Source: Spirochaetales bacterium (GTDB lineage: Bacteria; Spirochaetota; Spirochaetia; SZUA-6; RPPD01). Taken from it: a DNA stretch of 44,648 nt. Shown here piece after piece: positions 1 to 44,648 of the stretch (its first letter is position 1; each line of letters starts with the position of its first letter). The stretch is from NCBI GenBank assembly GCA_016929065.1, contig JAFGJO010000021.1, positions 1 to 44,648 of the forward strand. The letters are read 5' to 3'. A model generated the notes under the pieces. That model made no database searches. It was not told where the DNA came from and saw nothing but the letters and a program-made list of their open reading frames with translations. Both the position numbers and the translations under genes were made by a program.

Positions 1-2428
1 CGTTAAACGTCACCGTGTTGTTCCCGTGCGTGAACGTGTCGTCATTCGTCCAGTTCCCGCTTACGGTAATATTCTGGCCGGCAGCATTATAGGTACCGGC
101 GGTAATAATGAAATTTCCCGCGACCTCGATCGCGGTTGTCTGTGTCCGTGTCCCGGCCCCGTTCATGACAAGGTTATAGTAGTCAATCGCGCCAAAATCC
201 AAAATATTCCCGTTCCCGGAATAGGTGACAGTCCCTGAATAGGTATCATTGCCGTTGGTGAGCGCCAGATTACCTGAACCGATAACAAGGATATTCCCGT
301 CATTTGAAAGCGTTCCATTGACTGTCAGGCTGTAGGTTGGAGAAATGGTCACCGATGCCCCTGATGCGATCGTCAGATTGTTAATCAGCAGAGCCGCCCC
401 GCCGTTGATATTCGGCTGATTTGATGGTGCCGAGGGAATGACCGCATTTTCAGTCAGGGTATCGGGGAAATTCGTGTTCGGCGACCAGTTCAGATTGTTA
501 TTCCATGCAGTGCCATTGTTTCCGGTCCAGGTATAGGTCGTGTTTGAATCAAGTATGGTGATGATTTTATCATCGGTAACAACATATGGTCCGCCTGCAC
601 CGCTGTATGACATTGTCATTGAGCCGGTAGAATCACTGTTTGCCGCTGTCAGGGCAAGTCCACTAATTGTTAGAATATCACCCACAGCAAAATTAGTCGT
701 GACATTTATGACCGCGCGATGATTGGTATCTTCATAGGTAAGTGTACCTGTCCAGTTTGTCGATCCATTCACACGGCCTGTTCCTGTACCCGTAATCTGG
801 AGCGTTACAGAAGACCCGGTGTTGAAGACCGCGTTCAGACCGGACGGGATCTGAATACGGATATCATTTGCCGCAGTTATATCTGCCGTACCGGAATCTG
901 TAATGGTTATATTCGGCAACGTCTGGGAAGATCCCTCGGTAAACGTGGTATTCGCCGCTGATGACATCACCGGGGCCGGGTTCGCCTGAAAGGAAACGGT
1001 TGCCGATTCATTTGTCCCCAACAGGTTTGCATCATACGGCGGCGGCGACGGCGGGTTAGGCAATGCCGTATCATTTGTATACAGATTGACGGTCACATCT
1101 TCAGGCTGATCATGCGTTATGGTAATGGTCGCCATCCCGTTACTATCAGTATATATAAGCGCATTCTGGGCAGGAAGCGCGGTTGGAGAGCTTGATGCCG
1201 CTGTTATCCGCGGATTGCCGCTCGCAGAGGTGAGTTCCACCCAAACATACCGGCTGTAAAACGACGGATCACCATTCACATCAACCAGCTGCAATGTGAG
1301 TTGTTCAGTTCCATTGACAAGTGCTGTGCCGTCAGTTGCATTGATCGTCACGTGATCAGGCACCATGGTAACAAAGTGACTTGAATAAATTCGCAATGCG
1401 GAATTCTGCGTCGGAGGGTAAACAGGAGTTCCTGTCGTTACATCATCGGTATCCACTGCCGCAGCGTCTGTCCAAAACCATAATTCCGTTGTGTTTGGGC
1501 TTGAACTCGCATCTTCCTCTACATAACTGACATACCACAACCCGTCGTCCTCGTCGAGTGCAATCGCAAACGGATCGTTGGAAACTAAATCGCTTGCTGT
1601 ACTGTCAATCGTCAAAGCGGAGCCAGTCCCCGGAGGTTCTGCATTGGATTTATTGTATACAGTTCCTATCGTTTCATTTCCCGCAGTAACATCGATATCA
1701 AGACTGGACACAATCAGATTTCCGCTCGCTCCGTCGGGCAGATACGGATAGGTCGACCATGTATTCCCCCCGTTATCGCGGAAACAAACATTCCAGGAGT
1801 ATCCGAATGACCGTGCCCCGGAGATTGTTGAAGGAGAAGTGGTTTGAGCATAAGAAACGTCGAGCCGGTATGCATTTTTGTCAGTATTGGATCCGCTCAT
1901 TACGCTTACGATCTTGAAATAATATTTATTCCCGATATGTTCACCCTGGGAAGGCGACACCCCTGCAAAATAGACCCAGGAATTCTGTGCATCCTCATCT
2001 TCCCCATAATACAGCTGTCCGTACGGTGTTCCGGTCAAATGCTCATTTGCCGATATATTAACCCCTGTATAGTACCATTTTTGCGAATTCGGGTGACTCA
2101 AGGCATTCGCTCCACCGATCAGGTAGTGAGTTGTTGTTGCAATACCGGCATCATCGTCAAGGTCACCATCACCGTTATTGTCATCAACACCCGGATCATA
2201 TATCGCGAAATACAAGTTGGCTGTAAACGTATCGGGAATTTCAAAAAAAATGACATTAATACCGTCCATACTGCCACGGCCGGTATCATTAGTTATCTGG
2301 AGAAAATTGGTGTCTTCCTGAGGCATGCTGCTTTGACTGCTCTGTCCAAACAGTGATACCGCTGCTATAAAAAACAGAAGAACAATCAGAGACAGTTGTA
2401 TCTTTTTTAAAGCAAACAGCTTCTGCAT
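1..2428 (-). CDS. Large secreted beta-rich surface protein, 3' end outside window
   Basis: An open frame of 809 codons runs from an ATG at 2428 to the window edge without a stop, so the C-terminus is missing. A GGGGTGAG ribosome site lies about 7 bases upstream of the ATG. Residues 1-28 form a signal peptide (LSLIVLLFFIAAVSLFGQ). No catalytic motif is visible. Around residues 355-385 there is an Ig-like, invasin-type stretch (VTINATDGTALVNGTEQLTL then VDVNGDP). From about residue 630 a WTG...W.N.NLNW motif opens a run of short Asn/Gly/Thr-rich beta-strand units, such as GNFIITAGTYNAAGQNITV, of the kind seen in beta-helix adhesins and autotransporter passengers. The role is probably cell-surface or extracellular; adhesin versus polymer-binding protein cannot be decided. 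Confidence is high for a real gene, low for function. Confidence 0.75.
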   Translation of the reverse strand, partial: MQKLFALKKIQLSLIVLLFFIAAVSLFGQSSQSSMPQEDTNFLQITNDTGRGSMDGINVIFFEIPDTFTANLYFAIYDPGVDDNNGDGDLDDDAGIATTTHYLIGGANALSHPNSQKWYYTGVNISANEHLTGTPYGQLYYGEDEDAQNSWVYFAGVSPSQGEHIGNKYYFKIVSVMSGSNTDKNAYRLDVSYAQTTSPSTISGARSFGYSWNVCFRDNGGNTWSTYPYLPDGASGNLIVSSLDIDVTAGNETIGTVYNKSNAEPPGTGSALTIDSTASDLVSNDPFAIALDEDDGLWYVSYVEEDASSSPNTTELWFWTDAAAVDTDDVTTGTPVYPPTQNSALRIYSSHFVTMVPDHVTINATDGTALVNGTEQLTLQLVDVNGDPSFYSRYVWVELTSASGNPRITAASSSPTALPAQNALIYTDSNGMATITITHDQPEDVTVNLYTNDTALPNPPSPPPYDANLLGTNESATVSFQANPAPVMSSAANTTFTEGSSQTLPNITITDSGTADITAANDIRIQIPSGLNAVFNTGSSVTLQITGTGTGRVNGSTNWTGTLTYEDTNHRAVINVTTNFAVGDILTISGLALTAANSDSTGSMTMSYSGAGGPYVVTDDKIITILDSNTTYTWTGNNGTAWNNNLNWSPNTNFPDTLTENAVIPSAPSNQPNINGGAALLINNLTIASGASVTISPTYSLTVNGTLSNDGNILVIGSGNLALTNGNDTYSGTVTYSGNGNILDFGAIDYYNLVMNGAGTRTQTTAIEVAGNFIITAGTYNAAGQNITVSGNWTNDDTFTHGNNTVTFN

Positions 2429-3111
2429 AGGTTTACTCACCCCGGGCATTCAATTCTTTCCAACTTTTATATTATCGAAGAAAATTACTTTCTTCCAATA
2501 CAATTATACACTTTTTTCTCCAATTTATCTATTGGCTTTTGTATTTTATGAGTAAAGAGTGGTATTCTGCAATATGCCGTTTGGCAGGGAAGAAATTTCT
2601 CACAGAGAAAGAGAAGAAGAAGAAATAACCGCAGATGGAATTGGAGGGACGCACAGAAAGAGGAAGAAGGGGGCTCCGCCCTTTATAAAACAAGCTATGG
2701 ACGTTTCGACTTTGTCGAAACTCCGGATGACTACATGCGCAACATGAAGTCATCATGTTCACACAGAGTTACCAGTGGCACGAAGGAATGGTGCATAAGG
2801 AAAACACTATCGAAATTACAGGCCATCAGACATAAAGCTTTTTTTAAACCAAATACTGCGCGAAACCTATCTTCTCCCTTTTCAATTTCTATAACCCCAC
2901 TCACCAATAAATTTCTCACCCATTCGGGGATTCGAAATGACAGGCGGTTCCATGGCTACCTGTCTTCTCCAAAACATCCAGGCCTTCATTGCAAAGCCGT
3001 AGGCACCTTTTTTTTCTCTTTTCCTGCCTTTCTGATTTCCTTATTAATTCCTCTTCCTGATTTCATTATTATCTCTTTTCTCCGCGTTTCTCTGCGCACT
3101 CTGCGGTTAAC
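2429..3111. repeat. Gene-free stretch with fragments of intergenic repeats
   Basis: No credible gene lies in these 683 bases; translations in all frames are low in complexity and derive from the repeats. Three repeat-like elements can be seen. First, a hairpin at 2703-2721 (GTTTCGAC, loop TTT, GTCGAAAC) followed by CTCCGGATGAC. Second, 2911-2942, which on the minus strand reads TGTCATTTCGAA...GAGAAAT, a form common in repetitive intergenic DNA of environmental bacteria. Third, two diverged copies of an ACCGCAGA...GCACAGA-type element in opposite orientation, at 2625-2663 (+) and 3079-3111 (-). The second copy begins directly at the feoB stop codon. The promoter of the surface-protein gene lies at its left end. 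Confidence 0.55.
2469..2498 (-). promoter_or_regulatory. Candidate promoter for the surface protein
   Basis: On the minus strand TTGGAA (2493-2498), an 18-base spacer and TAATAT (2469-2474) lie 41 bases upstream of the ATG at 2428. The spacer holds a 7-bp inverted repeat, GAAGAAA and TTTCTTC, at 2477-2495, which could be an operator. This rests only on consensus similarity. Confidence 0.35.
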
Positions 3112-5409
3112 CTACTGCCCGATTTCCTTATTCACCGGCCGGCGAAGGATCACGAATAACACACTGATACCTGCCAAAAGCCCCAGCGCGACAATTATCC
3201 AGAGAATTTGTCCGCCCTCTGCGATCTGATAAAAAAGAGTCGCGGTAATCCAGCCGAGTGCCGTCAGATAGCCGATAACCAGAAATCCGATCGCCTTTCC
3301 GGCCTCCCGGAAGATCGCCCCCATCGCCCCCACGCACGGAAAATATATAAGCACAAACAGCAGATATGCGTATGCTGCCGCAGGGCTGTCGCCGAACCTG
3401 GTGCGCATTTCGCGGAAAAGCGCTTCATCGGTACCCGATGCATCCTCCGTCCCCGGTCCGGTGAATAATGAGACAACCGGCGCAAACACCCCGGCAAGAT
3501 TGTCGGGGATCGTTTTTAAGGCCTCAAGTAAGCCTGCCCAAAAATCAAAGGGAGCTGGTTCCGTTTCAACCCCCGTCCCCGTTTTCACCGCCTCAGTCTG
3601 ACTATACAGGCTGGCCAAAGTTCCCACAACACTCTCTTTGGCAAAAATCCCGGACACCAGCGCAACAGACGCCGGCCAGTTCTCGTTTTTTACCCCCATC
3701 GGTTCAAAGACCGGGGAAATCGTCTTCCCCGCAGCAGCGAGCACCGATTTCGAGGAATCTTCGTTTCCAAAACTCCCGTCCGTCCCCAGCGAGTTCAGGA
3801 ATCCAAGAATGGTCACCGCAACAAGAATTAATTTCCCCGCTTTGAACACAAACATTTTCAGCCGCATTGTTGTGTGCAGAAAAATATGGTTCAGCCGCGG
3901 TGCATGGTATGACGGCAGCTCCATGATAAAGTGCGAAGCATCGCCGGCAAACAGGGTTTTTTTCAATAGAAATCCGGAAAAGACCGCCATCACGATACCG
4001 GCCATATACAGCGAAAAAACAATATTGCCCTCCTGTCCGCGGAAAAATACAGCAGCGAACAATGCATATACCGGCAGCCGCGCGCCGCAGGACATCAGGG
4101 GGGCGATAAATATCGTCAGCAGCTTGTCGCGCCGTTGTTCAAGCGTACGCGTTGCCATAATCGCAGGGACAGTGCATCCAAAGCCGACAATCAGGGGGAC
4201 AAACGCCTTTCCGGGCAGGCCGAGAAACCGCATAAACCGGTCCATGATAAACGCTGCCCGTGCCATGTATCCTGAATCCTCAAGCAGGGCAAGCATAAAA
4301 AACATCATGAAAATAATCGGTATAAAGGTGGCCACAGTCTGGACTCCGGTACCAAGCCCGGAGGCCAATATGGCTGTCAACCAGGACGGTGCCCCAATCA
4401 CATCCAGCAGTGCGCCAAAACCATCAACAAAAATAGTCCCGAAAAACCGGTCGAAAAAATCGATAAAGGCTCCGCCGAGTGTCGTTGTCGCCCAGAATAC
4501 ACCATACATTACCAGAAAAAACAACGGGATTCCAAATACAGGCGATAATGCAAAGCGGTCAAACGAATCAGTAAAACTGCGACGGTTTGTTTTTTTCTTT
4601 ATTACATGAGTGACAATCGCCTGTACATACCCGTACCGAAAGTCATTGATAATCTGGGGAGAGTCCTCTCCCAGCGTTTTCTCCATACGTTTGCGCTTAT
4701 TCCCGATTTCATCGCTGGAAATCAATTTTTTATTCTTAATCAGTTTTTCAACATGCTCGTCGTGTTCAAGCAGTTTTATCGCAAACCAGCGCGAATATTT
4801 TTTTTGTATACCCGCGGTTGATTCAAGTTTGATTTTGAATTCCCGGATCACTTCTTCGATTTCATTGGCATATCTTACTCCGGGCGCAGCAGGGAGTGTT
4901 TTTTCCAGCGCATCAATTAATTCCCGGACAAACCGGGATGCATCGCTTTTCTCCACTGCTGCGATCCCGACAGTTTTCAGTCCAAGGCTTTTCCCAAGAT
5001 GATCGATATCAATCTCGATACCGGTTTTACTTGCCAAATCCATCATGTTTACCGTCAGAAGCACTGGAACATGCATTTCAATCAATTGTGCAGTAAGCAG
5101 CAGGTTTCGTGTCAGATTCGTTGCATCAACAATGTTTACATACAAATCAGCTTCACCGGATAAAATATAATCACGGGCAACGCGCTCATCATCGGTCAGG
5201 GAAGTGAGGGAATATATCCCCGGCAGGTCAACTACTTTGATGATTCTGCCTTCAGCGGAAAACTCGCCCTCAAGCTTTTCAACTGTCACCCCCGGCCAGT
5301 TGCCAATGCGCTGACTTGAACCGGTCAGGGCATTAAAAAGCGTGGTTTTTCCTGAATTGGGATTCCCGACAAATGCAATGGTAAATATTCCGGATTTATC
5401 TCCGTTCAT
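3112..5409 (-). CDS. feoB: Ferrous iron transport protein B
   Basis: FeoB is the inner-membrane Fe(II) transporter with a cytoplasmic GTP-binding domain. The 765 residues match the usual length. The G domain shows GNPNSGKT at residues 15-22 (G1), DLPGIYSL (G3) and NMMD (G4). It is followed by a helical spacer and then by membrane segments with two Gate domains; the conserved Gate stretches GYMARAAFIMDR and GFGCTVPAIMATRT are present. The ATG at 5409 has an AAAGGA site 8-9 bases upstream. The gene lies 49 bases after feoA in the same direction, as the last gene of a dtxR-feoA-feoB operon. The TAG stop touches a repeat element, and no clear hairpin terminator follows it. Confidence 0.97.
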   Translation of the reverse strand: MNGDKSGIFTIAFVGNPNSGKTTLFNALTGSSQRIGNWPGVTVEKLEGEFSAEGRIIKVVDLPGIYSLTSLTDDERVARDYILSGEADLYVNIVDATNLTRNLLLTAQLIEMHVPVLLTVNMMDLASKTGIEIDIDHLGKSLGLKTVGIAAVEKSDASRFVRELIDALEKTLPAAPGVRYANEIEEVIREFKIKLESTAGIQKKYSRWFAIKLLEHDEHVEKLIKNKKLISSDEIGNKRKRMEKTLGEDSPQIINDFRYGYVQAIVTHVIKKKTNRRSFTDSFDRFALSPVFGIPLFFLVMYGVFWATTTLGGAFIDFFDRFFGTIFVDGFGALLDVIGAPSWLTAILASGLGTGVQTVATFIPIIFMMFFMLALLEDSGYMARAAFIMDRFMRFLGLPGKAFVPLIVGFGCTVPAIMATRTLEQRRDKLLTIFIAPLMSCGARLPVYALFAAVFFRGQEGNIVFSLYMAGIVMAVFSGFLLKKTLFAGDASHFIMELPSYHAPRLNHIFLHTTMRLKMFVFKAGKLILVAVTILGFLNSLGTDGSFGNEDSSKSVLAAAGKTISPVFEPMGVKNENWPASVALVSGIFAKESVVGTLASLYSQTEAVKTGTGVETEPAPFDFWAGLLEALKTIPDNLAGVFAPVVSLFTGPGTEDASGTDEALFREMRTRFGDSPAAAYAYLLFVLIYFPCVGAMGAIFREAGKAIGFLVIGYLTALGWITATLFYQIAEGGQILWIIVALGLLAGISVLFVILRRPVNKEIGQ

Positions 5410-5458
5410 ATTAAAAATCCTTTATCACCGTGAGCTGCACTGTTCGTGAGTATTGGGG

Positions 5459-5725
5459 TTATTCAACCAGAATTTTATCAGCGAGGCCGCGCGATATCAT
5501 GACACGGCTTTCCATTACATGCACCACCAAAGGTCCCCTGCCGCTGTTATTGGAAACGGTCAGCTGAACACCCGGAAAAATTCCCATTGATGAAAGTCGT
5601 GAGGTCACCTCGCGGCCGCCGTCAATTTGTGTCACGCGGCACACTGCATGATTTTTACAGAAGGAAAGCAGCGTGTATTCTCCGGCCGCATGCTTATGAT
5701 GTCTTCGATGTTGATGCATATGCAT
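5459..5725 (-). CDS. feoA: FeoA domain protein with His-rich N-terminus
   Basis: FeoA is a small SH3-like cytoplasmic partner of FeoB. The core is typical: LLSFCKNHAVCRVTQIDGGREVTSRLSSMGIFPG, then the MISRGLADKILV-type ending. The frame is open from a TTG at 5743, but the ATG at 5725 is preferred because AAAAGGAT lies about 9 bases upstream; a second ATG follows at 5719. The chosen start gives 88 residues and overlaps the end of dtxR by about 32 bases, so the two are probably translationally coupled. The N-terminal dozen residues, MHMHQHRRHHKH, are unusually rich in histidine and could bind Fe(II) or another metal (inference). Confidence 0.92.
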   Translation of the reverse strand: MHMHQHRRHHKHAAGEYTLLSFCKNHAVCRVTQIDGGREVTSRLSSMGIFPGVQLTVSNNSGRGPLVVHVMESRVMISRGLADKILVE

Positions 5726-6197
5726 GTGTATTATCCTTTTCAAAACACTCCAGACAAATTTCTTTACTTATCCTGAGCGAACAGTAATTATCTTTCTCAT
5801 TATCCCGAATAATACTCATTCGGGGACATTTTTTTGAAAACTCAAGAAATTCATCAAGACGTTTCCGAATCCCCTCGGTCATCGCATGCTCCATTTTACA
5901 CGCAGCGTCTTCCGCTGCTTCAGTCTGGATGCCAAGAACATCAGTAAAAAACCGTGTCAGTGTTTCATGGCGGTTTGTCACGTTCCGGGCTATGGATTTG
6001 CCTTTTTCAGTGAGTGTGATTATCCCATAGGGAGTATAGTTGATCAGCTGTTTTTCTGCCAAAATCCGCAATGCACCGGTCACTGATGAATTTTTTACGC
6101 CAAGCCGCTGTGAAATGTCCTTTGCCCGAACTGCCTCATTCGCCTCAATTATGGTATAAATCGCTTCTATGTAATCTTCCAGGCTTGAACTGAGCAT
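5694..6197 (-). CDS. DtxR/MntR-family metal-dependent repressor
   Basis: This is a 167-residue transcription factor. A winged-helix DNA-binding domain (about residues 1-60, with RAKDISQRLGVKNSSVTGALRIL as helix-turn-helix) is followed by the metal-binding dimerisation domain (RHETLTRFF and EDAACKMEHAM, supplying the His, Glu, Cys and His ligands usual in the family). The SH3 domain of full DtxR is absent. Instead there is a short tail with four cysteines (CPRM...YC...CLEC), which might bind another metal. The ATG at 6197 has AGGGAT 7 bases upstream. As first gene of the feo operon with a dyad in its promoter, it most likely represses its own operon when Fe(II) is plentiful. A manganese-responsive MntR role is less likely from context. 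Confidence 0.92.
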   Translation of the reverse strand: MLSSSLEDYIEAIYTIIEANEAVRAKDISQRLGVKNSSVTGALRILAEKQLINYTPYGIITLTEKGKSIARNVTNRHETLTRFFTDVLGIQTEAAEDAACKMEHAMTEGIRKRLDEFLEFSKKCPRMSIIRDNEKDNYCSLRISKEICLECFEKDNTHAYASTSKTS

Positions 6198-6241
6198 TCA
6201 CGTAATCCCTATCATCAAAACAGTTTTTAGGTACTTATAAT

Positions 6242-6270
6242 AATTTAAGCCTTGCCTAACTTTTTGTCAA
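6242..6270 (-). promoter_or_regulatory. Promoter with DtxR-type operator for dtxR-feoA-feoB
   Basis: On the minus strand TTGACA (6265-6270), a 17-base spacer and TAAATT (6242-6247) form a promoter. The spacer contains a 15-bp interrupted palindrome at 6245-6259, TTAGGCAAGGCTTAA (dyad form TTAnGCnnnGCnTAA), which resembles known DtxR/IdeR sites of TTAGG...CCTAA type. Binding there would block RNA polymerase, so metal-loaded DtxR should repress. Confidence 0.65.
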
Positions 6271-6369
6271 GCGGTATAACTGTATCCAGATCATTACTTT
6301 TCTTTTCTTGTATTTTTTCCTACATTTACAATACTTATTATAAGGAGATAAAAAAGCAGTAATAACACC

Positions 6370-8352
6370 ATGATTCAACCTCACCCGACCGCGTTAATTC
6401 TGATTACCCCACTGTTGTTGTGCCTTGGTATGGCACTTTATGTTGTAACTCAAAAAAAAAACCGGCCCTCAATGTTGTTTTTGCTCGTCATTGCCTCGAT
6501 TTCCGTGTATACATTTGCCCTGATGTTTGAGCAGATGAGCACCAGACTGGATATGATGATCTGGTGGCTGCGTATTCAGTATATCGGGATCGCCTTTCTT
6601 CCTGTTTTTTGGGTGATGCTCATCCTGAATAGAAAAACCCATCCTCTGATCAATACAGTTTTGCTTCTTGTCCCTGCAGCAGTACTCACCATTGTATGGA
6701 CAACTCCATTCCATTATACATTTTTCTCCTCGGTTCATGCAGAGTTCAACGGAAAGTTCTATACACTGATCACTCAACAGGGAATCGGATACTGGCTTTT
6801 TACCGGGTTTATCACCGCCTGTTTTGTATTCAGTGCATTCTGGACTTTTTTCCGGCGGCGAAACATGTCTCACGCAGACAAAAACGGCCTCATCGTTCTC
6901 CATATTGCAACGATTCTTCCGTTACTCCCATACGGCCTCACCCTGTTAAACATCAGTCTTCCGTACGATATTAATTCTGCTCCCTATATACTGAGTATTT
7001 CCGCATTCCTTGTTGCTGTGGCTTTGTTCAGGTTTGAACTGTTTCACATCACACCGGTCGCCCGCATGCGCCTTATCGAAGCTCTGAAAGACCCGTTTAT
7101 TGTCATCGATGTCAATCATTTTGTCGCTGACGTCAACTCCGGCTTTGAAGCGCTCTGCCGTGAAAAAGGAATAGAAAACAAACTGGTCGGCATGAATGCA
7201 TTCGAGCTCTACGACAGGCTTGCACTCACCGATGAGCTGCGCCGCCAATCGTTTGACAAACCCGTGGACTGGCAGCTGGGGCATCGGTATTTTGAATTCG
7301 AGAGCTACCCGGTCATGAAAGGCCGTATGATGACAGGAATTATCCATTACTTTCATGATTACACTGCCCGTAAAAATTATGAACAGCAGCTGCGCCAGAG
7401 CCTGCTTCGCCTTGAGAAACTCAACGATCTCTCACGCGTGCTTTCAATGTGGATGGGGAAAGGCGATATGACTCAGGTGACCATAAAGACAGCTACCGAA
7501 CTGCTCAACTCTGTATTCGGAGCACTGTATTTTCTGGAGTCAGGCGGACTGCATGAACGCGCCCGAACCGGCATTGACCGGAAGGTCGACTCTGATGCGC
7601 CCATCACCGCCTTGTTTGAGGAAGCCGCCTTTGAGGCAATTACCCAGGCCGATACTGTATCCTTTTCACGATCGCCGTATCATGTGCTCTCTGTGCCGCT
7701 GAATGCGGAAATTCTGCATGGGCAGCCGGGTGCAATCGTTTTTATAAAATCTGAAGATGCCGAGTTTTCCAATTTTGACAAGAGTATTGCCGAATCGGTC
7801 GCACGTCAGCTGGCGGTCACAGTCGAAAACGCACGGCTTTACCGGGAAGTCGAGCGCCGTGCTCAAATCGACGGGCTTACCAGCATGTTCACGCGCCGTC
7901 ATTTTGAAAGCCTTGCGAAGCACGAGTTCAGTTATGCACTCCGGCACAAACGCCCGTTTTGTGTGATCATGGCCGATATTGACCACTTTAAAAAAGTGAA
8001 TGACACCCACGGCCATCCTGCAGGAGATGCAGTGCTCCGGCAGTTTGCCGAACGCCTTCGGGTCAATGTGCGTGATGCCGATATTCTTGGCCGTTACGGC
8101 GGTGAAGAGTTTATTATTTTATTGCCGGCGACAAAACATGAGACCGCAATGTCGGTTGCTGAACGGGTTCATTCGGCAGTTGGATCAAAAACAATGAGCA
8201 TCGGAACCGGCGAGTTGTCGGTAACCGCGAGTTTTGGAATGTCCGAATTTAATTTTAAAGAAGACAAAGGACTTGAAACAGTTATCAAACGGGCAGACAC
8301 TGCCCTGTATGAAGCCAAAAACTCGGGCAGAAACTGTATCAAATTCAAATAA
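6370..8352 (+). CDS. Membrane diguanylate cyclase (7TM-PAS-GAF-GGDEF)
   Basis: This 660-residue sensor makes c-di-GMP from two GTP. Residues 1-220 carry seven hydrophobic segments of the histidine-kinase 7TM sensor type. A PAS-like domain (about 225-335) and a GAF-like domain (about 345-490) follow. The C-terminal GGDEF domain has the active-site motif GGEEF at 577-581, DGLT at its start, and an intact RxxD inhibitory site (RDAD, 568-571), so the enzyme should be active and subject to product inhibition. No EAL or HD-GYP domain is fused. The only good ribosome site, AAGGAG at 6342-6347, lies 22 bases before the ATG, which is unusually far; no in-frame alternative start lies between them. It diverges from the iron operon. 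Confidence 0.93.
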   Translation: MIQPHPTALILITPLLLCLGMALYVVTQKKNRPSMLFLLVIASISVYTFALMFEQMSTRLDMMIWWLRIQYIGIAFLPVFWVMLILNRKTHPLINTVLLLVPAAVLTIVWTTPFHYTFFSSVHAEFNGKFYTLITQQGIGYWLFTGFITACFVFSAFWTFFRRRNMSHADKNGLIVLHIATILPLLPYGLTLLNISLPYDINSAPYILSISAFLVAVALFRFELFHITPVARMRLIEALKDPFIVIDVNHFVADVNSGFEALCREKGIENKLVGMNAFELYDRLALTDELRRQSFDKPVDWQLGHRYFEFESYPVMKGRMMTGIIHYFHDYTARKNYEQQLRQSLLRLEKLNDLSRVLSMWMGKGDMTQVTIKTATELLNSVFGALYFLESGGLHERARTGIDRKVDSDAPITALFEEAAFEAITQADTVSFSRSPYHVLSVPLNAEILHGQPGAIVFIKSEDAEFSNFDKSIAESVARQLAVTVENARLYREVERRAQIDGLTSMFTRRHFESLAKHEFSYALRHKRPFCVIMADIDHFKKVNDTHGHPAGDAVLRQFAERLRVNVRDADILGRYGGEEFIILLPATKHETAMSVAERVHSAVGSKTMSIGTGELSVTASFGMSEFNFKEDKGLETVIKRADTALYEAKNSGRNCIKFK

Positions 8353-8360
8353 AAAAAAAA

Positions 8361-8384
8361 GCCTTCCGCAAAATTCCGGAAGGC
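8361..8384 (-). terminator. Hairpin terminator of the pectate lyase gene
   Basis: GCCTTCCG (8361-8368) pairs with CGGAAGGC (8377-8384) around an 8-base loop. A run of ten A on the plus strand just left of the stem gives a U-tract in minus-strand transcripts, so it terminates the pectate lyase gene. The same hairpin may weakly stop transcription from the cyclase gene. Confidence 0.8.
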
Positions 8385-8409
8385 CTGCCTGTCGATAAAT
8401 TCAATTATT

Positions 8410-9951
8410 TTACTTCAAGACGCTTTTATCCGGCGCATACTGCTTTTGCCATTGGGGGTATAATTCATTGAGCAACAATGTCGGTGTACCCGTATACCAG
8501 GCATATCCTACACGGCGTTCCCGCTCAATTTCGGCCATTGAATATTTTACCTTGCCGTCCCGGCCGCAGAAAAACGGTCTGAATGTTTCTATTTCATAAA
8601 AACGGGCCCACAACGGCGGTGCCTCAGGATCTTTTGCCACGACCCTGTCGCGTCCCTGTGCGTCATTGATTTCATTAATTTTGATTCCCATGATTTTCAC
8701 CTTTTCAAACCAGGCGATCGCGCTTTGAACAGCATTGATGACCGCCGGACTCGGCCGTTTTATCTCCATTAAAAACTGGACAAGCCCCACGCTCTCACTG
8801 CCGCTGATCGACTCAAGTTCGTAACTTCGTGCCATAGTGGGTTTCAGGGTCACTTCGTCATGCTGGGCACACCAGGCAGTCAATACACCCTTCACCTTGA
8901 TCTGGGTATTTATAATGCATTCGATTCCCTTGTCGATCGCGGTCTTTATTTTCTGCTTTCTCTCCCTGTCAATGAATGCATATTCTTCATGTCCGTCGCG
9001 GATATCGCGGAAGAGCAGCAGAACGCTGAGCATGGCATCATCATTATAGGTGATATTGTTCTGATAATTTTTTGTCTGGATAAGCGGGTAAACCTGCGGC
9101 CAGCCGCCGTTGTCGTATTGCATTTCAAGCAGAAAATCGATCCCCTTTAACACCCCTTCCTTATATCGTCCCTGTTTTGTTGCTGTGTATAATTTCGAGA
9201 GAAACATGATCTGGGAAGTGGTTGCGTCATTGTCGATTGTCGCATCCTGAAACATCTTCCCCCGTTCAACAAGTTTAATATCACGGTCGGTAAGCTTTTT
9301 TGCCATATCTATATCTTTGGGCCATCCGCCTATACTCCGCTGGTAGAGCAGGTAATTATCCCCAATCCGGGCAGCTTCAGGTGTCAAATACCAGTCATAA
9401 TTAATTGCCACCCCGCCGGTTTTTTTTCGCGGACCATCGACAATAATCATGTAATTGATTGCTCCTGCAGATTGTGAATTCTGTCCAAGAGTGACAGTTG
9501 AACCCTTTGCAAATTTCTTTTCATATATTTTTGACATTGTCGGAGACGGTTCATCGTTAAAAATCGCATCACCGGTATCTTTCCAGCCAGCCAGCCAGCC
9601 TGGAACCGGCCGAATCCGTGAATCCAAACATACATAAATGGTTGCCGTCGCGTTCACGGTAAAGGTCGCCAGCGTCTCGCCGGCAAAGAACTTTGAATCC
9701 CCAGCCGTAATAATCCAGTCCATCCCCTGATATTTCTCGGGCAATTCCTTTATTTTATAGGGGCGGTCGGTGAACTGCATGTCTCCGGCCTGGATATCCT
9801 CCCGAATTTCCCATCCCCCTGCATTTCCGGCATCAAGTACAGTAAGGTCCGAAACCAGGATCTCCGGCGCCTCCTCCTGTGCCCCAAGGGCAAATACCGG
9901 CAGTGTTCCGGCTACAAGCAGGATAATGACTATAAACAGCATATTATTCAT
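8410..9951 (-). CDS. Secreted pectate lyase, polysaccharide lyase family 10
   Basis: It cleaves homogalacturonan (pectate) by beta-elimination, normally with calcium. The frame is open from 9990, but the ATG at 9951 has GAAGGAG 9 bases upstream and starts a clean signal peptide (MNNMLFIVIILLVAGTLPVF, then ALGAQ), giving 513 residues. About residues 30-165 are a beta-rich non-catalytic domain with W/Y-rich strands. The catalytic (alpha/alpha)-type domain shows PL10 hallmarks: GGWPKDID, NGGWPQVYP, TAWCAQHDEVT, ARSYELESISG, WARFYEI and FFCGRDG. It diverges from a sugar transporter, so products are probably imported by it. Location is periplasmic or extracellular. A hairpin terminator follows. 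Confidence 0.93.
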   Translation of the reverse strand: MNNMLFIVIILLVAGTLPVFALGAQEEAPEILVSDLTVLDAGNAGGWEIREDIQAGDMQFTDRPYKIKELPEKYQGMDWIITAGDSKFFAGETLATFTVNATATIYVCLDSRIRPVPGWLAGWKDTGDAIFNDEPSPTMSKIYEKKFAKGSTVTLGQNSQSAGAINYMIIVDGPRKKTGGVAINYDWYLTPEAARIGDNYLLYQRSIGGWPKDIDMAKKLTDRDIKLVERGKMFQDATIDNDATTSQIMFLSKLYTATKQGRYKEGVLKGIDFLLEMQYDNGGWPQVYPLIQTKNYQNNITYNDDAMLSVLLLFRDIRDGHEEYAFIDRERKQKIKTAIDKGIECIINTQIKVKGVLTAWCAQHDEVTLKPTMARSYELESISGSESVGLVQFLMEIKRPSPAVINAVQSAIAWFEKVKIMGIKINEINDAQGRDRVVAKDPEAPPLWARFYEIETFRPFFCGRDGKVKYSMAEIERERRVGYAWYTGTPTLLLNELYPQWQKQYAPDKSVLK

Positions 9952-9973
9952 TACTAAAACTCCTTCACAGAAT

Positions 9974-10003
9974 ATTATTTTTTCTTCCAAAATACGATGT
10001 CAA
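9974..10003 (-). promoter_or_regulatory. Promoter of the pectate lyase gene
   Basis: On the minus strand TTGACA (9998-10003), an 18-base spacer and AATAAT (9974-9979) form a good promoter ending 22 bases upstream of the ATG at 9951. Confidence 0.6.
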
Positions 10004-10032
10004 CTCCCGGAACATGTTGCCGGCCCGGGCGG

Positions 10033-10047
10033 GTATACAGGGTATAC
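10033..10047. promoter_or_regulatory. Candidate operator GTATAC-N3-GTATAC
   Basis: Two palindromic GTATAC hexamers 3 bases apart form a 15-bp dyad, about 30 bp upstream of the pectate lyase -35 box. GTATAC cores are typical of GntR/FadR-subfamily sites, including those of the hexuronate regulators ExuR and UxuR, which fits the pectin context. No regulator gene is in the window, so the assignment is inference. Confidence 0.4.
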
Positions 10048-10319
10048 GGTCTTTTTTATTTACATGTCTTGACAATAATATCCGGCAATTCCACCAATTT
10101 CAAGACCAAATGTTATATAATTGAATGTAATGGAATTCGCACTGAATCTCTTCACAAAGACACAATCTCTGTGATAGTATAGACACAATATTTTCCAAAA
10201 GACTCACAAAGTAAAAGAATCGGGTTTGGGATGGAAAAATGTGTCCGACACTCTTGACGTTTTGTCGATGAGTACGATATCAATTTTAATACACTTTTAT
10301 GCAAGGAGGAAGGACGCCG

Positions 10320-11267
10320 ATGGCTAAAAACAATGCGCCTTCGATTCAACATACAAGTTTGGCAGTTGGAAAACCCCGCAGTGTCTTGTCGAGATTTTTG
10401 TATTACAAATATTTCTACCTGATGCTTGTTCCGGGGATTCTATTTTATGCACTCTTTATGTACTGGCCGTACATTGAAATACGGCAGGCTCTGTGGGACT
10501 GGGGAGTCCTTGGACCCAAAGATTTTATCGGATTAAAGAATTTTGCAGAGATCATGAAAGACGAGATATTCTGGAACGCATTCCGCAATACATTTCTGTT
10601 AAGCGGGGTCCGTATCGTTCTCGAAATGTTTGCCGCAATCATTCTTGCCCTGCTTTTAAACGAGGTCAGAAAATCATATATCAAGCGAACGGTTCAGACT
10701 GTATTGTACCTCCCGCACTTTTTATCGTGGGTTGTCACCGCATCGATTTTCACTCTCATTCTGTCACCGGGTTCGGGTTTTGTTAACGCGATTATTAAAA
10801 CCATGGGCGGAACACCAATTTACTTCCTTACCGAGGAATTCTGGTGGCCGATTGTCTATTACTTCCTCCGCCTCTGGCATGATACCGGCTGGGCGACGAT
10901 TGTATTTTTGGCTGCCCTGGCAGGTGTTGACCCTGAATTATATGAAGCCTCATGGATCGATGGAGCTGGCAGGATAAAACAAATGTGGTATATCACTCTG
11001 CCGCATATCACCACGACGATCGTGATTGTTCTGATGATCAACCTGTCCCACATTTTCCGGCTTTTTGAACCGGTCTTTGTGCTCCAGAACCCGCTTGTTT
11101 CGAATGTGAGTGAAGTTATCATGACGTATGTATATCGCCGTGGACTTGTCCAGGGTGATTTTGACTATGGTATTGCTGTCGGCTTGTTCAACTCGGTAAT
11201 TTCCCTTGTTCTTGTCGTCGGAGCGAATTTACTCGTCAAAAAAATCCGCAAAGAAGGAATCTTTTAG
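10320..11267 (+). CDS. ABC sugar transporter permease, LplB type
   Basis: This is one of two inner-membrane subunits of a carbohydrate ABC importer. The frame opens at 10299, but the ATG at 10320 is the right start because AAGGAGG sits about 10 bases before it. The 315 residues have six membrane segments and the EAA loop that contacts the ATPase (YEASWIDGAGRIKQMWYITLP). It belongs to the LplB/YtcP group, whose known members often import oligo-uronides or plant oligosaccharides. It is the first gene of an operon with the second permease and the binding protein. No ATPase gene is present, so a shared MsmX-like ATPase encoded elsewhere is likely. Confidence 0.93.
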   Translation: MAKNNAPSIQHTSLAVGKPRSVLSRFLYYKYFYLMLVPGILFYALFMYWPYIEIRQALWDWGVLGPKDFIGLKNFAEIMKDEIFWNAFRNTFLLSGVRIVLEMFAAIILALLLNEVRKSYIKRTVQTVLYLPHFLSWVVTASIFTLILSPGSGFVNAIIKTMGGTPIYFLTEEFWWPIVYYFLRLWHDTGWATIVFLAALAGVDPELYEASWIDGAGRIKQMWYITLPHITTTIVIVLMINLSHIFRLFEPVFVLQNPLVSNVSEVIMTYVYRRGLVQGDFDYGIAVGLFNSVISLVLVVGANLLVKKIRKEGIF

Positions 11268-11275
11268 GAGGGGAT

Positions 11276-12148
11276 ATGTTAGAAAGGTTTAGTTTTCGAA
11301 AGGAATACCGGGCGAGATCGCTTTTTATTATTTTTAATTTGCTGTTTCTAGCAATCATGTGTTTTATCGTAATGTTGCCAATGGTGAAAGTGCTCGTGGA
11401 CTCGTTCGACGAAAAGGCAGCCCGCACCGAATTCCGCCTTTTTCCAAAACAGGTGTCGGTAGAAGCATATTTACGCATATTGTCACAACCGAATTTATAC
11501 CAGCCGTTTTTGAATTCGGTCTTTACTTCATCGGTGGGAACCATACTGGCCCTTGTCATCAGCGGATTCATGGCATATGCCTTGACGCGCAGAGACCTTC
11601 CGGGGAGAAATCTTATTATGAAACTCATCATGGTAACCATGGTGTTTCGTGCAGGGATTATCCCGCTGTATATGGTGGTGAAAAACCTTGGGTTACGTGA
11701 TTCGCTCTGGGCGATTATTCTGGCCCATGCAATAGAAACGTATTATCTTATTTTATTGAGGAATTTTTTCGATACAATCCCCCGGGGAATCGAGGAATCC
11801 GCCGAAATTGACGGAGCAACACCCATCGGGATTTTCTTTAAAATTGTTCTTCCGCTTTCAAAACCGGGGTTAGCTGCAATTGGCTTGTTTTATGTGGTGC
11901 TATACTGGAACCAGTTTTTTCAATTCATTATTTTTATTGACACGCCTGAAAAAATGAACCTTCAGGTTCGGCTGAAGGAACTGGTCCTGGACTCAACAAG
12001 CCAATCGGATATGGGGGGGCACGATCTGCCACCGGAAAGCCTGAAAAATGCAGTCATTATTCTTAATATTCTGCCGGTATTGATACTGTATCCGCTCCTG
12101 CAGCGGCATTTTGTAAAGGGGATAAACCTGGGTGCAATCAAGGGATAG
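11276..12148 (+). CDS. ABC sugar transporter permease, YtcP/LplC type
   Basis: This is the second permease of the importer, 290 residues, starting 8 bases after the first permease with AGGAGGGG directly before the ATG. Six hydrophobic segments are visible. The EAA loop IEESAEIDGATPIGIFFKIV, followed by LPLSKPG, is intact. The C-terminus (YPLLQRHFVKGINLGAIKG) is the usual ending of YtcP-type permeases. It would pair with the LplB-type subunit to form the membrane channel. Confidence 0.94.
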   Translation: MLERFSFRKEYRARSLFIIFNLLFLAIMCFIVMLPMVKVLVDSFDEKAARTEFRLFPKQVSVEAYLRILSQPNLYQPFLNSVFTSSVGTILALVISGFMAYALTRRDLPGRNLIMKLIMVTMVFRAGIIPLYMVVKNLGLRDSLWAIILAHAIETYYLILLRNFFDTIPRGIEESAEIDGATPIGIFFKIVLPLSKPGLAAIGLFYVVLYWNQFFQFIIFIDTPEKMNLQVRLKELVLDSTSQSDMGGHDLPPESLKNAVIILNILPVLILYPLLQRHFVKGINLGAIKG

Positions 12149-12202
12149 CTCCGGTATTTTGTAACGATTATTTATCTGCACATGTTTTGTGTAATAGATA
12201 AG

Positions 12203-12279
12203 GGAGTTTTGCCGTATTTGCCGAACTCCTGACGGATTTGTGGCAGCACAAATCAAAGAAACACCTCGTTGTCGGTGTT
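12203..12279 (+). other. Two intercistronic hairpins before the binding-protein gene
   Basis: The gap between the second permease and the binding protein holds two stem-loops: GGAGTT (12203-12208) with AACTCC (12224-12229), and AACACC (12260-12265) with GGTGTT (12274-12279). A run of six T follows the second after 7 bases, just upstream of the ribosome site. They may stabilise the 3' message or partly attenuate it. The T-run is too distant for a classical terminator. Confidence 0.4.
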
Positions 12280-12303
12280 ATACCAATTTTTTCGGAGGGA
12301 AAA

Positions 12304-13749
12304 ATGAAAAAAATCAGTATTATCTTGATTTTCTTTGTCATGCTCCCGTTTTTTATTTTTGCAGAAGGACAGGATGAAGATATTGTAACTCCTACCGCTC
12401 CTATTCCAAAAATAAAAGCGGTACTTGATGTTGTGGTTAAAGTTCACGATGATCAGGCAGCATGGGCCGCAAAGTACAAGAAGCTTACAGGAATTGAGCT
12501 TGAAATTTTACAGCCTACTCATAATAAATATGAAGAAAAACTGAAGATCATGATTGCAGGCGGCGATATTCCGGATATTTTTGAAACGATGCCGACGTTT
12601 GCGTCATTATACGCAAAAGAGGGCGCTGCTGTTGCTTTAGACGGTTTTATTGCAGCAAACCCGAATCTTGCCAGTGTCCCAAAAAGGCTCCTGGATTCTT
12701 ATCGGTCACAAGACGGAAAACTTTATTTCTTCCCGCTGCAGCTCGGCGGCGGATGCGTCGGATATATCAGAAAAGACTGGCTCGATAAACTGGGACTTTC
12801 CATTCCGACAACCTACGATGAACTGGTCAATGTCATGGAAGCGTTCACCAAACGCGACCCGGACGGTGACGGGCAGGCAAATACATACGGATATTCTGCT
12901 ACACTGATGGGTGATGGTATTTTCCAGGACATGTATAACCGCAATATCATGCTCGATGCAAAAGGCAATTTCTTCGTTAAAAACGGCAAATGGGTAGATG
13001 GTTTTGCACAGCCGGAAATGAAAGAAGCCCTTGCCCGCTGGCAGAAACTTTATAAAGCCGGAATTATCGACCCTGAAATTTTCACCAACCAGACAAGTGA
13101 TATGCGTGAAAAATTCTTCCAGGGAAGAACAGGTATTGTAGAATACTGGGTTGCAAGCTGGGCTTTTAAAATGCAGCGCGATACTCATGCAGCATCCGGA
13201 CCCAATGCAGTTGTAAAACCCTTTGCTCCGGTGAAAGGCGCCAAGTATCTTGACCGTCTTGCCCGTGTATTCTGTATTTCCACAAAAACCAAGAACCCGA
13301 AAGCTGTTTTTGACAACTGGATCGGTCTGATGTGGGACCAGGGTCCTGGTCAGGAACTCTTTGTCTACGGCGTTGAAGGAATTCATCATAAAAAACTCGG
13401 CGGAAACAAGGTTGAATTCCTGCCGTCACCCGCGAACCCAAAAATCAGACTCAGCAAAATCTATGTAGAAGAGTTCTATCAGATCAATGACGGGGATATT
13501 CGGTCAAAACAGGATGCCATCACCGATGAAGCAACCAGAATCTGGCAGAAAAACTCGGAACCACTGTCTCTTGAAGCTGGCGGAGATGTCTACAACCGGT
13601 ATATCGGGGAGATTCACAACCTGCGGCTTGAAATCTTCTCAAAGGTCACAAAAGGCGACATGTCGCCCGATGAAGGCATGAGAGAATACATTCGAAAATC
13701 AAAAAATTTCCAGGTTGATCAGATGATCCGTGAACTCGGCGGAAAATAA
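12304..13749 (+). CDS. Periplasmic solute-binding protein of the sugar importer
   Basis: This is the extracellular solute-binding (LplA/YtcQ-like) subunit, 481 residues. The ATG at 12304 has GGAGGG about 7 bases upstream; the frame opening at 12238 adds a stretch without signal character. The signal peptide MKKISIILIFFVMLPFFIFA ends at AEG and lacks a lipobox cysteine, so the protein should be free in the periplasm rather than a lipoprotein as in Gram-positive homologues. DPDGDGQANTYGY is the calcium-loop-like motif usual in this family. The ligand is probably an oligogalacturonide, judged from the neighbouring pectate lyase (inference). A strong terminator follows at 13769. Confidence 0.93.
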   Translation: MKKISIILIFFVMLPFFIFAEGQDEDIVTPTAPIPKIKAVLDVVVKVHDDQAAWAAKYKKLTGIELEILQPTHNKYEEKLKIMIAGGDIPDIFETMPTFASLYAKEGAAVALDGFIAANPNLASVPKRLLDSYRSQDGKLYFFPLQLGGGCVGYIRKDWLDKLGLSIPTTYDELVNVMEAFTKRDPDGDGQANTYGYSATLMGDGIFQDMYNRNIMLDAKGNFFVKNGKWVDGFAQPEMKEALARWQKLYKAGIIDPEIFTNQTSDMREKFFQGRTGIVEYWVASWAFKMQRDTHAASGPNAVVKPFAPVKGAKYLDRLARVFCISTKTKNPKAVFDNWIGLMWDQGPGQELFVYGVEGIHHKKLGGNKVEFLPSPANPKIRLSKIYVEEFYQINDGDIRSKQDAITDEATRIWQKNSEPLSLEAGGDVYNRYIGEIHNLRLEIFSKVTKGDMSPDEGMREYIRKSKNFQVDQMIRELGGK

Positions 13750-13768
13750 TAAAACCTGTAATTTTCAC

Positions 13769-13800
13769 AAGCCGGCTTTCCCTGAAGGCCGGCTTTTTTT
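13769..13800 (+). terminator. Rho-independent terminator of the transporter operon
   Basis: AAGCCGGC (13769-13776) pairs with GCCGGCTT (13788-13795) around an 11-base loop, and the stem is followed by an uninterrupted T-tract. Confidence 0.93.
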
Positions 13801-13883
13801 ATTTCTGAGCAAATAGTATATTTTTATAAAATAACAACAAAGATAAACTGATTTAATTGTTGTTTTTGGTTTATCCCTTACCC

Positions 13884-13912
13884 TTGACAAACATGGGAAA
13901 AAACCAGAAAAT
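13884..13912 (+). promoter_or_regulatory. Possible promoter of the carbohydrate-binding lipoprotein gene
   Basis: TTGACA (13884-13889) lies 17 bases before GAAAAT (13907-13912). Because a terminator precedes this gene, it needs its own promoter; the -10 match is only fair. Confidence 0.4.
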
Positions 13913-13954
13913 AAATAAAATATTATATTCCAAACAACAGAAAGGAGAGAGAAA

Positions 13955-14548
13955 ATGCGCAAAACAAACGTATTAATTTTGACACTTATTGCTGTCATCA
14001 CTCTTGTTTTCAGTATGTCATGTGTTTCAGCAGACGGCGGCGGAGCTGCATCTGGTGAAGTTGTCGTACAAGCTGAAAAATTCACCGAACAGGAAGGCGG
14101 AAAAACCCAGTTCATGGATGACCGCGTCGCTTCTGATCGCTGTATCGCTTACTGGGATGCAGAGGGACACAACCTCATGTGGGAAGTAAACATTCCAAAA
14201 GACGGGGATTACAAAATTGTTCTCCGCTACTGTCATGGAAGAAAAGCGCTTGTTTACAGAAGCTTTCTGGTAGACGGTGCTGCTCCTGTTCCGACCCTTG
14301 CCAAATTCGGCCTTATGCCGACCGGCGGATGGGGGAAAACAGGAAACGACTGGGCAAATTATACCATTCTTGACGAAGCTGGAAATCCTGTCATTATTAC
14401 GCTGACAGCTGGTACCCATACTATTAAAATGGAAAATCTTGGTGCAGATGCAGGCGAACGCGCTTCTGTTAACTTTGATGGATTTGGTATTTTTACTCCG
14501 GATGCAGATCCAAATATCCTTGGCGTACCGGGTGTAGAACTCGAATAG
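13955..14548 (+). CDS. Carbohydrate-binding (CBM35/CBM6-like) lipoprotein
   Basis: This 197-residue exported protein has a lipoprotein signal peptide (hydrophobic stretch, then VFSMSC, with the modified Cys near residue 23). The rest resembles one CBM35/CBM6-type jelly-roll module: VVVQAEKFTEQEGGKTQ, LMWEVNIPKDGDYKIVLRY, ITLTAGTHTIKMENLG and VNFDGFGIF follow the usual strand order. No catalytic domain is attached. AAAGGAGAG lies before the ATG. Placed after the pectin transporter but with terminators on both sides, it is likely its own unit and may hold plant polysaccharide at the cell surface (inference). Confidence 0.82.
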   Translation: MRKTNVLILTLIAVITLVFSMSCVSADGGGAASGEVVVQAEKFTEQEGGKTQFMDDRVASDRCIAYWDAEGHNLMWEVNIPKDGDYKIVLRYCHGRKALVYRSFLVDGAAPVPTLAKFGLMPTGGWGKTGNDWANYTILDEAGNPVIITLTAGTHTIKMENLGADAGERASVNFDGFGIFTPDADPNILGVPGVELE

Positions 14549-14571
14549 TTCGTATTTTTACAAATATTTCA

Positions 14572-14604
14572 AACCGGCTGGAATTATTTCAGCCGGTTTT
14601 TTTT
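14572..14604 (+). terminator. Rho-independent terminator of the lipoprotein gene
   Basis: AACCGGCTG (14572-14580) pairs with CAGCCGGTT (14590-14598) around a 9-base loop, followed by T8. It lies 3 bases before the stop codon of the convergent M28 peptidase gene, so it may serve both, although the minus side has no good U-tract. Confidence 0.9.
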
Positions 14605-14607
14605 GTC

Positions 14608-15618
14608 CTACGGCTGTATCCCTGCCTCGATGCACAAGGCTGCAAATGCGGCCCGTGTAATGCGTTCATGAAACACCGGATCAAATGACAGGTAATTGTC
14701 AGAAGTTTGATGGTATACCGCACCGTCCCGGAGTTCTGCGGTATCAGTGACCAGCAGGGCTGGAACCTTTTTTTCCCAGAATGATGTGTGGTCGCTTCGC
14801 ATTAACAGCGATAACAGGGGGTTGTTTCCAAAATTCTGGTCGGTGATCATAAAATAATATTTCAGATCAGGGACGAATGTATCAACAGCATAAATAAAAT
14901 TCAGTCCCAGGGTTTCAGAAAAATCGGTCGCAAAAACTCCCACAAAATCTCCGGTTGTCGGAAAGCCCATCAGCAGATCTGTCCCGGGGTATGGATTCTC
15001 TTTTGGCGAGGTAAATCCGATCATTTCAAGATTGATGACCGATTTTGGACGTTCAGACATGGTGTCGGCATATAATGAAGAGCCGAGCAGACTCTCTTCT
15101 TCAAATCCAAACAGAATAAAAACAAGCCGATTTTCAAAATTCAGCGAATATGCCAGACGGGCTATTTCGAGGACCCCCGCACAGCCGGAAAAATTATCAT
15201 CGATCGCAGGACAGTTCGGAACACTGTCCCAGTGCGCAATGACGACCACCGGCGGGCCCGCGCCGTCTTTTACCACGATAATGTTGTTCATATACAGCGG
15301 CCCCGGAGCAGAGGTATACCCGGGATCATTACATTGTACCTGCTGAAGAGTAATATCTGTGTAGCCATAGGAGGTGAACAGCCCGGTCAGATAATTCTGA
15401 TAATTGATAATATTTGAATTCGTTGCATACCGTGCACCCCACACTCCATATCGGTTGTCTATATACTGTATGACAGACTGAATGCCCGCAGTATCAAATC
15501 CGGAGAGCGCCGTGGTGATTACCGCTTCCTGGGCGGCAGTAATTTCTGTATGGCTGCCTGGAAAATAACAGCTGTATACGACAAGTACCAACGCAATAAC
15601 TGTACCTATTCTTCCCAT
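14608..15618 (-). CDS. M28-family zinc aminopeptidase lipoprotein
   Basis: This 336-residue exported metallopeptidase has a lipoprotein-type signal (VIALVLVVYSC, Cys near residue 17). The M28 metal and catalytic residues are visible in order: the His of AHWDS, the Asp of IDDN, the Glu pair of FGFEEES, the acidic residue of INLEMIG and the His of YHQTSDN. It should remove N-terminal amino acids from peptides in the periplasm or at the surface. The ATG at 15618 has AAGGA 8-9 bases upstream. It is the last gene of a three-gene minus-strand operon, 14 bases after an outer-membrane-type protein. Confidence 0.9.
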   Translation of the reverse strand: MGRIGTVIALVLVVYSCYFPGSHTEITAAQEAVITTALSGFDTAGIQSVIQYIDNRYGVWGARYATNSNIINYQNYLTGLFTSYGYTDITLQQVQCNDPGYTSAPGPLYMNNIIVVKDGAGPPVVVIAHWDSVPNCPAIDDNFSGCAGVLEIARLAYSLNFENRLVFILFGFEEESLLGSSLYADTMSERPKSVINLEMIGFTSPKENPYPGTDLLMGFPTTGDFVGVFATDFSETLGLNFIYAVDTFVPDLKYYFMITDQNFGNNPLLSLLMRSDHTSFWEKKVPALLVTDTAELRDGAVYHQTSDNYLSFDPVFHERITRAAFAALCIEAGIQP

Positions 15619-15632
15619 AATAACAATCCTTT

Positions 15633-16259
15633 CTAAAACTGCAGGGAACAGCCAAGTGAAAACAACGTTATTTCAAAGAAAAAATCCCCGGTGGAGTGGA
15701 GCGAGGGACTCTCCCCGCTCGGCAGCAGCGAACCATAGCGCAATTCAAATACGGAAAACACAATACCGAGATTTGTTTCAAACAGATCGGAAAGCCGTAA
15801 ATCAAACCGCAGCGGTGCCGCCATAATATAAACAGAAAACAGTCCCTGATTGATATCAATCCCATACACATATGCATCCATTGTGCTCATGCATAACCCG
15901 GCCCCGATGGAGGGCATATAATTACCGATCCGCGGGGCGAAGCGGAACTCTCCAAAGAAAAAAAGAGGAGAGGAATACGTTGTGTTGAATGGCGAAAAAA
16001 TGCGTACTGCTGCTTCCATCAGGTTCAAAAATCTGAAATCAAGTTCCACTCCGTTCAGGTATGGGCTCATCCAAAAAAACTTTGAATAAACAATGAACCC
16101 CGGGGCATACCGAACAGCCAGTGAATATTCCGAAAAATTATACTCTTGTCCCGGTCCTGTATCCTCATTCACTGCATCCTGTTTCCCGGCCGCATTATCT
16201 GTAAAAGCATATCCGCTCACCGTGCAGAAAATACCGAGAAACAACATGATGATAACCAT
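15633..16259 (-). CDS. Small outer-membrane beta-barrel-like protein
   Basis: I do not recognise a family. The frame opens at 16385, but the ATG at 16259 begins a signal peptide (MVIIMLFLGIFCTVSGYAFT), giving 208 residues; AGGGTG lies about 11 bases upstream. After an acidic linker, alternating hydrophobic and aromatic strands continue to a C-terminal ...FSLGCSLQF, the terminal Phe typical of outer-membrane barrels. It starts 13 bases after the preceding gene and 14 bases before the M28 peptidase gene, so the three form one operon. Role unknown; a porin-like or structural protein is possible. Confidence 0.72.
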   Translation of the reverse strand: MVIIMLFLGIFCTVSGYAFTDNAAGKQDAVNEDTGPGQEYNFSEYSLAVRYAPGFIVYSKFFWMSPYLNGVELDFRFLNLMEAAVRIFSPFNTTYSSPLFFFGEFRFAPRIGNYMPSIGAGLCMSTMDAYVYGIDINQGLFSVYIMAAPLRFDLRLSDLFETNLGIVFSVFELRYGSLLPSGESPSLHSTGDFFFEITLFSLGCSLQF

Positions 16260-16272
16260 CCTGCCGTACACC

Positions 16273-16791
16273 CTAAAATAGTAATGAAATACTGAATAAT
16301 TCACACTCTGCAATGAAAATCCTTCCAAAGTATTCAAAGGTCGTTCCTGCTGATAGTTCCAGAAATGACAATCGAATGTGTTCAATAGTGAATACCAACG
16401 GCTTCACCGCGATGCCAACCCCGAACTCGGGCAGAATCGGCCTTATCGATCCGCTATAATGTTCTGTAAAAAACAGATATGTCCCGAAGTTGCCGTTTAA
16501 AAAAAGGCCAATCCGGGGGTTGATGATACCTGTTTTGAATACATAATATCCTTCCGCACCAATAATAACCGCATTGCCGAATAATGCCCCTCCGAACAGA
16601 CAGGCAAAGAGTTCGAAATTATCGATCCTGGTTCCAACAGAGATTCCCAGCCCCGGAGCCAACCGCAGGGTGTTTTCGCTGTTTTGAAAATAAATCCCCA
16701 TTGAGAGACCGGCTTCAATACCGGATTCACCAAACCCATGAGAATAAAACACAAACAGAACAATAAATATAATTGGCCAGGATTTCAACAT
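16273..16791 (-). CDS. Small outer-membrane beta-barrel-like protein
   Basis: Unrecognised family. The frame extends to 16905, but the ATG at 16791 starts a signal peptide (MLKSWPIIFIVLFVFYSHGFG), giving 172 residues; the ribosome site is weak. The mature part is built of Gly- and aromatic-rich amphipathic strands (GLSMGIYF, APGLGISVGT, FGGALFGNAVIIGAEGYY) and ends in SISLLF, with the terminal Phe of outer-membrane proteins. It is first in an operon with another barrel-like protein and an M28 peptidase, and diverges from glnS. A distant relation to its neighbour is possible but not evident. Confidence 0.68.
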   Translation of the reverse strand: MLKSWPIIFIVLFVFYSHGFGESGIEAGLSMGIYFQNSENTLRLAPGLGISVGTRIDNFELFACLFGGALFGNAVIIGAEGYYVFKTGIINPRIGLFLNGNFGTYLFFTEHYSGSIRPILPEFGVGIAVKPLVFTIEHIRLSFLELSAGTTFEYFGRIFIAECELFSISLLF

Positions 16792-16905
16792 GGTAGTAAT
16801 ATACCATAAGAACCAGAATAATTCAAAAAAATCCTTGCTTCTGCCCTTGATTTTTACATTGAAACTTTCTACATTAGACAGATATTTTATCACAGGATGC
16901 ATCAT

Positions 16906-18597
16906 ATGTCAGATAACGTCAAATCCGGTGTTGATTTTATTCGGGAACGGATCAACAAGGATAATGAGACCGGAAAATACAATAAACAGGTGGTGACACG
17001 GTTTCCTCCCGAACCAAACGGCTATCTCCACATTGGCCACGCAAAATCGATCTGCATTAATTTTGGTATTGCACGTGAATACAATGGCAGATGCCACCTC
17101 CGGTTTGATGATACAAACCCAGAAAAAGAAGAAATTGAATATATTGAATCCATTAAAAAAGATGTCAGATGGCTTGGATTTGACTGGGGGAAACATCTCT
17201 ATTATGCCTCTGATTATTTTCAACAAATACATGATTTTGCGGTGAATCTTATCAAGGCCGGAAAAGCATATGTCTGCCATCTCACGCCGGAACAGATGCG
17301 GGAATACCGGGGGACACTCACCGAGCCGGGCAAAAACAGCCCCTATCGAAACCGGAGTGTCGAGGAAAATCTTTCTCTGTTCGAGCAGATGAAAAACGGA
17401 GAGCTGGATGAAGGGGCCTGTGTTCTACGTGCCAAAATCGATATGGCCTCACCCAACATTACCATGCGGGATCCCGCAATTTACCGTATTAAAAAAGCAG
17501 AGCACCACCGTACCGGCAGCACCTGGTGTATCTATCCCATGTATGATTTCACCCATTGTATTTCTGATGCACTGGAAGGAATCACCCATTCTCTGTGTAC
17601 ACTCGAGTTTGAAATAAACCGCCCGCTGTATGACTGGGTGCTGGAACAAATCGGCTATCCGCACCGGCCGCAACAGATTGAGTTTGCCCGGTTAAACCTG
17701 AATTACACTGTGATGAGCAAGCGCAAACTCCTCCGCCTCGTAACCGAAAAATATGTACATGGCTGGGATGATCCCCGGATGCCCACTCTTTCCGGATTGC
17801 GCCGAAGGGGATATACTCCCGAGTCAATCCGCACATTCGCCGAACGGATCGGTATCTCAAAAGTGAACTCAACCATTGACTATGCATTCCTTGAGTACTG
17901 CCTGCGTGAAGACCTGAATATGCGGGCACCGCGTGTCATGGCAGTTTTAAAACCGCTGAAAGTTGTCATCGACAATTACCCCGATGACACCGTCGAATGG
18001 ATGCCGGCAATCAATAATCCCGAAGATGAGTCTGCCGGAGAACGGGAAATTCCTTTTTCAAACGTGCTCTATATCGAGCAGGAGGATTTCAGCCTGAATC
18101 CGCCTCCAAAATATCACCGCCTCTCGCCAGGCAAGGAAATCCGTCTGAAACATGCCTATTATATCACCTGCACGTCCGTCGTTCAGGATGAGTCAACAGG
18201 AAAGATAACCGAAGTACACTGCACCTATGACCCGGCATCCAAAGGCGGATGGACAGACGACAAGAGGACAGTCCGCGGCACCTCCCACTGGGTTTCAGCT
18301 GCACACGCCAAAAAAGCTGAAATTCGTCTCTATGATTCCCTGTTTACAAATGAAAATCCGGATGATGATTCAGAGGGAAAAACATTTATTGACTATCTGA
18401 ATCCAAATTCACTGGAGGCCTTAAGCGGCTGTCTTGTTGAACCGGGTCTGGAAAAAGCAAAACCGGGAGATTTTTTCCAGTTTCTGCGGCAGGGATATTT
18501 CTGCATGGATCCCGATTCCACAAGCGAAAATCTGGTATTTAACCGGACGGTAACGCTGAAGGACACCTGGGCAAAACTTCAAAAGAAAAACGGGTAA
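16906..18597 (+). CDS. glnS: Glutamine--tRNA ligase
   Basis: This class I synthetase charges tRNA-Gln directly with glutamine. Residues 36-45 hold [11 protein letters not shown] (HIGH at 42-45), and the KMSKS-equivalent is VMSKRK (MSK at 270-272). The [19 protein letters not shown] and CTLEFE motifs separate it from glutamyl-tRNA synthetases. The C-terminal half has the two-barrel anticodon-binding domain ([22 protein letters not shown]). The length of 563 residues fits bacterial GlnRS. An upstream ATG lies at 16897, but AGGA at 16894-16897 fits the ATG at 16906 better. It converges with the radical SAM gene, 8 bases between stops, with no hairpin visible. Confidence 0.97.
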
Positions 18598-18605
18598 TCT
18601 CCCGC

Positions 18606-20048
18606 TCAGGTTAATGTATTCACCAGTTCATTCGCTTTTGCTGCAGCGGGTTTCGGCTCCAAAATGGACTGAAGGCCGGAAACATACTTTTTTTCCTGTC
18701 GCTGCCACTTTTTATTGAGCCTGTTCGCATACAAACCAATCACAAAGCCGATAAAACTTCCTGAAAAAAGTCTTTTGAAAATATTCTTAATGCTGTAGAA
18801 TCTTCCATGCGCTCTTATCTGCAGGTTCTGCAGCTGATAGGCAGTCATGTTCTTTGGAAGAAAAGTGACATGATGTGCGTCATATTTTTCCCAGTTGCGG
18901 TGAATCAGCCTGCCCTCATGCTCAATTTTATAATAAAGCGGGGTCCCCGGCAGCGGTGTCAGAATCAGGCATTGCACCGAATCAATTTTCTGTTTAATCG
19001 CAAAATCAACCGTGGATTCGATTGTCTCCGGCGTATCAGCATCAAATCCGAAAACAAACATGCCGTGAACAAATATCCCCTTTTTCCTGATTGCCTGAAT
19101 AGCGTATTCAATCTCCTCTGCTGATTGTGATTTTTTCATTTCTTTGAGAACTGCAGGATCGATCGATTCCAAACCGATAAACAACACCCTGCAGCCTGCC
19201 TTGTACATCAGATCAAGAAGTTCCGGGTCTTTTGCGATATCCGTTCTCACCTGGGTTGACCACTTGAATCGTAATCCCCTTGCGATCATCTCTCTCAGTA
19301 GTTCCTTGGTATGCCGCCTGTTCGCAGCGAAATTGTCATCATAAAAGAAGATCCAGTTTTTTTTCGGATTATACTGAAGCATTTCTTCAATAATTTTATC
19401 TGTTGACCGGTAGCGGTAGCGTTTTCCAAACATGCTGGTGACCGAACAAAAAGTGCAGTCAAACGGGCACCCGCGCGATGTCTGGATGGGGATTGTCCCG
19501 TTTTGATAAAAGTGGCGGGCTCCGTTTTTCCTTGTTCTGTTGATCAATGACAGGTCAGGCATGGGAAGTGAATTGATGTCGCATTCCGGCGGCCGTGTTT
19601 CATTGCAGATAATATTCCCGCTGTTACGAAATACCAGATTGGGAATCTGCTGTAACGGTGTGCCCATTTTTAAGGATTCAAGCAGACTCATGAACGGAAT
19701 TTCACCTTCACCGACAATACAAAAATCAGCATGCTCCATTGCTTCCTGAACGAGAAATGAGACATGAGGACCTCCGATCACCACCGGAATCTCCCTCGAC
19801 CGGAAATAATCTCCAATGCGGTATGTCTGGTTTGCGGTTGTGGTAATGGTCGTCAACGCGACCAGATCACACATAATTTCCGAAGCGTACACCTCTTCTT
19901 CATCGATGAAGAGGACCTCCACCTCATATCCTGCATTTCTCGCGAGAGTGGCCAAAAGCACGTTTCCCAGCCGGGGCAGTTCATACCTTGTATAAATGTG
20001 CAGGTTTTGCGCTTTTGGCTCAATAAATACAACCTTTTTTAGATCCAT
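18606..20048 (-). CDS. B12-binding radical SAM enzyme, paralogue A
   Basis: This 480-residue cobalamin-dependent radical SAM (class B) enzyme has an N-terminal B12-binding Rossmann domain (about 1-140; GGPHVSFL and VGEGEIPFM) and a radical SAM barrel with CxxxCxxC at Cys194, 198 and 201 (RGCPFDCTFCSV). The barrel continues with FFYDDNFA, WSTQVRTDI and GLES. The basic C-terminus (RFYSIKNIFKRLF, LNKKWQRQEKK) may touch the membrane. Relatives methylate or couple unreactive carbons, for example in hopanoid, pigment or membrane-lipid synthesis; the substrate here is unknown. The start is the ATG at 20048 with GGAGG about 6 bases upstream. It is homologous along its whole length to the next gene, which has the same length and Cys positions. 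Confidence 0.9.
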   Translation of the reverse strand: MDLKKVVFIEPKAQNLHIYTRYELPRLGNVLLATLARNAGYEVEVLFIDEEEVYASEIMCDLVALTTITTTANQTYRIGDYFRSREIPVVIGGPHVSFLVQEAMEHADFCIVGEGEIPFMSLLESLKMGTPLQQIPNLVFRNSGNIICNETRPPECDINSLPMPDLSLINRTRKNGARHFYQNGTIPIQTSRGCPFDCTFCSVTSMFGKRYRYRSTDKIIEEMLQYNPKKNWIFFYDDNFAANRRHTKELLREMIARGLRFKWSTQVRTDIAKDPELLDLMYKAGCRVLFIGLESIDPAVLKEMKKSQSAEEIEYAIQAIRKKGIFVHGMFVFGFDADTPETIESTVDFAIKQKIDSVQCLILTPLPGTPLYYKIEHEGRLIHRNWEKYDAHHVTFLPKNMTAYQLQNLQIRAHGRFYSIKNIFKRLFSGSFIGFVIGLYANRLNKKWQRQEKKYVSGLQSILEPKPAAAKANELVNTLT

Positions 20049-20064
20049 TGTTTGCCTCCAATTA

Positions 20065-20115
20065 TATACGTATACTGTCACTTTAAAGGTATTCCTATAC
20101 GTATATTAATGTCAA
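20065..20115 (-). promoter_or_regulatory. Promoter and twin palindromes of radical SAM gene A
   Basis: Minus-strand TTGACA (20110-20115) is followed by two copies of the perfect palindrome TATACGTATA, at 20096-20105 and 20065-20074, with centres 31 bp apart (about three helical turns). The first sits between -35 and a poor -10 (TACCTT near 20086-20091), the second near the expected transcription start. The spacing suggests cooperative binding of a dimeric regulator on one face of the helix. Confidence 0.6.
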
Positions 20116-20177
20116 CTTTTTTTTTCGTTTTAATTCAATAAAAAGGAAGAAACGATATTCGATTGGGCAATAAAAAA

Positions 20178-20204
20178 AACCCGCAGGTATTGAACGTGCG
20201 GGTT
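20178..20204 (-). terminator. Terminator of radical SAM gene B
   Basis: AACCCGCA (20178-20185) pairs with TGCGGGTT (20197-20204). Plus-strand A8 (20172-20179) on the left gives a U-tract for minus-strand transcription. It lies between the two radical SAM genes, so these are separate transcription units. Confidence 0.88.
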
Positions 20205-20257
20205 TCCAATTTGGCTATATTATATAGAGACAAAAACTTCTTCTAAAAGGTTTGTGT

Positions 20258-21700
20258 TTATGAAACTGATTGTGTAACTGTCTTTACTTCCCGGACCCTT
20301 GTTTTCATAAGAAGCTTGTTCTTGAGCAAAGAAAGATAATTCTCTTCGTGTTTTTTCCACTTTTTATTGAGAAAATGCGCATACAACCCGATGATCACAC
20401 TTCCAAATCTTCCCCGGAGGAGCCTTTTGAAAATATTCCCAATGCTGTAAAATCTTGAATGCGCTTCTATTTGCGCTTGCTGAAGGTCAAATGCAGAAAT
20501 ATTTTTTGGTTCAAATGTGATATGATGTGCATCAAACTTGTCCCATTCGTGATGAAGCAGCCGCCCCTCTTTCTCAATTTTATTATAAAACGGCGTTCCC
20601 GGTAACGGAGTCAGCACCATAAATTGTACAGTGTCAATCTTTTTATCAATTGCAAACCGGGCAGTTGTTGCTATTGTCTCCGGAGTGTCTGCATCAAAAC
20701 CAAAAACAAACATTCCGTGCACATGAATTCCTTTTTTCCGGATGGCCTTGACAGATATTTCTATATCTTCTGCAGATTGTGATTTTTTCATTTCCTTTAA
20801 TACAGCTGAATCAACAGACTCCAGACCGACATAGACAACCCTGCAGCCTGCTTTGTGCATCAAATCCAAAAGTTCAGGGTCCTTGGCGATATCAGTTCTC
20901 ACCTGTGTCGACCACTTGTATTTTACATCAAGCTTGATCATTTCACGAAGAAGTTCCTTTGTCCTTTTTTTATGAGCTGCAAAATTATCATCATAGAAAA
21001 AAATCCAGTTCTTTTTGGGATCATACTGCAGCAATTCTTCAATAATTTTCTCGGTTGACCGGAACCGGTACTTCTTTCCAAACATTCCAGTCACCGAACA
21101 AAAAGTACAATCAAAGGGACATCCCCGCGATGCCTGAATCGGAATCATCTTGTTTTGGAACAATCCAAGTTTCTGTTTCTTCTTTCCCTTATTTACCAAT
21201 GAAATATCAGGCATGGGAAGCGTATCCAGGTCACACTCAGGATTTGACATACTGTTTTTTACGGTTTTGCCGTTATTTTTATATATCAGGTTAGAAATTC
21301 CCTCCAATCCTTTATTTGAATTTAATGCCTCAAGAAGCTGCATGAAGGGCGTTTCACCCTCTCCTACAATACAGAAATCTGCATGCTCCATCGCTTCATC
21401 GCTCAGAAACGAAACATGAGGGCCGCCGATCGCCACAGGAATATTTTTTCCCCTGAAATAATCACAAATACGATACGCAGAAAGGGCAGTGGTTGTAATG
21501 GTCGTGACTGCAGCAAAATCACAGTCTATACTCCCCGTATATACTTCTTCTTCGTTCACAAACAAAACTTCAACGTCATACCCGGCGTTTTTTGCCATTG
21601 TTGCAAGCAGTACACTTCCCAAACGCGGTAATTCATATCTGCTGTAAATATGTAAATTTTCTGCTTTCGGCTCGATAAATACAATTTTATGGATTTTCAA
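20258..21700 (-). CDS. B12-binding radical SAM enzyme, paralogue B
   Basis: This 480-residue protein parallels paralogue A throughout, with a B12-binding domain (GGPHVSFL, VGEGETPFM) and Cys194, 198 and 201 (RGCPFDCTFCSV). The start is a TTG at 21700: GGAGG lies 6 bases upstream, the first residues align with the ATG start of paralogue A, and the nearest ATG (at the GGAATGAG) is out of frame. Differences cluster at the N-terminal helix region, the 150-190 linker (here Lys-rich, KGKKKQK) and the C-terminal tail. It has its own promoter and terminator. Function is unknown; a paired role on related substrates, or two successive steps, is possible (inference). Confidence 0.9.
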   Translation of the reverse strand: MKIHKIVFIEPKAENLHIYSRYELPRLGSVLLATMAKNAGYDVEVLFVNEEEVYTGSIDCDFAAVTTITTTALSAYRICDYFRGKNIPVAIGGPHVSFLSDEAMEHADFCIVGEGETPFMQLLEALNSNKGLEGISNLIYKNNGKTVKNSMSNPECDLDTLPMPDISLVNKGKKKQKLGLFQNKMIPIQASRGCPFDCTFCSVTGMFGKKYRFRSTEKIIEELLQYDPKKNWIFFYDDNFAAHKKRTKELLREMIKLDVKYKWSTQVRTDIAKDPELLDLMHKAGCRVVYVGLESVDSAVLKEMKKSQSAEDIEISVKAIRKKGIHVHGMFVFGFDADTPETIATTARFAIDKKIDTVQFMVLTPLPGTPFYNKIEKEGRLLHHEWDKFDAHHITFEPKNISAFDLQQAQIEAHSRFYSIGNIFKRLLRGRFGSVIIGLYAHFLNKKWKKHEENYLSLLKNKLLMKTRVREVKTVTQSVS

Positions 21701-21717
21701 CTCATTCCTCCGATTTT

Positions 21718-21761
21718 CTATACGTTGTATTTAATCTATACGTATAGGTATAGTGTGTCAA
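21718..21761 (-). promoter_or_regulatory. Promoter and palindromes of radical SAM gene B
   Basis: Minus-strand TTGACA (21756-21761), a 17-base spacer and TAGATT (21733-21738) form the promoter. A perfect 12-bp palindrome CTATACGTATAG (21736-21747) lies in the spacer and touches the -10. A degenerate copy, CTATACGTTGTAT, lies at 21718-21730, and a further half site, GTATAG, at 21748-21753. The core matches that of gene A, so one regulator probably controls both. Confidence 0.6.
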
Positions 21762-21845
21762 ATAAATTCGGTCATAAATAACCATAATTTTAAAATCATC
21801 CAAACGGTTGACTTATCAGAAAACACATAATAATTTCAATATATA

Positions 21846-21874
21846 TTGCAATAAAGTGTATCTTAATTACACTT
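21846..21874 (+). promoter_or_regulatory. Possible promoter with dyad for superoxide reductase
   Basis: TTGCAA (21846-21851), 16 bases and TACACT (21868-21873) give a weak promoter. An inverted repeat, AAGTGTA (21854-21860) and TACACTT (21868-21874), overlaps spacer and -10, as expected for a repressor site. The regulator is unknown. Confidence 0.35.
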
Positions 21875-21951
21875 CCGGGCGGGAAGAGACACCTCATCCT
21901 GTTGGAAAAAATAACTAAGAATACATAAAAAAAATTTTCAAGGAGGCCATT

Positions 21952-22380
21952 ATGGAAAAATTGTTTGTGTGTCAGGTATGCGGACATATTGAATTCGGCG
22001 CTGCACCGGATAAATGTCCGGTATGTTTTGCATCCAGGGACAAATTTGCAGAAAACGCAGATGCATTAATGCCAGCGGAAAAGGAAGGAAATGAGAAACA
22101 TGTACCCGTAATACTGGTCACAGACGACTGCGGACTCATTCCTGATGTTTGCCGCGATATTCACATCAAAGTTGGTTCCACACCCCACCCAATGACCGAT
22201 GACCACTGGATAAACTGGATCGATGTTTATGTCAATAAGAAATATTCCGGTCGGTCTTATCTCCAGCCTAATATGCAGCCGGCAGTGAGCATTCACGTAA
22301 AAAAAGAGAATACCGGCGTACTGACGGTAATTGAACATTGCAACAAACACGGGAGCTGGATGGCACAAGCCCAACTGTAG
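21952..22380 (+). CDS. Superoxide reductase (desulfoferrodoxin-type) with zinc-ribbon/rubredoxin-like N-terminus
   Basis: It reduces superoxide to hydrogen peroxide in anaerobes. Residues 1-26 carry two CxxC pairs (Cys7/10, Cys22/25), a short rubredoxin-like site. The catalytic domain contains EKHVPVI (His50), HPMTDDHW (His79 and His85) and HCNKHGSW (Cys130 and His133), the complete 4-His/1-Cys centre; Lys49 and Glu48 sit at the usual active-site position. The ATG follows AAGGAGG by 5-6 bases. The 142 residues fit the family. Electrons would come from rubredoxin or rubrerythrin partners not seen in the window. Confidence 0.94.
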   Translation: MEKLFVCQVCGHIEFGAAPDKCPVCFASRDKFAENADALMPAEKEGNEKHVPVILVTDDCGLIPDVCRDIHIKVGSTPHPMTDDHWINWIDVYVNKKYSGRSYLQPNMQPAVSIHVKKENTGVLTVIEHCNKHGSWMAQAQL

Positions 22381-22398
22381 CGTTGAGTTCATGCTGGT

Positions 22399-22454
22399 TT
22401 GAGGGAGGAAGCATTCGCCTGTTCGAGTGACTGCAGTGGTGCGTCCTCTCTCAA
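22399..22454 (+). terminator. Long-loop hairpin after the superoxide reductase gene
   Basis: TTGAGGGAGGA (22399-22409) pairs with TCCTCTCTCAA (22444-22454) with one G-U pair, around a 34-base loop. T5 follows at 22465, ten bases beyond the stem. It may end the superoxide reductase message; the distance makes this uncertain. Confidence 0.4.
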
Positions 22455-22461
22455 GGCATGA

Positions 22462-25173
22462 TCAGTTTTTGATATAGTATTTGTTTCTGCAGACAAAACG
22501 AAATGTGCAAAAACGGCAGCCGGGTTCTTTTTCTTTTTTTATTGAAAAATCACAGCTGTATAATCGTTCTGCCATTTCCCGCACTGCGTCTTTAACAAAA
22601 ACTATTGCAGTATCAAGCAGGGCCCTGTCTTTTTCAGCTTTTTTAAGCCTTGATAACACCTCAATGTATTTTTTATTTAAAAAAGAATAATAGGAAGCAC
22701 TGGATACACTGACACCGGTCTGCTCCAAAAGCATGGTGTAAAACGGAATCTGACATGCTTCGGGTGAGATATCCGGTAATCCAAAGGCTTTTTTCTCCGG
22801 TGCATTTTTCGTTTTGAAATCAATAATGCCGATTCCTGTTTCGTCTTCAAAGACCAGATCAAGGACACCATGAACGATCACCCGCTTTTGGATCAATTCA
22901 GTTTCATATTTTTTTTCACTCCCCAGGATTGTATATTCTTTTTGAGTTTCAATTTCTGTATGTAAAAATGACTGGAATCCTTCGACAATTTTCTTTACTA
23001 TATACTCCCATACAGGAAGCGGAGGTATTGAATCCAGGAAAGCCCATGAATTCAATACCTTTTCAATAATGTCTTCCAGGTGCCTGGTGAGAAACTGACG
23101 GTCCCGGCCAGGATACGGGCTGTTATTTTCCTCGTATTCGCTGAAGAACCGGTGAAATATTCGGTGAACAAGAATTCCATACCAGCGATTGTCAAACATG
23201 TTTATCATCCACTCCATGGGATCAAGCTGTAACAGTTTTTTCAAAAAATAACGGAACGGACAGTTGTAATACAATTCGAAATCGGTAAAACTGATACTGA
23301 TAATCTCATCTTCATGAAATAACAGTCCTTTGATCCGGCGGGCGGCTTGATCATGCAATATCGGAGCTTCTGTATAATCAGCAGTATTGACAGAAAAAAC
23401 AGTATCAGCCGCATATTCCAGTCCGGTTTTTTGAATGGAGAATACAGAATCGGTATTTTTGTTTTGAAGAGAACTCCAGACTTCCTTTTCAATTTCTGTC
23501 AAAGTACGGCCGGCTCCATCCACCGGCATATGCATATTCTGAATATGTCCCTGCTCAATAAAAAAAGCTGGTGGAAGCGCCGCTGATGTATATGTTGTTC
23601 TTGCGTAACTTATCATGACATGGTCACCAATTGACAAATAAAGGCGAAGATAGTCATCGGCAAAATTTGTTTCGGCGTTGGGGATTGATGCTGATTCAGC
23701 CGGTGAAAGCAGCGGATAATTCGATGTATTGAGCATGGTTCCCGCTGCATCTGCATTTACCACAAAGTGGCAGGCGGCATTAATGCCTGCCGAGACGCGG
23801 TATGGATATACAGCAATACCCGGCGTTGTAAACTGCGGGACATACATTTTTTCCTGCAGCATGGACATCCACAAAGAAAACGGAGAGAACACCTCACAGG
23901 ATGAAAGCCTGTTATACTGTCGTTGATATTCCTGTAAAATGGTGACGGCCAGCCGCAAGTTGTTTTTCACGGTTTCAGCACATGCCGACCGGTCAACAAT
24001 TACCGAGATATATTTTTCCACTGCATCAAGTAAATCCGAAAAATTCCCCGCCAGAACAATATTCTGCATCATGTTCCTGAGCAGCACATATTGTCCGGAT
24101 AATTCTTTATACTGGTCATTCACTTTCAATATTTTTTTAAAATTATATTCCCAGATATCAATAAACCTGTTTCCATCATGATAATTCCGGACACAGTGAT
24201 ATGAAATACCAAAACGAACAAGCTTCTCCAATACATCCCGATTCTGCCATGACATACTTTTGTTATAAACCAGCCGTTTCAGTTCATCGCATGCAAAACC
24301 GGAGGAAACCACGCGTTCGATCTGTTTGAAAAAAGATACACCGGGAAGTGAAATAAGCGGAGTTCCAATATGAACATTCAACGGGATATCAAGACAATAC
24401 GCTTCGCGTTCCAGATATGGAAGAAAAAAATCATGCCGGGCAACAGTGATGACAATTTCATCATAATGTATCCCATTGTTCAACAGATGATGAATTGTAT
24501 TCATCATCTGCCTGATCTCCTGGCTTGTGTTGTCATATCCCGTAATTAAGTTTTTCTGTCCCGTGAACCGATCAATGCCGACAAAACTGATGCTGTTTTG
24601 ATTCTGCAAAACCGGTAGTACAGAATTGAAATCCAGGATTATTTCCGGAAAAAAAATAACATACGAATTGCCATCATCCGAGAACACCGGCTCTTCATAC
24701 AGCGGCTCGAACAGGTTGTTTTCAGCGAGAAATTGCTGATAGCTGCCATACAGAGCCTGAATATCCGCTATTTTCTTTGAAGATATTGTTTTTTTCCTTT
24801 TCTTCACCAAATCGTGAACCCGGTGAAGCAGCGGCAGATTCTGCTTAATAACATTAATCAGATTTGTTGAATGTGACACAAAATTGGGTGATACCAGTTC
24901 TTCCAAAAACGGAGCTGTACTGTTTGTGTGAAGAAACCGGGCGCTGAACAAAGCCCTGATATAACTATTCACCGGTCTCCGGCTTGTCTGATAAACAAGA
25001 ACCCGCTCCTTGAACCGGTCCCATATTAAAAATCGTTCCTGCGGGATTACTCTTCTGACTGATGTACGCAATATTTTCCGACTGATATACCTTGCTGCAA
25101 CATCAGATGGAAATACAAGAAATACATCTTTATTATCGAGATATGATTGTATAATGCTTTCGAATGACTCCAT
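22462..25173 (-). CDS. AddB-like PD-(D/E)XK Fe-S nuclease
   Basis: A protein of 903 residues (909 if the ATG at 25191 is used; neither start has a clear ribosome site). The C-terminal RecB-type nuclease domain has Asp772 in GVLDLVF and Asp785-x-Lys787 in IIDFKTK. Cys638 (NCPFRYFL) together with Cys886, 889 and 895 forms the four-cysteine Fe-S arrangement known from AddB and Cas4-like nucleases. The N-terminal part resembles the inactivated helicase half of AddB: no Walker A motif is visible. It probably works with an AddA/RecB-type helicase encoded elsewhere in double-strand break repair. It follows the FecR-like gene by 33-51 bases, probably in one operon. Confidence 0.82.
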   Translation of the reverse strand: MESFESIIQSYLDNKDVFLVFPSDVAARYISRKILRTSVRRVIPQERFLIWDRFKERVLVYQTSRRPVNSYIRALFSARFLHTNSTAPFLEELVSPNFVSHSTNLINVIKQNLPLLHRVHDLVKKRKKTISSKKIADIQALYGSYQQFLAENNLFEPLYEEPVFSDDGNSYVIFFPEIILDFNSVLPVLQNQNSISFVGIDRFTGQKNLITGYDNTSQEIRQMMNTIHHLLNNGIHYDEIVITVARHDFFLPYLEREAYCLDIPLNVHIGTPLISLPGVSFFKQIERVVSSGFACDELKRLVYNKSMSWQNRDVLEKLVRFGISYHCVRNYHDGNRFIDIWEYNFKKILKVNDQYKELSGQYVLLRNMMQNIVLAGNFSDLLDAVEKYISVIVDRSACAETVKNNLRLAVTILQEYQRQYNRLSSCEVFSPFSLWMSMLQEKMYVPQFTTPGIAVYPYRVSAGINAACHFVVNADAAGTMLNTSNYPLLSPAESASIPNAETNFADDYLRLYLSIGDHVMISYARTTYTSAALPPAFFIEQGHIQNMHMPVDGAGRTLTEIEKEVWSSLQNKNTDSVFSIQKTGLEYAADTVFSVNTADYTEAPILHDQAARRIKGLLFHEDEIISISFTDFELYYNCPFRYFLKKLLQLDPMEWMINMFDNRWYGILVHRIFHRFFSEYEENNSPYPGRDRQFLTRHLEDIIEKVLNSWAFLDSIPPLPVWEYIVKKIVEGFQSFLHTEIETQKEYTILGSEKKYETELIQKRVIVHGVLDLVFEDETGIGIIDFKTKNAPEKKAFGLPDISPEACQIPFYTMLLEQTGVSVSSASYYSFLNKKYIEVLSRLKKAEKDRALLDTAIVFVKDAVREMAERLYSCDFSIKKEKEPGCRFCTFRFVCRNKYYIKN

Positions 25174-25224
25174 GAATATATATAGTATCATGGATTATGC
25201 AGCCGGTGAACAAGAAATCAGCTG

Positions 25225-26817
25225 TTAAATAAAAGAGAACATGATGCCGCCGCCGACTCTGATCACACTTGATCCGTTAAAAAAACCGTCAACTGTCGGC
25301 GAGAAAAACTGCCCCGATACAAAAAATGCCGAATTCCCCAGTTTTATTCCCGCACGGATACCCGCCTCATAGGTGAACCCGTTATTCATTATAAAAAGAA
25401 ACGGGTCCTGTATGATATACCCGCTGAATAAAATTCCGGCATATACCTGTGCGTATGCAGGCCCGAGCGTAAACCGCAATGAACCGGCGAGCGGGACATC
25501 CAGATTATGCGTGATAACCGACCCGAATCCGAAGGAATTATACATGAGCCCGGTCTCAACTCCAAGGCCTATAATATCCCAGAACATGATATGTGCATCA
25601 AGGACAAATCCTGCACGCAAATGGGCAATGATATCAAGAAGGGTAAAAAGAACATCCGCTCCCGGAATAGGAATCGTTGTCGTCGGGGGATTATGCATTA
25701 GATAGGTGATTTCCAGCGACATGTCCAGCCGGAACGCTACAAAAAAACCTTCCTGTTTTTTCTCCGGCTGTTCCCCGTTATCGGCCGCTTTATCGGTTGT
25801 ATCACCGTTCTCCGCTTTTGTCTGGTCTTTTGCTGCGGTTTCTTTTCCATTTTCGGTTTTCACGGGCTCTTCTGTTTTTATCTCCGCAGTATTTTCACTC
25901 CCGCCGGATTCTACTGTATTTTCCTGTTCAACAAAACTCTGCGGATCTGTCGGTACTTCATCCAGATTCGGCGGGTATTTTATCCGCCGCTTGATGACCG
26001 GCGGCGTATCCTCCGGGTTTTTATCATTTTTTGCACTCACCGCTGGTGTTGTCATATCATCTGAATTACGGGGGAGCAGTTCACGGTTCTCGGCAGCGCC
26101 CCGTTCATCCAATCCGGTTCTGCGGTCGTTTCCGGCAGCAACTGAATCGTTTGTCAACGGTAAAATCTCCTCATTCAGCCACACCCTTGCTGCTTCAGCA
26201 GTCAACAGTTGTTTTGAAAAAGCAATATCATTTCCCGCTTTTTTAATTGCCACCATTTCACGTGGAAGCAGTTTCACAACCTGCACTTCCTTTTTTCCGG
26301 ACGCATTTGTTATTGTCTTTGAGACATCAATTTCGCCGCTGAAACAATAAATATTCTGGGCCGCAACTCCTTCCGCTGCGATAAAGGCAGAATCAAAACC
26401 AAAATTACTGTTGGACTTACGGGGAATTATCTTTGCATCGTTTATGACCAGGGGGTCATACCCCGATGCAGCCGTCATATTCGTGCGGATTCGGCCGTAA
26501 AATACCTCGATATCATAGACGCCGTTATCGGAAATTGCTTTGACAAGAAAAGAGCTGGATTCTGATATTTCAAGCTGAATATTGGAAGGCCTGATTCCGA
26601 TTGTCAACACCGTATCCGGTTCGACATTGATAATATTTCCAGAAATGATCTGCTTTCCGGCAATACCTTCTCCATCGGCACTGAAAAACTCGCTTTTTTC
26701 ATCCTGAGTAATCGAAAAACCATTTCCCATTGCGCTGGAGATATAAGCCTGGCCGTCACCAAAGGCTGATATACCAAAAAATAGTAAAAAACCCAAAATT
26801 GTCAGAAACATTCTCAT
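25225..26817 (-). CDS. FecR-like domain fused to outer-membrane barrel-like domain
   Basis: A signal peptide (MRMFLTILGFLLFFGISAFG) is followed by an N-terminal FecR-like beta region (about 20-200: VEPDTVLTIGI, YGRIRTNM, SGEIDVSKTI, LLPREMVAIK). A long disordered linker (about 225-355) rich in Glu, Lys, Thr and Asn with PVIKRRIKYPP follows, and then a C-terminal 170-residue Gly/aromatic barrel-like domain ending GGGIMFSFI. The frame also offers a TTG at 26826 and an ATG at 26811; the ATG at 26817 is preferred, although no start has a good ribosome site. FecR domains in spirochaetes are often in envelope proteins not tied to sigma factors, and none is nearby. The likely role is structural or sensory at the outer membrane; substrate unknown. 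Confidence 0.75.
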   Translation of the reverse strand: MRMFLTILGFLLFFGISAFGDGQAYISSAMGNGFSITQDEKSEFFSADGEGIAGKQIISGNIINVEPDTVLTIGIRPSNIQLEISESSSFLVKAISDNGVYDIEVFYGRIRTNMTAASGYDPLVINDAKIIPRKSNSNFGFDSAFIAAEGVAAQNIYCFSGEIDVSKTITNASGKKEVQVVKLLPREMVAIKKAGNDIAFSKQLLTAEAARVWLNEEILPLTNDSVAAGNDRRTGLDERGAAENRELLPRNSDDMTTPAVSAKNDKNPEDTPPVIKRRIKYPPNLDEVPTDPQSFVEQENTVESGGSENTAEIKTEEPVKTENGKETAAKDQTKAENGDTTDKAADNGEQPEKKQEGFFVAFRLDMSLEITYLMHNPPTTTIPIPGADVLFTLLDIIAHLRAGFVLDAHIMFWDIIGLGVETGLMYNSFGFGSVITHNLDVPLAGSLRFTLGPAYAQVYAGILFSGYIIQDPFLFIMNNGFTYEAGIRAGIKLGNSAFFVSGQFFSPTVDGFFNGSSVIRVGGGIMFSFI

Positions 26818-27032
26818 AGTATACAAAATACCACAAATTTACGGGTTTTACCATTGAACTTTCCAGGTATTTTCTTGAGTATTTACCATGGACCCGCAAA
26901 TTGTGCTCTCCATTTTGTATATCGGCTGAATAAATATAATTGACGAGATTAAATCATTTTTTTTAAAAACCCTTTTATATCGAAAAAAATTATAATAAGA
27001 TAAATCCACAGAACCAGAGGGAGGAGCGCATC

Positions 27033-28016
27033 ATGATTCAGCATTACCTTTGCAAGCAGGCCAGTATCGAAAAAACATCAGAAGACAAGGCCAATATTGT
27101 CATTTATATCAAACCGAATGAGAAAGAACTCAAGGAGCTCACCACCTCATATCAAATTGACGAGCACAATCTGAACTCCGCACTTGACCCGGATGAACTG
27201 GGCCGTCTTGAAATCGAGGATGATCATGTTGTGGTCATTATGAAACGGCCAAAAAACTACTGCACGGACAACGAACTGATGTTCAAAGTAACATCGCTTG
27301 GTTGTTTCATGTTCAAGGAAAAACTTGTCATTGTTATGTCCGAGGAAGTTCAGGTGCTTTGGACAAAACAGGTCAAACGGGTAAAAACCCTGCACGATGT
27401 TCTGCTCCGCATCATTTACGGCACTATTTCCCACTTTCTAAGCCACTTGAAAATTATCAGCCTGCTTTCCGATTCTCTGGAAGACAAAATCGATACCTCG
27501 GTTGAAAACCGGTATCTTCAAAATATGTTCTCGCTGGAAAAAAGTCTTGTATATTATTTTAACGGTATTCATTCAAATGCGATATTGTTTGAAAAACTGA
27601 AGAACAATTCTTCAAAAATAGGATTTTCAGAAGACAACATAGAAGTTCTGGATGATATCATTATTGAAAACAGCCAATGTTTCAAACAGGCAGAAATTTA
27701 TACAAACATTATCTCAGGAATCATGAGTACACACGCGTCAATCGTGGGAAACAACCTGAACATCACCATCCATCGGCTTACGTTTATCGCAACTGTTTTC
27801 ATGCCGCTGACGCTTATTTCCAGTATTGGAGGGATGTCGGAATGGACAATGATGACAGAACAGCTGGGCTGGCCTCTCTCCTATTCCCTTCTGCTGGCCG
27901 GCATGACCCTGCTTGGTTTCGGGACATATTTTTTCCTCAGGAAAATATCCACACCCCGTGCGCTTTTCAGACGAAAACGGAACCGGTTGCTGCATGATAA
28001 AGACAAACTCAATTAA
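27033..28016 (+). CDS. CorA-family divalent cation channel with GMS motif
   Basis: A 327-residue member of the CorA/2-TM-GxN family of Mg2+/Co2+ or Zn2+ channels. An N-terminal alpha/beta cytoplasmic domain is followed by long helices (residues about 130-240), TM1 (LTFIATVFMPLTLISSIG) and TM2 (SLLLAGMTLLGFGTYFFL), with a basic C-terminus. The selectivity motif, normally Gly-Met-Asn after TM1, is G267-M268-S269 here. Whether this alters ion choice is not known; some subfamilies may share it. GAGGGAGGAG precedes the ATG. It converges on the LCP gene so closely that the two stop codons overlap. Confidence 0.9.
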   Translation: MIQHYLCKQASIEKTSEDKANIVIYIKPNEKELKELTTSYQIDEHNLNSALDPDELGRLEIEDDHVVVIMKRPKNYCTDNELMFKVTSLGCFMFKEKLVIVMSEEVQVLWTKQVKRVKTLHDVLLRIIYGTISHFLSHLKIISLLSDSLEDKIDTSVENRYLQNMFSLEKSLVYYFNGIHSNAILFEKLKNNSSKIGFSEDNIEVLDDIIIENSQCFKQAEIYTNIISGIMSTHASIVGNNLNITIHRLTFIATVFMPLTLISSIGGMSEWTMMTEQLGWPLSYSLLLAGMTLLGFGTYFFLRKISTPRALFRRKRNRLLHDKDKLN

Positions 28017-30079
28017 TGGTTTTTATAGACCAGCTGCTGGACATACAATTTAAAGAACAGCCAATCCTGATTTTTCGGTAATAAAATAAAGGCCCCCCTC
28101 TGTTCTTCTGCAAGGGTTTCCATGAGTGTCTGCTGCTGGGTTTCATTGAGCAGATACAAATTCGAATATGATGCATACAGGATATTGTGAGTGGAAAGAA
28201 CCTGTCGTGAATTGATTGTACTGTCCTTGAAAAGAATGAAATACTGCACAAGGTCTACCAGCGACATGTTTGTATCAACATATTTCAGCATTGCCGTGAA
28301 CAGGTCCAATGCGATTCCCTGATCGTCGCGGCTGCGCTTTTTAAAAGTTTCAACAAGCGCTTCCAGAACCAGCTGCTGACGGTATGCCCGCTGAAAATCA
28401 GACGTTGTTGCGCGTGACCGGATAATCCGCATCGCCTGAATCCCGTTGAAATGATGGTTCCCCACCGGATACGCAAGTGTTTTCCATTCGCCGTGTTCCC
28501 TGATTTTATACGTGGGATCAACAACCGGCTCATCAAGATACACATCCACCCCGCCCAGAATATCAATTACATCAATAAACGCATACATGTCGACAGCCGC
28601 ATATTTGGTCACCGGGATCCCGGTCATCCCGGAGATAGTTTTTACACATTCTTCCATCCCGCGCCGCGGCAGCCAGTTGATCCGCTGACTGTTATAAAAC
28701 AAATCCCTCGGGATACTCAGCAGTGAAATAGTGTTTTGCTTTGTATCCCCGGAAACCAGAATAATTGTGTCAGAAAGATCTTCGTTCATCCCGAACAGTA
28801 AAAAATGAACCATATGCTCATTTTCCGGTGCAAAAGTATCTGACGGAAATGATATTTTCCCGTTTGGCTTCCGTATTGCAGAGATATCCGTTCCAGAAAA
28901 CGTCTGTAATGGCCGGATTGTAATATTGTTTTTATCCACAAGAATTATTGATGCACTTTTTTTCTCTATCGCAAAGGCACCGATACGTTCCTGCCCGGCA
29001 AATACATCATAATAGATATACGTTTCATCTTCACGCGGTTCGGTTCTCAGCGAAAGATTTGTTTCTTTCAACAGTACGTTTAATTTTTCATTCTTGAATC
29101 CGTTCTCAAGAGCGAACACGACCGTGTCAAGTTCGTGTTCACTCGTTGGGCGGGTATCTATCTGTTCAACTGTTTTGACAAACCTGTTTTTGAACTCGGT
29201 AAAATCAGAGACCTTTTCATTGTCGAGGTAAAACGCGTTTTCGAATTTATCATAGCATACAACAGAGACTGTCCGTCCGTTTTTTCTGAGTTCTCCGGAA
29301 ATCCGCGATTCGGTTTCAGAGGTCAGGTCGAATTCAGCTTGCTTTGCCGCAAGCAGACTGATGATAATATCATTCTGTTTCAGCGAACGGATCCGGTACT
29401 TTTGCTGTTCCTGTTCATTGACAATTTTTTGCAGCTTCTGCTGCATTTCATGGCTGAACGCAATGAGCCGGTCATCACATTTCCCGTCATAGTTTCCGGC
29501 ATCCATGGCAGTTCTGATACTGATCGATTCATCATCAGGAAAAAAAGTAATGCGGTAAATGACATTCGTTCCATTTTTTAATACACCGGCAAGTCCGCCC
29601 ATATCTTCATAAATAAAACCGGAATCAGCCAGAAATGCAGAAAAAGCCGGTGTACTGCGAATTTCATCAATTTTCTTTCCGTAGAGTTCATCAAGATACC
29701 GTCCATGCAGAGCTTCAATTCCCTGCTCAAAAACAGACTCCTGCGTTTGCTCTGTTCCATCCTGTAATTCGGCCAGCAACAGTGATATATCCTGCGGCTG
29801 GAGCCCCAGTGAAACACGCAGGGCGTTATAGTCTGAGGCGAGGAGAAACAAGGACTGACGAAGCGTGTCAATAGTCCTGTTTCTGTCATTCAATTCCTTT
29901 TCCACCCGTGAAAGTGTCATTTGCGTATTGATTGAAAGTACTGTTACTCCAATAAAAACAACAAGAAACAGAACCGCACCGGCCATGATCACCCATCCGG
30001 GTAATGGAAAGTTCTGGTGGTATGAAACACGAGGAGTACTCGAGTACTGCTCTAATGGGATTTTTTCCTGTTTTTTCAT
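28013..30079 (-). CDS. LytR-CpsA-Psr (LCP) family protein with large extra domain
   Basis: From the ATG at 30079 there are 688 residues; the frame extends to a TTG at 30118, and no start has a convincing ribosome site. A cytoplasmic N-terminus, one membrane helix (about 28-48) and a short coiled coil are followed by about 350 residues of unrecognised extracytoplasmic sequence. The LCP domain then starts around 420: LLFGMNEDLSDTIILVS, LLSIPRDLFY and MRIIRSRATTSDFQRAYRQQ carry the conserved Asp and Arg residues. LCP enzymes attach polymers from lipid carriers to peptidoglycan or other acceptors. Here the acceptor is unknown; a diderm lacks teichoic acids, so a capsule or glycoprotein linkage is possible. 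It follows the Nudix gene by 67 bases. Confidence 0.85.
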   Translation of the reverse strand: MKKQEKIPLEQYSSTPRVSYHQNFPLPGWVIMAGAVLFLVVFIGVTVLSINTQMTLSRVEKELNDRNRTIDTLRQSLFLLASDYNALRVSLGLQPQDISLLLAELQDGTEQTQESVFEQGIEALHGRYLDELYGKKIDEIRSTPAFSAFLADSGFIYEDMGGLAGVLKNGTNVIYRITFFPDDESISIRTAMDAGNYDGKCDDRLIAFSHEMQQKLQKIVNEQEQQKYRIRSLKQNDIIISLLAAKQAEFDLTSETESRISGELRKNGRTVSVVCYDKFENAFYLDNEKVSDFTEFKNRFVKTVEQIDTRPTSEHELDTVVFALENGFKNEKLNVLLKETNLSLRTEPREDETYIYYDVFAGQERIGAFAIEKKSASIILVDKNNITIRPLQTFSGTDISAIRKPNGKISFPSDTFAPENEHMVHFLLFGMNEDLSDTIILVSGDTKQNTISLLSIPRDLFYNSQRINWLPRRGMEECVKTISGMTGIPVTKYAAVDMYAFIDVIDILGGVDVYLDEPVVDPTYKIREHGEWKTLAYPVGNHHFNGIQAMRIIRSRATTSDFQRAYRQQLVLEALVETFKKRSRDDQGIALDLFTAMLKYVDTNMSLVDLVQYFILFKDSTINSRQVLSTHNILYASYSNLYLLNETQQQTLMETLAEEQRGAFILLPKNQDWLFFKLYVQQLVYKNH

Positions 30080-30146
30080 GAGTGAAAGTATTTTAATTGT
30101 GTATGCAATCTCCGTCAAGAAGAGACATTGCTATTATTACAGGTTT

Positions 30147-30584
30147 TTATTCTGTTTTTAATGCGTCATTGATAATCTGCTCATGATCAAAGGCAATTTT
30201 TTCCGGCAAATCTGTACACAAAAACCATTCCAGCGCACCGGCATCATCTCCGGCAACAGCAAGGCCTTCCCATTCCAGGATCAAATACACTCCGGAAACC
30301 ACCTGATTGGGATGCCGTCCGGGCGTACTGTACAGTCCCAAAAAACGGGTTTGTAATGCCTTTAGACCTGTTTCCTCTTCAAGCTCGCGTATTGCCGCCT
30401 GCTCGGCTGTTTCATTATAATCCATATAACCGCCGGGAAGGGCCCAAAAGCCTCTGCAGGGCTCATTATTGCGCTGTATGAGCAATATTTTACCTTTTTC
30501 ACGTACCACGGCATCTACCGTCATTACCCTGTTTTTATAACGCCCACAAACCGGGCAGGGACTTTTTTCTGAATCCTGCTTCAT
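30147..30584 (-). CDS. Nudix hydrolase
   Basis: This 145-residue pyrophosphohydrolase acts on nucleoside diphosphate derivatives. The Nudix box is complete: GGYMDYNETAEQAAIRELEE followed by ETGL. A CPVCG motif at the N-terminus with no second pair suggests a shortened zinc ribbon. Two adjacent ATGs at 30587 and 30584 follow GGAGAG; the second has the better spacing. The gene lies 10 bases after the acidic secreted protein gene and probably shares its transcript. Substrate cannot be predicted from sequence; an ADP-ribose or sugar-nucleotide hydrolase are options. Confidence 0.9.
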   Translation of the reverse strand: MKQDSEKSPCPVCGRYKNRVMTVDAVVREKGKILLIQRNNEPCRGFWALPGGYMDYNETAEQAAIRELEEETGLKALQTRFLGLYSTPGRHPNQVVSGVYLILEWEGLAVAGDDAGALEWFLCTDLPEKIAFDHEQIINDALKTE

Positions 30585-30594
30585 CATCTCTCCA

Positions 30595-31419
30595 TTAAAA
30601 CCACAATGCCGCTTTTATCGAGGGTCCGTACAAATCCAACCCATTGAAATTATTATAATCAAAACCAACTCCGATGCTGAACATGTCGATTTTGAAATTG
30701 AGAGCAGTCGTAAGGATGATATATGATACTGTTCCATCAATAGAAAAAAGCGAGTAAAGGGTATACACAACATTCGGCGTAAACTTTATTTTAATACTGC
30801 TTCCAAAGCCGAACTGGGAATATAAATTTACATCAGGGAGAAAAATACCGCCATATATGTTAATGATAAAAGATTCCATTACAAGAGACAATCCAACATT
30901 CCCTGAAACAACAAACAATGATTCATCCAGACTGTTTCCAATATACGAGCTGTACATATTCACATGAAACAAGAGAAAAGTCATATCTGCCATACCAGAA
31001 ACAGAAAAGGAATGGTATTCTTCGCCAAATAAATAGGCTCCGGAAACAGCGAATTCTCCCAGCATCCCCGAATCGGGCATGATACAGGAGTCATCACTTG
31101 AACTGTTATCAGTGTATCCACTATCACGATCCGATGTGCCATCGTCATAATCATTATCATCATCATAATCATTATCATCATCATCATCATCAGAATAAGA
31201 GGACTCAGCCATTATCTGGCACATTGCTCCCAGACATGATCCCAGAAAATTTCCGCCGTCATCATCGCCCTTTTTGCTTTTTTCATTCTGCCGGGATTCC
31301 TGTTCCTTTTTTGTTCTCTCCTTGTATTCCTCGAAGGTTTCCGCTTGCAGAACCGGAATACAGAAAATCAGGGTGACAAGACTCCAAAGAAATATTCCAA
31401 TTATTTTTTTTCCGTTCAT
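30595..31419 (-). CDS. Secreted acidic-linker barrel-like protein, paralogue 2
   Basis: I do not recognise this family. The 274 residues begin with a signal peptide (GIFLWSLVTLIFCIPVLQA), then a charged helix ETFEEYKERTKKEQES, a Ser/Asp-rich stretch with a near-homopolymeric Asp run and DDDNDY repeats, and a C-terminal beta-rich domain (GEFAVSGAYLFGEEYHSFSV; YIGNSLDESLF; GFDYNNFNGLDLYGPSIKAA, then LWF). The upstream neighbour has the same plan. The terminal Phe suggests an outer-membrane barrel. The Asp run could bind calcium (inference). A GGGGGAG site lies 11 bases before the ATG at 31419. Confidence 0.75.
   Translation of the reverse strand: MNGKKIIGIFLWSLVTLIFCIPVLQAETFEEYKERTKKEQESRQNEKSKKGDDDGGNFLGSCLGAMCQIMAESSYSDDDDDDNDYDDDNDYDDGTSDRDSGYTDNSSSDDSCIMPDSGMLGEFAVSGAYLFGEEYHSFSVSGMADMTFLLFHVNMYSSYIGNSLDESLFVVSGNVGLSLVMESFIINIYGGIFLPDVNLYSQFGFGSSIKIKFTPNVVYTLYSLFSIDGTVSYIILTTALNFKIDMFSIGVGFDYNNFNGLDLYGPSIKAALWF
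31141..31192 (-). repeat. GAT-rich microsatellite in coding sequence
   Basis: The coding strand has a run of six GAT codons and then two units of an 18-base repeat encoding DDDNDY. Because the unit is a multiple of three, slippage would change the length of the Asp run without breaking the frame. Confidence 0.85.
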
Positions 31420-31555
31420 TTTCTTCGCTGCTCCCCCTTGCGGTTCCGGCTGGATCTTTGCCGGGATATTTAATAGTTTCTATCATTCAGTATAGTACTT
31501 TCAACAGGGAAATCAAAAAAAGTTGCCGTTCACTCTGTTTTCAAGCGTGTTTCCT

Positions 31556-32332
31556 TTAAAACCAGACCGCAGCCTTGAGTGTCGGGCCGTATAAAAGAAG
31601 ATCGTTATAATTATGATAGGTAAACCCCACTCCGATCGTGAATGAGTCAATTGCATAACTGATCGATGTATCAAAAACCAGAAAAAACAGGCTGCCGTCG
31701 AATGAAAAGAAGGTATTCATGCCGAATATGAATTTCTCCGGCAGGAACAGTTTTGCACTCAGGCCGCAGGAAAATCCCTGATAGACCGTATCTTGTAGAA
31801 ATACTCCGGCATACACATTCAGGATTGTATGCTCAGTGACAAGCCCGATCCCCGCATGCGCTGCAAAAGTAAACAAAAACTCATCAAGGCTGTTTCCAAT
31901 AAAACTGAGATAACTGTTGATATGAAACAGTCCGATGTTTATTCCGATATGGTTTTCGACAGCATACGCATGATAATCCTGTCCGAACAGATACATGCCG
32001 TTTACCGACACCTCCCCGAGAAACGGTTTATTTTCGTTGACTTCCCCGTAAGGGTGATCAGGATAAGTTTGTGCATCTATCCCGCTGCATGATCCGCCGG
32101 AACTTTCTCCTTCATCTCTGCTCCAGTCATCCTCTGGCTCCCGCTGCTGGTCAGAATCGTCATAGTATGAGCCTCCGCCGAAACATCCTCCTGATCCGCC
32201 GCTGGAATCATTCTGCTGTTTTTCTTTTTCAGTCCGTTTCCGGTATTCATCGAATGTCTCGGCATACACTGCCGGCAGAGCAATACAGCCGCAGACAAGA
32301 CACCATACTAATAATGACAGTATTTTTTTCAT
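31556..32332 (-). CDS. Secreted acidic-linker barrel-like protein, paralogue 1
   Basis: This 258-residue paralogue of the following gene has a signal peptide (ILSLLVWCLVCGCIALPAVYA), the charged ETFDEYRKRTEKEKQ helix, a Gly/Ser/Asp/Glu-rich linker (shorter, without the Asp run), then the C-terminal domain (GEVSVNGMYLFGQDYHAY; FIGNSLDEFLF; GFTYHNYNDLLLYGPTLKAA, then VWF). The start at 32341 is also possible; AGGG lies 3 bases before it and 12 before the ATG at 32332. The gap to the paralogue is 136 bases. Function unknown; the tandem arrangement suggests duplication followed by divergence of the linker. Confidence 0.72.
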   Translation of the reverse strand: MKKILSLLVWCLVCGCIALPAVYAETFDEYRKRTEKEKQQNDSSGGSGGCFGGGSYYDDSDQQREPEDDWSRDEGESSGGSCSGIDAQTYPDHPYGEVNENKPFLGEVSVNGMYLFGQDYHAYAVENHIGINIGLFHINSYLSFIGNSLDEFLFTFAAHAGIGLVTEHTILNVYAGVFLQDTVYQGFSCGLSAKLFLPEKFIFGMNTFFSFDGSLFFLVFDTSISYAIDSFTIGVGFTYHNYNDLLLYGPTLKAAVWF

Positions 32333-32609
32333 TGTTTCCATCTACCCTATACGTTAAAAATATTCGCCCCCGCAAGACCGCCGAAATGTTGTACCATTCT
32401 TTCTCCTCTACAGCTGTCCCGCTGTTATCAGTATATCCCCAAATTTTATCTAATTCTAATGCTGTGAAAAAAATCGATATTCAGGTTTTTACCGGCGTGA
32501 ACAGTGCTTTCCGAGGGATTTGCCGCGGGGATATTTTACGGACAACGTATACAAATAAAGAGAATTACAAGAAATGAGCCAAAAAGTTCATTCAGATTAC
32601 ACGAAAACA

Positions 32610-33116
32610 TTACTTATTGTTCTGGAGCTTTTTCTTCAGTTCTTCGAGCTCCTGTTCTGCCTCATGATCCTTGAATGCTTTTGCCGTTGTATCAGGCTTT
32701 CCAACAAGCATTTCAAACTGGGCAAGAAGCAGATCAACATCAACCGTCGCCTGAAATTTTGATTTTAACCGGGATAATTCATCTTTCAAAAAACCAACCT
32801 TGAATCCAAGTTCCGCTTCCTCGGTTTTGAGCGTTGTTATTTTTAATTCAATTTCTGCGACTTTATCACGAGCGCGCGATGCAAGGTCCAATTCATTGCT
32901 GCTTTCTGCCAGCTTGACCCGGTCAAGCCAGATCAATAGTTCCTTTTCATTTTCTGCGCGTGCATTCTGTGTCTGTTTTAAGGTGGTAATAAACGCAAGA
33001 ACATATTCCTTTGCAGCAAGCGGGTCCATGCCGCTGATATCGGTATCCGGACGGGCATCGCTGTTCCCCGGAATATTTGAAAACCCGGAATCCAGATTAG
33101 TGCTCTCTTCAGACAT
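32610..33116 (-). CDS. Cytoplasmic coiled-coil protein of unknown function
   Basis: A protein of 168 residues, starting at the ATG at 33116 with AAGGAGG 6 bases upstream; the frame opens at 33137. Residues 1-40 are polar and probably disordered, and residues 40-168 are a nearly continuous helix with heptads (KQTQNARAENEKELLIWLDR; AEIELKITTLKTEEAELGFK) ending in Glu/Lys-rich sequence. No signal peptide, no enzyme motif. It diverges from the zwf operon, separated by 152 bases. It could be a scaffold or PspA-like membrane-associated protein, but I see no specific family signature. Confidence 0.75.
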   Translation of the reverse strand: MSEESTNLDSGFSNIPGNSDARPDTDISGMDPLAAKEYVLAFITTLKQTQNARAENEKELLIWLDRVKLAESSNELDLASRARDKVAEIELKITTLKTEEAELGFKVGFLKDELSRLKSKFQATVDVDLLLAQFEMLVGKPDTTAKAFKDHEAEQELEELKKKLQNNK

Positions 33117-33268
33117 GAAATTCCTCCTTGACAGCATATTCGTTGTGTCATTTCATTTTATGAAAGCTTTCGGGATAATGCAAGAGTATAAAAAACAAAT
33201 ATTCAGGGCAATAGCATTTATTTTTTCAACATCTTGACCTTGACCGCCTCTGTATTTAGTTTATCTAT

Positions 33269-34765
33269 ATGAATAATAATCCGCTCATGCAGGGACTTGA
33301 GTTTCAAAAATCTCCCGCCCCGTTTACTCTTGTTATTTTTGGCGCCACCGGCGATCTGACAAAGAAAAAACTCATCCCTTCTCTTTTTGCCCTGTTCAGA
33401 AAGGGCCATATTGCAACTTTTTCCATCATCGGGTTTGCACGAAGGTCATGGACCGATGAGTTTTTCAGGGAAGAGGCACGAAAAATGATTACCGATGCAT
33501 TCGGGGAAGCAGTTGAACAAAACCTGGTCGGAGTTTTTCTGAAAAACCTGAGTTATGTTTCCTCAACCTTTGAAGATCCAGACGGGTATAGCCGGCTGAA
33601 AAAACAAATTCCGTTGCATGCGGTCACCATTTTTTATTTGTCAACACCTCCCGAAGCATATATTCCGATTGTGGAAAACCTGGGGACAGCAAATCTTTCC
33701 CAAAAGGGGAATTCCGCATCTCGTATTATTATTGAAAAGCCGTTCGGAAACGACCTGAATACTGCCCGCAACCTCAACAACATCATCCTTGATCATTTTA
33801 CCGAACAGCAAATTTACCGGATCGATCACTATCTGGGCAAGGAAACCGTGCAGAATATCATGGTCATGCGGTTCGGAAACGGAGTATACGAACCAATCTG
33901 GAACAACCGGTACATTCACCATGTACAGATTACCATGTCCGAGACGATTGGCATTGAAACCAGAGGCAATTACTACGAGCAGTCAGGCGCGCTCAGGGAC
34001 ATTGTCCAGAACCATCTGCTTCAACTCCTGTGCCTTGTTGCAATGGAACCGCCATCCGACCTGTCCGCTGATGCAGTGAGAAATGAAAAAGTAAAAGTCC
34101 TGCGCGCGCTCCGTCCCATAGAAAATGAACTGGTAAAAACAGAATATGTCGGCGGTCAGTATTCTGCGGGAATCGTCGGGGGCGTCAGCGTAAACGGCTA
34201 CCGGGAAGAAAACAATGTTGCAGAAAACTCACCAGTCGAGACCTATGCCGCTCTTCGGGTCTTTCTTGATACCTGGCGGTGGGCAGGCGTGCCTTTTTTC
34301 CTGCGGACAGGTAAACGGCTGTCCCAGCGGCTTACCGAGATTTCTGTGCAGTTTAAAAAACCGCCGCTGAATCTTTTTCATAATTGGAGTTCAATGCCGA
34401 ATGCGAATCAGCTCACCCTGCGCATTCAGCCGGATGAGGGAATGCGTTTTGTTTTTAATTCAAAAATACCAGGCTTTCACACCTATATGAGGCCGGTACA
34501 TATGAACTTTGCCTACGGGTCATCATTTGGTGAAGAATCCCCGGAAGCCTATGAACGGCTGCTGCTGGATGTCATGACCGGTGATTCGACACTCTTTACC
34601 CGGACCGATGAAATAGAAGAATCATGGAAATTTATCACACTTCTGCACGATGGACTGGAACAGAACCGGGATGTCGGGCCGTTTCCATACAGGGCAGGAT
34701 CAGCTGGACCCGGCGAAGCGCATGTGCTTTTATCAGCCTATAACGCCAAATGGAGAAAATTATGA
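33269..34765 (+). CDS. zwf: Glucose-6-phosphate 1-dehydrogenase
   Basis: It oxidises glucose-6-phosphate to 6-phosphogluconolactone with NADP+ (or NAD+), the first step of the oxidative pentose phosphate pathway. The NADP-binding GATGDLTKKKLIPSLF lies near residue 25, and the substrate motif RIDHYLGKE is at 184-192. EKPFGND and the PFFLRTGKRL substrate loop are present. The 498 residues are the usual length. The ATG at 33269 lacks a ribosome site; an alternative ATG is at 33287 (MQGLEF). TTGACC-N16-TATCTA lies close upstream, possibly too close to serve the first ATG. It overlaps opcA by ATGA. Confidence 0.97.
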   Translation: MNNNPLMQGLEFQKSPAPFTLVIFGATGDLTKKKLIPSLFALFRKGHIATFSIIGFARRSWTDEFFREEARKMITDAFGEAVEQNLVGVFLKNLSYVSSTFEDPDGYSRLKKQIPLHAVTIFYLSTPPEAYIPIVENLGTANLSQKGNSASRIIIEKPFGNDLNTARNLNNIILDHFTEQQIYRIDHYLGKETVQNIMVMRFGNGVYEPIWNNRYIHHVQITMSETIGIETRGNYYEQSGALRDIVQNHLLQLLCLVAMEPPSDLSADAVRNEKVKVLRALRPIENELVKTEYVGGQYSAGIVGGVSVNGYREENNVAENSPVETYAALRVFLDTWRWAGVPFFLRTGKRLSQRLTEISVQFKKPPLNLFHNWSSMPNANQLTLRIQPDEGMRFVFNSKIPGFHTYMRPVHMNFAYGSSFGEESPEAYERLLLDVMTGDSTLFTRTDEIEESWKFITLLHDGLEQNRDVGPFPYRAGSAGPGEAHVLLSAYNAKWRKL

Positions 34766-35820
34766 AAGATAAAATTGACATGGCGTCGATAACCACAGAA
34801 TCATTTCATCCAGACCGTATAGAGGCACGCCTCTCGGAAACACTCTCCCGGGCAAGCCATGATGCAGTGAAGGCGAGCCTGCTCACCCTGATTATAGTTC
34901 ACAATAAAGAAAACAATTCTGCCGTCGAAAACCTGCTGGACGGACTGTTCGGGAAACGGCCTCTTCGGATTATCCGGGTTGAATCGGGATTCAACACCCC
35001 CACAAGCATAGATGTTTCTGCACGGTGTTTTTCAGGTCTGATGCGGGGGGGAATTTGTTTTGAGGAAATCATTGTCTATAATGGGCCGGACAAAAAAGGG
35101 CTTGATCCCGGGCTCTGGACTCCGCTCATCCTCCGTGATATCCCCGCCGCGGTCTTCTGGTTTGATAAAACAGCCTGTTTGCCGGCGGTGATGAAACAGG
35201 CCGATCACTTTGTTGATGTCTGTATTGTGGATTCAGGCGAGCTTGAGAAAATGGGGGAACTCCCGCAGGATTTTTTTTCATTTTTATACAGCTATTTCAT
35301 CGAAGAGCAAAAAAAAGAACGCCGTGTGCCGCTGGTGGATATGGGATGGAGACGCATCCTCCCGCTTCGGCAAAGTACTGCACTGTTGTTTGACCAGGAT
35401 AACCTGACACCCTCTCTCAAAGAAATTGAATCGGTTTCTCTGAACGGTTTTAGTGAATCCGATATGCTGTTATATACGGGATGGCTGGCACAGCAGCTTG
35501 AATGGCGTTTTGTCCAGCGAAACGGTCATGAAATGATTTTCATAACCCGGGACAACAATAAAATTGCGGTAACCACCGGAAAAAAAACAAAAGCACCTCA
35601 TTCAGTTGTCATTACCTGCAGGAAAACAGGCAGTTTTTCCATCACCTGCGTTGATGACCATATTGCTGAATTAACGTCACCCGGCACCACCAACCCTCAT
35701 GTCATGTGCAAACAAAACGATTCGGAACATATTCTGCATGAAATAGATACCCTGCACACCGACCCCCTGTTTTATAAAATCATTGAAAAAATAAATACAT
35801 TCAGGATTATAGAGAAATGA
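34762..35820 (+). CDS. opcA: OpcA-like glucose-6-phosphate dehydrogenase assembly protein
   Basis: OpcA is an allosteric or assembly partner of G6PDH, best known from cyanobacteria and actinobacteria. The 352 residues start at an ATG at 34762 that overlaps the zwf stop in ATGA, with GGAG upstream inside zwf. The N-terminal half carries SLLTLIIVHN, RIIRVES and PLILRDIPAAVFWF, the characteristic OpcA segments, and MGWRRILPLR follows. The C-terminal half is a beta domain less similar to known members. Its position between zwf and pgl, both with ATGA overlaps, supports the assignment. Confidence 0.85.
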   Translation: MKDKIDMASITTESFHPDRIEARLSETLSRASHDAVKASLLTLIIVHNKENNSAVENLLDGLFGKRPLRIIRVESGFNTPTSIDVSARCFSGLMRGGICFEEIIVYNGPDKKGLDPGLWTPLILRDIPAAVFWFDKTACLPAVMKQADHFVDVCIVDSGELEKMGELPQDFFSFLYSYFIEEQKKERRVPLVDMGWRRILPLRQSTALLFDQDNLTPSLKEIESVSLNGFSESDMLLYTGWLAQQLEWRFVQRNGHEMIFITRDNNKIAVTTGKKTKAPHSVVITCRKTGSFSITCVDDHIAELTSPGTTNPHVMCKQNDSEHILHEIDTLHTDPLFYKIIEKINTFRIIEK

Positions 35821-36551
35821 ACACGGTTCATTATTTTCCTGATATCGCGGTGCTCTCACTGAAAGCGGCTGAACATATCGTAAGCCTTATTTTCAGAACC
35901 GTTGATATAAACGGAGAATGTTCTGTGTTTTTGGCCGGGGGGAATACTCCGCGCCTCTGTTATCAGCATATGAGTCGTTTGCTTGTATCTATGGATCGCG
36001 ATGCGCAGTTCCAAAATAAAGTCCATTGGTTTTTTGGCGATGAGCGGTACGTGGAAAAAACCCATTCTGACCGTAACGAAAAAATGATCCGGGAAACTTT
36101 GTTTGAACTGTTTTCTCCCGATGCCGGAAATCTTCATTTTTGGGATTCACCGCCTGTATCAGCCGCTGAATGCGGTGCCCGGTACAATATAATGCTTTCC
36201 GAATTCTTTTCCTCAAGACAGCCCGATATTGCAATCCTGGGACTTGGTGCAGACGGCCATACTGCTTCACTCTTTCCCGGCTCCGAAGTGGAAACACAGA
36301 ACAGCCTGCGGTCAGCGCTTACTCCCCAACGGAAAGAAAACGCATTTGCAGTGTATATTCCGTCAAGCGGCCTTTACCGTCTCACAGTATCAGCCTTGTT
36401 TTTAAAACGGGTCAGATACAGTGTGTTTCTGGTCAGCGGACAAGAAAAGCATGCAGCATTTTCCCGCCTGATGCAAAACGACATGTCACTGCCCTCCGCG
36501 TGGGTTGTAAACGGACAGAGCATATTTTTTGCCACAAACGAACTGCAATAA
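35817..36551 (+). CDS. pgl: 6-Phosphogluconolactonase
   Basis: This DevB-type lactonase hydrolyses 6-phosphogluconolactone, the product of Zwf. Conserved motifs are AGGNTPRLCY (phosphate loop), HWFFGDERYV and ILGLGADGHTASLFPGS, and the 244 residues are the normal length. The start ATG overlaps the opcA stop in ATGA (35817-35820). It completes a zwf-opcA-pgl operon. It converges with the TPR gene, 13 bases between stops, with no obvious hairpin. Confidence 0.95.
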   Translation: MNTVHYFPDIAVLSLKAAEHIVSLIFRTVDINGECSVFLAGGNTPRLCYQHMSRLLVSMDRDAQFQNKVHWFFGDERYVEKTHSDRNEKMIRETLFELFSPDAGNLHFWDSPPVSAAECGARYNIMLSEFFSSRQPDIAILGLGADGHTASLFPGSEVETQNSLRSALTPQRKENAFAVYIPSSGLYRLTVSALFLKRVRYSVFLVSGQEKHAAFSRLMQNDMSLPSAWVVNGQSIFFATNELQ

Positions 36552-36564
36552 TCGATTCAGACAG

Positions 36565-38574
36565 TTATTTCAGAATCATCAGATCCTGAAGAAGCGGACT
36601 TGCAGAACCGGAAGTCTCATCAAGTTTTGGTATGCCGCCGGGAAAATACAGAACCTCATCGCCTGCGGTGATATAATCGTAGAAGCTGTTTTTTTTGAGT
36701 GTACCCTCCGAAACAGCCTCATCGGCCTGGGTAATGGTAATTTCACCGACAACATCTTCCTTATTGTATGAAAACCCGATTGCATCTGTCCGTAATGCCA
36801 CTCTTCCCTGCTTGACAATCAATAGTACATCATCCTTCTTCAAACCGTGAATTGTACCTAAATCAATAACCCCGGTGTCAAATTCCTTTTTCAGCAATAC
36901 ACCGCGCAGCGGCAGCAGATCATTGAGATTATTGCCAAGACGAAGCAGGGCATCGCGGATACGATCGTTTCCGGTGCGTTCAACACGAAATCTGGCAAGC
37001 TCTGTACCGGTCCTGCTTAAATACAGAATGCACTGACCAGTAAATGCCCGTTCCGATTCATCAAATGAAAACACAAGGAAAAAATCTGATTTTTCGGCCC
37101 TCGCCTGGCGGAATGCCTGCTCAAATGAAGAAACTTCAAGCGGGATTTCCCGCTCCAGAAGCAGTTTCCCGTATCCATCAAGGACATCACGGAAATATTC
37201 CGCGACAATTCCGTCGCTTAAGGGGTGGATAACGGAATTTCCCGCCGGGGTATAGAAAAGCGAAATGATATGGCTTCTGATATCATGGTTATGCTGGTCA
37301 ATTCCCCATTTTTCCGCAACACTGCCAATAGCCCTGGATTTGAAATATTCTATTTCATCAAGGACAAAACGATCAGAGGAATCGGGCTTGCCATTAATCA
37401 TTTTTTCTCTGATCATTTCCAGCTTGCTCAGATATTTCATTGGAAATCCGCGTTTTTTAAAGATCCCTGCAAATGCAAGATTGCCGGCCTTGAATGAAGG
37501 GTATAATTTGATACTTTTCCTGTATTCAAGCATCGCCGGGGTGTAGAGATTTCGGGCTTCGAACAATTTCCCCTGCTTCAGCCGCTCCCCGGCATAGTCC
37601 TCTCTTTTCTGCGAACCTGCCGGCAGCTGCGTAATGACCTTTTCGAGTGTCAGCCGGATTATTTCATCATCCGGTTTCAGGCGGAATGCCTGTTCCAGTT
37701 TCTCTATGGCAAAATCAATATCCCCGTTTTTCCACAGGGCTATCCCCTGTGAATAGTGAGCGTATGTATTATGCATGTCTGCTGCAAGCAAAGCCGGCAG
37801 AATTTCAATCGCCCTGCTGTAATTTCCCTTTATGATATACAGATTTCCCAGCAGCATTCTGGCATCATGAAAATTCCCGTCAAGGCCCAAGGCGGTCTTC
37901 AGATGTGATTCCGCCTTGAAGGAATTGTTATGTGTATAATAAAACTTGCCTGCCGTATAATGAACAAGTGCGTTATTGGAATGGTATTTTGCAGCCAGTT
38001 CAAGATATTTTTCCGCAGAAGCAGCGTCATTCAGGGAATTATAAATTATCGCAAGGGAAAGAAGCGTCACCCGATGGGTCGGATTGAGCTTGAGCGCATC
38101 CTCACATTGCTTTGCCGCATAACGGGTTCTCCCTGCAGCAACATCGAGCAGGGCGATCCCGGTCATGGCTTCTATATTATTGGGTTCACGTGCCAACACA
38201 GCCTGAAAAAAAGTCTTTGCCCGATCCAGGTTGTTTTTAACCACCCAGATTCTGCCCTCCATATTCAAAAGAAAAACATCATTCTTGTTGTATTTTTTCC
38301 CTGATGCGATATTCCGGAGTGCCTCATCATACTCGCCAAGATAATAATACGACTCTGCCAGTCCTTTGTATGCATCAAGATAGTGCGGATTAACCGCCAA
38401 TGCCGCTTTGTATTTTTCAATGCCCAGAAAATAATTTCCTGCATCTACGGCATCCTTTCCGGTATTGTACAACTCTATTGCACTTCGCGATGTATCTGCC
38501 TTGAGCGGAACAAATAGAATGAGAAAACAAATGATACTCAATAATAAAATGGGCTTTTTACTGTTTTTGCACAC
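36565..38574 (-). CDS. Exported TPR-repeat protein
   Basis: A protein of 669 residues from a GTG start at 38574: GGGAGG lies 6 bases upstream, and the longer frame to a TTG at 38631 has no ribosome site. The signal segment (PILLLSIICFLILFVPLKA) is followed by about ten TPR units (residues 35-380; for example AIEKYKAALAVNPHYLDAYK). Then comes a C-terminal region of about 280 residues with beta strands (DFFLVFSFDESERAFTGQCI; DTGVIDLGTIHGLKKDDVL) that resembles small-barrel domains of envelope assembly proteins. It probably acts in the periplasm as a scaffold for protein or polymer assembly; the partner is unknown. Confidence 0.88.
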   Translation of the reverse strand: MCKNSKKPILLLSIICFLILFVPLKADTSRSAIELYNTGKDAVDAGNYFLGIEKYKAALAVNPHYLDAYKGLAESYYYLGEYDEALRNIASGKKYNKNDVFLLNMEGRIWVVKNNLDRAKTFFQAVLAREPNNIEAMTGIALLDVAAGRTRYAAKQCEDALKLNPTHRVTLLSLAIIYNSLNDAASAEKYLELAAKYHSNNALVHYTAGKFYYTHNNSFKAESHLKTALGLDGNFHDARMLLGNLYIIKGNYSRAIEILPALLAADMHNTYAHYSQGIALWKNGDIDFAIEKLEQAFRLKPDDEIIRLTLEKVITQLPAGSQKREDYAGERLKQGKLFEARNLYTPAMLEYRKSIKLYPSFKAGNLAFAGIFKKRGFPMKYLSKLEMIREKMINGKPDSSDRFVLDEIEYFKSRAIGSVAEKWGIDQHNHDIRSHIISLFYTPAGNSVIHPLSDGIVAEYFRDVLDGYGKLLLEREIPLEVSSFEQAFRQARAEKSDFFLVFSFDESERAFTGQCILYLSRTGTELARFRVERTGNDRIRDALLRLGNNLNDLLPLRGVLLKKEFDTGVIDLGTIHGLKKDDVLLIVKQGRVALRTDAIGFSYNKEDVVGEITITQADEAVSEGTLKKNSFYDYITAGDEVLYFPGGIPKLDETSGSASPLLQDLMILK

Positions 38575-38652
38575 TGTATCCCTCCCAGTTACGGAATCAA
38601 AATTATCGATTGAGCTGATAATTTGTTCCAAATTTCAGTGTACGCTGTATAT

Positions 38653-38681
38653 GATAACATTTTTCATGTTTAAACGTTACC
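38653..38681. promoter_or_regulatory. Dyad upstream of the TPR gene
   Basis: GATAACATTT (38653-38662) and AAACGTTACC (38672-38681) form a 10+10 inverted repeat with 8 of 10 pairs matching, 79-107 bases before the TPR start, in an AT-rich intergenic stretch. It may be an operator. No clear -35/-10 pair accompanies it. Confidence 0.35.
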
Positions 38682-38708
38682 ATATTTCACTTTTTCAATT
38701 ATGGTGAA

Positions 38709-39533
38709 TCATTTTTCTTTTTTATTCAATACCTTTTGGGTATCATTTTCCTGCTCAGAAGTTTTCATCATGATCTTGACCGAAAGAATTTTCCGGCCTT
38801 CCATCCGCTGCACCACAAAATCAAGCTGTTCATTATAGCTCATTTTTTCCTGAATGCCCGGAATCTTCCCGAATAAATCAAAGACAAATCCGCCCAGACT
38901 GTCAAAATCATCCGCCGGGAGATTCAATCCCAATCGTTCGTTCAGATCATCGAGATTTACGCGGGCATCACAGAGATATGTGCCCTCGCTGATTTTGAGA
39001 ATCTCCTCGGTCTCATGGTCAAACTCATCCTGAATATCACCGACAATCTCTTCGATAATATCTTCAAGACTGACAATCCCCGAGGTACCGCCAAACTCAT
39101 CGACAACAATCGCAATATGGACTTTGCGCCGTTTGAATTCTTTCAGAAGCGAATTCAGTTTTTTTGTTTCAGGGACAAAATACGGCTGTTTGATAATCTT
39201 GGTAATATCCAGGTTTGGACCCTGCTCGACCATGATCCGCAGGAGGTCTTTGGCATAGAGAATCCCCACCACATTATCCACGGTCTCGTTATACACGGGG
39301 AACCGGGAAAAACCGGATTCAATCACTTTGGTGAGCAGCTCCTTCTCAGGAATACCCAGTGACAAAAAAGCCACATCGGTTCGCGGAACCATTACCTCGC
39401 GGACGATCGAGTCGGAAAGCTCAACCACGCCCCGGATCATTTCCTTTTCTTCCTTGTTGAGCTGTTCCCGCGCGTACTTTTCCCGGGATCCGTTTTTCCG
39501 AAAAAGACGCGAAAACAGATGTTCTTTTTTCAA
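38709..39533 (-). CDS. CBS-domain CorC/TlyC-type protein
   Basis: A 274-residue soluble protein with two CBS domains (VMVPRTDVAFLSL...FSRFPVYNETVDNVVGILYAKDLL; KVHIAIVVDEFGGTSGIVSLEDIIEEIVGDI) and a C-terminal CorC_HlyC domain (LGGFVFDLFGKIPGIQEKM). It is the cytosolic form without the DUF21 membrane part, related to E. coli CorC and spirochaetal TlyC, which are linked to Mg2+ efflux. The start is a TTG at 39533: GAGGAG lies 8 bases upstream, and the ybeY stop overlaps it as TTGA. It ends the phoH-pgpH-ybeY-corC cluster. Confidence 0.93.
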   Translation of the reverse strand: MKKEHLFSRLFRKNGSREKYAREQLNKEEKEMIRGVVELSDSIVREVMVPRTDVAFLSLGIPEKELLTKVIESGFSRFPVYNETVDNVVGILYAKDLLRIMVEQGPNLDITKIIKQPYFVPETKKLNSLLKEFKRRKVHIAIVVDEFGGTSGIVSLEDIIEEIVGDIQDEFDHETEEILKISEGTYLCDARVNLDDLNERLGLNLPADDFDSLGGFVFDLFGKIPGIQEKMSYNEQLDFVVQRMEGRKILSVKIMMKTSEQENDTQKVLNKKEK

Positions 39534-40009
39534 GACTGTTTCTCCTCTATAAAATCATTTTTACTATATTCTTCCTGCAATATTTGTTCCTGTAATCGCA
39601 GCATCGGTTCATCTGTATTGTTTGACCGATGATCATACCCTTCCAGATGCAACAGTCCATGAATAAAAACACGCACCAGTTCTTCTTTCATGGAAATTGA
39701 GTATTTTTCAGCATTTCTTTGTATTGTGTCAAGTGATATGACAATATCACCCGCGGAACATACACCATTCTCTTCATGAAGCGGAATGCCCTCCCCTTCC
39801 TGCTGGGAGAATGAAAGAACATCAGTGGGTGAATCTTTCTGCCGGTACTGCATGTTCAGTTGGTGCATGATGCGGTCGCTGCAGAGCATCACCGATACTT
39901 CCCAGTTTGTTTTATTTCGTTGTGCGAGTATCTTTTCACAAACAAGATGATACGAAGCAAGCCAGGGAGGTTCCTCGATATCATTCACAGACATGATTAT
40001 TGTGTTCAT
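39530..40009 (-). CDS. ybeY: Endoribonuclease YbeY
   Basis: A 159-residue zinc-dependent endoribonuclease for 16S rRNA 3' maturation and ribosome quality control. The zinc motif HGLLHLEGYDH gives His117, His121 and His127; PTDVLSFS and AGDIVISLDT are conserved. Its ATG overlaps the pgpH stop in ATGA (40006-40009), and its own stop overlaps the TTG start of the CBS protein. It sits next to phoH, as in most bacteria. Confidence 0.96.
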   Translation of the reverse strand: MNTIIMSVNDIEEPPWLASYHLVCEKILAQRNKTNWEVSVMLCSDRIMHQLNMQYRQKDSPTDVLSFSQQEGEGIPLHEENGVCSAGDIVISLDTIQRNAEKYSISMKEELVRVFIHGLLHLEGYDHRSNNTDEPMLRLQEQILQEEYSKNDFIEEKQS

Positions 40010-42237
40010 GATACTGCCTCATTCGTCCGCGGGTATGCAATACGGGGGTGTGAGTAGCCCTGGATTATCTGAACAAAGACCGTTTTAATCGTCTCAAGAT
40101 CCCGCATGGTCAATGCAGATTCCGACAGTTCCCCCTCATGAAAACGATCTATAATGATCGACCAGATCATTTTTTCTATTTTGGCCGGAGTCGGTTTTTT
40201 CAATGTCCGGCAGGCTGCTTCCACCGCATCGGCGAGCATGACGACTGCGGCTTCCCTGGACCTTGGCCGCGCACCCTGATAACTGAAATCTTCAGGTGAA
40301 ACTTCATGCTTGTTTGCAGCAGCCGATTTCGCCCTGTTGTAAAAATACGAAATAATGCCCTTTCCATGATGCTGACTGATGATATCAATAACTGCCTGGG
40401 GAAGATCCAGTTCTTTTGCTTTCTCAACACCCAGTTTGACATGCGACTTAATCACTGCGGCAGACAGACTGGGCTTCAATGTGTCATGCACATTGCCGGA
40501 TCGCTGGTTTTCAATAAAATACTCCGGCTGGTCGATTTTTCCAATATCATGATAATAAGCTCCGACACGGGCAAGAAGCGGATTGGCTCCAATCTCGACA
40601 GATGCCGACTCAGCCAGATTTGCCACATTCATGGAATGGCTGTAGGTACCGGGTGCAAGAACCAGAAGCTTTTTCAATATTGGAACATTGGTATCCGACA
40701 ATTCCCGCAGCCGAAACCGTGTTGGCGTATTCAGGATATGTTCGAGGAGCGGAAGAAATCCAAGGCTTAAGGTGATACTGAAAAACCCGTTTAATGCCGC
40801 AAGGATACAGACAAGAACTGCCTCGGAAAACGGAATTGCGAACAGCAAACTTAAAATAGCCATCAAAATGCCCTGCGCGACAAACAGCATGAATCCGGCC
40901 CTTACCAGGTCAATTCTGCGCGCTGTATGCAGTACCGATACACTTCCGGCGATACCCGAAAAGAACGCAAAAAAGAAAACAATCAAATCCATTTTAAACA
41001 GCAGCAGCACAGAAGCCAGCGCAAGCGACATGATAATGCCGCTGTTTGGAGAAATAAAAATAGTCACCAGAACCGCGATAGCAGCAGTAGGAAGAATCAG
41101 GGAGAACACATTCCATTCCGGTAATTTGAAAATGGTGTGAAAAATCGCAGCAACAAGAATAAATATAAGTCCCATGGCAGCGAGAAATACCATCTCGTTT
41201 TTTGACAGGGGATGGTGGGAAAAAACCTTTCCAAACAGAATCATGACCATCAGAATAATAAATGCCAGAAAAATACAGATGCTCAGGATATTACGCACAA
41301 CATCCACTGTTTCATATTTTCCATACGCCTGAATTTTTTCAAAGATTTCACGGGTAATTGTCTCGCCTTTTCTGGCGATGGGAGATCCCTTATTCAGGAA
41401 ATCATATACCGGCTCGACTTCATCAATCGCTTTTTTACGATTGAGCAGGGTGTTGTTCAAATCAAAGAAACCGTTTTCATCTGCACAGGCGATTACGATT
41501 TCTGCAATGACCTTTTTTTCGATCTCTGAAATATTCTGTGCTTCCAGTTTTACAGAAAGCCATGATGGAAGAGATTTTAATGTGACTACCTCGCCCAGGG
41601 ACCGCTTTGTCGTCACATCACGCCCCTCTACCTCACGCAAAATCTGAATGCTTTTCAGGGAGAGTAGATTACGGTCTATCTCCGCAAGAGAAATCACACC
41701 AGTGTTCATAATATCAACGAACAGGGTTTCACACCTGCTGAACAATGCCTTTTTTTTTATCTCTGAATTATTTCTGAGCCAAGAAAATGATTTGGCCGTA
41801 ATGAGCTTATTCAGCCCGACATTTTCAAAATAGAGCCTTTTCTGCGGTTCCTGATCCCCGGATGAAAGAAATAAAACATATTCCTTGAACAAGGCAAACC
41901 GTTCAAGCGCTGATTTTGTTTTTTCATCATCAATGGAAAATACAAGCAAAGCATCCCTATTCGCCTGATCACGTTCCTTCTTCGTTTTCTCGGTATTTTC
42001 CCAGTAAAAATCCCGGTCTGCAACAAGATCATACGGAGCATTCTGAAGTAAAACAAAATCATGAATATTGTACTGTGGAAACAATGCATAAAACTGAGTC
42101 GTAAAAATTATAATGACGGTCGCACAAAGATAAACAAGCCCTGCAAGTATCCAGATGAATTTCCGGGTATCAGTGAACAACGGCAAGGACTTTATGCTCA
42201 GCAGGGGGTCCTCTTTGTTTTTATTCTTCTGATTCAT
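40006..42237 (-). CDS. pgpH: PgpH-type membrane HD phosphodiesterase
   Basis: This 743-residue 7TM-HD protein (7TMR-HDED, 7TM and HD domains) of the PgpH class hydrolyses c-di-AMP in characterised members. A first membrane helix (FIWILAGLVYLCATVIIIF) is followed by a large periplasmic domain (about 60-330), several membrane segments (about 330-520) and the C-terminal HD domain, with His563-Asp564 in YYHDIGKID and ISQHHGKG downstream. The frame opens at 42279, but the ATG at 42237, inside the phoH end (17-base overlap), starts the conserved part. It implies that c-di-AMP is made by this cell; no cyclase is in the window. Confidence 0.93.
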   Translation of the reverse strand: MNQKNKNKEDPLLSIKSLPLFTDTRKFIWILAGLVYLCATVIIIFTTQFYALFPQYNIHDFVLLQNAPYDLVADRDFYWENTEKTKKERDQANRDALLVFSIDDEKTKSALERFALFKEYVLFLSSGDQEPQKRLYFENVGLNKLITAKSFSWLRNNSEIKKKALFSRCETLFVDIMNTGVISLAEIDRNLLSLKSIQILREVEGRDVTTKRSLGEVVTLKSLPSWLSVKLEAQNISEIEKKVIAEIVIACADENGFFDLNNTLLNRKKAIDEVEPVYDFLNKGSPIARKGETITREIFEKIQAYGKYETVDVVRNILSICIFLAFIILMVMILFGKVFSHHPLSKNEMVFLAAMGLIFILVAAIFHTIFKLPEWNVFSLILPTAAIAVLVTIFISPNSGIIMSLALASVLLLFKMDLIVFFFAFFSGIAGSVSVLHTARRIDLVRAGFMLFVAQGILMAILSLLFAIPFSEAVLVCILAALNGFFSITLSLGFLPLLEHILNTPTRFRLRELSDTNVPILKKLLVLAPGTYSHSMNVANLAESASVEIGANPLLARVGAYYHDIGKIDQPEYFIENQRSGNVHDTLKPSLSAAVIKSHVKLGVEKAKELDLPQAVIDIISQHHGKGIISYFYNRAKSAAANKHEVSPEDFSYQGARPRSREAAVVMLADAVEAACRTLKKPTPAKIEKMIWSIIIDRFHEGELSESALTMRDLETIKTVFVQIIQGYSHPRIAYPRTNEAVS

Positions 42238-43174
42238 ACGCATTAATAATCTTTCGTACAAGAGGGTGGCGCACCACATCCTGTTCGGTAAAAAACATGA
42301 TGCAGATTTCGTGAATGTGTTTCATCAGCTCAATTGCATGGAGCATTCCTGATTCCTTTTTTCTCGGCAGATCAATCTGGGTAATATCTCCGGTGACGAT
42401 TAATTTCGAACCGGCTCCAAGGCGTGTCAGAAGCATTTTCATCTGCTCACGGGTGGTATTCTGTGCTTCATCCAGTATTATAATACTTTCTGCCAGAGTG
42501 CGTCCACGCATATATGCAAGAGGAGCAATCTCCAGCTGTCCGCTGTCCTCAAGCTTTTTTACTCCCTCCTGGGTAATCAGATGCCACATTGAATCATAAA
42601 TCGGCCTGAGATAGGGATTGATTTTTTGTGCAAGATCACCTGGGAGATATCCAAGGCTCTCACCGGCTTCAACAACAGGCCTGGTAATCACAAGCCGTTT
42701 ATGTGTTCTTGAAAAAACAGCCTGCAGGGCTTTCGCAACAGCCAAAAAGGTCTTTCCGGTCCCGGCAGGTCCGGCACTGAAAATAATCTCATGCGTGTCG
42801 ATTGCATCCAGATATTTCGCCTGATTTTTACTTTTCGGATATATTTTTTTCCCCGCACCCGGAATACTGATATGCTGTTTTTTAAACAGCTGCGGTTCAT
42901 CCTTATCACCGGAATTCAGTGCTTTATGAATCGCCATAATAAGATCGGTCTCGGGCTCCTGCCCCATTTTGATAAAATCCTCAAGCTGCTCGATCATGCT
43001 TTTAAACAGGGTGTACTTGTTTGCATCATCGGTATCAAGTGATATCTCATTTCCGCGTACATAGAGCTTTACCCCTAAAAGCTCTTCCATGAGACTTATA
43101 TTTTTATCATTCACGCCGCATATTTCGTGGATATTTTCTTCACTGCCAAGGACGATTCGTGCCTTTTCTCTCAA
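42221..43174 (-). CDS. phoH: PhoH-like ATPase
   Basis: A 317-residue PhoH/YbeZ-type P-loop ATPase, thought to act with YbeY in RNA metabolism. Walker A is GPAGTGKT at residues 135-142, Walker B is SIIILDEAQN, and the family motifs TRPVVEAGESLGYLPGDL and VTGDITQIDLPR are intact. The start is a TTG at 43174 with GGAG 5-6 bases upstream and no in-frame ATG nearby. It is the first gene of the cluster. Confidence 0.96.
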   Translation of the reverse strand: MREKARIVLGSEENIHEICGVNDKNISLMEELLGVKLYVRGNEISLDTDDANKYTLFKSMIEQLEDFIKMGQEPETDLIMAIHKALNSGDKDEPQLFKKQHISIPGAGKKIYPKSKNQAKYLDAIDTHEIIFSAGPAGTGKTFLAVAKALQAVFSRTHKRLVITRPVVEAGESLGYLPGDLAQKINPYLRPIYDSMWHLITQEGVKKLEDSGQLEIAPLAYMRGRTLAESIIILDEAQNTTREQMKMLLTRLGAGSKLIVTGDITQIDLPRKKESGMLHAIELMKHIHEICIMFFTEQDVVRHPLVRKIINAYESEE

Positions 43175-43193
43175 ATAATCTCCTTTTATAACA

Positions 43194-43223
43194 ATATTAC
43201 AGACATCATTCAGGCAAAGTCAA
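43194..43223 (-). promoter_or_regulatory. Promoter of the phoH cluster
   Basis: Minus-strand TTGACT (43218-43223), an 18-base spacer and TAATAT (43194-43199) lie 19 bases upstream of the phoH TTG start. Confidence 0.55.
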
Positions 43224-43242
43224 CTCCTCTCGTTCATGAAAC

Positions 43243-43271
43243 TTGACAGTACAAACCAAAAAACCTATCAT
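43243..43271 (+). promoter_or_regulatory. Promoter of the protease gene
   Basis: TTGACA (43243-43248), exactly 17 bases, then TATCAT (43266-43271), 36 bases before the ATG at 43308. This is the closest match to the sigma-70 consensus in the window. Confidence 0.75.
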
Positions 43272-43307
43272 AGGGAAGTTTTTCAAATACTAAATGGAGG
43301 ACATTAA

Positions 43308-44573
43308 ATGAAAATTACAATAATAACAGCTATTCTGGCGGCTTTTATAAACCTATCCGCGTTCCCGGAAGCACCGGTGCAGAATATTGCGCCGCGGCCC
43401 GAGGTTCCCATGGTGGAAAAATCTGAAAAGGTAGGGGTTTCAAAAATTATCATGAAAATTCCGATCGGAACCATCTGGGCCCGTGTTAAAACCCCGTATG
43501 AAACACAGGATATTCCCTGGAAATCATCTTCATTTGAGGAGGAAGGGCAATTCAAGTCCATCGCAGCAAAACTGCTTCGCAACTATGGATATGACGTTTT
43601 GGAAGATTCCGATGACCTGTTTGGTACCGGCAGTGCCGCAAAGGCCCGGTTCCAGATTGCCGGCATCATCAGTAAAACATTTGTCGACCAGAATATTTAT
43701 TATCAAAGTGCGTGTACACCCGGCGCAGGTTCGATCGCTGTCAACTCCAAAGTGGAAATGGTTGCTGAATGGCAAATTTATGACAGCATCAAGGACAAGG
43801 TAATTCTGAAGATCGAAACGACCGGATATTATAAAAACGAGAAAGAAAAAGACCTTCAGGTAATTATTTTTGATACGTTTGAAGATACGTTTCTACGACT
43901 CATGGCGAATGCTGAATTTGTCAAGGCACTCACCGGAAAAAGCATTGACACAACGGAAAAACCCACAGACACCTCCCCTATTAAGGCGGGATACAGCCTG
44001 GACGGCCAAAAAACGAAAATGCCGTCGGGAATTTCAGATTTGTTTAAAAGCGTTGTGACCATCAAAGTCGGCGTCACTCATGGAACCGGAATGATTATCT
44101 CGGCGGATGGCTACATTCTCACCGCAGCACATGTGGTCGATGGAGCCGACAAAGTTGCCGTGGTCTTTGAATCCGGAGAGCAGGCGGAAGGCACTGTCAT
44201 CCGCCTGATCCGCACAAATGATTCTGCAATTATCAAGGTCAATAAAAAGAATTTGCCCTTTATTCCAATAGCAAAAGCTCAACCGCCGATCGGCAGTGAA
44301 GTATTTGTCATCGGGACACCACTTGATAAATCACTCTCATACAGTGTGACAAAGGGAATTATCAGCGGATACCGCGAAAAAAACGATATCAAGTATATTC
44401 AGACCGATACACCGGTAAATCCGGGGAATTCCGGCGGGCCGTTGATTGACGGGAACGGGTATATTATTGGAATTATCTCCAGCAAGCTGATGGGCCCCGG
44501 AGTTGAAAGCATCGGATTCGCGATTCCGGTACATGAGGCACTCAGGACCCTCAATATACAGAAAATCGAGTAG
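43308..44573 (+). CDS. Exported trypsin-like (HtrA-type) serine protease without PDZ
   Basis: A 421-residue protein. A signal peptide (MKITIITAILAAFINLSA) is followed by an N-terminal unknown domain (about 20-235) and a trypsin-like domain (about 245-421). The catalytic triad is complete: His275 (LTAAHVVDGA), Asp305 (TNDSAII) and Ser375 (NPGNSGGPL). The sequence stops soon after the final strand (VESIGFAIPVHEALRTL) with no PDZ domain. The last Glu codon and the TAG stop lie at the apparent 3' edge of a group II intron, so the native C-terminus may have been longer. GGAGG precedes the ATG by 7 bases. It probably works in periplasmic protein quality control. Confidence 0.88.
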   Translation: MKITIITAILAAFINLSAFPEAPVQNIAPRPEVPMVEKSEKVGVSKIIMKIPIGTIWARVKTPYETQDIPWKSSSFEEEGQFKSIAAKLLRNYGYDVLEDSDDLFGTGSAAKARFQIAGIISKTFVDQNIYYQSACTPGAGSIAVNSKVEMVAEWQIYDSIKDKVILKIETTGYYKNEKEKDLQVIIFDTFEDTFLRLMANAEFVKALTGKSIDTTEKPTDTSPIKAGYSLDGQKTKMPSGISDLFKSVVTIKVGVTHGTGMIISADGYILTAAHVVDGADKVAVVFESGEQAEGTVIRLIRTNDSAIIKVNKKNLPFIPIAKAQPPIGSEVFVIGTPLDKSLSYSVTKGIISGYREKNDIKYIQTDTPVNPGNSGGPLIDGNGYIIGIISSKLMGPGVESIGFAIPVHEALRTLNIQKIE

Positions 44574-44648
44574 GAGGCTGATGAAATAATTCATCAGCCG
44601 ACCTCTCACACCACCGTACGTACGGTTCCGTATACGGCGGTTCGTGAA
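44570..44648 (-). mobile_element. Group II intron, class C: domains V and VI, 3' end
   Basis: Read on the minus strand, 44610-44641 folds into a complete domain V. A lower stem CCGCCGUA / UACGGUGG (44633-44640 with 44611-44618), a two-base CG bulge (44619-44620), an upper stem UACG / CGUA and a GAAC tetraloop (44625-44628) can be drawn. The triad is CGC, which marks class C introns. Domain VI is a 10-bp hairpin, 44576-44585 with 44590-44599, without a clear bulged A. The intron should end at CCTCCTAC, about 44570 (uncertain by some bases). Its body, including any reverse transcriptase, lies outside the window. Confidence 0.75.

Follow-up and report, generated by a model that had tools for sequence, protein, structure and literature searches.

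A 16-bp palindrome at four promoters places two tandem B12 radical SAM genes of a Spirochaetales bacterium in a predicted MerR regulon

The stretch of 44,648 nucleotides analysed here (the window) contains, on its minus strand, two neighbouring genes coding for B12-binding radical SAM proteins, and it raises the question of what regulates them and which other genes are regulated with them. Gene A (18606..20048) and its paralogue gene B (20258..21700, with a TTG start) each encode a protein of 480 amino acids with a CxxxCxxC motif at Cys194, Cys198 and Cys201, and the two products are 68% identical over 463 amino acids. Two paralogues of this length with these cysteines had been claimed in a preliminary description of the locus; the gene calls and an alignment of ten orthologous sequences (A, B and eight others), in which the three cysteines are invariant, confirmed it. 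The phylogenetic tree groups A with B as fully supported sister genes within a spirochaete clade that adjoins a MerR-linked clade. Since the gene neighbourhood of G001_C8 is the same as that of A and B, the pair is most simply explained, judging from the tree and the neighbourhood, as a lineage-specific tandem duplication at the ancestral site.

Both proteins showed a radical SAM domain (PF04055, 87–89 bits, with the CxxxCxxC motif in place) and an N-terminal B12-binding domain (PF02310, 53–55 bits; cut-off 32), and their predicted fold matched MgmA, TsrM, AprD4 and OxsB. The agreement between Pfam domains and fold search supports the assignment of A and B as putative class B (B12-domain) radical SAM enzymes, as had been proposed. 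The likeness to lipid, hopanoid and pigment enzymes proposed at the same time holds as a resemblance but not as membership, since the scores fell far below the cut-offs of the models for HpnJ (TIGR03471, 163–168 bits against 577.6), BchE (TIGR02026, 151–169 bits against 481), and HpnR (TIGR04367) and the ladderane radical SAM enzyme (TIGR04072), for which 109–121 bits were obtained against 650 and 360, respectively.

Each gene has a promoter of its own on the minus strand. In that of gene A, the −35 box TTGACA (20110..20115) is separated by 18 bp from an inferred −10 box TACCTT (20086..20091), and in that of gene B, TTGACA (21756..21761) lies 17 bp from TAGATT (21733..21738). Between the genes, an intrinsic terminator made up of a hairpin and a T-run follows gene B (20207–20170, minus strand); it was not listed by a simple terminator scan and is supported by folding (−17.9 kcal/mol, z −4.2). 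A search of the window for the 10-mer TATACGTATA gave perfect copies at 20065, 20096 and 21737, and TATAGGTATA at 21743. With up to one mismatch there were four matches (three exact and one with a single mismatch) against 0.56 expected, all of them confined to the two promoters. Operator A1 (TATACGTATAGGAATA, 20090..20105, minus strand), one mismatch away from the 16-bp palindrome TATACSTATASGTATA described below, lies within the −35/−10 spacer of gene A, and operator A2 (20065..20074, minus strand), the second TATACGTATA, follows 31 bp downstream, close to the ribosome-binding site. The spacer of gene B contains operator B (TATACCTATACGTATA, 21737..21752, minus strand), an exact copy of the 16-mer; this promoter shows the 12-bp palindrome CTATACGTATAG and a degenerate second copy at 21719..21729 (minus strand; TATACGTTGTA when read on the plus strand). 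Separate promoters, a terminator between the genes and these motif spacings had all been claimed from the window, and the claims proved right.

Across the genome (3.49 Mb), the 10-mer TATACGTATA occurs seven times, against six for its reversed control, and one copy is inside a gene (C60:39647). By itself it is unspecific and proves little, and it was rejected as a regulon finder. The pattern TTGACA-N0-16-TATACNTATA gave five matches at four promoters and none in the control. These promoters are those of A, of B, of a DUF6051 gene on contig C62 and of an operon on contig C60 formed by a ferredoxin gene followed by the genes for the subunits of a 2-oxoacid:ferredoxin oxidoreductase. The 10-mer copy on C62 is preceded by TTGACACAACTATACC, which nearly equals the TTGACACACTATACC of gene B, and the common core of the four promoters is the 16-bp palindrome TATACSTATASGTATA. 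Allowing one mismatch, this 16-mer is found at four places in the genome against one in the control; all four are promoters, with three exact copies and one with a mismatch. At two mismatches the counts are at background level (six against nine in the control). The significant unit is thus the 16-bp TATACSTATASGTATA and not the 10-mer. Perfect 10-mers on C3 and C38, outside the 16-bp context, and the intragenic one at C60:39647 were rejected as regulon sites, and two-mismatch sites on C14 and C65 were left out because their counts did not exceed the control. The small regulon that had been proposed is consequently upheld at four promoters, with an operator of 16 bp instead of 10; the genome search suggested for the 10-mer would have misled, whereas the 16-mer occurs at promoters only. 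Regarding the products of the two further promoters, the C62 protein matches PF19519 with 353 bits (DUF6051 proteins of the study, 353–397 bits over their full length; cut-off 27). The alpha subunit of the oxidoreductase scores 534 bits with the VorB-type model NF005507 (cut-off 399), the matches of the beta and gamma subunits to family models stay below the NCBIfam cut-offs, and the Pfam domains POR_N, POR and TPP_enzyme_C are over their cut-offs.

The comparison of the operator was then extended to 27 genomes, of which 26 belong to the order and one to the class. Only the genome of the window (G000), G001 and G002, all of the same family, contain the exact 16-mer, and they do so only before radical SAM, oxidoreductase or DUF6051 genes; the oxidoreductase operon carries it in all three, which represent three genera. 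In promoters of orthologues of A and B, the operator lies 3–5 bp after TTGACA/T in G002, in G014 and in two G001 paralogues, one of which shows no clear −35 box. As in gene A, the G002 promoter has two copies, about 31 bp apart, and that of G009 has the operator in degenerate form. The operator-bearing orthologues come from the same family and from a second family of the order, and within stretches of 6–20 kb around these genes the operator occurs only at their promoters. Promoter comparison showed it to be absent from those of the orthologues in G003 and G018. One-mismatch 16-mers in G020, G021, G022, G067 and on contigs C5/C36 of G002 were discarded, being inside genes or without pathway link where inspected; in these and in G006 and G008, their counts were at control level. 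In one spirochaete family (f6), the operator precedes a MerR gene followed by a DUF6051 gene, whose product is 43% identical to the C62 protein.

A MerR gene is also what other phyla place beside the enzyme. Among 80 named homologous radical SAM loci, the commonest neighbour was a MerR of the same group, and in 22 of them a MerR gene coding for two winged-HTH domains is directly upstream of the radical SAM gene, in most cases overlapping it by about 8 nt. Within the 150 bp upstream of these MerR genes, the operator was found with up to two mismatches at 12 of the 22 loci (0.01 expected by shuffling) and with up to three at 15 (0.15 expected). It is perfect where a MerR of the P0003 type adjoins the target (L144 and L204). 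In four Aminicenantes genomes (G061–G064; positions compared by hand), sites with up to one mismatch occur only at the MerR-radical SAM operon, and in an Ignavibacteriales genome (G065) the only two exact places are the radical SAM promoter and a MerR-DUF6051 operon elsewhere, so that regulator, hydrolase and enzyme are tied together by the operator alone. The MerR assignment follows from matches to PF13411 in two stretches and to PF00376, and the structural model agrees with it. In the spirochaete genomes, the 22 MerR-radical SAM loci and G065, the regulator genes found under the operator were all of the MerR family; a TetR-type regulator, the first guess, was dropped once MerR had been found there. 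A dedicated regulator encoded outside the window, which the preliminary description had predicted, is borne out by the conservation of the site across genera and phyla and by the presence of a MerR gene on contig C64 of the same genome.

This gene (about C64:34187–34843, minus strand) codes for P0006, the one MerR-group homologue found in the genome of the window, where it is unlinked to A and B; about 4% of the assembly is missing, and no further members of the group were found in the rest. It lies near groEL, flanked on one side by a small conserved ORF adjoining groEL and on the other by yajC-secD-secF, and no operator was found before it. P0006 shares 47–57% identity with the proteins encoded at the same position in G001, G002 and G004, and about 30–36% with the radical SAM-linked MerRs; it has in common with the operon-linked ones the recognition element RTIKxWEEKGxxxPxxRxxGGFRLY. 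The MerR group is present in seven of the 26 genomes of the order (G000, G001, G002, G004, G007, G009 and G017), six of which carry the operator; in G004 the MerR is present and no operator was seen at its radical SAM gene. The operator is missing from all but one of the 19 genomes without the group, the exception being G014 (69% complete). This overlap has a hypergeometric probability of about 2e-4 (hand arithmetic that ignores shared ancestry), and the co-occurrence is in part phylogenetic. A sample of 218 genomes from across the phylum gave a single one with a member of the group, that of the window. The model of P0006 (mean pLDDT 83, pTM 0.51) shows winged-HTH domains at about residues 4–68 and 86–156 and a long C-terminal helix (171–217) that presumably serves for dimerisation. 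No ligand domain is visible in P0006 or P0003, and P0003 has no Cys at all. From these comparisons we infer that P0006 is the best candidate binder of the operator in this genome.

Taken together, what can be read from sequence (the genes, the conserved operator and the MerR-radical SAM operons of other phyla) points to A and B being part of a four-promoter regulon under the unlinked double-winged-helix MerR P0006, a predicted repressor of TATACSTATASGTATA promoters, and we give this reading a probability of about 0.7. P0006 would bind TATACSTATASGTATA inside the 17–18-bp spacer between TTGACA and the −10 box, as well as the second copy about 31 bp downstream where there is one; a dimer would have four HTH domains, a number that would fit the TATACG units, repeated with period 6, as well as the pairs of sites spaced by 31 bp. 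Transcription would be repressed in the bound state, and on arrival of a signal P0006 would be released, raising together the radical SAM enzymes, the DUF6051 alpha/beta-hydrolase, and the ferredoxin with its 2-oxoacid:ferredoxin oxidoreductase. In phyla with the MerR gene inside the operon, the regulator would also control its own expression.

Repression is predicted because the operator fills a spacer of optimal length: 17 bp in most operator promoters and 17–18 bp in the genome of the window, with a −10 box of the form TAnnnT (several of these boxes are weakly assigned, and those on C60, TAACTT at 17 bp, and C62, TATATT at 18 bp, were read by eye). MerR-type repressors exist, CvkR being one (PMC9938897). 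The same MerR could instead act as a classical activator that distorts the promoter when the signal binds, and the position of the operator between −35 and −10 is indeed that of classical MerR promoters. MerR activators act on spacers of 19–20 bp (PMC8113463); this length was not found at the targets, 17 bp being the commonest overall, and in the Aminicenantes operons the operator covers −10/+1, a typical repressor position that also led us to predict repression. Activation is consequently quite improbable.

It is somewhat less improbable, yet still unlikely, that the operator is served by another regulator, either some unrelated factor or a closer MerR of the P0003 type whose gene lies in the 4% that the assembly lacks. 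P0006 diverges from the operon-linked MerRs, sits in a housekeeping locus and has no operator before its own gene, so it may have another target, and the operator is perfect where a MerR of the P0003 type adjoins the target. As against this, P0006 is the sole such homologue found in the genome, in the order its distribution follows that of the operator, and MerR is the only kind of regulator gene found under the operator. Finally, the palindrome might be a passive relic of the duplication of gene plus promoter, or a promoter quirk, with no regulator at all, as the sister relationship of A and B and the lack of enrichment of the 10-mer would allow. This is highly implausible, since the 16-mer turns up again at two unrelated promoters of this genome and precedes both orthologues and MerR operons in other phyla.

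The role of the predicted P0006 regulon can be outlined with less confidence. Ferredoxin supports turnover of BchE, another B12 radical SAM enzyme (PMC13142503), and by analogy the co-regulated oxidoreductase could be the source of low-potential electrons for A and B; plausibly, it would supply reduced ferredoxin and/or acyl-CoA for the radical SAM reaction. The DUF6051 protein, the VorB-type enzyme and a PAQR-like gene suggest a lipid role. A regulon making or remodelling a membrane lipid from branched acyl-CoA, with a lipase-like DUF6051 protein and a lipid-tailoring radical SAM enzyme, would be compatible with the regulatory explanation. It would account for the VorB-subfamily alpha subunit, the catalytic triad kept by DUF6051 (lipase-like being a guess; PMC11878206), the PAQR/hemolysin III-like gene close to the radical SAM gene in L115, L118 and L183, and the long C-terminal helices predicted for the enzyme. 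We regard it as doubtful, given that the regulon has no fatty-acid or phospholipid synthesis gene and that the enzyme scores below the HpnJ, HpnR and ladderane cut-offs. The membrane-spanning lipid synthase Mss/Tes came into question on account of its similar-looking taxonomic distribution (PMC11868695); no Tes (tetraether synthase) structure was among the listed sequence matches or the 50 fold matches shown for A and B. More broadly, and with the odds somewhat against it, we propose an anaerobic circuit spread across phyla in which a signal-sensing double-HTH MerR repressor switches on an uncharacterised B12 radical SAM modification together with an electron donor and a DUF6051 hydrolase, most likely for an undescribed lipid or cofactor.

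Many B12 radical SAM enzymes are orphans, often encoded outside recognisable pathways, which makes it difficult to guess what they act on. A diagnostic 16-bp operator with a named candidate regulator offers a handle for listing partner genes (here the ferredoxin oxidoreductase and DUF6051) in scattered loci of Spirochaetota, Aminicenantes, Ignavibacteriales and Neomarinimicrobiota, and a reporter built on it could be used to look for the inducing signal. In addition, a MerR subgroup with two HTH domains is described, and the uncharacterised DUF6051 family gains a putative regulatory partner. The regulon is ordinary in its parts; within the open-access literature, in which we found no description of a MerR/radical SAM operator or of DUF6051 regulation, the combination of MerR, operator, radical SAM enzyme, DUF6051 and oxidoreductase appears to be new.

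Compared with known enzymes, A and B score best among NCBIfam models with HpnJ, BchE and PhpK (150–169 bits over most of their length), though they are not members of these families, whose cut-offs are 577.6, 481 and 600 bits. The closest solved structure by both sequence and fold is MgmA, the methyl-coenzyme M reductase glutamine methylase (PDB 9ccb), with about 20% identity, but A and B are found without a methanogenesis context. On the regulatory side, the fused homodimer type of HspR (NF047377) likewise has two MerR-like domains in one chain, and P0006 matches it weakly (54 bits, far below the cut-off of 300). The classical activators MerR, CueR, SoxR and CadR have in common with the predicted system the winged-HTH fold and an operator between −35 and −10; they differ from it in that the spacers here are of 17–18 bp instead of 19–20, P0003 has no Cys, there is an extra N-terminal HTH and no NCBIfam cut-off is reached. 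With CvkR, the MerR-type repressor of CRISPR-associated transposons (PMC9938897), the predicted system would share repressor action. The predicted system is set apart by two MerR HTH domains per chain, by another operator and by what it would control, namely a radical SAM enzyme, DUF6051 and a ferredoxin oxidoreductase.

The order of genes around gene B suggests that this neighbourhood is stable, as the succession of rSAM, superoxide-reductase-like, AddB-like, FecR-like and CorA-like genes is common to the window and to G001, another genome of the same order (L054). The second of these genes, which also codes for a rubredoxin domain, is divergent to gene B (21952-22380, plus strand). The MerR gene is separated from groEL by an ORF of about 98 amino acids (L107, 6905-7198, minus strand) that is conserved in G000, the genome containing the window, and in G002 and G004; the G000 copy showed no match among Pfam or NCBIfam models.

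In the spirochaete family f6, the operator was found with a MerR-DUF6051 operon (L083, 3769-5759; also L084). A close rSAM homologue was looked for in the f6 genomes with this operon and none was found, so the regulatory circuit may function in the enzyme's absence.

Related B12 radical SAM proteins with 41-43% identity (L026, L027, L028, L029, L033, and L034) form a second clade, which occurs in further families within the order and the class; its loci were without the operator. A PAQR/hemolysin III-like membrane protein gene was located near the rSAM gene at three loci (L115, L118, and L183), directly downstream of it in L118 (2390-3046) and L183 (7468-8118). The L115 contig is labelled Candidatus Prometheoarchaeum; since its rSAM gene grouped within the spirochaete clade in the tree, it is probably a misbinned contig or a case of transfer. 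In deltaproteobacterial MAGs, mtnA-like, moeA-like and uvrA-like genes were repeatedly found near rSAM homologues (L130, L143, L145, and others), and the mtnA-like gene could point to a link with salvage of SAM by-products.
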